64,000 nucleotides of DNA from Bradyrhizobiaceae bacterium (lineage in GTDB: Bacteria; Pseudomonadota; Alphaproteobacteria; Rhizobiales; Aestuariivirgaceae): NCBI GenBank assembly GCA_947475225.1, contig CANJMQ010000005.1:1-64000 (forward strand), written 5' to 3'. The notes beneath the pieces were generated by a model. The model was not told where the DNA came from. It did no database searches and saw only the letters and a list, made by a program, of their open reading frames with translations. Each line of letters begins with the position of its first letter. Position 1 is the stretch's first letter. The translations under genes were made by a program, and so were the position numbers. Below are positions 1-64,000 of this stretch, piece after piece.

Positions 1-2198
1 ACCGCATACATCATTGCGACACGGGCGTGATAGCGGGCACCAAGGGCCTCGCCGCGCTGCGGCACCACGACCGGTTCAGGCATTTCACCTAACGCATAGG
101 CCGCGGCATTGGCGCCCATGCGGCTGTAATGGTCGAGCTGCGTGATTGGGGCATTCGAGAAGAGTTCCAGGTTGTTGTGCGGCAGGCGATCCCGCTGGTG
201 GATGACGGCCGTGCCCTTGGCCTGCAGACCAATGCCGATGCCGGAGCCTGCAAGCCGGGCGGCGGACAAGCCCAGGAAGGACGTATCCGCCGTATGCCGG
301 AACCGTACCACACGGGGAGAAAGCCCGCGCGCCCGGATCGCCTGCGTCAGCACGCGCAGTACGTCCGAAAGGCGATGACCGGCAGTCGTCTGAAACAGGC
401 TAATGCCGAAGGCGGGGCTAATGCCGAGGACCACCTCGCCAGGGTCTGCCGAGGGCGCGGCTTCGCCCATGGTGCTGTACTTGATCCGCGCGTTCTCTTC
501 CCGCTTGTGCATGGCCTCGGAGCGGAGCACCTGCTCCTGGTCCAGCACGTCCCGTATGGCATTGATCTCGAGGCGGCGCTCCGGGGAAACACGGTAGCCA
601 GAGCCCGGCCCTCGATAATCATTTGGATCATTTACCGCGCTGATAACGTGGCCGTTGCGGACCATCGCCGACGTCTGGAGATAGTCACCCGAAAGCCTGA
701 GCTTCACGACCTTGAGAAGATTCTCTGCTTCCGCGTGGAAACCACGTCGCGCCAGAGCCTTGATGACGTCAATGACAGTGATGCCCCTGTCGCGGATCGC
801 TTCGCTGATGAAGGCCACATCGCGCGGCAGGAAACTCTCGGTATCATCAGAGCCCGATGCGACCACGACAGACTGCATCATCGCCTCGGACGGTTCGGCA
901 AGACCCAACTCCGCCAATACCGCGGCGACCGCCTCGACAGCGCGGCGGCGAATGTCGATGGCCTTCTCCTCTGCGAGCGGCGTCAGGCCACCGTCGGCCT
1001 CGAAGTCGCGCTGCAGGACCAGATATTCTTCGAGCTCTTCGCCGTTGAGCAGAGACGGATTGAAGGAGTTGTCGTATTTGAGAATGGAGCCGAAGCCGGA
1101 GCAGATGAGATCCGAGCCCGCCACCAGGTAGGGCATGATCTTGGCACCCACCCTGATCTCGGATTCGGTGGCACGCGCATCGTTGCCGCTGGCACATTCG
1201 AGATCCAGCCACACGGCAATCAGGTTTTCCGCCATCAATTCGCGAAAGCCCCCCGGAACCGTCGCGGTCAGCGGTGCGCCGTCGATGCCGCCATTCTGCG
1301 TGCCCTGCACACCCATGCCGCGCTGCAGGCAGAGACAGCGAGCCTCCAGATAGAGCAGAGATTTAGCCTCGTGGAAGCCCATCAGAAGTTCCGAGCCTGC
1401 CCCGCTTGTACAACGCATCTTGATGCCGCGTGAGGCATAGGCCGCGGCAAGGAAGGCCTTTGACCAAGGTGTATCATCACCGTCGATGAAGGCCTTCTCC
1501 GTGCCATAGACTGACACAGTTTCGGCATAAGAGGTGAAGCCTGCCATGCCGATCCGCAGTTCCTCTGCCTCCTCGCTTGAACACTGAAACAAGCTTCCCC
1601 ACCGACCAACCGACGCGCCAACGGCACAGGCCAGCGCATTGGACCACGCATTGCGCGAAACGCGCATGGTTGTCTCGACCTCGTCAAAGCCAAAAGCCAC
1701 GGCGGTCGCGGCATCTGCCGCGAGCTGAAGCGGATCATCCTTGGCGTTGGTAACATGCGCCTGGTTGCCCGGCGTCCGTCGTGCCCGCATCTTGGAATAG
1801 GCAAAGGCTATCTCCAATGCGTTCAGGTGCGACACGCACCGAGCGAGCTTGGACGGGGTCATCCCATGGGCAAGACGGACCAGAGTCTCGCGCGGGACAT
1901 TCATGTCGACCAGCATGCGGGCGACGTCCACGGAATCCATCGCCATCGCCTGTGGTGCCACCGAGACGTCGATGTGGTGCCGAGCGATGAAGCGGTCAAT
2001 CATGTCAAAGTCACGCTCAAGAACACCATCGAGCGAGATCACCCGGCCATCCGCAATACTGATGCCGGGTTGTGGATCGGCCATGCCGGCAAAAGCCGAA
2101 AAGCCATTGGCGGGATCTTCGGCTGCGAAACGGTCCAGCCGCAAGGGACGGTTGTCCCAGTCGGCATAGCGCTTCCAGCGATTGGCAATCGTGTTCAT
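1..2198 (-). CDS. B12-dependent diol/glycerol dehydratase, fused large+medium subunits (partial, 3' end outside window)
   Basis: Adenosylcobalamin-dependent dehydration of a 1,2-diol (propanediol or glycerol) to an aldehyde. Reading leftward from ATG 2198, the frame stays open to the window edge (about 732 codons). Residues about 1-555 align from memory along the whole PduC/DhaB large subunit, including 'RARRTPGNQAHVTN' (Q146 and H148 match the substrate-binding Gln/His), 'FDEVETTM' (E175, catalytic Glu) and 'DGDDTPWSK'. From about residue 580 the chain continues without a stop into a PduD-like medium subunit ('EVVLGISPAFGIS', 'SGIGIGLQAKGTAVIHQ', 'NNLELFSNAPI'), so two normally separate subunits are fused. 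A good Shine-Dalgarno (AGGAGA) precedes the ATG. The small subunit and reactivase would be expected beyond the left edge. The family call is firm; the exact substrate is not. Confidence 0.9.
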   Translation of the reverse strand, partial: MNTIANRWKRYADWDNRPLRLDRFAAEDPANGFSAFAGMADPQPGISIADGRVISLDGVLERDFDMIDRFIARHHIDVSVAPQAMAMDSVDVARMLVDMNVPRETLVRLAHGMTPSKLARCVSHLNALEIAFAYSKMRARRTPGNQAHVTNAKDDPLQLAADAATAVAFGFDEVETTMRVSRNAWSNALACAVGASVGRWGSLFQCSSEEAEELRIGMAGFTSYAETVSVYGTEKAFIDGDDTPWSKAFLAAAYASRGIKMRCTSGAGSELLMGFHEAKSLLYLEARCLCLQRGMGVQGTQNGGIDGAPLTATVPGGFRELMAENLIAVWLDLECASGNDARATESEIRVGAKIMPYLVAGSDLICSGFGSILKYDNSFNPSLLNGEELEEYLVLQRDFEADGGLTPLAEEKAIDIRRRAVEAVAAVLAELGLAEPSEAMMQSVVVASGSDDTESFLPRDVAFISEAIRDRGITVIDVIKALARRGFHAEAENLLKVVKLRLSGDYLQTSAMVRNGHVISAVNDPNDYRGPGSGYRVSPERRLEINAIRDVLDQEQVLRSEAMHKREENARIKYSTMGEAAPSADPGEVVLGISPAFGISLFQTTAGHRLSDVLRVLTQAIRARGLSPRVVRFRHTADTSFLGLSAARLAGSGIGIGLQAKGTAVIHQRDRLPHNNLELFSNAPITQLDHYSRMGANAAAYALGEMPEPVVVPQRGEALGARYHARVAMMYA

Positions 2199-2484
2199 AG
2201 TGATCTCTCCTTGGGACTGGAGACTATCGGAGCGAAGCCCACCGTCAATGGCCTGATCCTGCACGCAGCGAGATCCATCGTCCGTCATGCAGATATCTAC
2301 GGTGTTGCGAGACATCCTGCTTCATGGCCCTATTGGACGGCAGAATGTCTTCAATCATCAAGAATGGGTTATCACAGGAGCTGACGCCGTGGCCCTCCTC
2401 TTCTCTCTTCACACAGGAGCGGAAGCGGCACGGAGGCTAAGATGCTGCCGTCAGTCATGCCCTGCATGCCCTGGATGTTGCCGA

Positions 2485-3465
2485 CTAGAAGCTGAGGCTC
2501 CGGAGCAGTTCGAAGGAGCGGAACTTGGCGTGCTGGTCATAGATCGCCGACGCGACGATCAGCTCATCGATGCCGGTACGGGCCACGAAGGCGCGGAGCT
2601 GGGTCTCGACGGTTGTGGGTGAGCCCACGAAGGAGCAGGTGAGCATGCGCGAGGCGTGGACCTGCTCGCTTGCCGTCCAGTAGCTGTTGATGTCGTCGAT
2701 GGGCGGCTGCAGCAGGCCGCGCTCGTTGCGCACCATGCCGACGAACCGCATCTGCACCGAGGTGAAGAGGCGGCGTGCCGCCTCGTCCGTGTCGGCCACG
2801 ATGACGTTGGCGGCGGCCACGGCGTAGGACTTGCCGAGCTGCTGGGATGGCTGGAAGCGCTCCCGGTAGAGCGCCAGCGCCTGATCAAGCGCATCGGGGG
2901 CAAAATGCGAGGCAAAAGCGTAGGGCAGGCCGAGGATGGCGGCGAGTTGCGCGCCATAAAGGCTGGAGCCGAGAATCCACAGCGGCACCTGGGTGCCGGC
3001 ACCCGGCACGGCACGGATCGCCTGACCCGGCTCGGCAGGCGCGAGGAACGCCTGTAGTTCCAGCACATCATCCGGGAAGCTTTCCGCCGCCATCGCATCG
3101 CGGCGCAAGGCGCGCAGCGTGGCCCGGTCAGTGCCCGGCGCGCGGCCAAGGCCCAGGTCGATGCGGCCCGGGAAGAGCGAGGCGAGCGTGCCGAATTGCT
3201 CGGCGATGACGAGAGGTGAGTGATTGGGCAGCATGATACCGCCGGACCCGACGCGGATCGACTTGGTGTGGCCCGCAATATGGCCGAGCACCACGGCGGT
3301 GGCAGCACCGGCGATGCCCTCCATGTTGTGGTGTTCGGCAACCCAGAAGCGCTTGTAGCCGAGATCCTCCGCATGCTGCGCGAGAGCGGCACTTTCCTGC
3401 AGCGCCTCGCGGGGCGTAAGGCCCTGCCGGACTGGAACCAGGTCGAGAATTGAGAGTTCGGTCAT
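2485..3465 (-). CDS. Luciferase-like flavin monooxygenase (MsnO8-type LLM oxidoreductase)
   Basis: A 326-residue TIM-barrel protein of the bacterial luciferase-like family, expected to use reduced flavin; the substrate is unknown. Family signatures: '[20 protein letters not shown]' (first-barrel histidines), '[20 protein letters not shown]', '[13 protein letters not shown]' and '[14 protein letters not shown]'. Its ATG overlaps the TGA of the UDP-xylose synthase gene (ATGA), so it is translationally coupled as the last gene of a three-gene operon. Nothing else in the operon explains why a monooxygenase is coupled to nucleotide-sugar synthesis. The closest characterised relatives by pattern are the YhbW-like proteins. 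Family assignment is strong, function open. Confidence 0.85.
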
Positions 3466-4424
3466 GGCAGCTGCCTGAAATATTCGATGGTGCGCGCAAG
3501 ACCCTCGGCAAGAGGCACCTTGGGCTCCCAGCCGAGCTTCGCCCTGGCGAGCGTGATATCCGGCTGGCGCTGCTTCGGATCGTCCTGCGGCAGCGGCATG
3601 TGGATGATCCTGGAGCGCGAGCCGGTGAGTTTCAGCACCTGCTGGGCCAACTCGATCATCGTGAACTCGCCCGGATTGCCGAGGTTCACGGGGCCTGTCA
3701 GGTCGGGGGGCGAGTCCATCAGGCGCAGGAAGCCTTCGACGAGATCATCGCGATAGCAGAACGAGCGGGTCTGGGTGCCGTCGCCATAGACCGTCAGGTC
3801 CTCGCCGTTCAGCGCCTGGGTGATGAAGTTGGAGACGACGCGGCCGTCCTTCGGGTGCATGCGCGGACCATAGGTGTTGAAGATGCGCGCCACCTTGATG
3901 TCCACACCGTGCTGGCGGTGATAGTCGAAAAACAGCGTTTCAGCGCAACGCTTGCCCTCGTCATAGCAGGAGCGCGTGCCGATGGGGTTCACGTGGCCCC
4001 AGTAATCCTCGCGCTGCGGGTGGACTTCGGGGTCACCATAGACTTCGCTGGTGGAGGCCTGGAAGATGCGGCAGTGGAGGCGCTTGGCAAGGCCAAGCAT
4101 GTTCATGGCACCCATGACCGAGGTCTTGGTGGTGAGCACGGGGTTGTATTGGTAGTGCACGGGAGATGCCGGGCAGGCGAGGTTGTATATCTCGTCGACC
4201 TCGAGCTTCAGTGGATTGCAGACATCGTGGCGCAGGAACTCGAAGCGCGGGTGATTGTGCAGATGCTCGATGTTGCGCTTCGAGCCGGTGAAGAGATTGT
4301 CGGCGCAGATCACCTCATGGCCCTGCTCGATGAGGCGGTCAATGAGATGCGAGCCCAGGAAGCCCGCGCCGCCGGTGACGAGGATGCGCTTGCGGCTTTC
4401 ATAGATGCGGGTCATGCGGCTCAC
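3462..4424 (-). CDS. UDP-glucuronate decarboxylase (UDP-xylose synthase)
   Basis: Converts UDP-glucuronate to UDP-xylose with tightly bound NAD. This is an extended SDR with '[15 protein letters not shown]' (GxxGxxG), '[11 protein letters not shown]', the '[15 protein letters not shown]' and '[14 protein letters not shown]' blocks typical of UXS, catalytic Tyr/Lys in 'SCYDEGKR', and '[20 protein letters not shown]'. The GTG at 4424 overlaps the TGA of the upstream UDP-glucose dehydrogenase gene (GTGA); an in-frame ATG at 4415 is the alternative start (317 versus 320 residues). Placement directly after the enzyme making its substrate supports the assignment. No glycosyltransferase for xylose is present in the window. 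Confidence 0.93.
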
Positions 4425-5785
4425 ACCGTGCCGGACTTGAAAGGAAGGATGTCGGCCTTCTGGTCGGCTTCGGGCACGACGCTGGGGCGGCCGATCGAGT
4501 GGTAGGCCATGCCCGAGCTCCGGGCGTCCGCAATGGGGAACAGATTGCGGAAGTCGACCAGCACCGGCTGACGCATGTCACGCGCCATGCGCTTCAGGTC
4601 AAGACCGCGGAACACATTCCACTCGGTGAGGATCACCACCGCATCAGCCCCGATGGCGGCGGAATAGGCATCCGCACACCACTGGACCGACTGGAATGTC
4701 TGGCGACCATTGTCCATGGCCACCGGATCGAAGGCGGCAACCGCGGCACCGCGCCGCTGCAGTTCGGGGATGACGGTGAGCGCCGCGGCATCGCGGATAT
4801 CGTCGGTCTCGGCCTTGAAGGCGATGCCAAGCAGCGCAACACGCTTGCCCGCCAATTCGCCGCCGACGGCCTGCTGGATGCGGTCGGCAAGCGCCATCTT
4901 GCGCTGTTCGTTGGCGGCGATGACGTTCTCGACGATCGAGAAGGGTTTGCCCTGCTGGCGTGCGGTGTGGACCAGCGCGCGCGTATCCTTCGGGAAGCAG
5001 GAGCCACCGAAGCCCGGACCAGGCGAGAGGAACTGCAGGCCAATGCGCTTGTCGAGGCCCATGCCGCGGGCCACGTCCTCGATGTCGGCACCCACCTTCT
5101 CGCAGAGATCGGCGAGTTGGTTGACGAAGGCGATGCGTGTGGCGAGGAACGTGTTGGCGGCATACTTGATGATCTCGGCGGCCTCGCAGGTGGTGACGAG
5201 CAGCGGCACGTTCTTGGCCGTGAGCGGCCGGTAGAGCTGGCTCAGCATCCTTTCCGCGCGCTCGGAACTGACGCCGACAACGACGCGGTCAGGCCGCAGG
5301 AAATCCTCCACCGCCGAACCCTCGCGCATGAATTCGGGATTGGAGGCAACTTCGAAGTCGCCGTCGGGCCGGACCTTCGCCATGATCTCGCGCAGCTTCG
5401 CGGCAGTGCCCACCGGCACGGTGGATTTGGTGACGATGACGGTGAAACCCTTCATCGCCTTGGCGATTTCCTCACCGGCCGCATACACATAGGAGAGGTC
5501 CGCCGCATCTTCACCCTCGCGGGTGGGTGTTCCGACGGCAATCAGCACGACATCGGCCTCGGCCACAGCATCCTGCAGGCGGTCGGTGAAGATCAGGCGG
5601 CCTGCCGCGCGGTTGGCACTGACAATGGGCTCCAGTCCCTGCTCGTAGATCGGGATCTTGCCGCCCTCCAGAAGAGCGAGCTTGCGTGGGTCACGGTCCA
5701 CGCAGGTCACCTCATAACCGAAGTCCGAGAAGCAGGCGGCCGAGACCAACCCCACATAGCCAGCGCCGATGACCGTGATTTTCAT
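4421..5785 (-). CDS. ugd: UDP-glucose 6-dehydrogenase
   Basis: Oxidises UDP-glucose to UDP-glucuronate using two NAD+. The N-terminal Rossmann fold starts '[19 protein letters not shown]', the catalytic cysteine lies in '[15 protein letters not shown]', and the C-terminal UDP-binding domain carries '[17 protein letters not shown]'. The 454-residue length is normal. I chose ATG 5785 because family members start at MKI(x)VIGxGYVG and a GAGGGACAG Shine-Dalgarno lies just upstream; an ATG at 5803 would add six residues. It is the first gene of ugd - UXS - LLM oxidoreductase, giving the substrate of the next enzyme. The upstream 200 bp (5786-6000) presumably hold the promoter; I could not place clear -35/-10 boxes. 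Confidence 0.95.
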
Positions 5786-6000
5786 GAAACTGTCCCTCAT
5801 CACACGCCCCGCGCGAAGCGGTTCGGAATGAAAGAGGTCTTTAGACGGTTCGCCCGAAGGTTGGAATAGCGTTCACTCGGAAGGGTTTATGCTTGGTCGG
5901 GAAGATTACATATGGAGCAGACCGCTAAACCAGAGGGCGTGACTGCCGTCTATCGCTCGCTACTCATGGCTTTGCCACCCAAACCCCCAAAAACGTACCC

Positions 6001-7068
<1,068 letters not shown>

Positions 7069-7075
7069 GGGCGCC

Positions 7076-7903
7076 TCACTTCACCGCGCCCGAGGTGAGA
7101 CCCCGGATCAGCTGGCGGGAGAAAATGACGTACAGAAGAAGGACCGGCACGATGGCCGTCGACAGTGCGGCGAGAACCGCGTTCCAGTCGGTAATGTATT
7201 GCCCGAGGAACTGCTGCACGCCAAGCGTAATGGTCTGCTTGCCGCCAGCCGGGGCGAGCAGCAGCGGGAACCACAGGTCGTTCCACACGGGGATCATGGT
7301 GAATACCGCGACGGTGGCCATGGCAGGCCGAATCAGCGGCAGGATGATGTGGAAGAAGATGTTGTATTCCGAGAGCCCGTCACATCGCGCCGCCTCGCGC
7401 AGGTCCCTGGGGATCTGGGCGATGAATTCAGACAGGATGAAGATGGCGAGCGGCAGGTTCTGGGCGGTGTAGACCAGGACGAGTGCCGTCAGCGTATTGA
7501 TGAGGTTCAGCTCCGCCACGAGCTGGATGATGGCAACCGATCCCAGCCGGATCGGCACCATGATGCCAACCGATAGGTAGAGCGCCAGCAGCGTGTTCCA
7601 GCGGAACTTGTATTCGGTAAGCGCCCATGCAGCCATGGCACCGAACAGCAGCGTGAGGAAGATGGTGCCGACGGTGACGGTGATGGAGTTCAGGTAGTAC
7701 AAGGGAAGCGAGCTGTCACCGAATACCTTGGTGTAGCCCACCGGATCAAAGTTCATGGGCAGCGGCGGGCGGAGCGGCGTATTGAAAATGGCGCGCTTGG
7801 CCTTGAAGGAATTCATGACCACCAGCACGATGGGGAACAATGCCAGCAGCGTGTAGAGCCCAAGAATGGCGTGGACGGCGATGGCTGAGGCGTGGCGGCG
7901 CAT
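7076..7903 (-). CDS. Sugar ABC transporter permease, MalG type
   Basis: Inner-membrane permease of the CUT1 family, 275 residues and about six membrane segments. The cytoplasmic coupling motif 'EAARCDGLSEYNIFFHIILP' (EAAxxDGxxxxxxFxxIxLP) identifies it as the MalG-type subunit. Its ATG shares an adenine with the TGA of the upstream permease gene (TGATG), indicating coupled translation of the two permeases. With the other permease, the binding protein and the ATPase it makes a complete importer. Confidence 0.92.
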   Translation of the reverse strand: MRRHASAIAVHAILGLYTLLALFPIVLVVMNSFKAKRAIFNTPLRPPLPMNFDPVGYTKVFGDSSLPLYYLNSITVTVGTIFLTLLFGAMAAWALTEYKFRWNTLLALYLSVGIMVPIRLGSVAIIQLVAELNLINTLTALVLVYTAQNLPLAIFILSEFIAQIPRDLREAARCDGLSEYNIFFHIILPLIRPAMATVAVFTMIPVWNDLWFPLLLAPAGGKQTITLGVQQFLGQYITDWNAVLAALSTAIVPVLLLYVIFSRQLIRGLTSGAVK

Positions 7904-8853
7904 CAGAAGCTGTACCTCTGGATGCGGCGCTGCACGAGGAAGAGATAGGCCATGACACCGATAAGAATGATGAGCAACATCATGGTCGCGACCGCTGACC
8001 CCATGGACGGGTCACCCAGCTGGAGCTGGTTTCCGAAGAAGGTGCGGTAGAACAGAGTGCCCATGATGTCAGTGGCGAAGTTGGGGCCTGCCAGCGCGCC
8101 CTTCATTGCATAGACAAGGTCAAATGCATTGAAGTTGTTGACGAAGGTGAGGATGGAGACGAGCCCGATGGTGGGCCAGATCAGCGGCAGCTTCACCCAG
8201 ACGAAGGCCTGGAACTGGTTGAGGCCATCCACCGTGGCCGCATCGACGAGTTCATCCGGGATCGCCAGCAAAGCCGTATAGATCAGGATCATCGGGATGC
8301 CGACGAACTGCCATACCGAGATCAGCGACACCGTGATGAGCGCGGACGACTCCAGCCCCAGCCACGGCGCGAAGAGGAAACCCAGACCGAAGGTTTGCAG
8401 GAACATCTTGGCGATGCCCCACAGCGGCGAAAGGATGAGCTGCCAGGCGAATCCGATGACAACGACGGAAAGCATGGTCGGCATGAAGATCAGCGTGCGG
8501 TAGGTGGCGCGAAAGCGCAGCCTCGGCAGGCTCAGCAGGGCCGCCAGCAGCAGGCCCACCGGGTTCTGCACGCACATGTGGATCAGGAAAAAGATAAAAT
8601 TGTTCTTCAGCGCGTTCCAGAATGGGACCGACCACGTGGGATCGAACAGCAACGTCTGGAAGTTGCCGAGCCCGTTCCACAGATAGCTGCCATCTCTCTG
8701 GTGGCTGTAGAGCGAGTTCAGAATGGTGGCAAGCAGCGGGTAGATCGAAAACACGGAATAGACCAGCAGCGCCGGCCCGAGGAAGAACACCAGAAGCCGC
8801 AGGAAAGTGCCCTGCGGCATGCCGACCAATCCGCTGTGCTGTTCGGACGCCAT
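7903..8853 (-). CDS. Sugar ABC transporter permease, MalF type
   Basis: Inner-membrane permease, 316 residues, about six membrane segments ('GPALLVYSVFSIYPLLATIL' first). The EAA-like loop reads 'DAATVDGLNQFQAFVWVKLP'. Start ATG 8853 follows a TTG that could add one residue; an internal ATG at 8820 is another option because no strong Shine-Dalgarno is visible for the first. A perfect 12-bp hairpin lies just upstream in the mRNA, between the binding-protein gene and this one, which would be expected to lower permease expression relative to the binding protein. Confidence 0.9.
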   Translation of the reverse strand: MASEQHSGLVGMPQGTFLRLLVFFLGPALLVYSVFSIYPLLATILNSLYSHQRDGSYLWNGLGNFQTLLFDPTWSVPFWNALKNNFIFFLIHMCVQNPVGLLLAALLSLPRLRFRATYRTLIFMPTMLSVVVIGFAWQLILSPLWGIAKMFLQTFGLGFLFAPWLGLESSALITVSLISVWQFVGIPMILIYTALLAIPDELVDAATVDGLNQFQAFVWVKLPLIWPTIGLVSILTFVNNFNAFDLVYAMKGALAGPNFATDIMGTLFYRTFFGNQLQLGDPSMGSAVATMMLLIILIGVMAYLFLVQRRIQRYSF

Positions 8854-8867
8854 CAAGGAAACGGAAA

Positions 8868-8893
8868 GGCCGCACGCGCCAGCGCGTGCGGCC
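8868..8893 (-). terminator. Intercistronic stem-loop between binding-protein and permease genes
   Basis: Perfect inverted repeat GGCCGCACGCGC / GCGCGTGCGGCC (12 bp, 2-nt centre) in the 52-bp gap after the substrate-binding-protein stop codon. On the transcribed (minus) strand it is followed by a pyrimidine-rich CCTTTCCGTTTCC, not a clean U-run. This fits a partial terminator or 3'-end stabiliser of the kind known between malE and malF, allowing excess binding protein over permeases. Structure is seen directly; function is inference. Confidence 0.65.
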
Positions 8894-8905
8894 CGCCTCG
8901 TCAGC

Positions 8906-10162
8906 CTACTTCTGCTGCGGCGCGTACCACTTCTTCAGCCCGTCCTGGAGCTGGGCGGCGGCGGCCTCCGGCGTCATGGTGCCATTGATCACCTGGGCCG
9001 AGACATTCCACATCTCGTTCTCGAGATTGGGCGTGCCGCGCGACAGGATCTGGTAGGAGTTTCGGATCGTCGACTTGCACTCGGCGCGCCAGTTGACAAA
9101 GGTCTGGGCCACATCGTCCTTCAGCTGGACCTTGGCGTTGGAGAGCGGGAAAAAGCCCGGCAATTCGTTGCCGAGGATGTTGGCGAACTCCTCCGTGCCG
9201 ATCCAGTCCAGGAACACCTTGGCATCCGCCGGGTTCTTGGTCTTGGCGTTCATGCCGATGCCCATGTCGGTGTGGTCCGAGATGAAACATTCGGTGGCGC
9301 CTGCCGGCAGCGGCGGCTTGAAGGCGCCCATGTTGATGTTCTGGGCATGGAAGGTGGAGATGTCCCATGAGCCCGCAGCATAGATCGCTCCCTTGCCGAG
9401 GCCGAAGAGGTTCTGGCTGTCAGGATAGGTTTGGGCCTTGTAGCCGTCACCGAGATAGGGCGCCCACTTGGCGAGGGTGGCAAAGGTCGAGACATAGGCG
9501 GGGTCGGTGAGCTTGCCCGTGCCGTCGATCAGCGCCTTGCGGCCTTCCTCACCCTTCCAGTAGTTGGGACCAATGTTCTGGAAGCCCATGGTGGCAGACT
9601 CCCACTGGTCGGCGGTGCCCATCACGAGGGGCACATAGGTGCCGTTCGCCTTGATCTTCTCGAGGACGGCGAAGAACTCGTCTTCCGTCTTGGGCTCGGA
9701 AAGGCCCAGTTCTTTGAAGATATCCTTGTTGTAGATGAAGCCGTGGATCACCGAGGCCATGGGCACGCAGAAGGTGGTCTTGCCGTCATCCGTCGTCCAG
9801 GCGCTCTTGGCGACGTCCGAGAAGTTGGCCATCGTGGACAGGTCATTCAACGAGGCGAGATAGCCCTTGTTGAAGAGTTCCAGCGACGCATCGAAGGGGC
9901 GGCAGGTGATGATGTCACCCGCCGTGCCACCCTCGAGCTTGGCATTGAGCGCAGCGTTGTATTCCTTCGGCGCTGTCGGCGCGAATTCGATCTTGATATC
10001 CGGATGAGCCTTCTCGAAGGCGGGGATGATCTTGTCTTTCCAGATCTGGGCGTCGTCATTGCGCCAGCTCTCGATGGTCAGCGTGCCGCCCTGAGCCGCA
10101 CCCGAAAGTGCGAGCGCTGCGACGGCGCCGAGGAGAAGAGTCTTCAGTCCTTTGGTCAGCAT
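8906..10162 (-). CDS. Sugar ABC transporter substrate-binding protein
   Basis: A 418-residue periplasmic extracellular solute-binding protein (family 1). The N-terminal signal peptide is 'MLTKGLKTLLLGAVAALALS' ending near AQG/GTLTIESW. Typical features are 'GTLTIESWRNDDAQIWKDKI' and 'DIITCRPFDAS' in the N lobe and 'PGFFPLSNAKVQ' in the C lobe. ATG 10162 is preceded by a strong GGGAGGAA ribosome-binding site. It follows murQ by 36 bp and belongs to the same leftward operon. The linked catabolic genes suggest GlcNAc, chitobiose, MurNAc or a GlcNAc-MurNAc fragment as ligand; the sequence alone does not settle which. Confidence 0.92.
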   Translation of the reverse strand: MLTKGLKTLLLGAVAALALSGAAQGGTLTIESWRNDDAQIWKDKIIPAFEKAHPDIKIEFAPTAPKEYNAALNAKLEGGTAGDIITCRPFDASLELFNKGYLASLNDLSTMANFSDVAKSAWTTDDGKTTFCVPMASVIHGFIYNKDIFKELGLSEPKTEDEFFAVLEKIKANGTYVPLVMGTADQWESATMGFQNIGPNYWKGEEGRKALIDGTGKLTDPAYVSTFATLAKWAPYLGDGYKAQTYPDSQNLFGLGKGAIYAAGSWDISTFHAQNINMGAFKPPLPAGATECFISDHTDMGIGMNAKTKNPADAKVFLDWIGTEEFANILGNELPGFFPLSNAKVQLKDDVAQTFVNWRAECKSTIRNSYQILSRGTPNLENEMWNVSAQVINGTMTPEAAAAQLQDGLKKWYAPQQK

Positions 10163-10198
10163 GTTGGTTCCTCCCGTTTTAAAGTCTTGTTCAATCCA

Positions 10199-11089
10199 TT
10201 ATGTATCGGCAATCCGCGACATTGCCAGCCGTAAGTTGCCGTTTGCGGCAGCGAGAATTCTTTGCGCCGCAGCAAGATTCTTAGCACCCGCACACAGAAG
10301 AACGGCGGGCTTCACGTTGCCCCCTGCCATGTCGAGTGCCGCACCGGCCCAGGCCTCGTCCACACCCGCGATGGCTGCGACGATGCCGGCGGCGCGGTGG
10401 CGGAGCTTGGCATTGCCGGTCTCGACATTGACCATCAACCCGTCATGCACCGCACCCAGCTTGATGTGGGTGAGTGTGGACAAAAGGTTGAGTGCTGCTT
10501 TCTGGGCCGTTCCGGCGGCAAGGCGCGTCGAACCGGCGATGACTTCCGGCCCGGTGGGGAGCAGGATTTCAAGATCGGCTGCGGCGGCGAGCCTTGAGCC
10601 TGGATTGTTGACGACGGCGATGACGAAGGCGCCCTTGTCGCGTGCCCGGCTTGCGGCAGCGACGGTGAAGTGTGTGGAACCCGAGGCGGCAACCGCGATC
10701 AGCGTGTCACCCGACGCGCAGTTTTCCGCCTGGGCGAGGCCATCGGCCTCGTCATCCTCGGCTTCGGCAAGGGTGTCGAACATCGCCGCGCGCCCGCCGG
10801 CGATGAGGTAGCGGATCCTCTCCTCCGGCATGCCGAAGGTGGCGGGGAGTTCGGAACCATCCTGCACCGCAACCCGGATCGATGTGCCCGCACCGGCATA
10901 GAAAACGCGTCCGCCCGACGTGAGGCGCTGGGCAAGAATGACGGCGGCCCGGGCGATGGTCGGCGCGGCCTGCCGCACCGCGGCAATGGCACGCTCCTGC
11001 CCGCCGACCAGCGCATCGAGAATGCGCTCGTCGGGCCAGGTGTCGATGCCGAGATAGCTGCCGGATTGCTCCGTCTGCCGTTCTGCCAT
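10199..11089 (-). CDS. murQ: N-acetylmuramic acid 6-phosphate etherase
   Basis: Cleaves the lactyl ether of MurNAc-6-P to give GlcNAc-6-P and lactate. A 296-residue SIS-domain lyase with 'VFYAGAGTSIRVAVQDGSEL' and 'PATFGMPEERIRYLIAGG', matching the active-site block (catalytic Glu in DGSELP), plus 'VAASGSTHFTVAA' for phosphosugar binding. Start ATG 11089 gives the usual N-terminus (MAERQTE...); a longer open frame upstream would run through the divergent promoter and into the opposite gene, so I reject it. It heads the leftward transporter operon. Its product feeds directly into the divergent kinase/deaminase/NagA genes, which points to recycling of cell-wall amino sugars. Confidence 0.92.
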   Translation of the reverse strand: MAERQTEQSGSYLGIDTWPDERILDALVGGQERAIAAVRQAAPTIARAAVILAQRLTSGGRVFYAGAGTSIRVAVQDGSELPATFGMPEERIRYLIAGGRAAMFDTLAEAEDDEADGLAQAENCASGDTLIAVAASGSTHFTVAAASRARDKGAFVIAVVNNPGSRLAAAADLEILLPTGPEVIAGSTRLAAGTAQKAALNLLSTLTHIKLGAVHDGLMVNVETGNAKLRHRAAGIVAAIAGVDEAWAGAALDMAGGNVKPAVLLCAGAKNLAAAQRILAAANGNLRLAMSRIADT

Positions 11090-11094
11090 GGTGC

Positions 11095-11124
11095 AATAGA
11101 GAAGCGGAATGCAGGCGAGGTCAA
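11095..11124 (-). promoter_or_regulatory. Putative sigma70-type promoter of murQ
   Basis: On the minus strand TTGACC (11124-11119) is followed after 18 bp by TCTATT (11100-11095). This would start transcription at or next to the murQ ATG at 11089, giving a leaderless or nearly leaderless mRNA. The divergent gap is only 66 bp, so any regulator would control both operons from here. I see no convincing operator palindrome and no regulator gene adjoining. The -10 match is only 4 of 6. Confidence 0.3.
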
Positions 11125-11155
11125 GGTGCTTTCCCTGCCCGCCCGATTTGCTAGC

Positions 11156-12046
11156 ATGGCAAGCATGAGCACGGGACCATTCTTTCTGGGGATCGACGGC
11201 GGCGGCAGCCGCTGCCGTGCCCGGATCCGCGGCGCGGACGGCACGCTTCTGGCCGAGGCCATGGGTGGGCCTTCCAACATCTATCAGGATTTCGAGGGCG
11301 CGCTCGCCACCATCATGAACACCGCCCACGAGGCGGCGGGGAAGGTGGGACTGGCGACCGAACAGATCCACGCCGGAATGGGAATTGCCGGGATCGTGAC
11401 ATCGGTGGGGGCTGACAAGATTGTCGATGCCGCTCTGCCCTTTGCGAGCGTGACCGTCGACAATGACGCTTATGCGGCCTGCGTCGGTGCCTTCAGCGGT
11501 GGCGATGGCGGGATCGTGATCGCCGGGACGGGTTCAATCGGCTTTGCGCTGGTGGGTGGGGTGCGGCACATGGTGGGTGGCTGGGGCTTCCAGTTGGGCG
11601 ACCACGGCTCCGGCGCCTGGGTTGGCCATCATGCGGTAAGGCGCGCTGCCCTGGCGCTCGACGGGCTGCTGCAGCCGACACGGCTCATCACCGAGGTTCT
11701 CTCGCGCACCGGTGGCAACCGGCTCGACCTTTCGCGCTGGTCGGAACAAGCAAAGCCGAAGGACTATGCGCAGTTCGCGCCTCTTGTCTTCGAATGTGCC
11801 GCACAGGGCGACGTGCAGGGCATGATGATCGTGATCGAGGGGGCCGGGGCGATTTCGAATCTCGGGCGTGCGCTGCTGGCACGCGGAGCGAAGGCAATCT
11901 GTCTGCTCGGTGGACTTTCGCAGGTCTACCCGCCCTATCTCGATGCTGACGTGAAGCGGGCACTGGCCGAACCGCAGGCCGATGCGGTGGATGGCGCGAT
12001 CATGATGGCGCGGCGCGGACAGGGACTTCCGGAGCACTGGTCATGA
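11156..12046 (+). CDS. N-acetylglucosamine kinase, BadF/BadG/BcrA/BcrD ATPase family
   Basis: Phosphorylates GlcNAc (possibly also GlcN or MurNAc) with ATP. The ASKHA-fold signature is 'FLGIDGGGSRCRARIRGADG' (phosphate 1), 'VDNDAYAACVGAF' and 'GIVIAGTGSIGFAL' (phosphate 2), 'GGWGFQLGDHGSGAWVG', and 'AICLLGGLSQVYPP' (adenosine). 296 residues from ATG 11156; ATG 11165 is an equally possible start. It heads the rightward operon and overlaps the next gene by ATGA. Neighbouring SIS deaminase, nagA and murQ support the amino-sugar substrate. Confidence 0.88.
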   Translation: MASMSTGPFFLGIDGGGSRCRARIRGADGTLLAEAMGGPSNIYQDFEGALATIMNTAHEAAGKVGLATEQIHAGMGIAGIVTSVGADKIVDAALPFASVTVDNDAYAACVGAFSGGDGGIVIAGTGSIGFALVGGVRHMVGGWGFQLGDHGSGAWVGHHAVRRAALALDGLLQPTRLITEVLSRTGGNRLDLSRWSEQAKPKDYAQFAPLVFECAAQGDVQGMMIVIEGAGAISNLGRALLARGAKAICLLGGLSQVYPPYLDADVKRALAEPQADAVDGAIMMARRGQGLPEHWS

Positions 12047-13044
12047 GCCTGATGGCCATGGAGGCGGCGGAGGCCCCGCAGGCGGCGGCACGCTTCCTCG
12101 ATCACAATGCCCGTGCCCTGGCTGACCTCGGCGCCCGGTTGCGGCGCGGGGCGCCGCCGGTGGTTCTGACCTCGGCGCGCGGCAGTTCCGACAATGCGGC
12201 TGGCTATTTCAAGTATCTCTGTGAGATCGTGACAGGCGTGCCCTGTGCCTCGGTGGGGGCCTCGGTCGTTTCCGTCTATGGCGCAAGGCTGAAGGCCAAG
12301 GGTGCGCTGTGCCTCACCATCTCGCAGTCTGGCCAGAGCCCGGACATCGTGGCCCTGCAGCAGGCAGCGAAGGATGCAGGCGCGCTGTCAGTTGCCATCG
12401 TAAATGTAGAGGGCTCGCCCGCTGCACGATCGGCTGACATCTGCCTTTCCCTGCACGCTGGCGAGGAGAAGAGCGTGGCCGCTACCAAGAGCTTCATTGC
12501 CTCCTGCGTGGCGGGGGCGGCGATCGTGGCGCATTGGTCGGGTGATGCCGCCCTGCTGGCCGCGGTCGCAAGACTGCCCGAAACACTGGATCAGGCGGTG
12601 CGAGTGAACTGGTCCGGTTTCACGGCATTCGCGAAGGATGCTGCCTCGCTGTTCGTGCTCGGGCGCGGCCCGTCTTTCCCCATCGCCCAGGAAACGGCGC
12701 TGAAGCTGAAGGAAACCTGCGCACTTCACGCGGAAGCCTATTCGGTGGCTGAAGTGATGCATGGTCCGTGGGAACTGATGGTCAAGGACTTTCCCGTTCT
12801 CGTCTATGCGCCTGACGATGCGGCACGCGCCAATACGCAGGAGGCCGTCATCAAAATGCGTGGCGCCGGTGCGGACGTGCGCGTGGTGGGCGATGGGCTG
12901 CCGCTTGCACCGAGCGGTCACCCGCTGCTCGACCCCGTGAGCATGATCGCCACCGCCTATCTGGAAATCGAGCGCGTTGCCGTGTCGCTTGGCCGCAACC
13001 CGGACCGGCCGCACCTTCTCAAGAAAGTGACGGTGACCACGTGA
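12043..13044 (+). CDS. SIS-domain glucosamine-6-phosphate deaminase (NagB-II type)
   Basis: Predicted to convert GlcN-6-P to fructose-6-P and ammonia. 333 residues with two SIS domains homologous to the isomerase half of GlmS but no N-terminal glutaminase domain. Visible motifs are 'TSARGSSDNAAGYFKY', 'CLTISQSGQSPDIVALQQAA', 'EEKSVAATKSF', 'LGRGPSFPIAQETALKLKET' and 'HGPWELM'. The C-terminal 'RPHLLKKVTVTT' matches the usual DxPRxLxKxVTxT ending. It overlaps the kinase (ATGA) and nagA (TGATG). An AgaS-like role is the main alternative. Confidence 0.87.
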   Translation: MSLMAMEAAEAPQAAARFLDHNARALADLGARLRRGAPPVVLTSARGSSDNAAGYFKYLCEIVTGVPCASVGASVVSVYGARLKAKGALCLTISQSGQSPDIVALQQAAKDAGALSVAIVNVEGSPAARSADICLSLHAGEEKSVAATKSFIASCVAGAAIVAHWSGDAALLAAVARLPETLDQAVRVNWSGFTAFAKDAASLFVLGRGPSFPIAQETALKLKETCALHAEAYSVAEVMHGPWELMVKDFPVLVYAPDDAARANTQEAVIKMRGAGADVRVVGDGLPLAPSGHPLLDPVSMIATAYLEIERVAVSLGRNPDRPHLLKKVTVTT

Positions 13045-14174
13045 TGGCCACTGCACTGACCGGCGCGCGCATCTTCACCGGCGAGCACGTCCTCGAAAAC
13101 CACGCCGTGGTGATCGATGGCATGCGTATCACCGAGGTGGTGTCCGACGCAAAGACCGGCGGCGCCACGCGCCGCGACCTTGGCGGCGGGCTGTTGGTTC
13201 CGGGCTTCATCGACGTGCAGGTGAATGGCGGCGGCGGGGCACTGCTGAACGATGACCCGAGCGTCGAGACGGTGCGCACCATCGCCACCTCCCACCGCCG
13301 CTTTGGCACGGTGGGAATGCTGCTGACGGTGATCACCGATGCTCCACAGGTCATCGCCAAGGCGGTGGGGAGTGTTGCCCGCGCCATGGCAGAAGGTGTT
13401 CCCGGCGTGCTCGGCATCCACATCGAGGGACCCTTCCTCGACGTGGCGCGCAAGGGAGCCCATGCGGCGCGCTTCATCCGCGAGATGGAAGAGGCCGATG
13501 CCGATGAGATCGCCGGCTTTGCGCGGCAGTGCCCGGTGATGCTGACGCTGGCACCCAACCGCGTGCGGCCAGCCCTGGTGCAGCGGCTGACAGAGGCCGG
13601 CGTGATGGTCAGCCTTGGGCATGCCGATGCGAGCTTTGTGGAGGCAAGACAGGCGCTGGACGCCGGGGCGCGATCGGTGACCCATCTCTACAACGCCATG
13701 AGCCAGCTGAGCGGGCGGGAGCCCGGCATGGTGGGCGCAGCACTCTCCGACCCCGAATGCTATGTCGGCATCATCGCCGACGGGCACCATGTGCATGACG
13801 CCGCGCTGCGGGTGGCCTTCGCGGCCAAGCCAGCCTCGCGCATGATGCTGATCACCGATGCCATGCCGACGGCGGCAGGCGGGCCGGACCGCTTCGAGCT
13901 ATTGGGCAGTACCGTGACGCGCAGCAAGGGCCGGCTCTCACTCGCGGACGGGACCCTCGCCGGCTCCGACCTCACCATGGATGCGGCGGTGCGCCTTTGC
14001 GTGAATAGGCTCGGGCTCGACCTTGCGACGGTCCTGCGCATGGCATCACTGAACCCGGCCAGTTTCCTGCGGCGTGAGCATGAGCTGGGCCGCATTGCGC
14101 CGGGGCATCTTGCCAGCCTGGTGCTGCTCGGCGAAGACTTGACGGTCAAGGCAACATGGATTGACGGAAGATGA
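13044..14174 (+). CDS. nagA: N-acetylglucosamine-6-phosphate deacetylase
   Basis: Removes acetate from GlcNAc-6-P to give GlcN-6-P, the substrate of the gene before it. 376-residue amidohydrolase. Signatures: 'GFIDVQVNGGGGALLNDDP', 'GIHIEGPFLD' (metal Glu), 'VSLGHADA' and 'THLYNAMSQLSGREPG' (metal His residues), 'IADGHHVHDAALR', and 'ITDAMPTAAG' (catalytic Asp). ATG 13044 overlaps the preceding TGA by one base; GTG 13041 is a possible alternative. It overlaps the next gene by ATGA. Confidence 0.95.
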   Translation: MATALTGARIFTGEHVLENHAVVIDGMRITEVVSDAKTGGATRRDLGGGLLVPGFIDVQVNGGGGALLNDDPSVETVRTIATSHRRFGTVGMLLTVITDAPQVIAKAVGSVARAMAEGVPGVLGIHIEGPFLDVARKGAHAARFIREMEEADADEIAGFARQCPVMLTLAPNRVRPALVQRLTEAGVMVSLGHADASFVEARQALDAGARSVTHLYNAMSQLSGREPGMVGAALSDPECYVGIIADGHHVHDAALRVAFAAKPASRMMLITDAMPTAAGGPDRFELLGSTVTRSKGRLSLADGTLAGSDLTMDAAVRLCVNRLGLDLATVLRMASLNPASFLRREHELGRIAPGHLASLVLLGEDLTVKATWIDGR

Positions 14175-15235
14175 AAGACATCAGGGTGCTTGTCGTCGGA
14201 CTCGGCAACATGGGACTGAGCCATGCGCGTGCGTATCAGTCGATCGACGGCTTCGAGATCGCCGGCCTGTGCAGCCGCAACATCGGCGAGCGGGAGGATC
14301 TGACGGCAGAATTCCCCGGCGTGCCAAAGTTCAACGACTTTGCCGAAGCGCTTGCCGCGGTGAAACCCGATGCGGTCTCGATCAACACATGGCCGGACAC
14401 CCACGCCGCCTTTGCACGCATGGCGCTGGAAGCAGGTGCGCATGTGTTCATCGAAAAGCCGCTGGCCGACACCGTTGCGGAGGCCGAGCAGATCGCGGCG
14501 TTGGCCAGGCACAAGGGGCTGAAGCTGGTGATCGGCTATATCCTGCGCGTTCACCCGTCATGGGTGAAGTTCGTGGAGGTGGGGCGCTCGCTGGGCAAGC
14601 CGCTGGTGATGCGCATGAACCTCAACCAGCAGTCCTCCGGCGCACAATGGCAGGTGCACCGGCATCTGATGAATTCGATCAGCCCGATCGTTGACTGCGG
14701 CGTGCATTATGTGGACGTGATGTGCCAGGTGACGGGCGCCAAGCCGGTGAGCGTGCATGCCGTGGGTGCGCGGCTAACCTCGGAGATCGACGCGAAGATG
14801 TATAATTACGGGCACCTGCACGTCACCTTCGATGATGGCTCAGTGGGCTGGTACGAAGCCGGCTGGGGCCCGATGATGAGTGAGACAGCCTTCTTCGTGA
14901 AGGACATGATTGGCCCCAGGGGCTCGGTTTCCATCGCCATGGAGGAATCCAAGACCCAGTCGGCGGATGTCGACAGTCATACCAAGACGTCAGCGCTGCG
15001 CGTGCACCATGCGCTGCTGAACGCTGAGGGCGGATTTGCAAGGCCGGACGACATCATCCGCATGGATGACGAGCCGGGGCACCAGGAATTATGCCGGAGA
15101 GAACAACTCCTGTTCCTTGATGCGATCCGCAATAACCGGGACATGGATGCCCATGTGCACGACGCCATCAATTCGCTGCGAATTGTGCTGGCCGCCGACC
15201 ACAGCGTGAGGACGGGCGAGGTGGTGAGGCTTTGA
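14171..15235 (+). CDS. Gfo/Idh/MocA-family NAD(P)-dependent oxidoreductase
   Basis: A 354-residue sugar dehydrogenase-like protein. The N-terminal Rossmann domain is 'VLVVGLGNMGLSHARAYQSI' and the family lysine block is 'HVFIEKPLADTVAEAEQIAA'. The C-terminal substrate domain has 'DCGVHYVDVMCQVTG' containing the usual Asp/His pair. Translationally coupled to nagA (ATGA) and to the following phosphatase (TTGA). In this operon it may oxidise an amino sugar or derived sugar; the substrate cannot be read from the sequence. Confidence 0.87.
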   Translation: MKDIRVLVVGLGNMGLSHARAYQSIDGFEIAGLCSRNIGEREDLTAEFPGVPKFNDFAEALAAVKPDAVSINTWPDTHAAFARMALEAGAHVFIEKPLADTVAEAEQIAALARHKGLKLVIGYILRVHPSWVKFVEVGRSLGKPLVMRMNLNQQSSGAQWQVHRHLMNSISPIVDCGVHYVDVMCQVTGAKPVSVHAVGARLTSEIDAKMYNYGHLHVTFDDGSVGWYEAGWGPMMSETAFFVKDMIGPRGSVSIAMEESKTQSADVDSHTKTSALRVHHALLNAEGGFARPDDIIRMDDEPGHQELCRREQLLFLDAIRNNRDMDAHVHDAINSLRIVLAADHSVRTGEVVRL

Positions 15236-16092
15236 GGCTCATCGGCGCGGTGAGCGAGGGCAGCGGTGCGGTGAACGAGGATGGCTTCGGCTGGCTCGGC
15301 ACGCCCGAAGATGTTTCCGCGGCATGGATATTCGATGGCGTGACCGGCATCAATGAACGCAACTATTTCGGCGAGGGCACAGATGCGCGCTGGCTGGTTT
15401 CCCGCGCACATGCGCGCCTCACGGCACTTGCCGCAAGCAGCATGCAACCTGGCGTGATTCTGAAAGAGCTGGTCTCAGGCCTTATCGCAGACTTTTCGGC
15501 AGCAACGGAGGCAGTCGAGCTACCGGGCGACTATGACCCGCCGGCGGCCTGCCTCATCCTTGTGAAGCGTTATGGAGACAGCTGGCAGGCGCTGCGGCTG
15601 GGCGATTCATGCCTGCTGGCGCGCGATGGCGATGGCGGCCATCGCATCCATGCCGCCTCCCCCAACAACCAGCTTGACCACTGGCTCACTCGCGAGGTGC
15701 GCAAGCGGCGTGGCGCAGGCGTCCTCGACATCAAGGCGCTGCTGGCCGAATTCGCGCCGCAACTGAAGCAGGGCCGCGCCCGGCGCAACCGGCCCGATGG
15801 CTATTCGATCCTGGAGGCAAGCCGTGATGCACTGGCGATGCCGGAGATCATCGACCTGGGCATGCCGACTGAGATACTGCTCTGCACCGACGGCTACTAC
15901 AGGGCGGTCGACCACTATGGACTGCACAACAACGCGGGCCTGATCGATGCCAGCGTTGAGGGTGTTGAGCGCGTGCTCGTCACTTTGCGCGAAGCCGAGG
16001 CAGCCGACCCCGACTGCCTGCGCCATCCACGCTTCAAGCCTGCAGATGATGCCACGGCGGTGATGCTGGCCAAGGACCTCAACCATTTCTAG
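15232..16092 (+). CDS. PP2C-family protein phosphatase
   Basis: 286 residues with the metal-dependent phosphatase motifs in order: 'GAVSEGSGAVNEDGFGW' (motif 1, metal Asp), 'AAWIFDGVTGINE' (motif 2, DGxxG), 'ALRLGDSCLLARDG', 'EILLCTDGYYRAVDHYG' (DG metal site) and 'PADDATAVMLAKD' (final DD). No membrane segment or sensor domain is seen. The start is taken at TTG 15232, which overlaps the preceding TGA (TTGA) and keeps the first beta strand; GTG 15250 is the alternative. A Ser/Thr phosphatase as last gene of an amino-sugar operon is unusual. A small-molecule phosphatase role is possible. Confidence 0.8.
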   Translation: MRLIGAVSEGSGAVNEDGFGWLGTPEDVSAAWIFDGVTGINERNYFGEGTDARWLVSRAHARLTALAASSMQPGVILKELVSGLIADFSAATEAVELPGDYDPPAACLILVKRYGDSWQALRLGDSCLLARDGDGGHRIHAASPNNQLDHWLTREVRKRRGAGVLDIKALLAEFAPQLKQGRARRNRPDGYSILEASRDALAMPEIIDLGMPTEILLCTDGYYRAVDHYGLHNNAGLIDASVEGVERVLVTLREAEAADPDCLRHPRFKPADDATAVMLAKDLNHF

Positions 16093-16107
16093 CGATTTGA
16101 CGACAAG

Positions 16108-16127
16108 ACCCGCCTGCGGGTTGCTTT
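16108..16127 (+). terminator. Weak terminator-like hairpin after the amino-sugar operon
   Basis: ACCCGC and GCGGGT pair around a very short loop 15 bp after the phosphatase stop, followed by TGCTTTC. The stem is short and the T-run is interrupted, so this is a tentative call. Confidence 0.35.
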
Positions 16128-16186
16128 CGGGCCCAAAGGCGCTCTAATCCGCCCGTCGTGCGACTCACATCATGCCAGAGGTTCAG

Positions 16187-17410
16187 ATGCACAAGCTCTT
16201 CAAGGTTGCCTCACTCGCCCTCCTCATCGCCGTGGCGGCGGGCGGGGCCAGGGCTGCCGACGTCGAGAACACGCCCACCTTCAAGGCCAGTGCACTGCTG
16301 GGATCGGAGGTTCAGGGGCCGGGCTACAAGGTGGCCCAGAGTGTGCCCAGCGATGGCTATGTAAGGATCTACACGCTGCAAACACCGTGGGGACCGGTGG
16401 CCGTGCATGGCGACCACCGCCTGCAGACGCGCATCAAGGAACTCGCCGCCATCGATGCGATGGAGCGCACTTCAGATTCAAAGGAATTCGGCGATGCACT
16501 GGTTCAAGCGGGACTGAAGCCCGTGCAATTTGCCGGCAAGCTGGTGACGAATCCGGTCGATACGGTGAAGAACACAGTATCGGGCGTCGGCAATCTCTTC
16601 AATTCCATTGGCTCCGGCATCCGTAACATGGGCAAGACGCAGGAGAATGCGGTGCAGTCCATCACAGGAGCTGCCAAGCAGCGGCGCCTGATCGCCTACA
16701 ACTATGGTGTCGACCCCTATTCGCAGTTTCCGCCGCTGAAGCAGAAACTGGACCAGATGTCGAATGCAGCGGCAGCTGGCGGACTTGTGGTGACGGGAGC
16801 ATTCATCGCGATCCCCGGGGCGGCCGGCACCATCATTTCCAACGTCTCGACGGCAGGCACCCTCAACGACATGGTCCGTGATTATTCGGCGGCGCAACTT
16901 CTCGACATGAACCGCAAGTCGCTTCTGAAAATGGGCGTATCGCCCGCCATTGTGGAGGCGCTGCTCGCCAATCCGAATTACACGCCCACCGACATGACGG
17001 CGATGACCGGCGCCCTGAGTGGAATGGGGAAACTACGGAACCTCGATGCGCTGCTCAGCCTCGCTTCGCAGGTTGCCAACCGCGATGATGCCGAATTCAT
17101 GCGCTGGCGCATTGAGCTGATGGCCTCCTACCAGCAGAAGATGAAGTCCATCACTGGCTTCATGGCCATCGCCGGCGTGCCGCTGCCGATGGCGACGACG
17201 CGCGACAATGGCCTCCTCGGCGTTTTCCCGATGGATGCGCTGTCGTGGACGGCGAGCACCAGCCAGTCCATCACCGCGATCACCCAGGCGGCGCGCGCCC
17301 AGGGCATTTCCGGTCCGCTGAACCTGGTGATCACCGGAACGGCAACACCGCTGGCCCAGAAGCAACTGGCAAAACTCGGCTGGAGCGTGCAGCAGCAGGC
17401 CTTCAACTAG
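16187..17410 (+). CDS. Secreted protein of unknown function
   Basis: 407 residues from ATG 16187, which follows an AGAGGT ribosome-binding site; an ATG at 16172 would add five residues before the signal peptide. The signal peptide 'MHKLFKVASLALLIAVAAGG' ends near ARA/ADVENTP. The mature part contains a hydrophobic Gly/Ala-rich stretch, 'AAAGGLVVTGAFIAIPGAAG', that might insert in a membrane, then a Ser/Thr- and Gln-rich C-terminus. I do not recognise a catalytic motif. It is single, between the amino-sugar operon and tex, with its 3' end four bases from the tex stop. Confidence 0.7.
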   Translation: MHKLFKVASLALLIAVAAGGARAADVENTPTFKASALLGSEVQGPGYKVAQSVPSDGYVRIYTLQTPWGPVAVHGDHRLQTRIKELAAIDAMERTSDSKEFGDALVQAGLKPVQFAGKLVTNPVDTVKNTVSGVGNLFNSIGSGIRNMGKTQENAVQSITGAAKQRRLIAYNYGVDPYSQFPPLKQKLDQMSNAAAAGGLVVTGAFIAIPGAAGTIISNVSTAGTLNDMVRDYSAAQLLDMNRKSLLKMGVSPAIVEALLANPNYTPTDMTAMTGALSGMGKLRNLDALLSLASQVANRDDAEFMRWRIELMASYQQKMKSITGFMAIAGVPLPMATTRDNGLLGVFPMDALSWTASTSQSITAITQAARAQGISGPLNLVITGTATPLAQKQLAKLGWSVQQQAFN

Positions 17411-17414
17411 GAGT

Positions 17415-19745
17415 TCAGCGCGGCTCGCCCTTGCGCTGCATGGCAGCGAGCAGCGCCGCACCAAGGCTGCTGCTCTGCACCGGCTCCACGGGCTTTGATG
17501 TGCCGAACCTGGCAACCTGCTTGCCGCCCTTCGACTCCGCCTGATTGTCACGCGACAGGCGCTGATCGCGCGCTGATTCACCGCCGTCCTTGCGCATGGT
17601 CAGACCAATGCGCTTGCGCGCCACGTCCACCTCGACGACGCGAACGCGAACAATATCGCCCGCCTTCACCACCTCATGCGGGTCCTTCACGAAGCGATCG
17701 GCCAGTTGGCTGACATGCACAAGTCCATCCTGGTGGACGCCGATGTCGACGAAGGCGCCAAACGCCGCAACGTTGGTGACCGTGCCTTCAAGCTGCATGC
17801 CGGGCTTGAGGTCCTTGAGCGTCTCGATCCCGTCGGTGAAGGTTGCGGTCTTGAAGCCGGGCCGAGGATCGCGACCAGGCTTTTCAAGTTCGGCGAGAAT
17901 ATCCTTCACGGTGGGCAGGCCGAAACTCTCACTGACGAAATCCTGCGGCGTCAGGGCCCGCAGCTTGGCGGTGTCGCCCATCAGGCTGCGGATGTCGCGG
18001 CCACAGGACTCGACGATCCTGCGAACGACACCATAGGCTTCCGGGTGGACCGCCGAGGCATCGAGCGGCTCCTCGCCGTCGCGGATCCTCAGGAAGCCCG
18101 CCGACTGCTGGAAGGCCTTCGGGCCGAGGCGGGTGACTTTCAGCAATTCCTGGCGTGACGTGAAGGCGCCGTTGGCGTGGCGGTGCTCGACAATCGCTTC
18201 GGCAAGCCCCGGGCCAAGGCCCGAGACATAGGCGAGCAGCGGTGCCGAGGCGGTGTTGAGGTCGACGCCGACCGCATTGACCGCGTCCTCGACAACCGCC
18301 CCGAGCGAGCGGCCAAGCTGGTACTGATCGACGTCATGCTGGTACTGGCCGACGCCGATCGACTTGGGTTCGATCTTCACCAGTTCGGCCAATGGGTCCT
18401 GCAGGCGGCGGGCGATGGAGACCGCACCGCGCAGCGAAACATCGAGATCGGGGAATTCGCGCGCTGCGAGTTCGGAGGCCGAGTAGACTGAGGCACCGGC
18501 TTCCGAGACGATGACCTTGGTGGGGACCTTTGCGTCCTTCGGGAGCAGCAACAGCGCATCGGCCACGAAGCGCTCGGTCTCACGGCTCGCCGTGCCGTTG
18601 CCGATGGCGATGAGATCAACCCCGTGCTGAATGACGAGGCGAAGCAGGCTCGCCTGCGCGCCACGCAGGTCGTTTTTCGGCTGGAAAGGATAGAGCGTAT
18701 CGGTGGCACACAGCTTGCCGGTGGCATCGACCACCGCGGCCTTCACGCCGGTGCGGATGCCGGGGTCAAGTCCGAGGATCGCGCGCGACCCGGCAGGAGC
18801 GGCGAGCAGAAGGTCCTTGAGGTTTCGCGCAAAGACGGCAATCGCTTCCTCCTGGGCCTGGTTCCGGAGAGTGCCAAGGAGATCGATCATCATGGTGATC
18901 GACAGCTTGACCCGCCATGTCCAGTCGGCGACCCCGCGCAGCCACCTGTCGCCCGGTGCCGTGCCGCGAATGCCGATGGCATTGGCGATGAACTGACCTG
19001 CCCGAGCCGGGCCTGTTTCCGGATCGGGCGCAATATCGAGAGACACCACCTCCTCTTTCGAGGCGCGCAGCATGGCGAGCGCACGGTGCGAGGGCACGGA
19101 GCGCCAGGGCTCCTTATGGTCAAAGTAATCGGAGAACTTGGCGCCCTTTTCCTCCTGGCCGACCACAACCTTGGAGGTGAGGAAAGCCTCTGCCTTCATG
19201 AAGGCACGCAGTTCGCCAAGCAGAGTGGCATTTTCGGCGAGGCGTTCCATCAGGATGTCACGTGCGCCGTCAAGGGTCTCCTTCGCCGTCTTGACGTTTT
19301 CGGAAATGTAGGAGGCGGCGAGGGCTTCGGGTTCTGCCGCGCGATCGGCGAGGATTGCGTCGATCAGCGGCTCTAGGCCGTTCTCACGGGCGATCATCGC
19401 CTTGGTGCGACGCTTCGGCTTATAGGGGAGGTAGATGTCCTCGAGCTCAGACTTGGTTCTGGCGAGCGCCAGCAAGCGGGCGAGTTCATCATTGAGCTTG
19501 CCCTGCGAACGAATCGAATCGACGATGGCCTTGCGTCGATCCTCCATCTCACGGAGATAGACGAGGCGTTCGGACAGCTTGCGCAACTGCGTATCATCTA
19601 GACCGCCAGTCGCTTCCTTCCGGTAACGGGCGACGAACGGGACGGTTGCACCCTCGTCGAGCAGGCTGGCGGCGGCCAAAACCTGCCTGGGCTGCGCACC
19701 GATTTCCTCTGCGATGGTTTCGAAGATCTGTGCTGAACTGTCCAA
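17415..19745 (-). CDS. tex: Tex-family RNA-binding transcription accessory protein
   Basis: 776 residues, full length for Tex. It has the N-terminal helical region ('[20 protein letters not shown]'), the YqgF/RNase H-like domain ('[20 protein letters not shown]'), helix-hairpin-helix repeats ('[20 protein letters not shown]') and the C-terminal S1 domain ('[20 protein letters not shown]'). The start is TTG 19745, since the next in-frame ATG would remove part of the conserved N-terminus, and a GAGAGA lies upstream. Tex is thought to act in transcription and RNA handling. It is divergent from gspO, with 167 bp between. Confidence 0.95.
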
Positions 19746-19912
19746 AATTGTCTCTCGTCAAGCGCCCGGGATTCGAGTCCCATGCAACTGTCCTGCCGGT
19801 GGGGGCTTCGGGGGTCAAGACATGAAGATATCTGTGGATTGCGGAACTCTGAACTCTCTCTCAAGCTGCTTCGCTGAGCGCGCCATTTCCTTTTTCCTGC
19901 GGCTCGTTCAAG

Positions 19913-20524
19913 TTGACCGCCGTGGACGAACACTTGACAGACGATAATGATCCGCTGCTCAGCCGGGCGGCGATTGCGGCTGCGCTGCTCCTTGCCGCGG
20001 TGGTGACGATTGCAGGCTTTCGTCTGCTGCCGCCCGCAGCCGCCGTTGCAACCGGGGTGCTGACCCTGCTCATGGCGCTGATCACGCTGACGGACCTCAG
20101 GCACTTCATCATCCCCAATGCCTTGTCCTATCCCGCCGTTCCACTGGGCATTGCCGCGAATATCGCGGTGTTCCATGCCGATGACTGGATGGCGGGCCTT
20201 ACGGAGAGCCTGCTCGGCGCGGTTCTGGCCGGTGGCAGCTTCTTTCTGCTGCGCGCCATCTGGTTCCGGCTGCGGGGCATTGAGGGGCTGGGGCTGGGCG
20301 ATGTGAAGCTCGCGGCCGTCGCGGGGGCCTGGCTTGGCCCTGCTCTGCTGCCTCCGGCCTGCCTTGCAGCGGCCCTGGCCGGGCTGGCGGCGGTCATCGT
20401 CATGGCCATGCTTCCGGGACGCAAGGTGGAACTGGGCGACCACATCCCCTTTGGCAGTTTCATCGCCCCCGTCATCCTCCTGTTCTGGATCTGGCGCATG
20501 TCTAACGTCGTCTCATTTTGGTGA
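19913..20524 (+). CDS. gspO: Prepilin peptidase (A24 family, GspO)
   Basis: Inner-membrane aspartic protease that trims and possibly methylates the pseudopilins GspG-K encoded nearby. 203 residues, about six membrane segments. The two catalytic aspartates are in 'TLTDLRHFIIPNALSYP' and 'GLGLGDVKLAAVAGAWLG'. The N-terminal zinc-binding/methyltransferase half of large prepilin peptidases is absent, so this is the short CpaA/TadV-sized form. The start is TTG 19913 or GTG 19922. It is followed by gspD in the same direction. Confidence 0.85.
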   Translation: MTAVDEHLTDDNDPLLSRAAIAAALLLAAVVTIAGFRLLPPAAAVATGVLTLLMALITLTDLRHFIIPNALSYPAVPLGIAANIAVFHADDWMAGLTESLLGAVLAGGSFFLLRAIWFRLRGIEGLGLGDVKLAAVAGAWLGPALLPPACLAAALAGLAAVIVMAMLPGRKVELGDHIPFGSFIAPVILLFWIWRMSNVVSFW

Positions 20525-20600
20525 ACACAACAACCCTGGATTAAGGGTTTGATTACCGAATCGACGCATAAGCTTCATCGATCATTAGGTTTTTCTTCAC

Positions 20601-20625
20601 CGGCCGGGGCTGTTGGCCCCGGCCG
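20601..20625 (+). promoter_or_regulatory. 10-bp GC hairpin immediately upstream of the gspD ribosome-binding site
   Basis: CGGCCGGGGC (20601-20610) and GCCCCGGCCG (20616-20625) form a perfect stem with a 5-nt loop, ending two bases before the AGGGAG Shine-Dalgarno of gspD. No U-run follows, so it is not an ordinary terminator. It may affect translation initiation or mRNA ends between gspO and gspD. Structure seen, role inferred. Confidence 0.55.
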
Positions 20626-20639
20626 CAGGGAGTATCGCT

Positions 20640-22841
20640 TTGCCTCCGGCCGGCCTTTTCAACGGCACCAGAAACAATATTTTCCGACTCGCCAGACATG
20701 CCCTTCTGTGCGGCGCAGGTCTTCTGCTGGCGTGCTGCCAAGCGCCCTCCGCCTCGCTGGACAGCACAAACCAGATCGATCTCACCGCGAAGACGCCAAA
20801 AAAGGTGACGAGTCGTGGGAATGGACCGGTCATGCAACCCGCGGCCCAGGCCGCGCGCTATGAGGTTTACCCCGGCGTGAGCACCACGGCCGACGATGAC
20901 GGCGGAAAGCCACCCGCCGGGGTCAGCGAGAAAGAGGATGGCAAATTCACCTTCAACGTCGATGACATGAACGTCAGCGATGCGAGCAAGCTGATCCTCG
21001 GCGAGACGCTTGGCTACAACTACACGATCGACCCAAACCTGCAGGCCAACATCACCATGGTGAGCAACCGGGCGCTCAGCGCGAGGCAGTTGCTCGATAC
21101 CTTTGAAGCCTGCCTCAAGATGGTCAATGCAGCCCTCGTGCAATCAGACGGGAACTTCAAGGTCGTCTTGCAGCAAGCAATGGAAAATGACGCGAACAAC
21201 CTGGATGATGGCAAGAACATCTCACCGGGCTATGGTGTCAGTGCCGTGCCACTGCGCTATGTGGGCCCGAGCGCGATGGTCAACCTGCTCGATGGGTTCA
21301 TGCAGCAGATCGGATCGGCAAAGGCGTGGAACGCCGGCAACATGATCCTGATCCGTGGTCCCGCCTCGCAGCGCCGGTCGCTGGTTGAGGTGGTGCTGAA
21401 CTTCGACATCGACACAATGAGAAACCAGACCTTCGGCATGGCCTCACTCGAGAACGGTCGCGCCGAGGACATCGCCGCACAGGTGTCGAAGGTCTTCGCG
21501 CAGGACAGCGCCAATGCCGGATCCAACGGCCTGAGGATCATCCCGGTGCCAAGCATCAACAGCATGGTCATCATCGCCAATGATCAGGCAAAGGTCCGGC
21601 GCGCCATCACCTGGGTCAGGCGTCTTGACCGGGAGAATCTCGACGCACCCAAATCCTATGTCTATGCGGTGCAAAACGGCAATGCCGTGGATCTGGCGAG
21701 AATCCTGACCGCAACCTATGGCTCAGGCTCTGCCGGAGCGGGAACCACCGCAGAGGTGGCGCCGAATTCGCAGGCGATCGACGTTTCTTCCGGCGGGGCC
21801 ACTCAGGATCAGCAAGGACAGGATCAACAGCAGAATGACATGGGCGGTGTGCCGCAACCACCCGGGGGACAGTCCGGCGACCAGGGCGGAGACACGACGA
21901 CAACCTCAAGCACAGCGCCGACGAACGACGCGGCAAACAATGGCGCCAGCGTTGGTTTGGAAACCTCCGGCATCCGCATCACGCCCATTCCCGCCAACAA
22001 TACATTGCTTATTCGTGCCACGCCCAAGGACTACCGCGAGATTCAGTCGACACTGTCTCAGATCGACCGGCCCTCGACCCAGGTGCTCATCAACACGACG
22101 ATCGCCGAGGTGACGCTGAACGACACCCTGCAATATGGTGTGCAAGCCTATTTCCAGAGCGGCAACTTCAGTTTCGCGCTGACCGACAAGGAGGCGGCGA
22201 CGGGAGACAAGGTGATCAGCCCGAAATATCCTGGCATGAATGTGGTTCTCGGCGGCATCGAGAGTCCACAGGTCGTGGTGGACGCGTTGTCGAAGGTCAC
22301 CAACGTGCGCATTGTATCGTCACCCTCTCTGCTGGTGATGGAGAACGAGGCCGCCACCATCAAGGTCGGCGATCAGGTGCCCATACAGACGCAGACCGAG
22401 ACCACGCAGGGTGGCCAAACGGTGAACTCCTACGAATACCGCGACACCGGCGTGGTTCTGAAAGTGAAGCCGCGCGTCAACGCCAATGGCGTCGTGATGA
22501 TCGACCTCGGGCAAGAACTCTCCGCCGTCCAGAAGCGGACCGGCGTGGGTGACAATCCGCAGTTCTCTCAGCGCACGATCAACAGCAAGGTATCGGTGAA
22601 CGATCAGCAGACCGTGCTGCTCGGCGGACTGATCAACGGCACGGAGGATCGGAGCCGAATCACAGTTCCGGGGGCTGACAAGCTGCCGCTGATCGGCAGG
22701 CTGATCGGTACGACAGGCGGGATCGCCACGCGCACCGAGATGATCGTGTTCATCACGCCGACCATCATCCACAATGGCGAGGATGCAGCACGCACCTCTC
22801 AGAACCTGCGTGACAAGATGAAGAACCTCAATTTCGACTGA
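20640..22841 (+). CDS. gspD: Type II secretion system secretin GspD
   Basis: Forms the outer-membrane secretin ring. 733 residues from TTG 20640, chosen because AGGGAG lies seven bases upstream; an in-frame TTG at 20613 lies inside a hairpin. The signal sequence ends in a lipobox-like 'GLLLACCQAPS', suggesting a lipoprotein. N0 domain about residues 90-170 ('FNVDDMNVSDASKLILGETL'), N1-N3 repeats to about 500, a long Gln/Gly/Thr-rich insert near 380-430, then the secretin domain ('VRIVSSPSLLVMENEAATIK', 'ADKLPLIGRLIG', 'TEMIVFITPTII'). Converges on the leftward gsp operon with an 8-bp gap. Confidence 0.95.
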   Translation: MPPAGLFNGTRNNIFRLARHALLCGAGLLLACCQAPSASLDSTNQIDLTAKTPKKVTSRGNGPVMQPAAQAARYEVYPGVSTTADDDGGKPPAGVSEKEDGKFTFNVDDMNVSDASKLILGETLGYNYTIDPNLQANITMVSNRALSARQLLDTFEACLKMVNAALVQSDGNFKVVLQQAMENDANNLDDGKNISPGYGVSAVPLRYVGPSAMVNLLDGFMQQIGSAKAWNAGNMILIRGPASQRRSLVEVVLNFDIDTMRNQTFGMASLENGRAEDIAAQVSKVFAQDSANAGSNGLRIIPVPSINSMVIIANDQAKVRRAITWVRRLDRENLDAPKSYVYAVQNGNAVDLARILTATYGSGSAGAGTTAEVAPNSQAIDVSSGGATQDQQGQDQQQNDMGGVPQPPGGQSGDQGGDTTTTSSTAPTNDAANNGASVGLETSGIRITPIPANNTLLIRATPKDYREIQSTLSQIDRPSTQVLINTTIAEVTLNDTLQYGVQAYFQSGNFSFALTDKEAATGDKVISPKYPGMNVVLGGIESPQVVVDALSKVTNVRIVSSPSLLVMENEAATIKVGDQVPIQTQTETTQGGQTVNSYEYRDTGVVLKVKPRVNANGVVMIDLGQELSAVQKRTGVGDNPQFSQRTINSKVSVNDQQTVLLGGLINGTEDRSRITVPGADKLPLIGRLIGTTGGIATRTEMIVFITPTIIHNGEDAARTSQNLRDKMKNLNFD

Positions 22842-22849
22842 GGCCGCCG

Positions 22850-23551
22850 CTAGCCACCGGTACTTGGCGGAAGCGTGTGCTGCTCCGGCAGGGGCGGCTG
22901 ACCAGCGCGCTGCCTGGGCTGTGGCATCGGCAAGGGCAGCGGCAATGGCTGGTTCTGTCCTGGAATCACCGAGCCGGATTGCCCCTCCTCGCCCGATGGC
23001 GCCGCGTCGGTATTGGCGAAAAGGCCATAGGTAAAGGCATTGTCCGGTGTGCCGATGGCCACGGTACGTTCACCGATATCGACGACGCTCCAACTGTCCA
23101 CACCCTCGCCCTTGCGGAGATAGACCACGTCACCACTGGACGCGATGCGCACCGCCGCAATGCGTCCGTCAGGACCGGACGATACGCCAAGCAGCTTGTA
23201 ATCATCGGGACCAGGACCCTGTGGCACAGGCGGAGGCGGAGGCGGAGGCTGCTCAACGGCCGGCTGCTCAACGACCGGCGGCGGCGTGTTCACCGGTTCT
23301 GGCGGCCGCGGGTGGCGCGACGGGTTGAACAACGGCCGGTCCACGATGGCCTGGAAGGTTGCTGGATCCAGATCCTGCAGGGGATTGAGCTTCACCGGCA
23401 CACTGCGCGGTACGGCTATGTCGGGGGCTGATACATTGACGCCACTGCCTGATGGCAATGGGCCAAGGCCCTGGTATGCGAGATAACCGCCAAGAACGGC
23501 GGCAACCGCTGTCATGCCTGCCAGGCGCCTGTTCAAGGCTGCACCCTCCAT
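22850..23551 (-). CDS. Type II secretion GspC/GspN-like inner-membrane protein
   Basis: 233 residues. One N-terminal membrane segment ('MTAVAAVLGGYLAYQGLG'), then 'FQAIVDRPLFNPSRHPRPPE' (the homology-region start of GspC/GspN), a Pro-rich linker, and a beta-rich HR-like domain ('YKLLGVSSGPDGRIAAVRIA', 'GVDSWSVVDIGERTVAI'). No PDZ domain; the C-terminus is Pro/Gln-rich. It probably links the inner-membrane platform to GspD. It overlaps gspM by 19 bp and is the last gene of the leftward operon. Naming as GspC or GspN is uncertain. Confidence 0.78.
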   Translation of the reverse strand: MEGAALNRRLAGMTAVAAVLGGYLAYQGLGPLPSGSGVNVSAPDIAVPRSVPVKLNPLQDLDPATFQAIVDRPLFNPSRHPRPPEPVNTPPPVVEQPAVEQPPPPPPPVPQGPGPDDYKLLGVSSGPDGRIAAVRIASSGDVVYLRKGEGVDSWSVVDIGERTVAIGTPDNAFTYGLFANTDAAPSGEEGQSGSVIPGQNQPLPLPLPMPQPRQRAGQPPLPEQHTLPPSTGG

Positions 23552-24111
23552 CCATAGGCCTCGATGCGGACCGTCATGCGCAGGGATTCCGAAGGATATT
23601 CATCGCCCTCCCCCTCGGCCGACGCGGGCTGGATTTCGAGGCCTGTGACGAACATGACGGGAAGCCGCGACTCGACGTCGGCGAGGAAGTTCCGAAGTTG
23701 CTCGATGCTGCCTTCGGCATCGACATTCAGGCGATAGGGCAACGCGCCTTCGCCGTCACCGGTGTCGACCGGCTGCATGCGCTTCACTTCGAGCCCCGCT
23801 GCCGTGGCGGCATCGCCAGCGATGCTCTGGAATTTCGCGAAGGCAAGACCTGGCGTCGCGCCATCGAGAAACATCGGCGCCACCTCATCGGCTGCCGTGA
23901 GGCGCGTCGTTCCGTCACTCGCTGCCTTGGCGGTACGGGCAACCACCATGTCATGCTCCGCCTCGGCCTGCCGCAGTCGATCCGCGGCAGCGGAGTGCCA
24001 GGCCAGCAGCAAATAGGCGGCAACAACCAATGCAAGCAAAACGACGGCGAGAACCGCCACGCCCCTGCGAGCATCCGCTGATAGCTCCCTGGTGGCGCTC
24101 AGAAGGGTCAT
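23533..24111 (-). CDS. gspM: Type II secretion inner-membrane platform protein GspM
   Basis: 192 residues. One N-terminal membrane segment ('AVLAVVLLALVVAAYLLLAW') preceded by a short cytoplasmic tail, a periplasmic coiled coil, and a ferredoxin-like domain ('LPYRLNVDAEGSIEQLRNFL', 'LPVMFVTGLEIQPA'). This is the usual GspM build. It is separated from gspL by 488 bp that hold an opposite-strand gene, so the usual gspL-gspM coupling is broken here. Confidence 0.82.
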   Translation of the reverse strand: MTLLSATRELSADARRGVAVLAVVLLALVVAAYLLLAWHSAAADRLRQAEAEHDMVVARTAKAASDGTTRLTAADEVAPMFLDGATPGLAFAKFQSIAGDAATAAGLEVKRMQPVDTGDGEGALPYRLNVDAEGSIEQLRNFLADVESRLPVMFVTGLEIQPASAEGEGDEYPSESLRMTVRIEAYGWRVQP

Positions 24112-24147
24112 AGCGTCACCAGTCTGCCGGCACCGCGCGCGTCGACA

Positions 24148-24585
24148 ATGACGGTCACTCCGGCTATGACGTATCGCATGCTGCCCCTGACCATCCGCTC
24201 ACCCATGCCGCTGGCCCTCATGGCTATGGCCGTTCTGGCCTGCCCAAAACTTGCACGGGCGGAAACCCTCGACTGTCTCATCAGCCGCGGAAACCTGTGC
24301 TTCTCGACTGGTTGTGACAATAGCGGCAAGTCCCAGCGCATGCTGCTGGACCTTGCGGCCGGCACCTATAAACTGTGCCCCAGTCGCTACTCCGACCAAG
24401 GTTGTACCGAGGCGCCGATGCAGTTTGACATCCGCGAAACGGCAATCGTCGGCGTCAGCAAGGACGGTCCGGAAATCTCGGCCCGCGCAGTATTCATGAA
24501 CCGGGCGACGGGTGCGCTCAGCACCTCGCTTCTGGCAGCAGGCATGTCCGGCGTAGACTTCGGCAGTTGCGAGATCCCGCGCTAG
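24148..24585 (+). CDS. Small secreted Cys-containing protein of unknown function
   Basis: 145 residues, coded antisense in the gap between gspL and gspM. A signal peptide is clear ('MPLALMAMAVLACPKLARA', cleavage before ETLDC). The mature part, about 107 residues, has six cysteines (in 'TLDCLISRGNLCFSTGCDNS', 'YKLCPSRYSDQGCTEAP' and 'DFGSCEIPR'), which suggests disulfides. The start could be 24148, 24166 or 24178; none has a strong ribosome-binding site. Leftward frames across the same bases lack any protein-like character. Its position suggests a link to type II secretion, perhaps as a substrate, but that is inference. Confidence 0.65.
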   Translation: MTVTPAMTYRMLPLTIRSPMPLALMAMAVLACPKLARAETLDCLISRGNLCFSTGCDNSGKSQRMLLDLAAGTYKLCPSRYSDQGCTEAPMQFDIRETAIVGVSKDGPEISARAVFMNRATGALSTSLLAAGMSGVDFGSCEIPR

Positions 24586-24599
24586 CGCGGTCGGCCTGC

Positions 24600-25688
24600 T
24601 CATGGCGCGGCCTCCGGGGGGGGGGCTTTCTCAAGAGTTACAATGAGCGAAAAGCTATCGGAGTTGCTGTTCTGATCGAGCTCGGTTGCCGCGGCGAAAT
24701 TCACGCTCTGGAAATCTGGAGAGGCTTCGAGAACCTGGATGAGGCCAGGAACGCCACTGCCCTGCCCCTTGATGGTCAACTGATCGCCTTCGAGCGTCAG
24801 TGCCACCAGATGCACGGTGTCCGGCAGCAGGTTTGACACCTCGTTGAGAACGGCCACGGCGGAAAGCCGCTCCCGCCGCGCCTGATGGAGCCGGTTGGCG
24901 GCGGACACCAGCGGTGTCTCCCCCGCCGGCGCACCGCCCGGTTTCAGCGATGCCATGAGGCTGGCTGACTCGCCATCCAAGCGCGAGGCCTCCGAAGACG
25001 TGCGGTAGACCCAGAACAGGCCAAGGAGCAGAAGCAGAAACAGCGCAGCAGCGGCAAGTTTCGCCAACTGCGCTGCACGGATGCGCGCGGCGCGTCGAAC
25101 GTCGTCGCCACCCAGTTCGATTGCAACGGCGTGGCCATCCGGCAAGACGACGGAAAGGGCCTTCACCTCCACACCTGAGTTACGCAGCATGGCGGCGAGG
25201 TCATCAAGAAGAGCGCGACTCACCACCGCAACATCGACCGAAACATGTTGCGGATCGCCGGCGACCGGGGAGACGCGCATTCCGTAAAGGCACTGCGCGA
25301 GAGGCCATGGTGCGAGGCTTTCCACCTTGTTGCGGACGATCGCGCGCAGCACATCGTGCGGTTGCTGCGGCAACATGATCTGCTGGCTGATCGACTGGTC
25401 CGCGGCAAAGCTGAGTTCAACCTCACGGCCAATTCCGCCAGGCAGCCTCTGGATGATGTCCTGTAAGGCCTGCTGCGAGCGGCCAGGCGCGCTGAGCAGC
25501 AGTTCTCGGGTCGCTCCCCTCACACCCAGGGCATCGATGCCGCCGGAGCGCACCAGCAGTTCCATGGCAGGATGTTCGCCAGAGGCGCGGCGTAGCGCCA
25601 GTTCCTCAGCCAACGCCAGCACCGGGCCGGTTAGACCGTTCCAGATGCTGGCGACGGAAAAGGTCATGTTCCTGTCGTCCATCGTCAT
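24600..25688 (-). CDS. gspL: Type II secretion inner-membrane platform protein GspL
   Basis: 362 residues. N-terminal actin-like cytoplasmic domain (about 1-190; 'LPQQPHDVLRAIVRNKVESL'), one membrane segment ('LAKLAAAALFLLLLLGLFWV', about 225-245), and a periplasmic PilN-like domain ('VLNEVSNLLPDTVHLVALTL'). The N-terminal part recruits GspE in known systems. ATG 25688 overlaps the gspK stop (ATGA) and has GGAGGAAGA upstream. The last codons contain a run of ten C on the coding strand (24625-24616), encoding 'KAPPPEAAP'. Confidence 0.85.
   Translation of the reverse strand: MTMDDRNMTFSVASIWNGLTGPVLALAEELALRRASGEHPAMELLVRSGGIDALGVRGATRELLLSAPGRSQQALQDIIQRLPGGIGREVELSFAADQSISQQIMLPQQPHDVLRAIVRNKVESLAPWPLAQCLYGMRVSPVAGDPQHVSVDVAVVSRALLDDLAAMLRNSGVEVKALSVVLPDGHAVAIELGGDDVRRAARIRAAQLAKLAAAALFLLLLLGLFWVYRTSSEASRLDGESASLMASLKPGGAPAGETPLVSAANRLHQARRERLSAVAVLNEVSNLLPDTVHLVALTLEGDQLTIKGQGSGVPGLIQVLEASPDFQSVNFAAATELDQNSNSDSFSLIVTLEKAPPPEAAP
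24616..24625. repeat. Ten-base homopolymer (G10 on + strand) in the 3' end of gspL
   Basis: Ten consecutive G on the plus strand, within the last nine sense codons of gspL. Length changes would alter only the last few residues and move the stop codon. It could be a slippage site or a sequencing-sensitive position. Confidence 0.9.
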
Positions 25689-26632
25689 TCTTCCTCCAGG
25701 GCCAGCGTGCCGAAGGGCATCTGTCCCTCCGGCAGGAGGCGCACCACGGCGCGCGCGTCACTGCCGGGCAAAATGCCGGGCCCGCCATCGAGTTTCACAT
25801 CGACCATGAAGACGCGCGGCTCCTTCACGGTGAGCAGTCCCGGCAGGCGCTGGATAAGCTGCTGCAGTCTGCTGTCCGATGTGCCGGTGCCAAGTTTTCT
25901 CGCCATCTCGATATTCGAAATATCCTGCTCCGTCATTCCAGGTATGGACTGCAGCACCTGATCGGGCGCTGCAAGCGGATTTATCTCGCCGGTCGGATTA
26001 TAGACGGTAAGCCCCGCCCCCAGCGCCTGCGCATCGTCGGACGAAATACCGAGCAGGCCCGGCAGCTGGTCCACCGCCAGGAAAATGATGGGAACGGGGG
26101 GTTGCTTGGCCTTGTCGACCGTCGGTTGGGCGGTGGCCGCACTGCCGGCGGGAACCGCCGCCTGCTTGGGCGGGGTTGGCTGCGGCTGGGCTGCAGCCTG
26201 CTCGGGAGCAGCCGCCTTGCGCAGCTTGGTAATCTTTTCGGCGAGCCCATCGGCAGCCTTGCCGAGGCCACTGAACCGGGCAACCTCCTCGATGAGCTTG
26301 GGATCAGAGCGGTTGAGATCGATATAGCCAGCAGCATCGCGCAGCGTCACGGTGGCCGATACGCCGCCGCCGAGATCGACCGGAACCTCCTCACCTGATA
26401 ACGACAGGCGCTGTTTTTCCGGCGTTGCGAGAATCAGGGCTTTGGCAGCCTCGATACCGGAGCGCAGTGCGAGATGAGATGAGAGGCGGCGCTGCTCCAA
26501 CTGCTCATTGCCGATGCCGGAGCGTGTAAGCGCCGCAGCCGCGACCACCATCACGGCCATGATGGCCACGGCGAGCAGGACAGCGATCAGGATGATGCCG
26601 CGCTCACGGGCCTGTGCCGGAGCGCGCGTCAT
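25685..26632 (-). CDS. gspK: Type II secretion minor pseudopilin GspK
   Basis: 315 residues. The prepilin leader is 'RERGIILIAVLLAVAIMAVM', with the Glu+5 replaced by a non-acidic residue as expected for GspK, the pseudopilus tip. The large globular domain follows ('GYIDLNRSDPKLIEEVARFS', 'IFLAVDQLPGLLGIS', 'LNTA'-like 'INPLAAPDQVLQSIPG'), interrupted by an Ala/Pro/Gln-rich insert (about 145-175). Overlaps gspJ and gspL by ATGA. Confidence 0.88.
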   Translation of the reverse strand: MTRAPAQARERGIILIAVLLAVAIMAVMVVAAAALTRSGIGNEQLEQRRLSSHLALRSGIEAAKALILATPEKQRLSLSGEEVPVDLGGGVSATVTLRDAAGYIDLNRSDPKLIEEVARFSGLGKAADGLAEKITKLRKAAAPEQAAAQPQPTPPKQAAVPAGSAATAQPTVDKAKQPPVPIIFLAVDQLPGLLGISSDDAQALGAGLTVYNPTGEINPLAAPDQVLQSIPGMTEQDISNIEMARKLGTGTSDSRLQQLIQRLPGLLTVKEPRVFMVDVKLDGGPGILPGSDARAVVRLLPEGQMPFGTLALEEE

Positions 26633-27324
26633 TGTGTCGTTTCCTTTGCATCAGCCGTACCACAGCGCGCCTCATGGTTTCCGGCACAGTCAACCTCGGA
26701 ATCGATCGCCAGAGATTGCACGTAGCCCGGCACGCGCAGCCGGCCGGTGGCATTGTTGGTGACAGTAAGGCGGATCTGCTCCGGCATGACCTCGGCCGCC
26801 TTCCAGCTGCTGCTCCACTCACGCTGGCCTGAGCGCTGGGCGCGATAGGCGAAGGCAATGTCAAAGGGACCCGAAAGCAGCACCACGGGGTCGCGCCACT
26901 GCGGCAGAGCAGCATTGCTCCCGTTGGGCAGAGGTGCGCGCTCGCGGAGCAGCGTGGCCTGACCATCCTTTTCGCGGACGCTGAGTCGAACAAGATAGAG
27001 CCCAGGCTCTTCCAGCGCTTCCTGCTCGCGGAGCGGATAAACCATTGCATCCGCACCGCCGTCGAAAACATAACCCGTGAACTGATCCGGTGGAGCGGGT
27101 CGCCGGATCTTGGCGATGCGTGCCACGTCGCGGCTGAAGATATCGACCGCAGCACCGATTTCCGACTGCTCACCGAGGCTCCGCCGCGTTCGGTCCGTGC
27201 CCTTGCCCACAGCCGACATTGCCATATTGAGCGAGACGAGAATGAGCGAGGCCAATACCAGTCCAGCCAGCACTTCGATAAGCGTGAAGCCGGCGTCGCA
27301 GCGCGATGTGAGGTTGGGCTTCAT
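26629..27324 (-). CDS. gspJ: Type II secretion minor pseudopilin GspJ
   Basis: 231 residues from ATG 27324, which overlaps the gspI stop (ATGA). The prepilin motif is 'CDAGFTLIEVLAGLVLASLI' with Gly-1, Phe+1 and Glu+5. The globular part holds 'IDIFSRDVARIAKIRRP'-like sequence (read AVDIFSRDVARIAKI) and 'PEQIRLTVTNNATGRLRVPG', typical of GspJ. Processed by the prepilin peptidase encoded at 19913. Confidence 0.87.
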   Translation of the reverse strand: MKPNLTSRCDAGFTLIEVLAGLVLASLILVSLNMAMSAVGKGTDRTRRSLGEQSEIGAAVDIFSRDVARIAKIRRPAPPDQFTGYVFDGGADAMVYPLREQEALEEPGLYLVRLSVREKDGQATLLRERAPLPNGSNAALPQWRDPVVLLSGPFDIAFAYRAQRSGQREWSSSWKAAEVMPEQIRLTVTNNATGRLRVPGYVQSLAIDSEVDCAGNHEARCGTADAKETTQ

Positions 27325-27695
27325 CGGCTGAGCTTCAGGGCCGTGCCGGTGACGTCGCCGCCCCTGCCCCAACCCACATTCGCCGTGAGGCGGTACATCC
27401 GGAAGGGTCCGTCAAGCTTGGCAGGTGCTGGGACAGGCTCGATGAGGAGTTGCCAGTGGTAGGGACCCGAGTTGCCCTCGCGCTGGGCAGGTGCGGTTTG
27501 TGCCGCCGCCAGCTCGTCTTCAAGGATCGACTGCAGGATCAGGCGGGCGCCAAGATGCTGGTCGAGCATACTGGCGCCTTTGAGCGCACCTCCCACGCCT
27601 CCGGTGAGCACGGCGATGGCGCTGGCAGCTACCGCCAGCGCACACAGCACCTCCACAAGCGAGAAGCCTGCCTGATTTTCAGAGGGCCTGGACAT
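27321..27695 (-). CDS. gspI: Type II secretion minor pseudopilin GspI
   Basis: 124 residues. Prepilin motif 'NQAGFSLVEVLCALAVAASA' with Gly-1, Phe+1 and Glu+5, then the small GspI globular domain ('LGARLILQSILEDELAAAQT', 'YHWQLLIEPVP'). ATG 27695 lies inside the end of gspH (17-bp overlap); a GTG at 27701 would add two residues. Coupled to gspJ by ATGA. Confidence 0.85.
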   Translation of the reverse strand: MSRPSENQAGFSLVEVLCALAVAASAIAVLTGGVGGALKGASMLDQHLGARLILQSILEDELAAAQTAPAQREGNSGPYHWQLLIEPVPAPAKLDGPFRMYRLTANVGWGRGGDVTGTALKLSR

Positions 27696-28128
27696 CGGCA
27701 CGCCCCGTCAGCCAGTTGATGTGGAGACCATAGCTGCGGCCGCGGAACCCGAAGGCAAGTTCGCCGCCGCTCGATGATCCGGAAGGAAAGAAACGGACGG
27801 CGGGTAGCCCTCCATTCTTGGGAACCGCGACCTTCGCGTCGAGTGAAAGGCCTTGCGGCATCTCCAGCGAGCGGCCACCCTCGAGACTGAGCCGCCGCCT
27901 CTTGATGTCGATGATCACCGCCGTCTGGGAATGACTCTCGATGGCCTGGGTGCGGGCATCGCGAAACAGCGCCTCAGCATCGACGATGAAGGAGCGCGCC
28001 CGGGCCGACTCGAGGCTGGCCCGGCCAATAGACATGACGGCGGTCGCGGACAGCGCCATGATCACCAGCACCGCCAGCAGTTCGAGCAGGGTGAAGCCTG
28101 CCTGTGCCTCAGTTCGAGACGTCGGCAT
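27679..28128 (-). CDS. gspH: Type II secretion minor pseudopilin GspH
   Basis: 149 residues from ATG 28128, giving a normal short leader before 'AQAGFTLLELLAVLVIMALS' (Gly-1, Phe+1, Glu+5). The body matches GspH/FimT-like folds ('ALFRDARTQAIESHSQTAVI', 'IRFFPSGSS'-like VRFFPSGSSSGGELAF). The frame is open further upstream but would run through gspG. Overlaps gspG by 20 bp and gspI by 17 bp. Confidence 0.86.
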   Translation of the reverse strand: MPTSRTEAQAGFTLLELLAVLVIMALSATAVMSIGRASLESARARSFIVDAEALFRDARTQAIESHSQTAVIIDIKRRRLSLEGGRSLEMPQGLSLDAKVAVPKNGGLPAVRFFPSGSSSGGELAFGFRGRSYGLHINWLTGRADVQAL

Positions 28129-28564
28129 TCTCGTCAGTACCGCCTTCCTTGCCGTCAGCGCCGAGACTCTTGATCTCGAAGGAACCAGCATTCTGGCCAG
28201 CCTGGTAGACATAGGGCTTACCCCATGGATCCGGCGGCACACCAGCCTTGGCAAGATAAGGGCCGTTCCAGCCGGGAACGTTACCGGGTGATTTCACCAG
28301 TGCAGCGAGACCTTCGGTGGACGAAGGATAACGGCCAACGTCGATGTGGAAGAGTTCCATTGCCGTCACCAGGCTCTCGATCTGGATATGCGCGGTCTTG
28401 GTGCGCGAGCTGCCGAGATAACCAATGATCCGCGGACCAATGATCGAGGCGAGCAGTACGAGGATCACCAGAACGACGAGCAACTCGACGAGGGTGAAGC
28501 CCCCTTCGCTCTTTCGGCACCGGGCCTTGTTGCGGAGCTGCGTCTGGATGCGGTTGGAAAGCAT
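28109..28564 (-). CDS. gspG: Type II secretion major pseudopilin GspG
   Basis: 151 residues. Prepilin motif 'SEGGFTLVELLVVLVILVLL' with Glu+5. The conserved GspG body has 'DVGRYPSSTEGLAALVKSPG', 'WNGPYLAKAGVPPDPWGKPY' and 'FEIKSLGADGKEGGTDENAD', which includes the calcium-binding loop region. It forms the pseudopilus shaft. Eighteen bases separate it from gspF. Confidence 0.95.
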   Translation of the reverse strand: MLSNRIQTQLRNKARCRKSEGGFTLVELLVVLVILVLLASIIGPRIIGYLGSSRTKTAHIQIESLVTAMELFHIDVGRYPSSTEGLAALVKSPGNVPGWNGPYLAKAGVPPDPWGKPYVYQAGQNAGSFEIKSLGADGKEGGTDENADVSN

Positions 28565-28582
28565 GGGTTGAAATCCTGTTTG

Positions 28583-29794
28583 TCAGATGGCCAGATCGTT
28601 TATGGAGATGACCGCGCTCATCAGCGAGGTGATGATGAAGCCGACGAACACGCTGAGCACGAGAATGATGATGGGGCCGAGGAGCGAGACGGTGCGATCG
28701 GTGAGGCGGTCCAGTTCGTCGTCGAGGATGTCGGTGACGCGCAGCAGACTGGGCGTCAGGTTGCCGGTCTCCGCGCCGACCTTGATCATGCGGGCGAGCA
28801 GTGGCGGCAGGATGCGCGACCGTTCGAGCGGTGCCACGAAATCCTCACCGCGACGCAGTGCTACCTCCATGTCTCCCGCCGCCTTGAGGATACGACGGTC
28901 AGGGCTGGTCGAGGCGATGAGCTTCAGGCTGGCCTGCAGGTTCATCCCCGCCGCAGATAGTGTTCCAAGAAGACGGCAGAATTGCGCTACTTCGGATTTC
29001 ATCAGGAGCGTGCCCAGCAAAGGCAGCCTGAGGGCCATGTCGCGGATGATCCGAGGCAGCGCTGTACGTGTCCACAGGAAGGCCATGGCAATGACCGCAA
29101 GTGCCACGGCAACCGCCAGCGTGATGCCGTTGGCGATCAGCCAGTCGGATGCATTCAGCACCATTTTGGCGGTCTCGGGAACAGGCGCGCCACTGCTCGA
29201 GATCATGTCCTTGATGCCGGGCACCACCGAAACCATGAGGAAGATGACGACACCAATCGACAGCACGACGAGCATGATCGGATAGACAAGCGCTGAGACG
29301 ACCTTGCCCCTGACCTTCTGCTCGCGCTCACGCGCGGTGGCGAGGCGATCAAGCACCGATGCGAGCGTCCCCGTTGCCTCGCCAACCTCGACCATCGAGA
29401 GGTAGAACGGCGGAAAGGCGCCTGTCTCCTCCAGCGCGTCATGGAAACTGCGTCCCTTGCGGATGGCCCCGCGCACCTCGGTAAGGGCAGCGGCAAGCGG
29501 CTTCGAAAAAGTTTCACCCGAGAGGATTTCAAGCGAACGGTTGAGGGTCGTTCCAGCCTGCAGCAGCCATGCGAGCTGTCGGGTGAACCCAGTCAGTTCT
29601 TGCCGGGGGATGCGGCCACCCGTTAAGCTCATGAAGGTGTTCGTACCGCCATCGCCGCTCTCCTCGCGGATGTCGATGGGGTGCAGGCCCTGTTCCGACA
29701 GGCGACTGATCGCCAGCGATCGGTCGGCGCCCTCGATGGTGCCGAGGACCTTCTCGCCGGTGTCCCTGATTGCGGAATAGCGGAAGCTCGCCAT
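28583..29794 (-). CDS. gspF: Type II secretion inner-membrane protein GspF
   Basis: 403 residues from ATG 29794, sharing one base with the gspE stop (TGATG). Two GspF/PilC repeats: 'FTRQLAWLLQAGTTLNRSLE' (about 70-90) and 'QFCRLLGTLSAAGMNLQASL' (about 270-290), each followed by membrane segments ('VYPIMLVVLSIGVVIFLMV', 'LLGPIIILVLSVFVGFIIT'). Forms the membrane core above the GspE ATPase. Confidence 0.94.
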   Translation of the reverse strand: MASFRYSAIRDTGEKVLGTIEGADRSLAISRLSEQGLHPIDIREESGDGGTNTFMSLTGGRIPRQELTGFTRQLAWLLQAGTTLNRSLEILSGETFSKPLAAALTEVRGAIRKGRSFHDALEETGAFPPFYLSMVEVGEATGTLASVLDRLATAREREQKVRGKVVSALVYPIMLVVLSIGVVIFLMVSVVPGIKDMISSSGAPVPETAKMVLNASDWLIANGITLAVAVALAVIAMAFLWTRTALPRIIRDMALRLPLLGTLLMKSEVAQFCRLLGTLSAAGMNLQASLKLIASTSPDRRILKAAGDMEVALRRGEDFVAPLERSRILPPLLARMIKVGAETGNLTPSLLRVTDILDDELDRLTDRTVSLLGPIIILVLSVFVGFIITSLMSAVISINDLAI

Positions 29795-31482
29795 CAATCC
29801 TCCGACGTCACGCGCCCGAGTTCTTCGATGGTGGTGAGGCCGTCCCGGCATTTGGCGAAGCCATCAGCCATCATGCTGGCGGTGCCGGCCTTGCGTGCCG
29901 CATGGGCGATCACGTCCGCCGAGACGCCTGGCTTGATTAGGCGGCGAACATGATCATCGATCACCATCACCTCGAAGATCGCGGCGCGACCGGAAAATCC
30001 CGTATTGCCGCAATAGGTGCAGCCACAGGCCTTGTAGAGCGTGACGCTGCCATAGCCCGATGCACCGGCGCTGTCGGGCAGTTGCGCCAGAAGTTCGGGC
30101 GTCGCTTCATAGGGCTCCCGGCAGTGGATGCAAAGCTTGCGCACCAGGCGCTGGGCCACAACGCAGCGCAGCGTCGAGGCGATCAGATAGGCCTGGACGC
30201 CGAGGTCGAGCAGACGCACCACCGCACCCGCCGCGGAATTGGTGTGCAGGGTGGTGAGCACAAGGTGGCCTGTCAGCGCGGCATTGACACCGATGCCCGC
30301 CGTTTCCGCGTCGCGCATTTCGCCGACCATGATGATGTCCGGGTCGAAACGTAGCAGCGAGCGCAGCGTACGTGCGAAGGTAAGTCCGATTTCGCTGTGG
30401 ATCTGGATCTGGTTGGCGCCCTCGACCTGGTATTCGACCGGATCTTCGATGGTGACGATCTTGCGGCGCGGATCGTTAAGGACACCGAGTACCGCGGCGA
30501 GCGTTGTGGTCTTGCCGCTGCCGGTGGGGCCGGTCACAACAAGCATGCCATGAGCATGCTGGATCTGCTCGCGAAGCTTCGTGAGATCGGCAGGCGCCAG
30601 TCCAAGCCGGTTGATATCGGGGGCTTGGGTGTTGGAGCTGAGGAAGCGGATGGCGATGCTCTCGCCGTGGATCGTCGGCATGGTCGCCACGCGAATGTCA
30701 TGCTCACGCTCGGCAATGCGCAACCGGGCGCGGCCATCCTGCGGCAGGCGCTTCTCGGCGATGTTGAGGTTCGTGAGTATCTTGAGGCGCGACACGGCAG
30801 CACGGCCCAGTTCGGGCGCCAGACGTTCGCGCTCTTCCAGCAAGCCGTCGACACGGTGGCGAACGATCACGTAGCCACGCGCCGGTTCGATGTGAAGGTC
30901 GGTCGCACGGGCCGCTGAGGCTTCGCGAAACAGGCGGTTGACGAGGTCGATGACTGGCGCGTCAAGTGCCAGGTCCTTCAGCGTGTCATCGTCTTCCGTA
31001 CCGGGCGTGCCGCCAGCCTGCTCATTTGCGCCGCGGTCTTCGTCGAGGCGCTCGATGGCGGAGAGAATCTGGTTGTCGGTTCCAAGCGAAAGCGACAGGT
31101 CGAGGCCGGAGGCGAGCCTCAATGCAGCCAACGTCGCCTCGTCCGAGGGGTCGCTCACGATGACCGAGAGCTTGTCTCCCTCGACGGCGACCGGCAGCAG
31201 GTGGCGCTCGCGCATGAAGCGCAATGAGATGGCATCCGTCAGCACCCGCCCAGTTGGCCATTTGGTGGCAATCGGAAGGTCAAACGCCCGGCCGAGCTCG
31301 GTCGCCAGCACCTGCTGGTCGACCAGGCCGTGACGGAGCAGCAGCCGGATTTCCGTGTCCCGGCCGTCGGCAGCCTCGCCGATGATGAGGGCGGCCTGCT
31401 CGTCCGAGATGAGCGCCCGCTTGGAGAGATCACTGAGAAGGTGTTTCACGGTTGCACACTCTACAGGTCGAGCCTCAATCAC
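29794..31482 (-). CDS. gspE: Type II secretion ATPase GspE
   Basis: 562 residues. N1/N2 domains (about 10-150), then the ATPase core with Walker A 'VTGPTGSGKTTTLAAVLG', Asp box 'IVTIEDPVEYQVEGANQIQI', Walker B 'DPDIIMVGEMRDAETAGIGV' and His box 'GHLVLTTLHTNSAAGAVVRL'. The zinc tetracysteine is in 'KLCIHCREPY' and 'ACGCTYCGNTGFSGRAAIFE'. The start is GTG 31482 or GTG 31449; neither has a clear ribosome-binding site. It is the first gene of the leftward gsp operon and begins 33 bp after oxyR in the same direction. Confidence 0.94.
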   Translation of the reverse strand: MIEARPVECATVKHLLSDLSKRALISDEQAALIIGEAADGRDTEIRLLLRHGLVDQQVLATELGRAFDLPIATKWPTGRVLTDAISLRFMRERHLLPVAVEGDKLSVIVSDPSDEATLAALRLASGLDLSLSLGTDNQILSAIERLDEDRGANEQAGGTPGTEDDDTLKDLALDAPVIDLVNRLFREASAARATDLHIEPARGYVIVRHRVDGLLEERERLAPELGRAAVSRLKILTNLNIAEKRLPQDGRARLRIAEREHDIRVATMPTIHGESIAIRFLSSNTQAPDINRLGLAPADLTKLREQIQHAHGMLVVTGPTGSGKTTTLAAVLGVLNDPRRKIVTIEDPVEYQVEGANQIQIHSEIGLTFARTLRSLLRFDPDIIMVGEMRDAETAGIGVNAALTGHLVLTTLHTNSAAGAVVRLLDLGVQAYLIASTLRCVVAQRLVRKLCIHCREPYEATPELLAQLPDSAGASGYGSVTLYKACGCTYCGNTGFSGRAAIFEVMVIDDHVRRLIKPGVSADVIAHAARKAGTASMMADGFAKCRDGLTTIEELGRVTSED

Positions 31483-31515
31483 ACAATAAATGGTGGCCGC
31501 CGCGATGACGCTTGC

Positions 31516-32439
31516 TCATGCCGGTTGCAGTGGGGCCGCAGGAGAGCGCAGGCCATCCGCCGCCTGGCGGACAATATCGGCAATGTGCTGCAATTGACCG
31601 GCCAGCGGGCTGGTCCGCCGCCAGATCATGCCAATGGTGCGGCGTGGCTGCGGATCGGCAAAGCGGGACATCGACACCGCGGCCGAGCGCGTTTCCACCG
31701 GAACGGCCATTTCGGGGATGAAAGTGACGCCAATTCCCGCACCGACCATCTGGACGAGGGTGGACAGGGAACTCCCTTCCAGCACCTCGCGCGGCAGACT
31801 GGAGGCCATGTTACAGAAGGCTAGGGCCTGATCCCTGAAACAGTGCCCCTCTTCCAGCAGCAGCAGCCGCATTTCCTTGAGCATGTCGATGCTGGGCACA
31901 GGCTTGCCAGCCTCGTCAGAGGGTCTCACCAACAGGAATTCTTCAGCAAAAATGGGCACTTCGGTAAAGGCTGCCTCAGAAATGGGAAGCGCTACGATGG
32001 CAGCGTCGAGACGCCCTTCCGAGAGTTCGCGAAGCAGTTTGGCTGTCAGGGTTTCACGCACATGGATGTCGAGGCCGGGGTGAAGGCGGTTCAGGCTTCC
32101 GACGATTGCCGGAAGGAGGTAGGGCGCGACGGTGGGGATGATGCCAATGCGCAGGCGCCCCGACAGCCAGCCTTGCGAAGCGCGGGCAAGATCGCCCAGT
32201 TCATCAACCGCACGCAGGATATCACGCACGCGCAGAGAGAAGTCTTCGCCGAATCGTGTCAGCCTTACCTGTCGAGAGCTTCGCTCGAAGAGGCTTGCGC
32301 CGAGCGAGTCCTCAAGGTCCCTGATCTGCAGCGAAAGCGCAGGCTGCGACACTGCGCAGGCCTCCGCGGCCCGGCCGAAGTGCCCATGTTGCGCAAGCGC
32401 CTCGAAATAACGCAACTGGCGGAGCGTCAGATTATTCAT
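31516..32439 (-). CDS. oxyR: LysR-family peroxide regulator OxyR
   Basis: 307 residues. N-terminal winged helix ('LRQLRYFEALAQHGHFGRAA', 'SQPALSLQIRDLEDSLGASL'). The regulatory domain has both redox cysteines at the OxyR spacing: 'LLLLEEGHCFRDQALAFC' matches the C199/C208 segment of E. coli OxyR. Divergent from katG across 144 bp, the classic peroxide-response arrangement. Expected to activate katG when oxidised and to autoregulate. Confidence 0.93.
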   Translation of the reverse strand: MNNLTLRQLRYFEALAQHGHFGRAAEACAVSQPALSLQIRDLEDSLGASLFERSSRQVRLTRFGEDFSLRVRDILRAVDELGDLARASQGWLSGRLRIGIIPTVAPYLLPAIVGSLNRLHPGLDIHVRETLTAKLLRELSEGRLDAAIVALPISEAAFTEVPIFAEEFLLVRPSDEAGKPVPSIDMLKEMRLLLLEEGHCFRDQALAFCNMASSLPREVLEGSSLSTLVQMVGAGIGVTFIPEMAVPVETRSAAVSMSRFADPQPRRTIGMIWRRTSPLAGQLQHIADIVRQAADGLRSPAAPLQPA

Positions 32440-34791
<2,352 letters not shown>

Positions 34792-34815
34792 GCGACCTCA
34801 CATCACGAATGACTG

Positions 34816-34843
34816 CAGGGCGGCGCAAGCCGCCCTGTTTCGT
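34816..34843 (+). terminator. Rho-independent terminator of katG
   Basis: CAGGGCGGC and GCCGCCCTG form a perfect 9-bp stem with a GCAA tetraloop, followed by TTTCGTTT, 24 bases after the katG stop. Confidence 0.85.
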
Positions 34844-34844
34844 T

Positions 34845-35666
34845 TCAAGTGGTCAAAGCGGCTACGCCGACATCGCCGTCGAAAAGATAGCGGTTCACGC
34901 GCTTCGAAGGTAACTCGCCGCGTTCGTTATAGGATGTCACCCCTCCGACGAGTTGCTTGCTGCGGAGCTCGGTAAGGATGAGATCGCGCTCGGAATTGGT
35001 ATCTGCGGCCGTCGCATGGGTAATCTGAAATGACAGCCATGTGAGCGAGAAGCCGGTGTCGCGTGTTGCCGCGCCAACCCACAGTGCCTCAACATCATCG
35101 GACGGGCGGTCGGTATTGAGCCAGAAGCCCGGAGTTCCGAGCGTATCCTGAACGGTAGACTGGTTGATGCCCCAGAATCGTACGTGATGGCGTTTGCGCG
35201 GGCTATTGTCGATCGCCTTCTGGAAGCCGATGTCCTGGCCGCGGCCGAAGAGGAAGAGCGAGCTGAACGGCGCGCTCGGATAGGGCTTATTGAGAACGAA
35301 GGCACGCGCCATGCGCCATGAGCTTGCGAAGCCCAGTTTGTCGGCCTCGGTCCAGCCAATGGCAGCGAAGGCGGCGCGTAACTGAGGCAGCGTGCCGATG
35401 AGCGCGATGTTCACCGGGTCGCCCGGCAGGCCGTCGCCCGTCGTCGTGTATTCAGGTACGTGCTGGCGATGCAGCACCTTGAGACCCATGCGGATGGCGC
35501 GCGGTAGGATGATGTAGGCGGCAATCCCGTAGGTGACGGCGACGGCGAGAATCCACGGCAGTGTATTGTCCGTCACCTTGAAGATGACATAGACGATGAG
35601 CCAGACCGTGAACACGCCAATCAGGAAGACCAGGATGTGCCGCCAAAGCCGCCGCAAGAGTCCCAT
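34845..35666 (-). CDS. LssY C-terminal-domain membrane protein
   Basis: 273 residues. Two N-terminal membrane segments ('HILVFLIGVFTVWLIVYVIF', 'PWILAVAVTYGIAAYIILP'), then a soluble domain matching LssY_C ('DPVNIALIGTLPQLRAAFAA', 'SSLFLFGRGQDIGFQKAID', 'KRHHVRFW', 'LWVGAATRDTG'). The domain is known from PAP2-fused LssY proteins; its chemistry is not established. Five bases after the phosphatase stop, it is probably the last gene of the leftward signalling operon. Confidence 0.75.
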   Translation of the reverse strand: MGLLRRLWRHILVFLIGVFTVWLIVYVIFKVTDNTLPWILAVAVTYGIAAYIILPRAIRMGLKVLHRQHVPEYTTTGDGLPGDPVNIALIGTLPQLRAAFAAIGWTEADKLGFASSWRMARAFVLNKPYPSAPFSSLFLFGRGQDIGFQKAIDNSPRKRHHVRFWGINQSTVQDTLGTPGFWLNTDRPSDDVEALWVGAATRDTGFSLTWLSFQITHATAADTNSERDLILTELRSKQLVGGVTSYNERGELPSKRVNRYLFDGDVGVAALTT

Positions 35667-35671
35667 GATGG

Positions 35672-36571
35672 TCAGAACTGAATGTTGAGCAGCGAGAAAT
35701 CGTCCGGAAGCGGGCCCGGCCCATTGAGCCCCCGCACCCAGTCGAGCACTTCGTCAGGGCTAGCGCTACGGGCCAGCCGTTCAACAAAGACCGGAAACTC
35801 CAGCATCTCGCCGGGTGCGGTCTCCACTTCAAAGGTCCCGTCGCTTACAATATGGAGGCGATCACCCTCGCCAATCGCACATTGCGCGGCGCGATAGCTC
35901 ATGGCCTCGAGCATGCCGATGGCGATGCCCGGGGTCGAAAGCGTCACCACGCTGCCGTCCGCCTTGCGCAGCACGGAGGGCGGATGGCCACCGCTCGCAT
36001 AGCGAAGCTCGCCGGTGCTGCGCTTCAGAACGCCATACCAGATGGTGAAATACATGTTGTTCTGCCTTTCCATCGGAAAGGCCTCGTTCAAGGCGGAGAG
36101 TACGGCGCCCGGGTCGCGGAAGTCGGTGTTGGGAAGCGCTGCCGAGCGAAGGACGTTGATAGCCGTCACTGAAAGCAGGGCCGCACCCACGCCGTGACCA
36201 CACACGTCGAGCAGGTAGAAGGCGATATGGTCGCCATCGATCTCGTGATAGCCAAAGCTGTCACCGCCGAGTTCCGTGGAAGGCACCAGCAGCCACTCGG
36301 TGCGGGGTGTTTCCTTGCGGGGCTCGGGCAGGATCGAGAAAATATAGTTCGCGGCTTCGGTGAGTTCCTCGGAGAGCCGCTTCTGGGTGACTTGCAGGGC
36401 GAGGTTCGCCTCGGCGAGTTGGTCTTCCACCGCCTCGCCGTGCTCGATCGTCGCCTGATAAAGGAGGTTGATGTCCTCAAGCTCCGCCTTCACGCTGGCG
36501 AGTTCGTCCTCGAGTGCGGCGAGCCGGCCCTCGGGACCGGCTGCGCCCTCAATACCTGGATCCGCGCTCAC
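35672..36571 (-). CDS. Coiled-coil SpoIIE/RsbU-type PP2C phosphatase
   Basis: 299 residues. N-terminal coiled coil (about 15-85) with no membrane segment, then a SpoIIE-type phosphatase: 'STELGGDSFGYHEIDGDHI' (metal Asp), 'FYLLDVCGHGVGAALLSVTA' (DxxGHG), 'RYASGGHPPSVL' and 'PDDFSLLNIQF'. In partner-switching systems this enzyme dephosphorylates the STAS protein, encoded immediately upstream. The GTG at 36571 overlaps the STAS stop (GTGA). Confidence 0.88.
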   Translation of the reverse strand: MSADPGIEGAAGPEGRLAALEDELASVKAELEDINLLYQATIEHGEAVEDQLAEANLALQVTQKRLSEELTEAANYIFSILPEPRKETPRTEWLLVPSTELGGDSFGYHEIDGDHIAFYLLDVCGHGVGAALLSVTAINVLRSAALPNTDFRDPGAVLSALNEAFPMERQNNMYFTIWYGVLKRSTGELRYASGGHPPSVLRKADGSVVTLSTPGIAIGMLEAMSYRAAQCAIGEGDRLHIVSDGTFEVETAPGEMLEFPVFVERLARSASPDEVLDWVRGLNGPGPLPDDFSLLNIQF

Positions 36572-36906
36572 GCGAGCGAGGAGATCGCCTGGGCGACGCT
36601 GTCGTGCAGGCCGAAGATGTTGTCAAAGCCCGAGACGGCAAGGACTTCCTTAACGTTGTTCTTTGCGCAGGCGATGGTGAGGCCGCCACCCGCCGTCTTC
36701 GCCTTCTTGGCGGTCGTCAGGATCACGCGCAGCCCGGCCGACGAGATGTAGTCGAGGTCAGTTGCGTCGATCACTACCTTCTTCGGGCCCTTGTCGAGAA
36801 GGGCTGAGGCATCGTCCTCAAAGGCCTTGGCGCTGCTCGAATCGATGCGGCGCGACGGCTTGAGAACGAGGGCGCCGTTCACGGTTTCGTGGTTGAGGCT
36901 GGTCAC
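36568..36906 (-). CDS. STAS-domain anti-sigma-factor antagonist-like protein
   Basis: 112-residue single STAS domain. The phospho-acceptor region is 'VVIDATDLDYISSAGLRVIL' with S55 and S56. It starts at GTG 36906 with GGAG eight bases upstream. In known systems the unphosphorylated STAS protein binds the kinase and frees its target. No sigma factor is encoded nearby, so the output may not be sigma release. Confidence 0.88.
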   Translation of the reverse strand: MTSLNHETVNGALVLKPSRRIDSSSAKAFEDDASALLDKGPKKVVIDATDLDYISSAGLRVILTTAKKAKTAGGGLTIACAKNNVKEVLAVSGFDNIFGLHDSVAQAISSLA

Positions 36907-36931
36907 GTGCTTGTCTCCCTGCTGAGGCAGC

Positions 36932-37369
36932 CTAGGCTGCCTTCACTTTCATTTCCATAGTCAAACGGTTGAACCCATCGACACGCCTGTAGTCAAGACG
37001 GTCCATGAAGCTTTTCACGAGTGTGAGGCCCAGCCCCCCCACTTCGCGGGATTCGATGTCGCCGGCGGGCGGCGTGGTTTCGGCGGCCAGCGGGTCGAAA
37101 GCTGGGCCATTATCACCAAGTTCGGCATGCAGAATGCCATCCCGCTGTTCAATGGCGAGGACAATAATGCCGTCGCTGCGGCCTGCGAGGCCATAGGAGA
37201 TGATATTGGTGATCAGCTCATCCAAGGCCAGGCCAAAGCGCAGGCACTGCTCCGCCGGGATGCCGTGCGCCGCGCCGAATTCCTCCAGGCTGTCGATGAC
37301 GCGTGCCACCTCCTGAACGTCATTCGCCAGCGACATATCGAGGCGGCCGGTCACGCGAAAATCCTTCAT
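36932..37369 (-). CDS. RsbW-like ATP-binding anti-sigma factor/serine kinase
   Basis: 145-residue GHKL ATPase. N box 'LALDELITNIISYG' with the Mg-binding Asn (N55), G1 box 'GDNGPAFDP' (D86), G2 box 'EVGGLGLTLVKSFMDRLDY'. All ATP-binding boxes look intact, so it is expected to phosphorylate the STAS protein downstream. ATG 37369 is used; a TTG three bases earlier is possible. First gene of the leftward ATPase - STAS - phosphatase - LssY_C operon. Confidence 0.87.
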   Translation of the reverse strand: MKDFRVTGRLDMSLANDVQEVARVIDSLEEFGAAHGIPAEQCLRFGLALDELITNIISYGLAGRSDGIIVLAIEQRDGILHAELGDNGPAFDPLAAETTPPAGDIESREVGGLGLTLVKSFMDRLDYRRVDGFNRLTMEMKVKAA

Positions 37370-37548
37370 CAAGTTCGTTACAGTGGCGGGTATCGCACGT
37401 CAGCGCCGCAGGTCAAGCCCCTGCATCGCTGGCGGGTTGCCGCGAACTGCTGGCGGAAGCGCATAAATGATGATTTCGCTTGGCGTCAAAACTGGTTATG
37501 GTGCGCGCCGCGGCGATGACTGCCGATCAGACATTTTCTTACGGGGCC

Positions 37549-38205
37549 ATGACCATGCTGACAGTTCCAGAGGAATTCCTCCTCCTCACCCTCAAGGATG
37601 AAGACGGCGGTTTCGTCGATATTCCGCTGGAATACCAGCGGGCCGGCTTTGTTGGTGCAGCGATCATGGAACTCGCGCTTCAGGGCCGTCTTGACAACGA
37701 CGTCAATCGCGTCTGGGTTGTAGACAAGACCCCGACCGGCGATGCCTCGCTCGACCCGGTGCTGGCGCGCCTCTCGGCCGCCGACTTCGATAGCAGCGCT
37801 GACAATCTCATCAACCAGTTGATCGAACTTGGCGACCCGGTGCGCGAACAGGCCCTGAAGCGGCTGTGCGACAAGAGGATCCTGGTCGAGACCGAGGGCC
37901 GCCTGCTGTGGTTCCTCAAGACCCGCCGCTACCCGGCAATCGACGGCAAGGAAATCCGCGAGGTAAAGCTGCGCCTTCTGGAAGTCCTGCTCCGCGACGG
38001 CCTGCCCGACCCGCGCGACTGCTGCCTGATGTCGCTGGCCGAGACCTGCGGCATCATTCGTCAGATCGTGCCGCAATCCGAACTGAAACAGGCACGCGAG
38101 CGGATCGCCAAATTCTCCAAGATGGAGCTGATCGGCCAGAACGTGAACCACTACATCGAGATCTTCGAGCGCGCCATGGCGCTGGCCACGCCGGCCCACA
38201 TGTAA
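37549..38205 (+). CDS. GPP34/GOLPH3-family protein
   Basis: 218 residues matching the bacterial GPP34 family: 'LTVPEEFLLLTLKDEDGGFV' at the start, 'YQRAGFVGAAIMELALQGRL', 'KRLCDKRILVETEGRLLWFL', 'RYPAIDGKEIREVKLRLLEV', 'RIAKFSKMELIGQNVNHYIE'. Eukaryotic GOLPH3 binds phosphatidylinositol-4-phosphate; what bacterial members bind is not established. Starts at 37498, 37516, 37549 and 37555 are possible; I prefer 37549 (weak GGGG upstream, begins just before the conserved fold). Divergent from the RsbW-like gene and ended by a strong shared terminator. Confidence 0.82.
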   Translation: MTMLTVPEEFLLLTLKDEDGGFVDIPLEYQRAGFVGAAIMELALQGRLDNDVNRVWVVDKTPTGDASLDPVLARLSAADFDSSADNLINQLIELGDPVREQALKRLCDKRILVETEGRLLWFLKTRRYPAIDGKEIREVKLRLLEVLLRDGLPDPRDCCLMSLAETCGIIRQIVPQSELKQARERIAKFSKMELIGQNVNHYIEIFERAMALATPAHM

Positions 38206-38227
38206 GCGAGCCGCATCGATCATTCAG

Positions 38228-38256
38228 GGGCGCCGGAATGAGCGGCGCCCTTTTTT
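38228..38256 (+). terminator. Rho-independent terminator between GPP34 and budA genes
   Basis: GGGCGCCG and CGGCGCCC form an 8-bp stem followed by TTTTTTG, directly after the GPP34 gene and before the convergent acetolactate decarboxylase stop. Confidence 0.88.
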
Positions 38257-38259
38257 GTT

Positions 38260-38991
38260 TCAGCGCTCGACCTTGTCGAGGTCAGCCTCCATGTCGCGCA
38301 CGCGCTCCATGGTGAGGAAGTCGAGCGTCATGGGCAGACCCAGTTCAACCGACGGGGCGTGCTGGAGCTTCACGCTGACACTGTTGGGCGCTGCGGCGAG
38401 CAGATGTCCTCCACGGGTGCGGTCCTTGGTGATGAAATGCAGGTGGAGGCCCGGGAGATGCACGCCGGCAAGAAAATTGGGTGTATAGAAACCGACGATG
38501 GTTCCCTCAACATCCCTGAACTCGAAAACCGTCTGCAGCTTGGCTATTTCGGCGAGCGGCAGGTAATTCATCATCTTCGGCACCGAGCGGGCGCGCACAT
38601 AGTCGAAGCGGCCATCGATGCGGATCGCATACATCAGGTTGGGTGATGGCACGAGCTCGAGCAGCGCATGCTCGAAGGCGGCTTCCTCCACTCTCCCGAA
38701 CTGATCCTCAGTGTCACCCTCGAAATGCGTGGTCAAGGCGAATGGAGTGCGAACGTCGTCGGCGATGACCTCGGCATTGCCGTGCGGCCTCAGACAGTAG
38801 ACTTGGCCGTCCAGCAGTACCATCTCACCATCGAGATCATTGAACGTACCGATGCCAAGATTACCCTTCAGGCGCAGACGCCCGATCGTGGTATCCGCGC
38901 GGTAAATGCCCTCAACGAGAGCCGCCAGCGGTGCAGAGATGAAAACGGGGGCCCGGGGCTTCCTATCGTTGCTATTTGCTGTCACGCGCAT
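38260..38991 (-). CDS. budA: Alpha-acetolactate decarboxylase
   Basis: Decarboxylates acetolactate to acetoin. 243 residues from ATG 38991 (GGGGGAG just upstream; GTG 38985 also possible). Family blocks: 'LRLKGNLGIGTFNDLDGEMV', 'DGQVYCLRPHGNAEVIADD', 'RIDGRFDYVRARSVPKM', and the zinc ligands in 'LPGLHLHFITKDRTRGGHLL'. No acetolactate synthase or butanediol dehydrogenase gene adjoins. Sits alone between the two signalling operons. Confidence 0.92.
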   Translation of the reverse strand: MRVTANSNDRKPRAPVFISAPLAALVEGIYRADTTIGRLRLKGNLGIGTFNDLDGEMVLLDGQVYCLRPHGNAEVIADDVRTPFALTTHFEGDTEDQFGRVEEAAFEHALLELVPSPNLMYAIRIDGRFDYVRARSVPKMMNYLPLAEIAKLQTVFEFRDVEGTIVGFYTPNFLAGVHLPGLHLHFITKDRTRGGHLLAAAPNSVSVKLQHAPSVELGLPMTLDFLTMERVRDMEADLDKVER

Positions 38992-39193
38992 CTCTCCCCC
39001 AGGTCTTACCGAGCGCGAAACTGTGATGCCGACGTCCCGAGCGCAAGCTAAATCTCCTTGTTCGAGCAATACGCCGCCGCTAGTATCGCGAACTGGGCGG
39101 CTCCTTTCGTAAGCTTCAATCTTCGCAACCCTCCTCTGTGATTTGCCTCCAGCAGATCACCGGACCGCCTGAGGACATGCCGGGACCAATGGA

Positions 39194-39685
39194 ATGAGTG
39201 GCACCAAACCGCTAGTCGAAATCTCCATGGGCATCGAGGCCTTCGCCTCGGAGTGGCTGCATTGCGACCGCATCTCGTCCTATCTTGCCCGCATGGTGAG
39301 CCACAACCGCACCGACTCGCTGCTCTACGCAAATCTGCTCAGTTCGGCACTCAACGAACTTCTTGAAACAGCATTCGCGCATCATGGGCCCGAAGGAAAC
39401 TTCTCCTGCCGGGTGAGCCGCTTGGGCGACAGCGATGTGATCGAGCTGGATCTGCCCTGCGATGACATGACGCTGGCCTTCTACCGCGACGCCGCGCAGC
39501 GACTGACGCAGCCTGACCTTGCAGGCATCTATCACTCCGCCCTGTTCTCTCCTGGCAAGCCTGACCCGCATCTGGGCCTGCTCGAAGTTGCCGTCGACTA
39601 CAGGGCGCGTATTGCTATCGTAGCGGAGAAGGGTAATCGGTTGAAGCTTGCGGCTGAATTAACACTTGAAGGAGCCGCAGCATGA
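39194..39685 (+). CDS. Degenerate SiaB/slr1658-like GHKL protein (probable pseudokinase)
   Basis: 163 residues. Aligns by eye with the second kinase-like protein at 43221: 'ALNELLETAFAHHGPEG' against 'LVNELLENAIKFRVPGS', and 'PDPHLGLLEVAVDYRARI' against 'SGSGLGLLTLMNDYGARL'. Two nucleotide-binding features are missing here: the N-box Asn (position 59 is Thr) and the Gly-rich lid (SGSG replaced by PDPH). It probably binds its partner without phosphorylating it. It overlaps the STAS-methyltransferase gene by ATGA. The family link is my pattern reading, so moderate confidence. Confidence 0.6.
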   Translation: MSGTKPLVEISMGIEAFASEWLHCDRISSYLARMVSHNRTDSLLYANLLSSALNELLETAFAHHGPEGNFSCRVSRLGDSDVIELDLPCDDMTLAFYRDAAQRLTQPDLAGIYHSALFSPGKPDPHLGLLEVAVDYRARIAIVAEKGNRLKLAAELTLEGAAA

Positions 39686-40851
39686 GCATTGACCGCAGTT
39701 ACCAGGCGAGCTTCAACGAGAACAACCAGGAGTTCGTCATAGCCGGCAAACTCCGCCCGCAGAGCGAAGATGAGATGAGGCCTCTCGCCGAGGCGCTCAC
39801 CAACTCGCTCGCACAAGTACGCGGCACTTTCTACCTGAACGTCAAGCGACTGGCACGGCTGAACAACGTCGCCTTCAGGGCAATCACCAATCTGGTGTCG
39901 CAGGTCTGCGACACGCGTCCCGAATTGAGGATCGAAGTGGTGACGTCCAGCGTGATGGGCTGGTCGACGCGCAAGTTCCTGCCACTCGCCGAGCGCCTGC
40001 CGAATGTCACCGTCAACGAATATGACAACGACTTCTATCCCGGCCAGTCCTTTCTCGAGGAAGGTGGCTTCATCCCAATCCTGCGCAACCAGACCAAGCT
40101 GACGTGGCGCCATGAACGGCACCTGCTGCCGCGCCACGGCCTGAAGCCTGGCATGACCGTTGCGGATATATGCTGCGGTATCGGCGACTTCGCCGTCCTT
40201 GTACAAAAGGAACTGAAGCCCTCCCACATCCTGGCGCTAGACCATTCGCGCACGAGCCTGGATTATGCACGCAAGGTGGCGGCGGAGTTCGGAATCGCCG
40301 ACATCGAATATGTTTATGGCGATGCCTCCGAGATGGTGATCGAGGACAACCAGTTCGACTTCGTCACTTGCCGGCATTCGCTGCAAATCTTCGATCGTCC
40401 GGAACTGATCCTCAAGGAACTCTACCGCATCTGCAAGCCCGGCGGTCGAGTGTACATCACCAACGAGAAGAACTCACATTGCCTTGGCGAACCACGCGGC
40501 GAGTCGATCCAGTGGACCTACACGGAAGTGGCGAAGCTCTTCGCGGACTTCAAGATGGATGTCGAGCTTGGGCCGAAGAGCCGCCGTTATCTGGCAGATG
40601 CAGGGTTCGAGGACATCCTCGTCGACAGCTTCATGGTGACCAACGGCGACGGCGACCCGCAGGACTTCGCCAACATGATCCAGGCGTGGGAAAACGTATT
40701 TGCTGGAGAAATGGCGCGAGACCGCGGTGACAGCCCGGAATTCATCGCCAGATTCCGTCAGGGTTTCCAGGACCAGATCTACGCTGCGCTACACCCCAAG
40801 GGATATGCTGGTTGGCCGATCTGGGCCGCTTCGGCGCGAAAGCCCACATGA
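39682..40851 (+). CDS. STAS-like (slr1659/SiaC-type) domain fused to a SAM-dependent methyltransferase
   Basis: 389 residues. Residues about 15-115 resemble the separate STAS-like protein at 43790: 'LNVKRLARLNNVAFRAITNL' against 'LDLTQLEFLNSSGINLLAKF', and 'SSVMGWSTRKFLPLAERL' against 'STKIPWQSKSLPNLQKL'. The acceptor Ser-Ser is replaced by Asn62-Val63. Residues about 140-290 form a class I methyltransferase: SAM motif I 'VADICCGIGDFAVLVQ', acidic loop 'ILALDHSRTSLDYARK', 'VYGDASEM', and 'YRICKPGGRVYI'. UbiE-like, but the substrate is unknown. Its stop overlaps the phosphatase start (ATGA). Confidence 0.78.
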   Translation: MSIDRSYQASFNENNQEFVIAGKLRPQSEDEMRPLAEALTNSLAQVRGTFYLNVKRLARLNNVAFRAITNLVSQVCDTRPELRIEVVTSSVMGWSTRKFLPLAERLPNVTVNEYDNDFYPGQSFLEEGGFIPILRNQTKLTWRHERHLLPRHGLKPGMTVADICCGIGDFAVLVQKELKPSHILALDHSRTSLDYARKVAAEFGIADIEYVYGDASEMVIEDNQFDFVTCRHSLQIFDRPELILKELYRICKPGGRVYITNEKNSHCLGEPRGESIQWTYTEVAKLFADFKMDVELGPKSRRYLADAGFEDILVDSFMVTNGDGDPQDFANMIQAWENVFAGEMARDRGDSPEFIARFRQGFQDQIYAALHPKGYAGWPIWAASARKPT

Positions 40852-43220
40852 CGGATATTCCTATCAGTCCACCGTTGAAAGGAAGCCTGCTCACCAGTTT
40901 CCGGACGAAGTTCATTGCGCTTCTCGGGGGCGCCGTGCTCGCGTCCCTGTTGCTCGGCGGTGTCGTGGCGCTGTGGAACGTTGCCAAACTGTCTCGTGAC
41001 GCCTCAACCGAAATCGAGACTGGCCTCACCAAGGCAAGCGAAGGATTTCTGGAGAGCTATATCGACATGACGGCGCAGCGCGCCGACCTGATGTTCGCGC
41101 GCACCTTCGACCAGGTGAACATGTTGGCAAATTTCACCCAGCGCCTCGTCGACGATCCGAAGCTCGGACGCGACCTTGGCGCGCTACTGAACGACAATAC
41201 CGGCTTCCAGGACTCGATGGTCTATGATGCGCAGACGCGCTGGCTGCAGAACCGCAGTGGCGAGCCTTCGGTCATCAGCGTATGGAGCTACCTCCTCGAC
41301 GGCAACGGCAAGATGCGTGCCGACGTCGAGCAGGCGGTGCGCGATTCGACCTCCTTCGATCTCGTCGCACCATCACTCATGGAAACCGGGCAGAGCAAAC
41401 TGCAGATGTATTATGTGGGGCCGAAGGAACGCCCCATCATGCGCACAGTCCCCTATTCGGACCAGGCCCAGAACTTCGACAAGCTTTACCCTGGCCACAA
41501 CGATAAGAACTGGTGGGATTTCTTCTTTCCCGGCGTCTATGAGGCCTGGCAGCAGTGGCTGAAGGACCCAGCCTCACGCCCCGTCGCCAACGATATTACA
41601 GTGCTGGCTCCCTACGTTGACGCCATCACCGGCCAGTTGATCGTCAGCTACTTCCAGCCGATCTACAACAAGTCGCGCAGCGATGTTGCCGGCATGGTGG
41701 GAGTGGACATCACGCTCGACCAGCTCACCCAATTGGTACAAGGCGTCAAGATCGCCGACACGGGATTCGCCTTCCTTGCGCAGCAAAACGGTAACGTTCT
41801 GACGGTGAAGGGTGAAGACGAGAAGCTTCTTGGCCTTACCGAAGTCTCCGCAGCCGGCACAGGCGTCACCAGCAATGAGCGCAGCCTGTTCAAGAGCAGT
41901 TTCCCGGACATTGCCAACCTCCGCATGCCGCGTCCGGGTGCCACCACCATCTCCAAGGTAACGGTCCAAAAGGATGGTAACCCGGTGGGATTGCTGGTTG
42001 TCATGCACCCGCTGCAGCCCATCAACATGTGGCAAGCCAATGGTGGAATCGGGGCAGAAAACCTGATGCTCGGTTTCGTGGTGCCCGAGAGCGAAGTCTA
42101 TGCCTCGCTCTACGGCGCGCAGAAGCAGATCGACACCGCGACCAACCGGATCGTAAAGGGCATTCTCGCCTCGGTACTTGGTTTTCTTGCGCTGGTGATG
42201 CTGCTGTCGATCCCGCTGTCGCGGCGCTTCACTGCAGGTCTCGTCGGTCTTGCCGACGCGGCAGGCCGGCTGACCAAGGGCGACTATGACGTGCGGGTGC
42301 CGGTGAAGGGCCGGGACGAGGTCGCCCTCGTGGGTACTGCGTTCAACTCTCTGGCGCGCGAGATTCGTGACCACACGGAGATGCTGGAACACCGTGTTTC
42401 CGAACGCACCGGCCAGCTCGCCTCGGCCAATGACGAAATCCAGCGCCTCTATGACAAGATGAAGGACGAGAACCTGCGGCTGGGAGCCGAACTCGACGTG
42501 GCGCGCAAGATCCAGATGATGGTGATGCCGACCCAGAGCGAGCTTGAGCGCATCCCCGATCTCGACATCGCAGGTTTTGCCGAACCCGCCGACGAGGTGG
42601 GCGGCGACTATTACGACGTTCTCTATGTTCCCGGCGGGGCCAAGATCGGTATCGGCGACGTCACCGGCCACGGCGTCGAAAGCGGAGTTCTGATGCTGAT
42701 GGTGCAGTCCGTGAGCCGCGCCCTCTATGAGCGTGGCGTTACGGACCCCCGGGAATTCCTCGACGTGCTGAACCGCTCGATCTTCAAGAACGTCGAGCGC
42801 ACCCGCTCGGACCGGCACCTTTCATTGGCCTTCGTGGACTACGCCGATGACCAGGCAACCATCTCAGGCCAGCACGAGGAAGTGATCATCGTCCGCAAGG
42901 ATGGCGAGGTCGAGCGGCTGGACACGATGGACCTTGGCTTCCCGATCGGACTCGAGGAAAACATCCACGACTTCCTGGCGAGCGTCACGGTCCCTTTCAC
43001 ACAGGGCGACACGATGGTGTTGTTCACCGACGGCATCACCGAGGCCGAGAGCGAGGATGGCAAGCTCTATGGAATCAGCAATCTGATCGCCTCGGTGAAA
43101 CGCGTGCACGCGGGAACGGCGGGGGCGATTGCCGACACCATCATCGCCGATGTGAGGGCCCATATCGGAAAACAGAAAGTTCACGACGACATCACCCTCG
43201 TCGTTCTGAAACACAGGTGA
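40848..43220 (+). CDS. Membrane sensor phosphatase: dCache-HAMP-SpoIIE (SiaA-like)
   Basis: 790 residues from ATG 40848 (ATGA overlap; a longer frame from 40812 is rejected). Membrane segment near 22-45 ('FIALLGGAVLASLLLGGVVA'), a periplasmic double-Cache sensor (about 50-430; 'DITVLAPYVDAITGQLIVSY', 'GMVGVDITLDQLTQLV'), a second membrane segment ('GILASVLGFLALVMLLSIPL'), HAMP, coiled coil, and SpoIIE phosphatase ('ADEVGGDYYDVLYVPGG', 'IGIGDVTGHGVESGVLMLM', 'DTMVLFTDGITEAES', 'HDDITLVVL'). The build equals SiaA of Pseudomonas. It is predicted to dephosphorylate the STAS-like protein at 43790 in response to an external small molecule. Confidence 0.9.
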   Translation: MTDIPISPPLKGSLLTSFRTKFIALLGGAVLASLLLGGVVALWNVAKLSRDASTEIETGLTKASEGFLESYIDMTAQRADLMFARTFDQVNMLANFTQRLVDDPKLGRDLGALLNDNTGFQDSMVYDAQTRWLQNRSGEPSVISVWSYLLDGNGKMRADVEQAVRDSTSFDLVAPSLMETGQSKLQMYYVGPKERPIMRTVPYSDQAQNFDKLYPGHNDKNWWDFFFPGVYEAWQQWLKDPASRPVANDITVLAPYVDAITGQLIVSYFQPIYNKSRSDVAGMVGVDITLDQLTQLVQGVKIADTGFAFLAQQNGNVLTVKGEDEKLLGLTEVSAAGTGVTSNERSLFKSSFPDIANLRMPRPGATTISKVTVQKDGNPVGLLVVMHPLQPINMWQANGGIGAENLMLGFVVPESEVYASLYGAQKQIDTATNRIVKGILASVLGFLALVMLLSIPLSRRFTAGLVGLADAAGRLTKGDYDVRVPVKGRDEVALVGTAFNSLAREIRDHTEMLEHRVSERTGQLASANDEIQRLYDKMKDENLRLGAELDVARKIQMMVMPTQSELERIPDLDIAGFAEPADEVGGDYYDVLYVPGGAKIGIGDVTGHGVESGVLMLMVQSVSRALYERGVTDPREFLDVLNRSIFKNVERTRSDRHLSLAFVDYADDQATISGQHEEVIIVRKDGEVERLDTMDLGFPIGLEENIHDFLASVTVPFTQGDTMVLFTDGITEAESEDGKLYGISNLIASVKRVHAGTAGAIADTIIADVRAHIGKQKVHDDITLVVLKHR

Positions 43221-43769
43221 ATGATGAATCAGTTCGGAGATACGGAACGGAACAATGGACCCACGGCCTTTGCCATGCGGATCATGATTTCTGATGGCCC
43301 GCTGGGCGTGAGCTGGCAGCATGCCAGCGAGACCTGCGAGTTCCTGGGAGACGTCTTTGCGCTCCGCCACGCCAAGGACGGCGCGGATTATACCGATGCG
43401 CGCCACTCGATCATCTATCTGGTCAACGAATTGCTCGAAAACGCCATCAAGTTCCGCGTGCCGGGCAGCATCAGCGTCGACTGTTCGCTTGAGGGTGGCA
43501 ATTTCGAACTGACCGTAAGCAATGATACTGCGCCGGCAGTTGCCGGCAGTTTCCAGACACTCATCAAGGAGATTATCTCGCGTGATCCCGGCGAATTGCT
43601 GATCGAGCGGATCGAGGCCAATGCGGCGGACGAAAATTCCTCGGGCTCCGGGCTCGGCCTCCTCACGCTGATGAATGACTACGGAGCGCGTCTCGGCTGG
43701 GACTTCCGCTCCTCGACCTCCGGCTCGGCGGTGACCCTCAGCACCCACGCGGCTCTCACCCTCAACTGA
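43221..43769 (+). CDS. SiaB/slr1658-like GHKL kinase-like protein
   Basis: 182 residues. N box 'IYLVNELLENAIKFR' (N74 conserved), no classical DxGxG box ('LTVSNDTAPAV' instead), Gly-rich lid 'ENSSGSGLGLLTLMNDYGAR'. This is the pattern of SiaB/slr1658 proteins, which phosphorylate a STAS-like partner in the Sia system. ATG 43221 or 43224 (AGGTGA just upstream). It directly follows the phosphatase and precedes the STAS-like gene. Confidence 0.78.
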   Translation: MMNQFGDTERNNGPTAFAMRIMISDGPLGVSWQHASETCEFLGDVFALRHAKDGADYTDARHSIIYLVNELLENAIKFRVPGSISVDCSLEGGNFELTVSNDTAPAVAGSFQTLIKEIISRDPGELLIERIEANAADENSSGSGLGLLTLMNDYGARLGWDFRSSTSGSAVTLSTHAALTLN

Positions 43770-43789
43770 ACTCCAAAGGTTTGCCTCAC

Positions 43790-44128
43790 ATGGAAATCAA
43801 GACCGGCGAATACAACGTCTGGAACGAAGGTTCCATCATCCACTACGAGGGAACGCTCAGGCTTTCGGGCACCGATGCCTATCAGCCGATCCTCGACCTC
43901 ATGCAGAAGGTGCTCGCAGACAAACCCGAGAACATCGTGCTGGACCTGACACAGCTCGAATTCCTCAACAGTTCCGGAATCAACCTGCTCGCCAAGTTCA
44001 CCATTGAGCTCAGGAAGCATCCGGACCTGCCCGTGAAGGTTCTCGGCTCCACCAAGATTCCGTGGCAGTCGAAGTCGCTGCCCAACCTGCAGAAATTGCA
44101 CAAGGGCGTCGAGCTCGTCATTGTCTGA
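43790..44128 (+). CDS. SiaC/slr1659-like STAS-fold phospho-acceptor protein
   Basis: 112 residues. Core 'IVLDLTQLEFLNSSGINLLA' with candidate acceptors S61/S62, and the family-specific 'LGSTKIPWQSKSLPNLQKL'. AAGGT precedes ATG 43790. It is the expected substrate of the kinase-like protein upstream and the phosphatase before that. Its downstream target is not evident: no diguanylate cyclase follows, unlike siaABCD. Its TGA is directly abutted by the stop of the convergent reductase gene. Confidence 0.82.
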   Translation: MEIKTGEYNVWNEGSIIHYEGTLRLSGTDAYQPILDLMQKVLADKPENIVLDLTQLEFLNSSGINLLAKFTIELRKHPDLPVKVLGSTKIPWQSKSLPNLQKLHKGVELVIV

Positions 44129-45109
44129 TCAGAATACGCGGTGCGCGCCCAGGTCCTGCTGGGGGGCGCCCGCGATGATTGCTGCGTAGTGATCGCGCAA
44201 CGTCTCGATGCCGAATGACGGCGTGGAATGGGCGTCGTATCGGCCTGACGAATCATTCCATACTAGCATGGACTCGGTTGCGTAGTAGCGGCCTATGCGG
44301 GCTAACTCCGCCTTGGCCCTGAGCTTAGGCGACACGGCGCCCAGCGCCGAGAGCGTTCCAGCGATCGCATCCAGCATGGCAACCGGCACACTGCGATAGC
44401 GCGGCGGCTGGCCCAGCATTTCGAACAGCCAGCCGGCCTGCTCACGCGGCGTGAAGGCGGGGCCGGGTCCGCCAATGGGCAGGATGCCACGCAGCGCTGG
44501 GTCACGAATGCAGAGCGCCAGATAGCGGCCGAGGTCAGCATCGCTGATCGGCTTCGTCGCGGTGAGGCGACCATCACCGAACAGCAGGAAGGGCTTGCCC
44601 TCTCTGACGCGCGCGATCTGACCGGACATCGACTTGAAGTAGGCGGTGGGCCGCACGATGGAGTATTCAAGGCCGGACTCTGCCAGCACTTTCTCGAAAG
44701 CGAGCTTGGCGTGCTGGAAAGCGAGCTTCGGTTTCTGAACGCAGATCGCCGAGAGCAGCACCATGTGGCGGACACCTGCCCTTCGTGCTTCCGCGAGGGC
44801 CGCAACATGCGCCGCGTGGTCGATGGCCCATGCATCCTCCGAAGTGCCAGTGCGCGAGGCAAGGCAGGAGACGAGCACGTCAAAGGGCTCTTCCCTGAAG
44901 CCGTCGCTGCGAAGGGCGTGTGGATTCGTGACCTGGCAGGACCGCAGCACGGCACCATCCGGAAGGTTTTTCGCACCGGGTCGGACAAGGCACACCACCT
45001 CATGGCCATCGTCCAGCAAGGCCTGCGCTGCGGCGCGACCGATGGTGCCGGTGGCACCCAGCAGCATGACGCGCTTGCGGTAGAGTGGCCGACCCCCGGT
45101 CTCTGTCAT
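44129..45109 (-). CDS. bciA: Divinyl (proto)chlorophyllide a 8-vinyl reductase
   Basis: 326-residue atypical SDR. 'VMLLGATGTIGRAAAQALLD' binds NADPH. The diagnostic DVR/BciA block is present: 'RHMVLLSAICVQKPKLAFQH' followed by 'AKLAFEKVLAESGLEYSIVR' and 'PTAYFKSMSGQIARVREGKP', then 'FGDGRLTATKPISDADLGRY'. It reduces the 8-vinyl group in bacteriochlorophyll synthesis. No other photosynthesis gene is in the window; in Rhodobacter bciA also lies outside the photosynthesis cluster. Implies phototrophy of the host or a relict. Confidence 0.82.
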   Translation of the reverse strand: MTETGGRPLYRKRVMLLGATGTIGRAAAQALLDDGHEVVCLVRPGAKNLPDGAVLRSCQVTNPHALRSDGFREEPFDVLVSCLASRTGTSEDAWAIDHAAHVAALAEARRAGVRHMVLLSAICVQKPKLAFQHAKLAFEKVLAESGLEYSIVRPTAYFKSMSGQIARVREGKPFLLFGDGRLTATKPISDADLGRYLALCIRDPALRGILPIGGPGPAFTPREQAGWLFEMLGQPPRYRSVPVAMLDAIAGTLSALGAVSPKLRAKAELARIGRYYATESMLVWNDSSGRYDAHSTPSFGIETLRDHYAAIIAGAPQQDLGAHRVF

Positions 45110-45150
45110 GGGGTGATCCTAGGCGGAACGGGCCTGTCGCTCAAGCAGTG

Positions 45151-45708
45151 TCAGGCAGCGCGGGCCACGGCCTCGCCTGCCGAATGGCACATCACCTTAT
45201 GGAGATGACGGATGTGATAGTTGATCTCGTCCAGCGCCTGAAGGCCCACATAGCCGGCATTGTCGTCATCGTGATTGTGATAACAGGTGCCGAGCACCAC
45301 GGACAGCGAGGCCTCTGCCTCGTCCACTGCCCTTTGCCACGGGTGCGGATTGGCCTCGATGGCCTGCAGGAAGCCTTCCGCCCAGTCTGCCGCGAAGTAC
45401 CAGCCGTCGCGAGCGTGAGGCAGCGTGGTGACGCTGAGGGGACGGTAACCTCCCTGATTTGCACGCACATGCTGTTCGAAGGCGAGAAGCTCGTCCAGTA
45501 CGTTCTGCTCTTCCGCCTCGGACGCGAATTCAGGCGACTCACCGGACCATACCCAGCTCGTCCAGTGGGCCTCCGGGATGGGGCCAGCCATGGCAAGTGC
45601 GGTCAGGAAGCCGTGGAGGTCCACCGGCCCCATGGTCCAGCGCGGAGCTCTGTCTGATTCAATGTAGGACCCGAACCACGGAAGCTTTGCGAGGAGTTGG
45701 TCTGGCAT
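45151..45708 (-). CDS. UPF0149/YecA-family protein
   Basis: 185 residues. 'MGPVDLHGFLTALAMAGPIP', 'HWTSWVWSGESPEF', 'WYFAADWAEGFLQAIEANPH' and 'AVDEAEASLSVVLG' fit the YgfB/YecA fold. The C-terminal SEC-C zinc motif of long YecA proteins is absent. Function not established. It runs toward bciA with a 41-bp gap. Confidence 0.72.
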   Translation of the reverse strand: MPDQLLAKLPWFGSYIESDRAPRWTMGPVDLHGFLTALAMAGPIPEAHWTSWVWSGESPEFASEAEEQNVLDELLAFEQHVRANQGGYRPLSVTTLPHARDGWYFAADWAEGFLQAIEANPHPWQRAVDEAEASLSVVLGTCYHNHDDDNAGYVGLQALDEINYHIRHLHKVMCHSAGEAVARAA

Positions 45709-45756
45709 GGCGCTGAACCGTTTCTGCTATGGTTAGTAAACGATTGCTCCAGATGG

Positions 45757-45771
45757 TTAAGATTGTCTTAC
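45757..45771. promoter_or_regulatory. CtrA-like site (TTAA-N7-TTAC)
   Basis: TTAAGATTGTCTTAC matches the alphaproteobacterial cell-cycle regulator consensus TTAA-N7-TTAA at 7 of 8 defined bases. It lies in the 131-bp divergent gap between the YecA-like gene and the secreted protein at 45840. One-site match, so tentative. Confidence 0.3.
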
Positions 45772-45839
45772 GAGATCTGCCCGGTGGGCTATAACGCCGT
45801 GAATTGTGCGGCTTCGCAACTTGGGCTATGTAACCCTTC

Positions 45840-46298
45840 ATGAAAACGATCCTGCTCAGCCTGGTTCTCTTGCTGGCCGCCACTCTGCCCACCCGGGCGG
45901 AAAAGGCTTGGGTGGCCCTTTCACCCATACCCTATGGCTTCGTCGTGCCGCAGGACATCGCCTTGCACCTCTCGACGGGACCACTTACCGGCAGTTGGGC
46001 CGAATACGTGCAGGCGGCGGGTGCTCGGGCCTCCGTAGCGGTTTTTTACCAACCAGAGACTGGCGACAAGACCATCCTGTTCACCGCCTATTACTTCCCG
46101 GCCGACAAGTGGGATGCCGCGCAGAAGCCGGACGAGCCGCCGCCCTTTGGTCAGCCAGTGTTTCGGGACAACGGAAGGGTGCTGTCGGTGGCAGGCCCGC
46201 ATGACACGATCTTCGATCCAGAAACGCCAGATGGGAAGAATGTCATCACAGCATCCGGACTCCTGCAGGATCCCGCCAACTTCCAGCCTGTTGAATAA
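45840..46298 (+). CDS. Small secreted protein of unknown function
   Basis: 152 residues. Signal peptide 'MKTILLSLVLLLAATLPTRA' with cleavage before EKAWVALSP. The mature domain is mixed with several aromatic residues ('FTAYYFPADKWDAAQKPDEP'). No cysteine and no recognised motif. It stands alone before the cytochrome bd operon. The signal peptide supports a real gene. Confidence 0.68.
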   Translation: MKTILLSLVLLLAATLPTRAEKAWVALSPIPYGFVVPQDIALHLSTGPLTGSWAEYVQAAGARASVAVFYQPETGDKTILFTAYYFPADKWDAAQKPDEPPPFGQPVFRDNGRVLSVAGPHDTIFDPETPDGKNVITASGLLQDPANFQPVE

Positions 46299-46389
46299 AC
46301 GGACAGCGCTCCAGTTGCGACACAAAATGTCATGCGAAGCTGCTACCTGAGCCACTAGACCTCCCCGAGACCACAAGAGGATCGGCAGA

Positions 46390-46443
46390 ATGACGGCAGT
46401 GATTTTCAGGTTCGCCACTTGGCATCAGGTTTCAGCATGCTGA
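46390..46443 (+). CDS. Possible 17-residue leader peptide upstream of and overlapping cydA
   Basis: ATG 46390 with AGAGG nine bases upstream begins MTAVIFRFATWHQVSAC and stops at TGA 46441-46443, just past the cydA ATG at 46437. Its ribosome-binding site is better than that of cydA itself. It could couple or regulate translation of cydA. Coding is not proven; the peptide has no recognised family. Confidence 0.35.
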   Translation: MTAVIFRFATWHQVSAC

Positions 46444-47831
46444 GCGATATTTCCGCCCTAGACCTGGCGCGGCTGCAATTCGCCTTCACGGTTTCAGCCC
46501 ACATCATCTTCCCGGCCTTCACCATCGGGCTTGCGAGTTACCTTGCGGTGCTGAACGCACTATGGCTGTGGACACGGGACCAGGCCTATCTCGCTGTATT
46601 CGAACAGTGGAAAACGATCTTTGCGGTGGTCTTCGGCATGGGCGTCGTGTCGGGCGTGGTCATGTCCTACCAGTTCGGCACCAACTGGCCCGTCTTCGCA
46701 GACAAGGTGGGGCCGGTACTCGGGCCCCTGATGGGCTATGAGGTACTGACCGCCTTCTTTCTCGAGGCGGGCTTCCTTGGCATCATGCTGTTCGGCCGCA
46801 AGCGCGTGGGTGAAGGATTGCACATGCTGGCGACCGCCATCGTGGCCGGCGGCACGCTGTTCTCGGCGTTCTGGATCCTCAGCGTGAACAGCTGGATGCA
46901 GACACCGCGAGGTTATTCGGTGAATGCGCACGGTCAGTTCGTGCCGGAGGACTGGCTCGCCATCATCTTCAACCCTTCCTTCCCGCATCGCTTCCTGCAC
47001 ATGGTGCTGGCCGCCTATCTGACCACTGCCTTCGTGGTCGGCGCCACCGGTGCCTGGCACCTGCTCAAGGACCGGAATAACCGCGGCGCCCGCATCATGT
47101 TCTCCATGGCCATGTGGATGGCGCTGATCGTGACGCCCATCCAGATTTTCGCGGGCGATGCGCAAGGCCTCAACACATTGCAATACCAGCCCGCAAAGAT
47201 CGCCGCGATGGAAGGGCATTTCGAAACCTATCCGAATGGCCGCGCGCCGCTGATTCTGTTCGGACTGCCGGATGAAGCCACCGGCACCACCGACTATGCA
47301 GTTGAGGTACCGCTGCTTGGCTCGTTGATCCTCACCCACAGCCTCGACACGCCGCTGGTTGGCCTGGACGCATTTCCGAAGGATGCCCGGCCGCCGGCGG
47401 CGATCATCTTCTGGAGTTTCCGCATCATGGTCGGCGTCGGCGTGCTGATGCTCATCGTCGGCTTCTGGTCAGGTCTCGCGCGCTGGAAAGGCAAGCTCTA
47501 TCACTGGCCCTGGCTTCTCCGTGCCGCAGTGGTGATGGGACCAGCCGGCTTCCTCGCCGTGCTGTGCGGTTGGATCACAACCGAGGTTGGCCGCCAGCCT
47601 TTCACGGTCTATGGACTGCTGCGCACCGCTGACAGCGTCTCGGCGCTGCGGACGGATGCCGTGGGTTATTCGCTGATTGCTTTTGTGGTCGTCTACTTCT
47701 TTGTCTTCGGATCTGGCACCTTCTATGCCCTGCGCCTGATGTCGCGGACGCCCGAGGATCGCATCGGCATCGACGAGATCGGACCGACGCGGACGGCAGG
47801 CATCACTCCAATCGCACAGGCGGGAGAGTAA
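46437..47831 (+). CDS. cydA: Cytochrome bd-type quinol oxidase subunit I (cyanide-insensitive type)
   Basis: 464 residues from ATG 46437 (CAGG seven bases upstream; TTG 46419 would add six). Heme b595 His in 'FTVSAHIIFPAFTIG', heme b558 His in 'PHRFLHMVLAAYL', and Glu residues in 'GYEVLTAFFLEAGFLGIMLF'. The quinol-binding loop is short, with 'GRQPFTVYGLLRT', as in CioA-type oxidases. Reduces O2 to water with quinol and without proton pumping. First gene of cydA-cydB-cydX-like. Confidence 0.93.
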   Translation: MLSDISALDLARLQFAFTVSAHIIFPAFTIGLASYLAVLNALWLWTRDQAYLAVFEQWKTIFAVVFGMGVVSGVVMSYQFGTNWPVFADKVGPVLGPLMGYEVLTAFFLEAGFLGIMLFGRKRVGEGLHMLATAIVAGGTLFSAFWILSVNSWMQTPRGYSVNAHGQFVPEDWLAIIFNPSFPHRFLHMVLAAYLTTAFVVGATGAWHLLKDRNNRGARIMFSMAMWMALIVTPIQIFAGDAQGLNTLQYQPAKIAAMEGHFETYPNGRAPLILFGLPDEATGTTDYAVEVPLLGSLILTHSLDTPLVGLDAFPKDARPPAAIIFWSFRIMVGVGVLMLIVGFWSGLARWKGKLYHWPWLLRAAVVMGPAGFLAVLCGWITTEVGRQPFTVYGLLRTADSVSALRTDAVGYSLIAFVVVYFFVFGSGTFYALRLMSRTPEDRIGIDEIGPTRTAGITPIAQAGE

Positions 47832-47834
47832 GCC

Positions 47835-48839
47835 ATGGTGATCGACTATGCCTTCATCTGGGCCGGGCTCATTGCAGTCGCCGTACTGATGTATGTGCTG
47901 CTGGACGGTTTCGACCTCGGCATCGGCATCCTGTTTCCATTCCTCAGGAACCATGACGAACGCATGCTCGCCATGAGCAGCGTGGCCCCTGTGTGGGATG
48001 GCAACGAGACATGGCTGGTACTTGGAGGCGGCGGCCTCTTCGCGGTGTTCCCAATGGCCTATGCCATCGTCATGCCGGCGCTGTATCCGCTCATCATCGC
48101 CATGCTGCTTGGCTTGATCTTCCGCGGCGTCGCCTTTGAGTTCGTGCACCGCACGGAACGCATGAAATTCTTTTGGGAGGTAGCCTTCTGGGGCGGTTCT
48201 CTCGTCGCCGCAATTGCGCAGGGCATGGCGCTCGGAACGCTTGTGCAGGGCGTCACCGTGGCGGGCCGCAGTTATGGCGGCGGCAACTGGGACTGGCTGA
48301 CGCCGTTCTCGCTGCTGACCGCCGTGGCGCTGGTAGTGGGCTATGCTACGCTCGGGGCAACATGGCTGATCATGAAGACGGAAGGCGCAACACTCGCCCG
48401 CGCGCGCCGCATGGCCAAGCCGCTCGGGCTTGCGCTGCTCGCCCTCATCGGTGTCGTGAGCATCGCCACGCCGTTGCTGCGTCCGGAATATCTCAACCGC
48501 TGGTTCGGCTGGCCGTCTGGGCTGTACAGCGCCATCGTGCCCGTGCTGTTGGCCGGCGCCGCCTGGATGCTGTGGACGGGTCTGCGTGACGGGCTCACCC
48601 ACCGGCCTTTCCTGGCCACCGCGGCGATCTTCATCCTGAGCTACGTGGGGCTCGGCATCAGTTTCTACCCGCACATCATCCCGCCATCGGTGACGATCTG
48701 GGAAGCGGCGGCGCCTGACACCTCATTGCGCTTCCTGCTGGTGGGCGCCGTGGTGCTGGTGCCGATGATCCTGGCCTACACCGCCTATTCCTACTGGGTA
48801 TTTCGCGGCAAGGTGCGGCCCGGCGAGCACTATCACTAA
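47835..48839 (+). CDS. cydB: Cytochrome bd-type quinol oxidase subunit II
   Basis: 334 residues, about eight membrane segments. Family signatures are 'YVLLDGFDLGIGILFPFL', 'VWDGNETWLVLGGGGLFAVF', 'RGVAFEFVHRTERMKFFWE' and 'YPHIIPPSVTIWEAAAPDTS'. Three bases after cydA. Its TAA overlaps the ATG of the small third subunit (TAATG). Confidence 0.95.
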   Translation: MVIDYAFIWAGLIAVAVLMYVLLDGFDLGIGILFPFLRNHDERMLAMSSVAPVWDGNETWLVLGGGGLFAVFPMAYAIVMPALYPLIIAMLLGLIFRGVAFEFVHRTERMKFFWEVAFWGGSLVAAIAQGMALGTLVQGVTVAGRSYGGGNWDWLTPFSLLTAVALVVGYATLGATWLIMKTEGATLARARRMAKPLGLALLALIGVVSIATPLLRPEYLNRWFGWPSGLYSAIVPVLLAGAAWMLWTGLRDGLTHRPFLATAAIFILSYVGLGISFYPHIIPPSVTIWEAAAPDTSLRFLLVGAVVLVPMILAYTAYSYWVFRGKVRPGEHYH

Positions 48840-48931
48840 TGCAGCGCTGGCTCTGGTTTCTCGGCCTCTATCTGACCGGGGTCGCCGTCGTGGCGGGGGT
48901 TGCCTGTGTGATACGACTGGTGCTGCTCTGA
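48839..48931 (+). CDS. CydX/DUF2474-like small subunit of the bd oxidase
   Basis: 30 residues in one frame starting at the ATG that overlaps the cydB TAA. It begins MQRWLWFLGLYLTG and is a single hydrophobic helix ending VIRLVLL. Size, position and the Trp-rich start match the small single-helix proteins (CydX, CydS or DUF2474) found after bd oxidase genes, which stabilise the oxidase hemes. Too short for standard gene callers; position and translational coupling are the main support. Confidence 0.75.
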   Translation: MQRWLWFLGLYLTGVAVVAGVACVIRLVLL

Positions 48932-49006
48932 CCGGGCACTGAGCGCATTGCTTCCATGTGCAGGGCGGGGCGGGCTTAGGCTTCCCTTGCCACTCCCCTC
49001 CGCGTT

Positions 49007-49915
49007 ATGAGCGGCTTGCCGATGCCACGTCCTCCCGCCACCGCCTCGAACCACCGCAACCTGCGCATGGGCTACGTCTTCGCGCTCTCGGCCATCACCA
49101 TCTTCGCACTGCAGGACGGCATCTCGAAACACCTGGGCCAGATCTATCCGCCCGTCTTCGTCACGATGATCCGCTACTGGGCCTTCGCCAGTTTCGCGCT
49201 GGCGCTGGCGGCGCGGGGTCGCGGCGGCATCGCCGCTGCAGCGAATAGCAAGGCGCGTCCGCTGCAAATCGCCCGTGGCACGCTGCTCGTCGTGCAGATC
49301 GTGCTCGCCATCACCTGCTTCGCGGTGATCGGACTGGCCCGCACGCAGGCCATCTTCGCAGCCACACCGCTGATAGCCACCGTCATGTCTGTCGTCTTGC
49401 TGGGTGAGCGGGCCACATGGCTCCGCTGGACCGGCGTCGTGCTGGGGCTTGGCGGCGTACTTCTGATCCTCAAGCCGCACGGCGACTTTTTCGATGCCAC
49501 CGTGCTGCTCGCGGTTCTCTGCTCGGTGATGTTCGCCAGCTACTCGGTGATGACCCGCATGGCCGGAAGGCTCGACCCGCCACTGACGAGTTTCTTCTAC
49601 ACCGGGGTCGTGGGTTGCCTTGTCGCGTGCCTCATCGGCCCTTTCTACTGGACCAACATGGCACCACTCGATTGGGGCTGGATGGCCATCCTCTGCCTCA
49701 CCAGCGTGACCAGCCATTACCTGCTCATCAAGGCCTACAATATCCTCGATGCCAGCGCCGTGCAGCCGCTTGCCTATCTGAGCGTCGTCTACGCGTCGGT
49801 AATGGGGCCAGTGATCTTCCATGAGACGGTTCATGTCTCGACTTATGCTGGCGCGGCCATCGTGGTGGGCGGCGGCCTCATGTCGATCTGGTCGGAACAC
49901 CGCCACCGGAACTGA
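49007..49915 (+). CDS. DMT-superfamily (EamA) permease
   Basis: 302 residues, ten predicted membrane helices in two EamA repeats ('MGYVFALSAITIFALQDGIS' first half; 'AVLCSVMFASYSVMTRMAG' second). 'GLARTQAIFAATPLIATVMS' and 'QPLAYLSVVYASVMGPVIFH' are the repeat ends. Exports an unknown metabolite. Single gene. Confidence 0.88.
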   Translation: MSGLPMPRPPATASNHRNLRMGYVFALSAITIFALQDGISKHLGQIYPPVFVTMIRYWAFASFALALAARGRGGIAAAANSKARPLQIARGTLLVVQIVLAITCFAVIGLARTQAIFAATPLIATVMSVVLLGERATWLRWTGVVLGLGGVLLILKPHGDFFDATVLLAVLCSVMFASYSVMTRMAGRLDPPLTSFFYTGVVGCLVACLIGPFYWTNMAPLDWGWMAILCLTSVTSHYLLIKAYNILDASAVQPLAYLSVVYASVMGPVIFHETVHVSTYAGAAIVVGGGLMSIWSEHRHRN

Positions 49916-49925
49916 GGTCCAGTCA

Positions 49926-49954
49926 TTGACTACGATACAAATTCTGATTGTAAT
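49926..49954 (+). promoter_or_regulatory. Sigma70-type promoter for the coiled-coil protein gene
   Basis: TTGACT (49926-49931), 17-bp spacer, TGTAAT (49949-49954), in an AT-rich stretch after the permease stop. It would leave a leader of about 120 nt before ATG 50081. Confidence 0.5.
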
Positions 49955-49987
49955 TCATGCGCAAATTCAACATGGCCTGGCGACCAC

Positions 49988-49996
49988 TTATCCACA
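49988..49996 (+). promoter_or_regulatory. Exact DnaA box (TTATCCACA)
   Basis: A single perfect nine-base DnaA consensus in the leader region of the coiled-coil protein gene, about 35 bp downstream of the predicted -10. One box could regulate the gene or be chance; no cluster of boxes is nearby, so it is not an origin. Confidence 0.45.
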
Positions 49997-50080
49997 GCAA
50001 AGGGGATTTCGGTTTGCTTCGCGTGACGGATGACTGCAATCTTTGCATGTGGTTGGGCCTATAGAGGCCCGGGGGACTGT

Positions 50081-52096
50081 ATGAAAATGCCGGCGTCCAG
50101 GAAAAAACTGTCCAGAGGCTTGCAACTGGATGAGGTGTTTCTCGAAAGCGCCCCGGAGCGGGGCGGCTTCTGGACCGACGAAACGCCCGATGCCAGACCC
50201 CTGTCATCCCGCAGCGACATCGAGGACTTCTCATCTGTAAGTGCCCGACCTGCCAATGACGCCGGCCGACGCCCGCGCGCCGTGAGGTCGCAAGCGCCGA
50301 CATTCGCCGGATCGTCTTGCTTCTGGAAAGCACTGATCGCCACCGTGATTGTGTGCCTCATGTTTGCAGCGGTGACAGGCGCAGCAAGCGGCACTTTCCT
50401 TGCGGCAATGTTATCCAACCCCTCGCAGTATGCGGCCTTCTGGGCATCGCTCGCGGTAACAGCTGCCATCCCGTGGGCGTTTGCGCTCGCGGCATATCGC
50501 CAGGCCGTCAGCAACGACATCCTGCGCGGCGTGATGCTGGCGACCCAGCGCCTGCACGAACCGAGCTCCCTCGCCGAGGAGGCCGGCCACAGGATCAACG
50601 CATCCTTCGACCAGCTGTTCGCCGACATCGATGCGCGCATGGCAGTGCTCGACAGGAAAGGCGCACAGCTCTCGAACCACCTCGCGGCAACCATGCGCCA
50701 GTCTACGGAGGCCGCAGACGTCAACATCAACAACATGCGCAACATCGTCGAAGCCAGCGAAACTCAGCGCGAAGCACTGCAGCGCACCGGCATGATGATC
50801 TCGACGGAAATCCTGCCGGTCATCGCCAAGCTTGAAACCACCTTGCTGTCGCTCGGGGACGTGTCGCAGACTGCAGGCGGCATCCTTGAGACGGTTGCCA
50901 GCCGCCTGCAACAGACCACCCAGGAGCTAAAGTTCTGCCTTGATGGTTTCAACAACGCCAACCACACGATTGCACCCGAGATCGAAAAGCGGATGCTCAG
51001 GTTCGAGGCCTCAATCGCAAGGTTGCCTGAACAGCTCGACGCCACCATCGGACGTCTGAGCCCGATGTCAGAAACGATTGCCGACGCGGCCATGCTTTCC
51101 ACCGCCAATGTCGAAGTGATTGACCAGCTCGGCAAGGATATCGCCTCGGCGCTCGACAACAGCCGTGCCTTGTTCACGGACGTCTCCGCAAGCACGACCG
51201 CATTGTTGCAGGAAGCAGTGGATGCGCAAGTGACCTGCTTCCGCGACATGCTGAAGACGGCGATTGCCGAAGAAGCTGCCCGCGTGTCTGGCCTCTCGTA
51301 TGAATTGAGCCAGCTCGCCGACACGGCTGTAGCCGTGGTCGACAGGCTGCAGCAACCCGTTGCCGACGTCACTGCGGCAACAGACAAGGCGCTCGCCAAT
51401 GCCAACGAGTCGATCAACCTCCTCGATCAAAGGATCGGAGCAAATCTCAAAGGTTGCGTTGCTGAACTCAATGATGTTGCAGCGCGCCTCGTAAGCTCCG
51501 TGAACCGCGAGATGGAAGTCGCCACCGTGAGCCTGCAGACCCGGCTTGCCGCCAGTTCAACTGATCTCATGCAGCGCGTCAGCGCCGACACCGCCCGCTT
51601 CGAGAATCTCATCGGCGAAACGGCGGAGCGCACGTCAAGCCGCGTCGCCCTTGCAATCAAGGACCTCCCCTCGGTTCTGGCACAGCGCATGGAAACCGAA
51701 GTCGCCAAGATCGACGGCTCTCTCAAGGGGTCGATCTTCGGTCTCTCAGACCAGATTCGCACAATGATCGACACAATTCCCAACCGCCTCACGTCGATGA
51801 CGCGGGAGACCTTGCTGTCGCTCGAGAGCAGCCTGGAGCGCTCCTTCGATGGCGTTGCGCAACGCTCGGAATTGCTCAGCGAGCAATTCCGCAAGCAGGC
51901 CACGGAGACGACCGAGGCGGTGCTGCAGGACTATGTCGACTTCATCTTCCTCGCGGTTGACAGGTTCCGCAAGGAACTGGAAGAGGTCAACGGCAGCTTC
52001 AGCAGGAGCCTTGAGCAAAGCTTGGGTCCGCTGCCGCAAGGCCAGCCGAACCGCCTGGCTGCACAAGTCTTGCCGCCAGACGATCAGGGCACATAG
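50081..52096 (+). CDS. Large membrane-anchored coiled-coil protein of unknown function
   Basis: 671 residues from ATG 50081, with GGGGGAC just upstream. About 80 cytoplasmic residues, two membrane segments ('ALIATVIVCLMFAAVTGAA', about 83-105; 'AAFWASLAVTAAIPWAFALA', about 115-137), then over 500 residues of Ala/Gln/Leu/Ser-rich helix with many heptads ('TSRVALAIKDLPSVLAQRME', 'SFDGVAQRSELLSEQFRKQA'). No enzymatic motif. A scaffold, polarity or envelope-organising role is plausible but only inferred. A hairpin (GGGCCT/AGGCCC, 50055-50070) lies between promoter and start. Confidence 0.8.
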   Translation: MKMPASRKKLSRGLQLDEVFLESAPERGGFWTDETPDARPLSSRSDIEDFSSVSARPANDAGRRPRAVRSQAPTFAGSSCFWKALIATVIVCLMFAAVTGAASGTFLAAMLSNPSQYAAFWASLAVTAAIPWAFALAAYRQAVSNDILRGVMLATQRLHEPSSLAEEAGHRINASFDQLFADIDARMAVLDRKGAQLSNHLAATMRQSTEAADVNINNMRNIVEASETQREALQRTGMMISTEILPVIAKLETTLLSLGDVSQTAGGILETVASRLQQTTQELKFCLDGFNNANHTIAPEIEKRMLRFEASIARLPEQLDATIGRLSPMSETIADAAMLSTANVEVIDQLGKDIASALDNSRALFTDVSASTTALLQEAVDAQVTCFRDMLKTAIAEEAARVSGLSYELSQLADTAVAVVDRLQQPVADVTAATDKALANANESINLLDQRIGANLKGCVAELNDVAARLVSSVNREMEVATVSLQTRLAASSTDLMQRVSADTARFENLIGETAERTSSRVALAIKDLPSVLAQRMETEVAKIDGSLKGSIFGLSDQIRTMIDTIPNRLTSMTRETLLSLESSLERSFDGVAQRSELLSEQFRKQATETTEAVLQDYVDFIFLAVDRFRKELEEVNGSFSRSLEQSLGPLPQGQPNRLAAQVLPPDDQGT

Positions 52097-52117
52097 GACG
52101 AGCAGCCCGGTCGCTGA

Positions 52118-52501
52118 CTATTTCTGCTTCCAGTTCCTGAGATCCAATGCGGCGCGGGGCGCTGCCGGCGGTGGCGTCTTTGGGAGTGGCGGCGGCGGCT
52201 TGGCCGAGGCTGCGGGCAGGCTGCGGCGGCTGCGCTCCTCGATCTGCGTCAGCCTGTGATCGACGGCATCGGCCCACTCATCCATGTGGGCGATGCTCTG
52301 GGCGTGGCGGTCAACCCGCTTCACAACGGCAAGAAGTTGCCAGCCCAGGGCGGCGAACGCGGTAAGGACACAAAGCGCCAGCCAGACCGGCGTGGCAGAT
52401 TCCAGCCACGAGAACGCATTATACAGCACCTGACCTGCTCCAACCAACAACGCCGCCGTCACCGTACCGCAAGACTTGGTCCAGCGGCCGGCGCGATGCA
52501 A
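52118..52501 (-). CDS. Small membrane protein with Pro-rich tail
   Basis: 127 residues from TTG 52501, which has GAGGA six bases upstream. Two hydrophobic segments ('GTVTAALLVGAGQVLYNAF', 'WLALCVLTAFAALGWQLLAV'), a short coiled coil ('MDEWADAVDHRLTQIEERS'), then 'AKPPPPLPKTPPPAAP'. Unknown function. It converges on the coiled-coil gene with a 21-bp gap. Confidence 0.6.
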   Translation of the reverse strand: MHRAGRWTKSCGTVTAALLVGAGQVLYNAFSWLESATPVWLALCVLTAFAALGWQLLAVVKRVDRHAQSIAHMDEWADAVDHRLTQIEERSRRSLPAASAKPPPPLPKTPPPAAPRAALDLRNWKQK

Positions 52502-52725
52502 TCAGATTCCTCGCACCTCATCTACACGCACGCTTGGCCGCCCGACCATCGTCGGCAACTGATCGGTCCCGCGTTTACCGTGAATCCATGTCTCACATCG
52601 AGCAGCACGACAAAGGATTACACAACTGCTATGGTGTCGTCGCGCTGTGCCCGGTGAAGCGTGCTTTGCAACCTGGGCAAGAAAGCGCTGTCAGTTCGCC
52701 TTGCGAAGGCGGCGTGGGGTTGGTG

Positions 52726-53091
52726 ATGCAGACTACGCGCTACTGGGGTTTGTTCTGGATCGCTGCTGGCCTCTCGGTGCATGCGCTGCTTGTCGGCCGA
52801 CTGCTCGAAAGCAGTTTCTTCCTCATGCTGTTTTTCTGGGGCTTCGTCGCCTTCTCGGCGCTGAAAGGCTCGCTGGAGGCCGCACAAACCATGGCGATCG
52901 TCATGGTCATGCTGCTCGGCGCCCTTTCGGCCGTAACATTGTTCGGCGGAACGCGCGCCCCGAGCCTCGCCTACACGACCTTCGCCCTCTACCCCGCGGT
53001 GGTCAGCTGGGTCAGCGTATTCCTCTACATCCGATACCTGCGGCACCGTGACGGTGTCGAACTGGGACGCCGGTCACCGCTGTTGCGCTGA
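52726..53091 (+). CDS. Small integral membrane protein
   Basis: 121 residues from ATG 52726; the frame is open upstream but that part does not look coding. Four predicted helices ('GLFWIAAGLSVHALLVG', 'FFLMLFFWGFVAFSAL', 'TMAIVMVMLLGALSAVTLF', 'YPAVVSWVSVFLYIRYL'). No family recognised. The gap 52502-52725 before it is divergent and shows no further gene. Confidence 0.6.
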   Translation: MQTTRYWGLFWIAAGLSVHALLVGRLLESSFFLMLFFWGFVAFSALKGSLEAAQTMAIVMVMLLGALSAVTLFGGTRAPSLAYTTFALYPAVVSWVSVFLYIRYLRHRDGVELGRRSPLLR

Positions 53092-53114
53092 CGTCCGCGC
53101 GACCTGCACTCAAG

Positions 53115-53531
53115 CTATCGCTGCTTGATCACGTCCTTGATGCCATCTGCACCCATGTAGACGGCAAGAATCTTCACCGGCACCTTGCCGGTGTTCATGC
53201 CGGCATGCGACACGTCCATCGCTTCGAGGAATGACTCGCCCTGGTGGTAGGTGCGCGTACCGTGGCCTTCATAGTCCACCGTCACTTCTCCCTCGAGAAC
53301 ATGGATGAAGGTCGGAACGCCATGCTTGTGAACCACCGTCTTCTCGCCCGGCGCAAGCACGACAATCAGCGCATTGACGCGCGCCTTGCCGCTCGTCGGC
53401 CAGGCAATCTCTTCATCCATCACAGTCTTGCTGCCCGTGAACAGGGGAATAGCGGGATAACCGTCTGCCAGCACAGGTGCCGCTGCCAGTCCGATCATCA
53501 ATGCGCCGAGCGCCAGCGTTACAAGTCTCAT
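53115..53531 (-). CDS. Periplasmic cupin-domain protein
   Basis: 138 residues with a signal peptide ('MRLVTLALGALMIGLAAAPV', cleavage near LADGYPA). The cupin core has 'LAPGEKTVVHKHGVPTFIHV' (motif 1, His and Glu via 'LEGEVTVDYEGHG') and 'MDVSHAGMNTGKVPVKILAV' (motif 2). A metal-binding small barrel; the ligand is unknown. It has its own leader gap of 107 bp from the AI-2E family gene. Confidence 0.8.
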   Translation of the reverse strand: MRLVTLALGALMIGLAAAPVLADGYPAIPLFTGSKTVMDEEIAWPTSGKARVNALIVVLAPGEKTVVHKHGVPTFIHVLEGEVTVDYEGHGTRTYHQGESFLEAMDVSHAGMNTGKVPVKILAVYMGADGIKDVIKQR

Positions 53532-53638
53532 GTCGCTTACCCTTTTTAAGTTGGTTCAGCACTCAGCACGATTGCGCCATATCACGCAAGTTTTGCGCGC
53601 TGACAGGAGAGGAGTTGCCGCAGCGCAGGATTTTCCAG

Positions 53639-54733
53639 TTACTGAATGACGCCTTCAGCCTTGCGGCGGCGCCACGCGGCGAGCAGTTCGAAGGCCACCG
53701 CGAGCAACGTAGGCCCGATGAACAGGCCGAGAAAACCGAAGGACAGGAAGCCTCCAAATACACCGAGGATGATCAGCATGAGCGGCAGCTTGAGGCTCGA
53801 TCCAATGAGCAGCGGTTTGAGCAGATTGTCGCTGAAGGTCACCATCAGCCCCCACGCCACCACGAACCAGAAGGAAATCGCCATGCCGCCATTGGCATAG
53901 AGCCACAACGCTGCTCCGCCCCACACGAGATTGATGAGCGCGCCGCCGAACTGGCTCAGGGCGAAAATCAGCGTCACAAAGCCCAGTGGTGCCGGCCCGG
54001 GAACACCAGCCAGGAACAGGCCAATGGCCATCAGCAGGCCCTGGATCGCCGCCGTGCCGACGATGCCGTAGAACACGCCGCGCGTCGCGCTGGCCACCAC
54101 ATCGGTCAAGGCGGCGAGTTGCGGACCACCGAGCCGTGTGAGGCCGTCGCGCAGCACCACGGCGATCTTGTCACCGCGCGACCAGACGGTGGTGGCCACG
54201 ATCAGCGCCACGGCTATGTCCAGCATGCTCGCAACAAGGCCGAGCGCCGCATCGGTGAGAAATTGCCGCGCCGGCTGGACGTAGGACATCAGCATCGCCT
54301 TCGACTCCGGCGTCTGGGCGAGGAGGCCCTTCCAGGTCGCCCCGATGGAGGGGCCCACAAGCGGCAATCCGGTGATCCATTCCGGAAGCTGCGGAGCCGA
54401 AGCGATCCATTGCATGCCCTGCTCGGCAAGCTGCTTGACCCCGACTGCAAGGCCGGGGGCTGCCACCACCATCGGCGCCAGAAAGAAGACCAACAGTATC
54501 ATGAGCATCAGCCCGGCCGCGACCGGGCCAGACAAGCCCTTGCCAACCAGCCATGACCGCAAAGGCCATGCCGCGACCGCCACGATCGCCCCGAACACCA
54601 GACCAAGCATGAAGGGCTTGAGAACGAGGTAGACCCCGCCCAGCAACAGGCTGAACAGCACAAGCAGCGCGAATTTCTCCAGCAGCGATGCCGTGCCGAT
54701 GGTGACGGGTCGCATGTTCTCAGGCTGATCCAT
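53639..54733 (-). CDS. AI-2E family transporter/permease
   Basis: 364 residues from ATG 54733, with AGGGAG upstream (GTG 54742 would add three). About eight membrane helices; 'LLGGVYLVLKPFMLGLVFGA' near the start, 'GFVTLIFALSQFGGALINLV' and 'FGGFLSFGFLGLFIGPTLLA' near the end are typical of PF01594. Substrates vary widely in this family. Confidence 0.85.
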   Translation of the reverse strand: MDQPENMRPVTIGTASLLEKFALLVLFSLLLGGVYLVLKPFMLGLVFGAIVAVAAWPLRSWLVGKGLSGPVAAGLMLMILLVFFLAPMVVAAPGLAVGVKQLAEQGMQWIASAPQLPEWITGLPLVGPSIGATWKGLLAQTPESKAMLMSYVQPARQFLTDAALGLVASMLDIAVALIVATTVWSRGDKIAVVLRDGLTRLGGPQLAALTDVVASATRGVFYGIVGTAAIQGLLMAIGLFLAGVPGPAPLGFVTLIFALSQFGGALINLVWGGAALWLYANGGMAISFWFVVAWGLMVTFSDNLLKPLLIGSSLKLPLMLIILGVFGGFLSFGFLGLFIGPTLLAVAFELLAAWRRRKAEGVIQ

Positions 54734-54814
54734 CCCGTTCACTCCCTGCCGTTCGCCCGCCTATAGCACGCCGCAGGAGAAGCAGGTAAGCCGGGCATCA
54801 GTCCACCAGATCAT

Positions 54815-54838
54815 GAAAACGGCCCCTTGCGGGGCCGT
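54815..54838 (-). terminator. Rho-independent terminator of the OmpA-family gene
   Basis: ACGGCCCC and GGGGCCGT form an 8-bp stem with a 4-nt loop; on the minus strand it is followed by TTTTC. It lies 22 bp after the stop at 54861. Confidence 0.8.
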
Positions 54839-54860
54839 CCTGATGATTGTGGCAAGTCGC

Positions 54861-55895
54861 TCAGCGGTCGGTGCGCTGCAGTTCCACGCGGCGGTTGAGG
54901 GCGCGGCCCTGCAACGTCTTGTTTGAGCCAATCGGGTTCGATGCCCCCGCACCCGCCGTATCAAGGCGCGCCGCCGCAATGCCACGCTTGACCAACGCAG
55001 CTTTCAACGAATTGGCGCGCGCCAGTGAAAGTTTCTGATTATAGGCCGGCTTGCCGATGGAGTCGGTGTAGCCGGTGATGCGCAGCGTCCACAGCGGGTT
55101 GTTCTTCAGCGTGGTTGCCATGTCATTGATCAGCGGCTGCGACTCGGCCCGGATTGAGGCCTTGTCGAAATCGAAGTGGATGCCATAGGTGCGGTACATG
55201 CCCACCGTGGCCAGTGCCTGCTGCATGGCACCCTGCAGTGCGGCTCCGGGAACGGCACGTACGATGCGCTCGGTGCGCGGCGTGGCCTCGCCCGTGAACT
55301 GCACTGAATATTCGAGCAGGATCGGGTTGTTCTTGTTGTTGAGGAACGTAAAGGTACCATTCGCCGACTTCGACTTGCCCTGGAAGGTGCCTGTTGCGGT
55401 AATCGCCGGAACATCGACCACCTGGTCGCCGAGTTGCACGGAGAACTTGGCCTTGGGATCAACCAGCGTGAACTGACCGTCGACGCGGTTCAGCGCCGCG
55501 TCGTAGATGATCGAGGACGGAGCCGAACCCGTGGTGCGCAGCTGCTCCAGCACTGCGCCGGAGGTGCCCAGCGTCGTCGTGTTCGGCATGATGAGAGGCA
55601 TGATGGAGTTGTAGCCGAGCACCAGGGTGCGGGCGGTGGCGCGGTCGGTGACCTGGATGCGTCGCACGGCGCGCATGCCGCGCGAACTCGAATAGTTGAT
55701 GTCGAAGGTGGTGGTGCCGACATTGGCGAAGGTCATCCATGACTCGGCGTCCGGTCCATAGGCGTTGGTCCAGGCCGTGGTGATGGTGCCGCCATTGTTG
55801 GGCATGAAGGGGCCGAGGCCCTGCTGGGCCTTGGCACCGCCCACGCCGAAGGCGATGAGCCCGGCCGCAAGGGCCGCCGTCAGGATCTTGCGCAT
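54861..55895 (-). CDS. OmpA-family peptidoglycan-associated outer-membrane protein
   Basis: 344 residues from ATG 55895, the first Met with a proper signal peptide ('MRKILTAALAAGLIAFGVGG', cleavage near AKA/QQG). The N-terminal domain of about 190 residues is not recognised. The C-terminal OmpA domain has 'GIHFDFDKASIRAESQPLIN', 'LRITGYTDSIGKPAYNQKLS', 'LARANSLKAALVKRGI' and 'NRRVELQR', with the diaminopimelate-binding Asp and Arg. An upstream extension of the frame would cross the signal sequence and is rejected. Confidence 0.88.
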   Translation of the reverse strand: MRKILTAALAAGLIAFGVGGAKAQQGLGPFMPNNGGTITTAWTNAYGPDAESWMTFANVGTTTFDINYSSSRGMRAVRRIQVTDRATARTLVLGYNSIMPLIMPNTTTLGTSGAVLEQLRTTGSAPSSIIYDAALNRVDGQFTLVDPKAKFSVQLGDQVVDVPAITATGTFQGKSKSANGTFTFLNNKNNPILLEYSVQFTGEATPRTERIVRAVPGAALQGAMQQALATVGMYRTYGIHFDFDKASIRAESQPLINDMATTLKNNPLWTLRITGYTDSIGKPAYNQKLSLARANSLKAALVKRGIAAARLDTAGAGASNPIGSNKTLQGRALNRRVELQRTDR

Positions 55896-56082
55896 GCTTG
55901 GAATGTCCTCTTGTAGTCCCGCGTGATGTGATGGGTTGTACACGACCTTAAGGCGGTTATGTGGCCCAGGGAATGCCGCTGGGACTCGACCAGCGAACCG
56001 GTAAAGTCCGTGACCAAGGGTGCCAGCAACGCTCCAAAAAAGAGTGACGGCCTGTTCAATTTCCCTGAGACCCTCAGGGGCC

Positions 56083-56862
56083 TCAGAACTTGAAGACGGC
56101 GGCCACCACGGGACCCTTCTGGACCACATCATAGACGAAGCTATCGTTGCTGTAGTCCACGCTCATGGCACGATAGCCGGCGAAGACCGACACATTGTCA
56201 GTGAACTCATAACCCGCACCGCCCATCAGGTCCCACATGAGGTCAGAACCGACGCCGAAGCCGCCGATCATCGCCCAGCTCGCAAGATAGACCTTCGGCA
56301 GCAGGTCAACGCGCAGCTTGGCACCGACCAGCGGGTCGACCCAGGTTGCACCATCACTCCACGACCGGCTGCCGATGAGGCCGCCCTTGGCCTCGAAATC
56401 GTTGTTCACCGACCACAGCCGGGCACCGGCGACGATGTCGAGCCGGGCCACGTCGGTGTCATAGAGGGCATAGCCCGCCAGACCAGTCAGCATCAAGCTG
56501 GTGTTGGCGGCATCGATCTTTTTGGCGACAATACCGAAGGGAGTCTTCACCGACGCACTGAGGTTGGTATAGGTCGCGTCCACTCCGAGCATGAAGCGGC
56601 CCTTGCGCGCCTCGGCGAGGCCCATTGCCGCAAAATCGAGGTTCTCGAGCACGTCGCTGAACGATATGTCCACGTCGCGGGGCTGGAACCCGAACACCCC
56701 GATCTGGCCATTGAGTCCGGCACCCCAGCCATAGGCGGCAACGGTGAACTTCCAGTCGCTGGAATCCGGTACTGGCGGGAGGTCTGCGGCATGACCGGCG
56801 GCAGGCAGCGCCAGCGACAACAGGGCAGCGGTGACAAGAGCTTTCAGCGGCTTGAATATCAT
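56083..56862 (-). CDS. Outer-membrane beta-barrel protein
   Basis: 259 residues with a signal peptide ('ALVTAALLSLALPAAGHA', cleavage before ADLPPVPD). The body has alternating strands ending in an aromatic ('GPVVAAVFKF'), the outer-membrane insertion signature. 'FTVAAYGWGAGLNGQIGVFG' resembles rhizobial surface proteins. About eight strands; possibly a lipid- or lectin-type surface barrel. The 187-bp gap to the OmpA-family gene shows no gene. Confidence 0.8.
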   Translation of the reverse strand: MIFKPLKALVTAALLSLALPAAGHAADLPPVPDSSDWKFTVAAYGWGAGLNGQIGVFGFQPRDVDISFSDVLENLDFAAMGLAEARKGRFMLGVDATYTNLSASVKTPFGIVAKKIDAANTSLMLTGLAGYALYDTDVARLDIVAGARLWSVNNDFEAKGGLIGSRSWSDGATWVDPLVGAKLRVDLLPKVYLASWAMIGGFGVGSDLMWDLMGGAGYEFTDNVSVFAGYRAMSVDYSNDSFVYDVVQKGPVVAAVFKF

Positions 56863-57063
56863 GTGAAATTCCCCTCTTGGGAAAATCTATACACAACCAG
56901 GACAGCTGGAAAAGTGCATCTGGCGACAATTTCTCGGTCGAAGGGCTGTTTGCCAGGGGGTGACACATAGCTGCAACACCTTGGAATTGCGATTTGGCTC
57001 GCCTACATCAAGCTAAGACGGGAAATTGCCCGTCCGCCGACCAGAACCAGACAGGAGCCACTC

Positions 57064-57375
57064 ATGTTCAAGCGAATCATGCCGGCAGCGCTCGCCCTTG
57101 CCTTCCTTGCCATAATTCCGCTCGATGCCGCCTTGGCGCGCGGCGGCGGGGATGGGGGCGGCGGCTTTGGTGGTGGCCGCGGCCCGAGCGACAACGGCCC
57201 AAGCGACCGAGGCTCCCTCGGCTACGGCAGGCCGCAGAACCCCTCCGACCAGCGGCTCTTCGACCAGGCCCGCCGGGAGTGCAGCGGCCCGAAATACCCC
57301 TCCGGCGCGACCCCCCGCATTGACTATAATGCCGACACCTACTCCTGCTTCGAGCCCGGCAGTTCGCGCCACTAG
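57064..57375 (+). CDS. Small Gly-rich secreted protein
   Basis: 103 residues. Signal peptide 'MFKRIMPAALALAFLAIIPL' with cleavage near ALA/RGGG, then a Gly/Ser/Asp-rich stretch and a C-terminal part with two cysteines ('RRECSGPKYPSGATPRIDYN', 'YSCFEPGSS') that could form a disulfide. AGGAG precedes the ATG. Ends at a strong terminator, supporting an expressed gene. Function unknown. Confidence 0.65.
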   Translation: MFKRIMPAALALAFLAIIPLDAALARGGGDGGGGFGGGRGPSDNGPSDRGSLGYGRPQNPSDQRLFDQARRECSGPKYPSGATPRIDYNADTYSCFEPGSSRH

Positions 57376-57704
57376 GCGGTCACCGGCCAGCCGAAGCGCC
57401 CAGTGCGCCGTCGGCTTGGCCGGTTTCCTTGTTTTGGGTGAAGTCGGCCTGAAGGCCTTGCGTGTTCCGCCATCACGGTGGACGGGTTGAAGGCGTCTTG
57501 CATTTCTCCCTGAGCTGCGCGGTCGCGCAAGGTCCTGCCGGTGGGCCCGCCCGGCATTTCTCTCCTGCGGCAGAGCGTGCCAGCGCACGGGACTGTCCAA
57601 AGCAAAGCGGCACAGACTTCCAGGCTGGCAAACCGACCCTTCCCCTTGCCAGACTAAAGCCTCTCTCCTAACAACATGGACCTCGCATGTTCGCAGGAGT
57701 TTCA
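57376..57704. other. Intergenic region with terminator and upstream region of the epimerase gene
   Basis: 329 bp without a convincing gene. The left end holds the terminator of the Gly-rich gene. A 69-codon plus-strand frame (57462-57671) has no ribosome-binding site or protein-like composition, and I do not call it. The right end should hold the promoter of the epimerase gene, but I find no clear boxes. Confidence 0.6.
57382..57436 (+). terminator. Long rho-independent terminator
   Basis: ACCGGCCA (57382-57389) pairs with TGGCCGGT (57417-57424), extended after a one-base bulge by GCCGA/TCGGC and capped by GCGC/GCGC; TTCCTTGTTTT follows. It begins seven bases after the Gly-rich gene stop. 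Confidence 0.75.
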
Positions 57705-58592
57705 ATGGCAAAGCGCATCGTTTTCACTGGCGGCTCCGGCAAGGCGGGCAAGCACGTGGTGCCCTGGCTGAAGGCCAAGGGCTATGACATCCTCAACCTC
57801 GACCTGAAGCCGCTCGATTGCCCGGGTGTCAACACACTGATCACCGACGTCACGGATTCCGGCCAGGTTTTCAACGCGCTGACCATGCACCACGGCTTCG
57901 ACGGGTATGACAAGGGGCGCGTGCCGTCTCCGCCAGATGCGGTGGTGCATTTTGCCGCCGTGCCGCGCGTGCTGATCCAGCCCGACAACACAACCTTCGC
58001 CGCCAATACCATTTCCACCTACAACGTCATCGAGGCGGCGATGAAGCTCGGCGTGCGCAAGGTGATCATCGCCTCGAGCGAGACCACCTATGGCGTCTGC
58101 TTCGCCGAGGGCGACAAGGACTATCACCACTTCCCGCTGGAAGAGGACTACGACACCGATCCGATGGATTCCTATGGGCTGTCGAAAGTCCTCAACGAGA
58201 AGACGGCCCGGGCCTTCGCCATGCGCTATGGCGCGGACATCTATGCGCTGCGCATCGGCAATGTCATCGAGCCGCATGAATATCCCATGTTCAAGGGCTT
58301 CCTCGACAACCCGATGAGCCGCAAGCGTAATGCCTGGAGCTATATCGATGCCCGTGACTTAGGACAAATCGTGCACCTCTGCATCGCGAAGGACGGCCTG
58401 GGTTTCCAGGTCTTCAACGCGGTGAACGACACGATCACCACGAGGGAACCCACCGCCGAATTCCTCAAGAAACACGTGCCGCAGATTCCGCTGAAGCGCG
58501 CGATGGCAGGCAACGAGGCGCCTCTGTCCAACCGGAAGATCCGCGAGATACTGGGTTTCAAGGAAGAGCACGACTGGCGGAAATACGTCTGA
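57705..58592 (+). CDS. NAD(P)-dependent epimerase/dehydratase (extended SDR)
   Basis: 295 residues from ATG 57705 (GCAGGAG upstream; ATG 57687 rejected). Rossmann motif 'RIVFTGGSGKAGKHVVPWL', 'AVVHFAAVPRVL', catalytic Ser region 'KVIIASSETTYGV' and Tyr/Lys in 'DPMDSYGLSKVLNEK'. The substrate is probably a nucleotide sugar or similar. Overlaps the aminotransferase by TGATG, which suggests a two-step pathway. Confidence 0.85.
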   Translation: MAKRIVFTGGSGKAGKHVVPWLKAKGYDILNLDLKPLDCPGVNTLITDVTDSGQVFNALTMHHGFDGYDKGRVPSPPDAVVHFAAVPRVLIQPDNTTFAANTISTYNVIEAAMKLGVRKVIIASSETTYGVCFAEGDKDYHHFPLEEDYDTDPMDSYGLSKVLNEKTARAFAMRYGADIYALRIGNVIEPHEYPMFKGFLDNPMSRKRNAWSYIDARDLGQIVHLCIAKDGLGFQVFNAVNDTITTREPTAEFLKKHVPQIPLKRAMAGNEAPLSNRKIREILGFKEEHDWRKYV

Positions 58593-59692
58593 TGCCGTTT
58601 GCCTTCACGCCGCTCGTCGAGACGCTCCCGTCCTCGGTGCCCTTCGTCGGGCCCGAGGCGCTGGAACGGCGCACCGGCACGCGCTTCCGGGCGCGTATCG
58701 GCGCCAATGAAAGCGTGTTCGGCCCCTCACCCAAGGTGATCGCCGCCATGCAGGCCGCCGCGGCGGAGAGCTGGCAGTATTGCGATCCGGAGAACCACGA
58801 CATCAAGGCGGCTCTCGCCAAGCACCTCGGCGTCGGCCCTGAGAACGTCATGGTCGGTGAGGGCATCGACGGTCTTTTCGGCTATGCGGTAAGGCTTTTC
58901 GTCGAGCCGGGCGTCACAGTTGCAACTTCACTCGGCGCCTATCCGACCTTCAACTTCCATGTCCATGGCTTCGGCGGCAGGCTGGTCGCCACACCTTATG
59001 TGAATGACCGCGAGGACCCCGCCTCGCTGCTCGCACTCGCCCGGCAGGACAAGGCGCGCCTCATCTACTTCGCCAATCCGGACAATCCGATGGGAAGCTG
59101 GTGGGATGCTGCCACCGTTCAGCGCATGATCGACAACATTCCGGATGGCGCGCTGCTGATGCTTGACGAGGCCTATGGCGAGTTCGCGCCACAGGGCACG
59201 CTGCCACCACTGGACGTTTCAAACCCTAGTCTGCTGCGCTTCCGCACCTTTTCCAAGGCCTATGGCCTTGCCGGCATGCGGCTCGGCTACTGCATCGGCC
59301 ATGCCGACCTGATCCGTGCCTTTGACAAGATCCGCAATCATTTCGGCGTCACCAGGCTGGGCCAGATGGCGGGCATCGCGGCACTCGCGGACCATGATCA
59401 CCTGCGCAACGTCGTGGCGAAAGTCGCGGCAGCACGCGAGCAGATCGCCGCCATCGCACGGAACAACGGCCTCACGCCGCTGCCCTCCGCCACCAATTTC
59501 GTCACCATCGACTGTGGCCGCGACGGCGACCATGCCAGACGCGTGCTGGATGCACTGGTGACGGCGGGCGTGTTCGTGCGCATGCCCGGCGTGGCACCGC
59601 TCAACCGCTGCATCCGCGTCACCGCTGGAACGGCGGAGGACTTGCGGATTTTCGCGGAAGAACTGCCGACGGCGCTGACTAAGGCAGGCTAA
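58592..59692 (+). CDS. PLP-dependent aminotransferase, HisC-like
   Basis: 366-residue fold-type I aminotransferase close to histidinol-phosphate aminotransferase. 'RIGANESVFGPSPKVIAAMQ' start, 'YFANPDNPMGSWW', 'LLMLDEAYGEFAP' (PLP Asp/Tyr), PLP lysine in 'FRTFSKAYGLAGMRLGYCIG', 'VFVRMPGVAPLNRCIRVTAG'. Coupled to the epimerase rather than to his genes, so a role other than histidine synthesis is possible. Confidence 0.86.
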   Translation: MPFAFTPLVETLPSSVPFVGPEALERRTGTRFRARIGANESVFGPSPKVIAAMQAAAAESWQYCDPENHDIKAALAKHLGVGPENVMVGEGIDGLFGYAVRLFVEPGVTVATSLGAYPTFNFHVHGFGGRLVATPYVNDREDPASLLALARQDKARLIYFANPDNPMGSWWDAATVQRMIDNIPDGALLMLDEAYGEFAPQGTLPPLDVSNPSLLRFRTFSKAYGLAGMRLGYCIGHADLIRAFDKIRNHFGVTRLGQMAGIAALADHDHLRNVVAKVAAAREQIAAIARNNGLTPLPSATNFVTIDCGRDGDHARRVLDALVTAGVFVRMPGVAPLNRCIRVTAGTAEDLRIFAEELPTALTKAG

Positions 59693-59896
59693 GGCTTCGC
59701 GACACTCCAATGATCATCACGCGCCGGCTCGATCTTTTTATGTAACAATGTCAGTTTCTAAAATAGGCAACCCCCGGTTCTGGTGCATACCCCTATTGCG
59801 GGTGGATCGCGCAAAACCGTGGATGAGTTCCGGGCACGCTTGAAAACAGGAGCCTCTTTCCGCAAAACAAAGCCGACATCGACAGGAGATCACGCC

Positions 59897-60544
59897 ATGG
59901 CCGAGGCCAACCTTCCCAAGACACTCGTTGTGGTCGATCACCCCCTCGTTCTCCACAAGCTCTCGCTGATGCGCGACAAGACCACGCCTTCGGCGGTATT
60001 CCGCCAGTTGCTGCGCGAGATCAGCCTGCTGCTGGCCTACGAGGTGACGCGCAACCTGCCGATGACCACCCAGAAAATCGAGACGCCGCTCACCGAAATG
60101 GACGCCCCCATACTCAAGGGCAAGAAACTGGTGATCGTGTCGATCCTCCGGGCCGGCAACGGACTGCTGGAAGGCATGCTTGACCTGCTGCCCTCGGCGC
60201 GCATCGGCCATATCGGCCTCTACCGTGACCCGGTCACGCTGCAGCCCGTCGAATATTACTTCAAGGTCCCGTCCGACATCGATGAGCGCCCGGTCATCGT
60301 CGTGGATCCCATGCTGGCCACCGGCAATTCCACCGCCTATGCCATCAAGAAACTGAAGGAGGCGGGGGCGAAGGACGTGCGCCTCGTCTGCCTGCTCTCG
60401 GCACCCGAGGGCATCCGCCGCGTCGCCAAGGACCACCCGGACGTGCCGATCTACACCGCGGCCGTGGACAGCCACCTGAACGACCACGGCTACATCGTGC
60501 CGGGACTGGGTGACGCGGGCGACCGCATGTTTGGCACCAAGTAA
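59897..60544 (+). CDS. upp: Uracil phosphoribosyltransferase
   Basis: Salvages uracil with PRPP to UMP. 215 residues from ATG 59897 (ACAGGAG upstream; an upstream ATG at 59783 is rejected because it adds 38 atypical residues). '[20 protein letters not shown]', '[16 protein letters not shown]' and the PRPP loop '[20 protein letters not shown]', ending '[14 protein letters not shown]'. The 200-bp leader has a TAAAAT (59759-59764) that may be the -10. Confidence 0.96.
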
Positions 60545-60641
60545 TTCGTTTACCATAGGGGCGGAGAGCGCTCCCGCCACACCAATTGCAAACCATTGGC
60601 CGGGTAGCGTCCTCGTTTGTGGGAACAGGTCAGTGGGTGTG

Positions 60642-61097
60642 ATGGCAGAGTCGGCGATGATTGGCGTGAGCCCGGAGAAGAAGTCGCTGCGTCTCGAGGC
60701 GCCGCATGGCGGTCGCCCGCGTCTGCTGCTGGCCGAGGATTGCGATCCCGTGCGCATCGTCACCGCCGCCATGCTGAAGGGCATGGGATGTGACGTGGAG
60801 GCTGTCATCCACGGCGAGGATGCCGTGAAGAGTGCCTCGGAAAACGAATTCGACGTGATCGTGCTCGATATCGAGATGCCGATCATGGACGGCATCACCG
60901 CCGCCCGCTCGATCCGCCAGATGGGCGGCCCCATCGCCGCCACGCCGTTGATGGCGCTTTCGGCTTTCCTCGCCGACTCGGTGCGCACCGGCGAATGGCG
61001 CGACACCTTCGACATCGCATTGCCCAAGCCCGCCAACCGCAACGAGTTGCACGAGGCGGTCAAGGCGGCACTCGCACGCATCCGCGAAGACGCCTGA
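60642..61097 (+). CDS. Single-domain response regulator
   Basis: 151 residues. Receiver domain with acidic pocket 'LLLAEDCDPVRIVTAAML', phospho-acceptor Asp in 'FDVIVLDIEMPIMDGITAAR', and the switch residue/Lys region 'LMALSAFLAD...' then 'IALPKPANRNEL'. A short N-terminal extension precedes it; no output domain. The start is taken at ATG 60642 (AGGT upstream). No histidine kinase adjoins. Confidence 0.87.
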   Translation: MAESAMIGVSPEKKSLRLEAPHGGRPRLLLAEDCDPVRIVTAAMLKGMGCDVEAVIHGEDAVKSASENEFDVIVLDIEMPIMDGITAARSIRQMGGPIAATPLMALSAFLADSVRTGEWRDTFDIALPKPANRNELHEAVKAALARIREDA

Positions 61098-61106
61098 AAA
61101 ACGAAA

Positions 61107-61130
61107 GGGCGGGAATGACCCGCCCTCTTC
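61107..61130 (+). terminator. Rho-independent terminator after the response regulator
   Basis: GGGCGGG and CCCGCCC form a 7-bp stem with an AATGA loop, followed by TCTTCC. On the minus strand the stem is followed by TTTCGTTTTTC, so it can also end the opposite small gene. Confidence 0.8.
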
Positions 61131-61149
61131 CGTCAAGCTCGTGAAAACC

Positions 61150-61311
61150 TCAGCCTTGAGCGGGCTTCGTCTCCAGCGACTTCAGCATGTGAAGCACTTC
61201 GCGCAGTTCCGGGCTCAGCACCGTCTTGCGCTTGCGGCCCTGGCCTTGCGCCGGTTGCTGTGTTTCTTCAGACTGCATGTTTTCCACCTTGTCGTCCACG
61301 ATTGGACCCAT
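61150..61311 (-). CDS. 53-residue hypothetical protein
   Basis: ATG 61311 to TGA 61150 on the minus strand, too short for standard callers. It begins MGPIVDDKVENMQSEETQQ, has a basic patch ('GQGRKRKTVLSPEL') and an amphipathic C-terminal helix ('LREVLHMLKSLETKP'). GGAAC lies upstream and the shared terminator follows directly. The helix plus basic patch could bind nucleic acid or a partner; no family recognised. Confidence 0.5.
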   Translation of the reverse strand: MGPIVDDKVENMQSEETQQPAQGQGRKRKTVLSPELREVLHMLKSLETKPAQG

Positions 61312-61415
61312 TGTCGTTCCGTGACCTTAACGTCAGCCTAAGGGCGACGAGCAATGCAACCTGCTCCCCGCACATGGCGCCTGCGAGGCCCGATCCGGGC
61401 GCTTTTGCGGCATTG

Positions 61416-61430
61416 TTAACAAGGCGTTAG
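61416..61430. promoter_or_regulatory. CtrA-like site (TTAA-N7-TTAG)
   Basis: TTAACAAGGCGTTAG matches TTAA-N7-TTAA at 7 of 8 bases, about 100 bp upstream of the cytochrome c' gene. Tentative. Confidence 0.3.
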
Positions 61431-61526
61431 GAGTGACTAGGCGGAAACACTGAATTGTGATGGAATGGGTTGCAGTATTTCTGCGTAAAGTTCATGCGAA
61501 CCACAGCTTATGGAGGAACAACGCTC

Positions 61527-61982
61527 ATGGTGTCGAAGACAGTTCTGGGACTTTTCACGGCGGGTGTCATTGCGCTCTGCTGCACGTCGGCAGCCATGGC
61601 TGATGCCAAGGCCAGCATCGAGGCCCGCCAGGCCTGCATGAAGGCCAATGGCGGGATGATCAAGGTCATGGTACCGATCATCAAGGGCCAGAAACCCTAT
61701 GACAAGGCAGCCATCGACGCCAGCATCGCCAATGCCCAGAAGGCCTGCGGCGGCTGGGCCGACTGGTGGGGTGCGGATACCAAGCCCGGCGGTGCAGTGA
61801 AGACCGAGGCCAAGGCCGAAATCTGGTCCGATGCCGCAGGCTTCGAAGCCGCTGGCAAAGCCTACGTGACGGCCGAGGCTGCCGTGCAAGCATCCACTGA
61901 TGAAGCCTCCTTCAAGGCCGCCTTCCCGGCCCTCGGCAAGGCCTGTCAGGGCTGCCACGAGAAGTTCCGCCAGGCGGACTGA
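61527..61982 (+). CDS. Cytochrome c' (class II c-type cytochrome)
   Basis: 151 residues. Signal peptide 'MVSKTVLGLFTAGVIALCCT' (cleavage near AMA/DAKAS). Four-helix bundle with the heme attached near the C-terminus, 'LGKACQGCHEKFRQAD' (CxxCH), as in cytochrome c'/c-556. ATG 61527 with GGAGG upstream. In this family the periplasmic heme binds NO or CO or carries electrons. Forms an operon with the diheme cytochrome three bases on. Confidence 0.9.
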   Translation: MVSKTVLGLFTAGVIALCCTSAAMADAKASIEARQACMKANGGMIKVMVPIIKGQKPYDKAAIDASIANAQKACGGWADWWGADTKPGGAVKTEAKAEIWSDAAGFEAAGKAYVTAEAAVQASTDEASFKAAFPALGKACQGCHEKFRQAD

Positions 61983-61985
61983 TCC

Positions 61986-62897
61986 TTGAAGCTCTTGCCC
62001 CGCAACATCCCGCTGGCCCTGGCGCTCATCGCTGCGCTGGGGCTTGCCGCTTTGTGGGTCCTGAGCATGCCCCGGCCGCTGACCGCCGCAGACATTCCCC
62101 AGCACGCCGGTGACGCGGCCAATGGCGAGCGCCTTTACCACGCGGCGGGCTGCTTCTCCTGCCATCAGCCCTCTCCCGACCTGAAGGATATGGATGCCTC
62201 GCTCCCGGCAGGTGGCGCGCCACTCGTCACCCCCATCGGTACCCTCTACCCGCTGAACCTGACGCCGGACGCAGAGACCGGCATCGGCACGTGGAGCGAC
62301 CTCGACTTCGTCAACGCCGTTCAGCGCGGCATCTCGCCCGAGGGCGAGCACCTCATTCCCGCACTCCCCTACACCTCCTACGCACACATGAAGCCGGAGG
62401 ACGTGCTCGACATCCGCGCCTATCTGGCCACGCTCCCGCCGGTGACATCACCTGAGCGCGAAGCGGAGATCACGGCCCTGCCGCTCATCCGCCGTGGCGT
62501 GGGCCTGTGGAAATGGGTAGGCCTCGACACCACGCCGTGGAAACCCGATCCCAAGCAATCCGAAAACTGGAACCGCGGCTCCTACCTCGTGAATGGTCCC
62601 GGCCACTGCCAGGAATGCCACACGCCGCGCAACGCCTTCATGGCGCTGAACAGTTCGAAAGCTTTCGAGGGCGGCCCGCACCCCGAAGGCAAGGGCCGCG
62701 TACCAAGCCTGCGCGGCCTCATCGAGCGCGGCCGCTATACCGACGCCGCTGATCTCGCCTCGGCGCTGCAGAACGGCGAGGCCATGGGTTATGACAAGCT
62801 GGCATCCGGCGGCATGGGCCAGGTCCAGCGCAACATCTCGATGCTGCCCGAAGCCGACGTCCAGGCCATCGCGGACTACATCGCCAGCCTCAAGTGA
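61986..62897 (+). CDS. Membrane-anchored diheme cytochrome c
   Basis: 303 residues from TTG 61986. Uncleaved anchor ('PLALALIAALGLAALWVL'), then two class I c domains with CxxCH at 'AAGCFSCHQPSPD' (about residue 58) and 'PGHCQECHTPRNAF' (about 210). The distal Met is probably in 'ALPYTSYAHMKPEDV' and 'ASGGMGQVQRNISML'. Similar to cytochrome subunits of membrane alcohol/aldehyde dehydrogenases. Probably passes electrons with the preceding cytochrome c'. Confidence 0.88.
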   Translation: MKLLPRNIPLALALIAALGLAALWVLSMPRPLTAADIPQHAGDAANGERLYHAAGCFSCHQPSPDLKDMDASLPAGGAPLVTPIGTLYPLNLTPDAETGIGTWSDLDFVNAVQRGISPEGEHLIPALPYTSYAHMKPEDVLDIRAYLATLPPVTSPEREAEITALPLIRRGVGLWKWVGLDTTPWKPDPKQSENWNRGSYLVNGPGHCQECHTPRNAFMALNSSKAFEGGPHPEGKGRVPSLRGLIERGRYTDAADLASALQNGEAMGYDKLASGGMGQVQRNISMLPEADVQAIADYIASLK

Positions 62898-62991
62898 TGG
62901 CAGCGGGAACAGCGGCAAGACGTCCGCAATCATCGTCTTTCACATTGGGCAAAGACCGCTCATGGTAGGCCCGGATAACGAGGATCGCGAC

Positions 62992-63786
62992 ATGGCAAGG
63001 CTCCCCACCTATTTCATCTCCCACGGCGGCGGCCCCTGGCCCTGGATGCCGGAATGGGCGGAGATGATGCACATGCTGGCAACTTCGCTTGCCAGCATGC
63101 CCAAAGAGATCGGCGAGACGCCGAAGGCCATCCTCATGGTGTCGGGCCACTGGGAACAGGCGGATTTCGCCGTCATGTCGTCACCCGCGCCGGGCATGGT
63201 CTATGACTACAACGGCTTTCCGCCCCATACCTACCAGATCAAGTATGCCGCACCTGGCGCTCCGGAGGTCGCGCGGCGGGTGGAGCAGCTGCTCACGGCG
63301 GCAGGCCTGCCCACGCACCTCGATGACCAGCGGGGCTTCGACCATGGCGTATTCGCGCCCATGCAGGTGATGTATCCGGCAGCCGACATTCCCCTGCTGC
63401 AGGTCGCCATCCTTGACAACTATGATCCGGCGAAGCACCTGGCGCTGGGCCGCGCGCTGGCGCCGCTCCGCGACGAGGGCGTGCTGATCGTCGGCAGCGG
63501 CCTCAGCTATCATAACCTCCGCCTGTTCGGCCCCGGCGCCCGGGACCCTTCGGCCGCCTTCGATGCCTGGCTCGACGGCGTGCTGACCAGCGCTCCCGCA
63601 GCGCGCTCCGCAGCGCTTATACAGTGGGAGAAGGCACCCTTCGCCCGCGTCTGCCACCCGCAGGAGGACCACCTTATTCCCCTCATGGCCGCTGTCGGTG
63701 CAGCGGAAAACGACAGGGCGACGCGGGTCTATCACGAGGACAACATGTTCGGCGGCGTCACCGCCTCGAGCTACCGCTTTGGCTAG
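62992..63786 (+). CDS. DODA/LigB-type extradiol ring-cleavage dioxygenase
   Basis: 264 residues from ATG 62992 (GAGGAT upstream). Class III dioxygenase pattern: metal His in 'TYFISHGGGPWPWMP', catalytic 'ILMVSGHWEQADF', 'RGFDHGVFAPMQVMYP' and 'LIVGSGLSYHNLR'. Family members cleave catechols or related compounds with Fe(II) or Zn. The frame is open upstream but that stretch lies in the preceding cytochrome gene. Confidence 0.88.
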   Translation: MARLPTYFISHGGGPWPWMPEWAEMMHMLATSLASMPKEIGETPKAILMVSGHWEQADFAVMSSPAPGMVYDYNGFPPHTYQIKYAAPGAPEVARRVEQLLTAAGLPTHLDDQRGFDHGVFAPMQVMYPAADIPLLQVAILDNYDPAKHLALGRALAPLRDEGVLIVGSGLSYHNLRLFGPGARDPSAAFDAWLDGVLTSAPAARSAALIQWEKAPFARVCHPQEDHLIPLMAAVGAAENDRATRVYHEDNMFGGVTASSYRFG

Positions 63787-63815
63787 CCGCAACGGCCCAC
63801 AGCCATGGCGGCGTC

Positions 63816-64000
63816 CTAACCGCGGGCTTGCGAAAAGCCGGTGATCACGTTGGCGGTGTTGAGCCCCAGTTCGGCAATCGCGTAACCGCCCTCCATGACG
63901 AACAGTGTCGGCAGGCCAAGTCGGGCGATGTCGGCGCCAATCGTGAGGAAATCCACGCTCTCGAGTGCGAAGCCGCCGACCGGGTCGCCGACGAAGCTGT
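63816..64000 (-). CDS. Acetylpolyamine amidohydrolase/HDAC-family protein (partial, C-terminus only)
   Basis: The last 61 codons of a leftward gene that starts beyond the right edge; stop TAG at 63816. 'DPVGGFALESVDFLTIGADI' then 'LPTLFVMEGGYAIAELGLNT' and 'ANVITGF' match the C-terminal end of class II HDAC-like acetylpolyamine amidohydrolases (EGGY motif). Only this part is visible. Confidence 0.8.
   Translation of the reverse strand, partial: SFVGDPVGGFALESVDFLTIGADIARLGLPTLFVMEGGYAIAELGLNTANVITGFSQARG

Follow-up and report, generated by a model that had tools for sequence, protein, structure and literature searches.

The window, i.e., the whole 64,000-nucleotide stretch of DNA analysed, carries a cassette of five genes in the operon order A-B-C-D-E, whose second gene encodes a STAS domain fused to a predicted SAM-dependent methyltransferase. 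We tentatively interpret this cassette as a module for partner switching that contains two kinase/STAS pairs, paralogous to each other, and in which E would open a clamp made of A and B; judged from the sequences, the probability of this reading is roughly 0.45. The architecture points to methylation under the control of an outside signal. For the comparative analyses, public genome contigs were scanned, and the best 80 of 285 relatives (below, the best 80 of 285 loci) were selected; these come mostly from Hyphomicrobiales, with Mesorhizobium and Sinorhizobium/Ensifer as the prevailing genera, and five of the 80 (L027-L031) are contigs identical to loci taken from other genome sets.

Gene B (39682..40851, forward strand, ATG start) encodes a protein of 389 aa. 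The earlier note had described its N-terminus as STAS-like and the remainder as a class I SAM methyltransferase, and both assignments held. Residues 5-114 (39694..40023, forward strand) form an slr1659-type STAS domain: residues 5-109 match the NCBIfam model NF047705 (slr1659_superfam) with an E-value of 1.7e-8 and 34.7 bits, which is under the curated cut-off of 100, and residues 15-111 align with protein E in a profile-profile comparison (probability 90%, E-value 1.6e-6, 19% identity). Structure prediction, named in the earlier note as a check on which the idea could fail, gave an AlphaFold2 model (mean pLDDT 84.4, pTM 0.66) with the strand/helix order b-b-a-b-a-b-a-b at residues 7-114, which we read as a STAS topology, followed by a low-confidence linker and a Rossmann-type methyltransferase. 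When the whole chain was compared with the PDB using Foldseek, the 50 matches listed were methyltransferases throughout and none of them matched the STAS half on its own, so the assignment of this half is based on the topology and the sequence profiles. The linker (residues 115-125; 40024..40056, forward strand), modelled with low confidence at residues 116-121, contains D115, F118, Y119, P120, G121, and Q122, which are kept in all 81 rows from the best 80 of 285 loci.

Residues 141-389 of B (40102..40848, forward strand) constitute the predicted methyltransferase, of which residues 141-261 fit UbiE/Methyltransf_11-type models (PF08241, 66.7 bits against a cut-off of 21.2). B exceeds the Pfam cut-offs for class I methyltransferases and has intact SAM motifs, by which it is predicted to belong to this class: SAM motif I (D162..G166.G168.D169) and D187 are invariant in 81 of 81 rows from the best 80 of 285 loci. 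Moreover, the median identity to the window's B is 0.78 for the methyltransferase half vs 0.44 for the STAS half (80 rows), and the invariant SAM-site residues, together with the better conservation of the methyltransferase half, argue for an active enzyme. An invariant C-terminal segment of the KGYAGWPIW type is also present. The nearest solved chains, among the matches listed, are 3mgg and phosphoethanolamine methyltransferases (5wp5), all with low identity. B does not belong to UbiE/MenG by the NCBIfam models (68.6 of 216 bits and lower) and stays below every NCBIfam cut-off listed. The possibility that the methyltransferase is a stray UbiE was rejected, as these cut-offs are not reached and no unfused close relative was found at E<=1e-25 in 385 class genomes; the four methyltransferase-half matches at this threshold are all parts of 393-400 aa reading frames and hence fused.

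The remaining genes of the cassette are all on the forward strand. Gene A (39194..39685) encodes an slr1658-like protein with a degenerate GHKL fold, a putative pseudokinase and candidate partner of B, while C (40848..43220) encodes a sensor phosphatase composed of a Cache-like region, HAMP, and SpoIIE/PP2C. They are accompanied by D (43221..43769), an slr1658 superfamily kinase with an intact N-box, and E (43781..44128; probable real start, the ATG at 43790), an slr1659 superfamily STAS protein with the motif NSSGIN. The frames of A and B, as well as those of B and C, overlap by 4 bases (ATGA), the next start lying on the previous stop; a scan for promoters and terminators found none. In C, PF07228 scores 126.8 bits and HAMP 44.5 bits, and dCache_1, with 43.1 bits, falls just under its cut-off of 45; the PP2C motifs GGDYYD and GDV[TS]GHG are found in 80/80 loci (best 80 of 285). 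D passes the slr1658 superfamily model NF047703 with 167.6 bits and E passes NF047705 with 137.2 bits (cut-off 100 in both cases). A matches NF047703 with an E-value of 6e-13 and 48.6 bits, i.e., below the cut-off of 100, and its distant homology with D is reflected by an E-value of 2.9e-9. In the public records of L108 (9459-9977) and L109 (9465-9980), gene A is named 'ubiquinone biosynthesis methyltransferase UbiE'; the window's A fits slr1658 and no methyltransferase model, and the name was probably carried over from gene B.

Among the best 80 of 285 loci, A-B-C-D-E is complete and on one strand in 79, the 80th ending at a contig edge, and the full-length fusion is present in all 80. Conserved linkage to phosphatase and kinase-like genes in relatives, the absence of which was to have counted against the idea of a switch, was thus found in 79/80 of these loci. 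In a separate search of relatives, the fusion was detected in 9/199 genomes, the window's own included, as 10 copies, all accompanied by A-E (in one of them the contig ends within A). Chance resemblance, a frame error, and an assembly artefact were rejected as explanations of B, given the full-length fusion in 80/80 loci (best 80 of 285) and in 9/199 genomes. One genome, G018, has two diverged cassette copies, on C7 and C88 (L020, L024). In wider samples the fusion occurred in 4/385 genomes of the class and 6/398 genomes of the phylum, own genome included in both. It is also present on 120 plasmid records, mainly of Sinorhizobium and Rhizobium, and the cassette is carried by pSymB of Sinorhizobium meliloti 1021 (461177-462322). 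The cassettes in records labelled 'Mycobacterium sp. KBS0706' (L103) and 'Gammaproteobacteria bacterium' (L061) branch among alphaproteobacterial rows, and judging by the sequences these taxon labels may be wrong.

As regards the neighbourhood of the cassette, genes for a GPP34-domain protein (37480-38205, forward strand) and an acetolactate decarboxylase (38260-39069, reverse strand) separate it in the window from the rP-rS-rH genes described below, and both genes accompany the cassette again in those Aestuariivirga-type loci that extend to this region. Furthermore, T6SS genes adjoin 9/80 loci (best 80 of 285) of Roseibium/Labrenzia, Rhizobium BK313, and R. mayense, i.e., L041 (22-6208 and 14765-19041), L044, L034, L035, L036, L040, L043, L075, and L100, where TssF/E/C/B/A are located upstream of rS-rH-rP and the cassette; L041 and L044 also have a Ser/Thr kinase and a TssH-like ATPase downstream. 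The cassette as a general component of T6SS was considered and rejected: T6SS genes adjoin these nine loci, but no VipB match was found in the window's own genome (87.8% complete).

For a comparison of the phosphosites, 81 B and 80 E proteins from the best 80 of 285 loci were aligned, and all counts in this and the following paragraph refer to this set. E has N-S-S-G-I-N in 80/80 loci, and in the window's B this NSSGI position is occupied by residues 61-65 (NNVAF). The column of the first serine of E holds Asn in 79/81 B proteins and Ser in 2/81; the second serine column holds Ala, Val, Ile, Leu, or Met, or Thr in 27/81; and the Gly of the NSSG motif is replaced by Ala in 79/81. Judged by Ser/Thr at the N-terminus of helix 2, B does not qualify as a phosphorylatable STAS protein. 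In SiaC, the phosphosite is T68 in the peptide LLYLNTSSIK, where it follows an Asn, according to the available part of PMC7647112; in our comparison, T68 corresponds to the first of the two E serines. The earlier note had pictured a SiaC-type switch with the methyltransferase as built-in output, and the alignment does not support this in the form stated: as the canonical column has no phosphorylatable residue, the STAS domain of B is probably not a phospho-switch itself.

The kinase-like proteins differ in a parallel manner. The N-box Asn, which binds Mg, is kept in D in 80/80 loci and missing from A in 81/81 rows, where Val, Thr, Ile, Met, or Leu is found instead, so that no A protein qualifies as an active GHKL kinase by this residue (0/81). 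The GSGLG box of A is poorly kept, with no conservation across rows. Three more distant genomes (L142-L144) have identical residue losses in A and B. The AlphaFold2 model of A (pLDDT 94.7) retrieved by Foldseek, as weak matches, SpoIIAB chains (best E-value 5.5e-4) and SiaB of 6kko (TM 0.64-0.69, with 6kko_B up to 0.69; E-values 1e-3 to 1e-2), and RsbW chains were also among the matches. From these residues we infer that A is a pseudokinase and the STAS domain of B non-phosphorylatable; the A/B pair resembles a degenerate copy of D/E that carries a methyltransferase, and D (as the kinase) and E are the predicted phospho-switch pair. Partial distance correlations, with the distances of the B methyltransferase and the C PP2C as controls, gave r of 0.57 for A/B-STAS, 0.53 for A/E, and 0.31 for D/E, and this weak test also gave 0.57 for D/B-STAS and 0.64 for A/D, hence A is not singled out and A-B is not separated from D-B pairing. 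Since the D/B-STAS correlation equals that of A/B-STAS, these values are compatible with an A/B clamp without deciding for it.

In the mechanism that we propose, E would be phosphorylated at its NSSG serine by the kinase D and dephosphorylated by C, the sensor phosphatase in the membrane. A, a kinase fold that seems to lack an ATP site, and the STAS domain of B, a fold that seems to lack a phosphosite, would hold each other with no turnover. Upon a signal, C would dephosphorylate E, and the unphosphorylated E would compete for A, which would change, and most likely release, the methyltransferase activity of B. As in the case of SiaC and the SiaD stalk, the unphosphorylated E might also bind a coiled-coil motif on a second output, which would be the PP2C phosphatase rP in the lineage of the window and a diguanylate or nucleotide cyclase elsewhere.

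The candidates for this second output are located in the vicinity of the cassette. In the window, rP (35672..36571, reverse strand; PF07228, 133 bits) is an RsbU-type PP2C phosphatase with an N-terminal coiled coil. Next to it, a second partner-switching set comprises rS (36568..36906, reverse strand), a canonical STAS antagonist (TIGR00377, 71.7 bits, cut-off 53.45; PF01740, 72.2 bits), and rH (36932..37372, reverse strand), an RsbW-type HATPase (PF13581, 80.5 bits). An rP homologue lies near the cassette, as in the window, in 20/80 loci, and a GGDEF-EAL gene, with domains assigned by Pfam, in 57/80 loci (best 80 of 285), for example L033, L037, L038, and L045-L058; it provides a possible link to c-di-GMP. 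In 56 of these 57 loci the GGDEF-EAL gene and A share a strand, the former being 49-386 bases upstream, and L105 has it on the opposite strand, about 1.7 kb upstream. None of the 80 loci has both genes, and three have neither (L029, which is on a short contig, L092, and L101). A tblastn search of the window with GGDEF-EAL proteins (E<=1e-3) gave no match. In the tree of B proteins, where the labels of L025 and L026 were assigned by hand, the GGDEF-EAL rows form one clade with one inferred change, so the mutual exclusion of rP and GGDEF-EAL amounts to about one event. The supposition of the earlier note that the methyltransferase simply takes the place of a c-di-GMP enzyme is not supported, as 57/80 of these loci have a GGDEF-EAL gene besides the fusion and the window contains a PP2C with the stalk motif instead. 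Gene content rather points to the methyltransferase as the constant output, with a second candidate output, GGDEF-EAL or rP, that varies.

The N-terminal part of rP carries a near-invariant stalk motif (LLYQATIEHGEAVEDQLAEAN; 36377..36508, reverse strand) of the TIEHGEAVEDQL type, which is a candidate docking helix for E. In rP the motif has the form LLYxATIEHGEAVEDQLAExN, and the conservation at rP residues 41-53 is 0.96 vs 0.70 in the PP2C domain (30 rows, some of them duplicates). A similar motif heads the GGDEF protein (8322-9140) of G621, encoded in an operon-like run (L139, G621:C96, 4485-9140) in the order GGDEF, slr1658, slr1659, a substrate-binding-like protein, and a SiaA-like PP2C. 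In the genomes of L092, L101, L043, and G025, nucleotide cyclase-like proteins are headed by such a motif too, their domains being read from sequence (the motif-bearing cyclase-like proteins are recorded as L155 and L160-L162). Among cassette genomes without a known GGDEF-EAL gene, the motif was found in 8/8 and 6/6 (two genome sets), 12 of these 14 having it in the linked rP itself and the other two, L092 and L101, only in a cyclase; the regular expression used for the stalk motif misses six rP proteins with variants (L042, L043, L079, and L142-L144). It was found in 0/4 and 0/10 genomes with the GGDEF-EAL-type cassette and in 0/9 genomes of the same genus without the cassette, with the reservation that a single-sequence motif search can miss diverged motifs. 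In these 14 GGDEF-EAL-type genomes, the docking of E would therefore need another site. In the class sample the motif was present in 2/190 genomes, G000 and G272; in a class sample of equal size, the slr1659 cut-off is passed by just these two. A 10-row motif profile recognised 2/279 genomes of the phylum sample, G000 and G621; as both of these contributed sequences to the profile, only the absence elsewhere is informative.

We propose as a hypothesis that the stalk motif is the docking site of E. E docked on the N-terminal helix of rP would presumably resemble RsbT on RsbU. The hypothesis follows the example of SiaC, which binds the coiled-coil stalk of its diguanylate cyclase target SiaD, as described in the available part of PMC8457831. 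The broader picture, i.e., a new kind of switch in which an extracytoplasmic signal sets methylation through the A + B clamp opened by E, while E reads out in parallel via a portable TIEHGEAVEDQL-type motif on PP2C phosphatases, diguanylate cyclases, and adenylate/guanylate cyclases, is put forward with greater caution, as a possible reading that we hold on balance to be the less probable outcome.

Three other explanations should be weighed against the clamp. According to the first, A and B form a fixed complex with a constitutive or substrate-regulated methyltransferase, C, D, and E control only rP or the GGDEF-EAL protein, and B supplies a product or modification for the same response. This would agree with the catalytically dead appearance of A/B as a phospho-switch, with some second output candidate near 77/80 loci (best 80 of 285), and with G621, where the slr1658/slr1659 pair stands with a SiaA-like PP2C and the motif-bearing GGDEF protein and no B-like methyltransferase gene was found on the 16-kb contig. 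However, it leaves unexplained why a STAS domain and a paralogous kinase-fold partner are kept in 80/80 loci (best 80 of 285) and why the linker of B is so strictly conserved, and we regard it as rather unlikely. According to the second, the STAS domain of B would itself act as a switch in the manner of SiaC: D or A would phosphorylate it, C would take the phosphate off again, and the methyltransferase would be its direct output. The homology of this domain with slr1659 speaks for it, and the B proteins with Thr one residue after the site (27/81) or Ser at the site (2/81) may be phosphorylated, but the Asn in the phosphosite column (79/81), the presence in the operon of E, a full-length NSSG protein, and the N-box Asn missing from A in 81/81 (best 80 of 285 loci) make this explanation improbable. 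There is equally little in favour of the third, in which B would methylate the sensor C or another partner within the module as an adaptation enzyme analogous to CheR, since its operon linkage to C (79/80 of the best 80 of 285 loci) and the chemoreceptor-like layout of C (Cache-like region, HAMP, and coiled coil) stand against the resemblance of B to UbiE/phosphoethanolamine-methyltransferase-type enzymes and not to CheR (PF01739, E-value 0.28), and against the sensor part of C, whose covariation with A, B-STAS, D, and E is not in excess (the B methyltransferase served as a control).

If the clamp reading is true, methylation would be a new output of STAS-based partner switches, and the decay of a duplicated switch would be a new way to make an output. 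The known outputs of such switches are for the most part sigma factors, with diguanylate cyclases in some few systems (see also the available parts of PMC8457831 and PMC7647112). The earlier note knew of no partner switch with a methyltransferase output, and we likewise found no description of a STAS-methyltransferase switch, nor of partners of slr1659-type STAS proteins, in the titles, abstracts, and text passages covered in the open-licence PMC literature; in a review of STAS-only proteins (PMC8256260) there is no word beginning with methyltransferase. If confirmed, the docking motif would provide a sequence signature for targets of slr1659-type STAS proteins. The conserved cassette is carried by soil and root-nodule bacteria, including well-studied rhizobia, in which these predictions are testable.

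Compared with known systems, the cassette resembles SiaABCD of Pseudomonas aeruginosa in combining a sensor PP2C, a GHKL-fold kinase, and a small STAS-fold protein in one operon, and differs from it in the additional degenerate kinase/STAS pair, the STAS domain of which is fused to a methyltransferase, and in the absence of a GGDEF gene from the operon of the window. The description of the operon as SiaABC-type was upheld for the sensor PP2C, the kinase-like genes, and their linkage, and not for SiaABC proper: E scores 13.1 of 150 bits with the SiaC model, which is absent for B among the 25 families listed, D scores 17.4 of 85 bits with the SiaB model, for which A has no match, and C scores 118.3 of 700 bits (residues 435-787) with the SiaA model. 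As these scores are far under the cut-offs, the cassette is not a SiaABC member by that test, and judging by sequence it is probably related to SiaABC. Relative to the slr1658/slr1659 pairs (NF047703, NF047705), D and E are members by the curated cut-offs, whereas A and the STAS domain of B stay under them, have lost key residues, and, in the case of B, have a methyltransferase. Single pairs of this kind without a B-like gene are found in G621 and on a plasmid of the cyanobacterium Kovacikia (L130, 6265-7345), the latter next to genes for two SulP-like transporters in which STAS and cyclic-nucleotide-like regions were read from the sequence. With SpoIIAA/SpoIIAB, RsbV/RsbW, and RsbU/RsbT the cassette shares a HATPase-fold partner, a STAS antagonist, and a PP2C phosphatase, whereas its proposed target, unlike those of SpoIIAA/SpoIIAB and RsbV/RsbW, is a STAS-fused methyltransferase and not a sigma factor. 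Finally, UbiE/COQ5 and the phosphoethanolamine N-methyltransferases are the families closest to B by profile and fold, and unlike these, B has its own N-terminal STAS domain and the C-terminal KGYAGWPIW-type segment.
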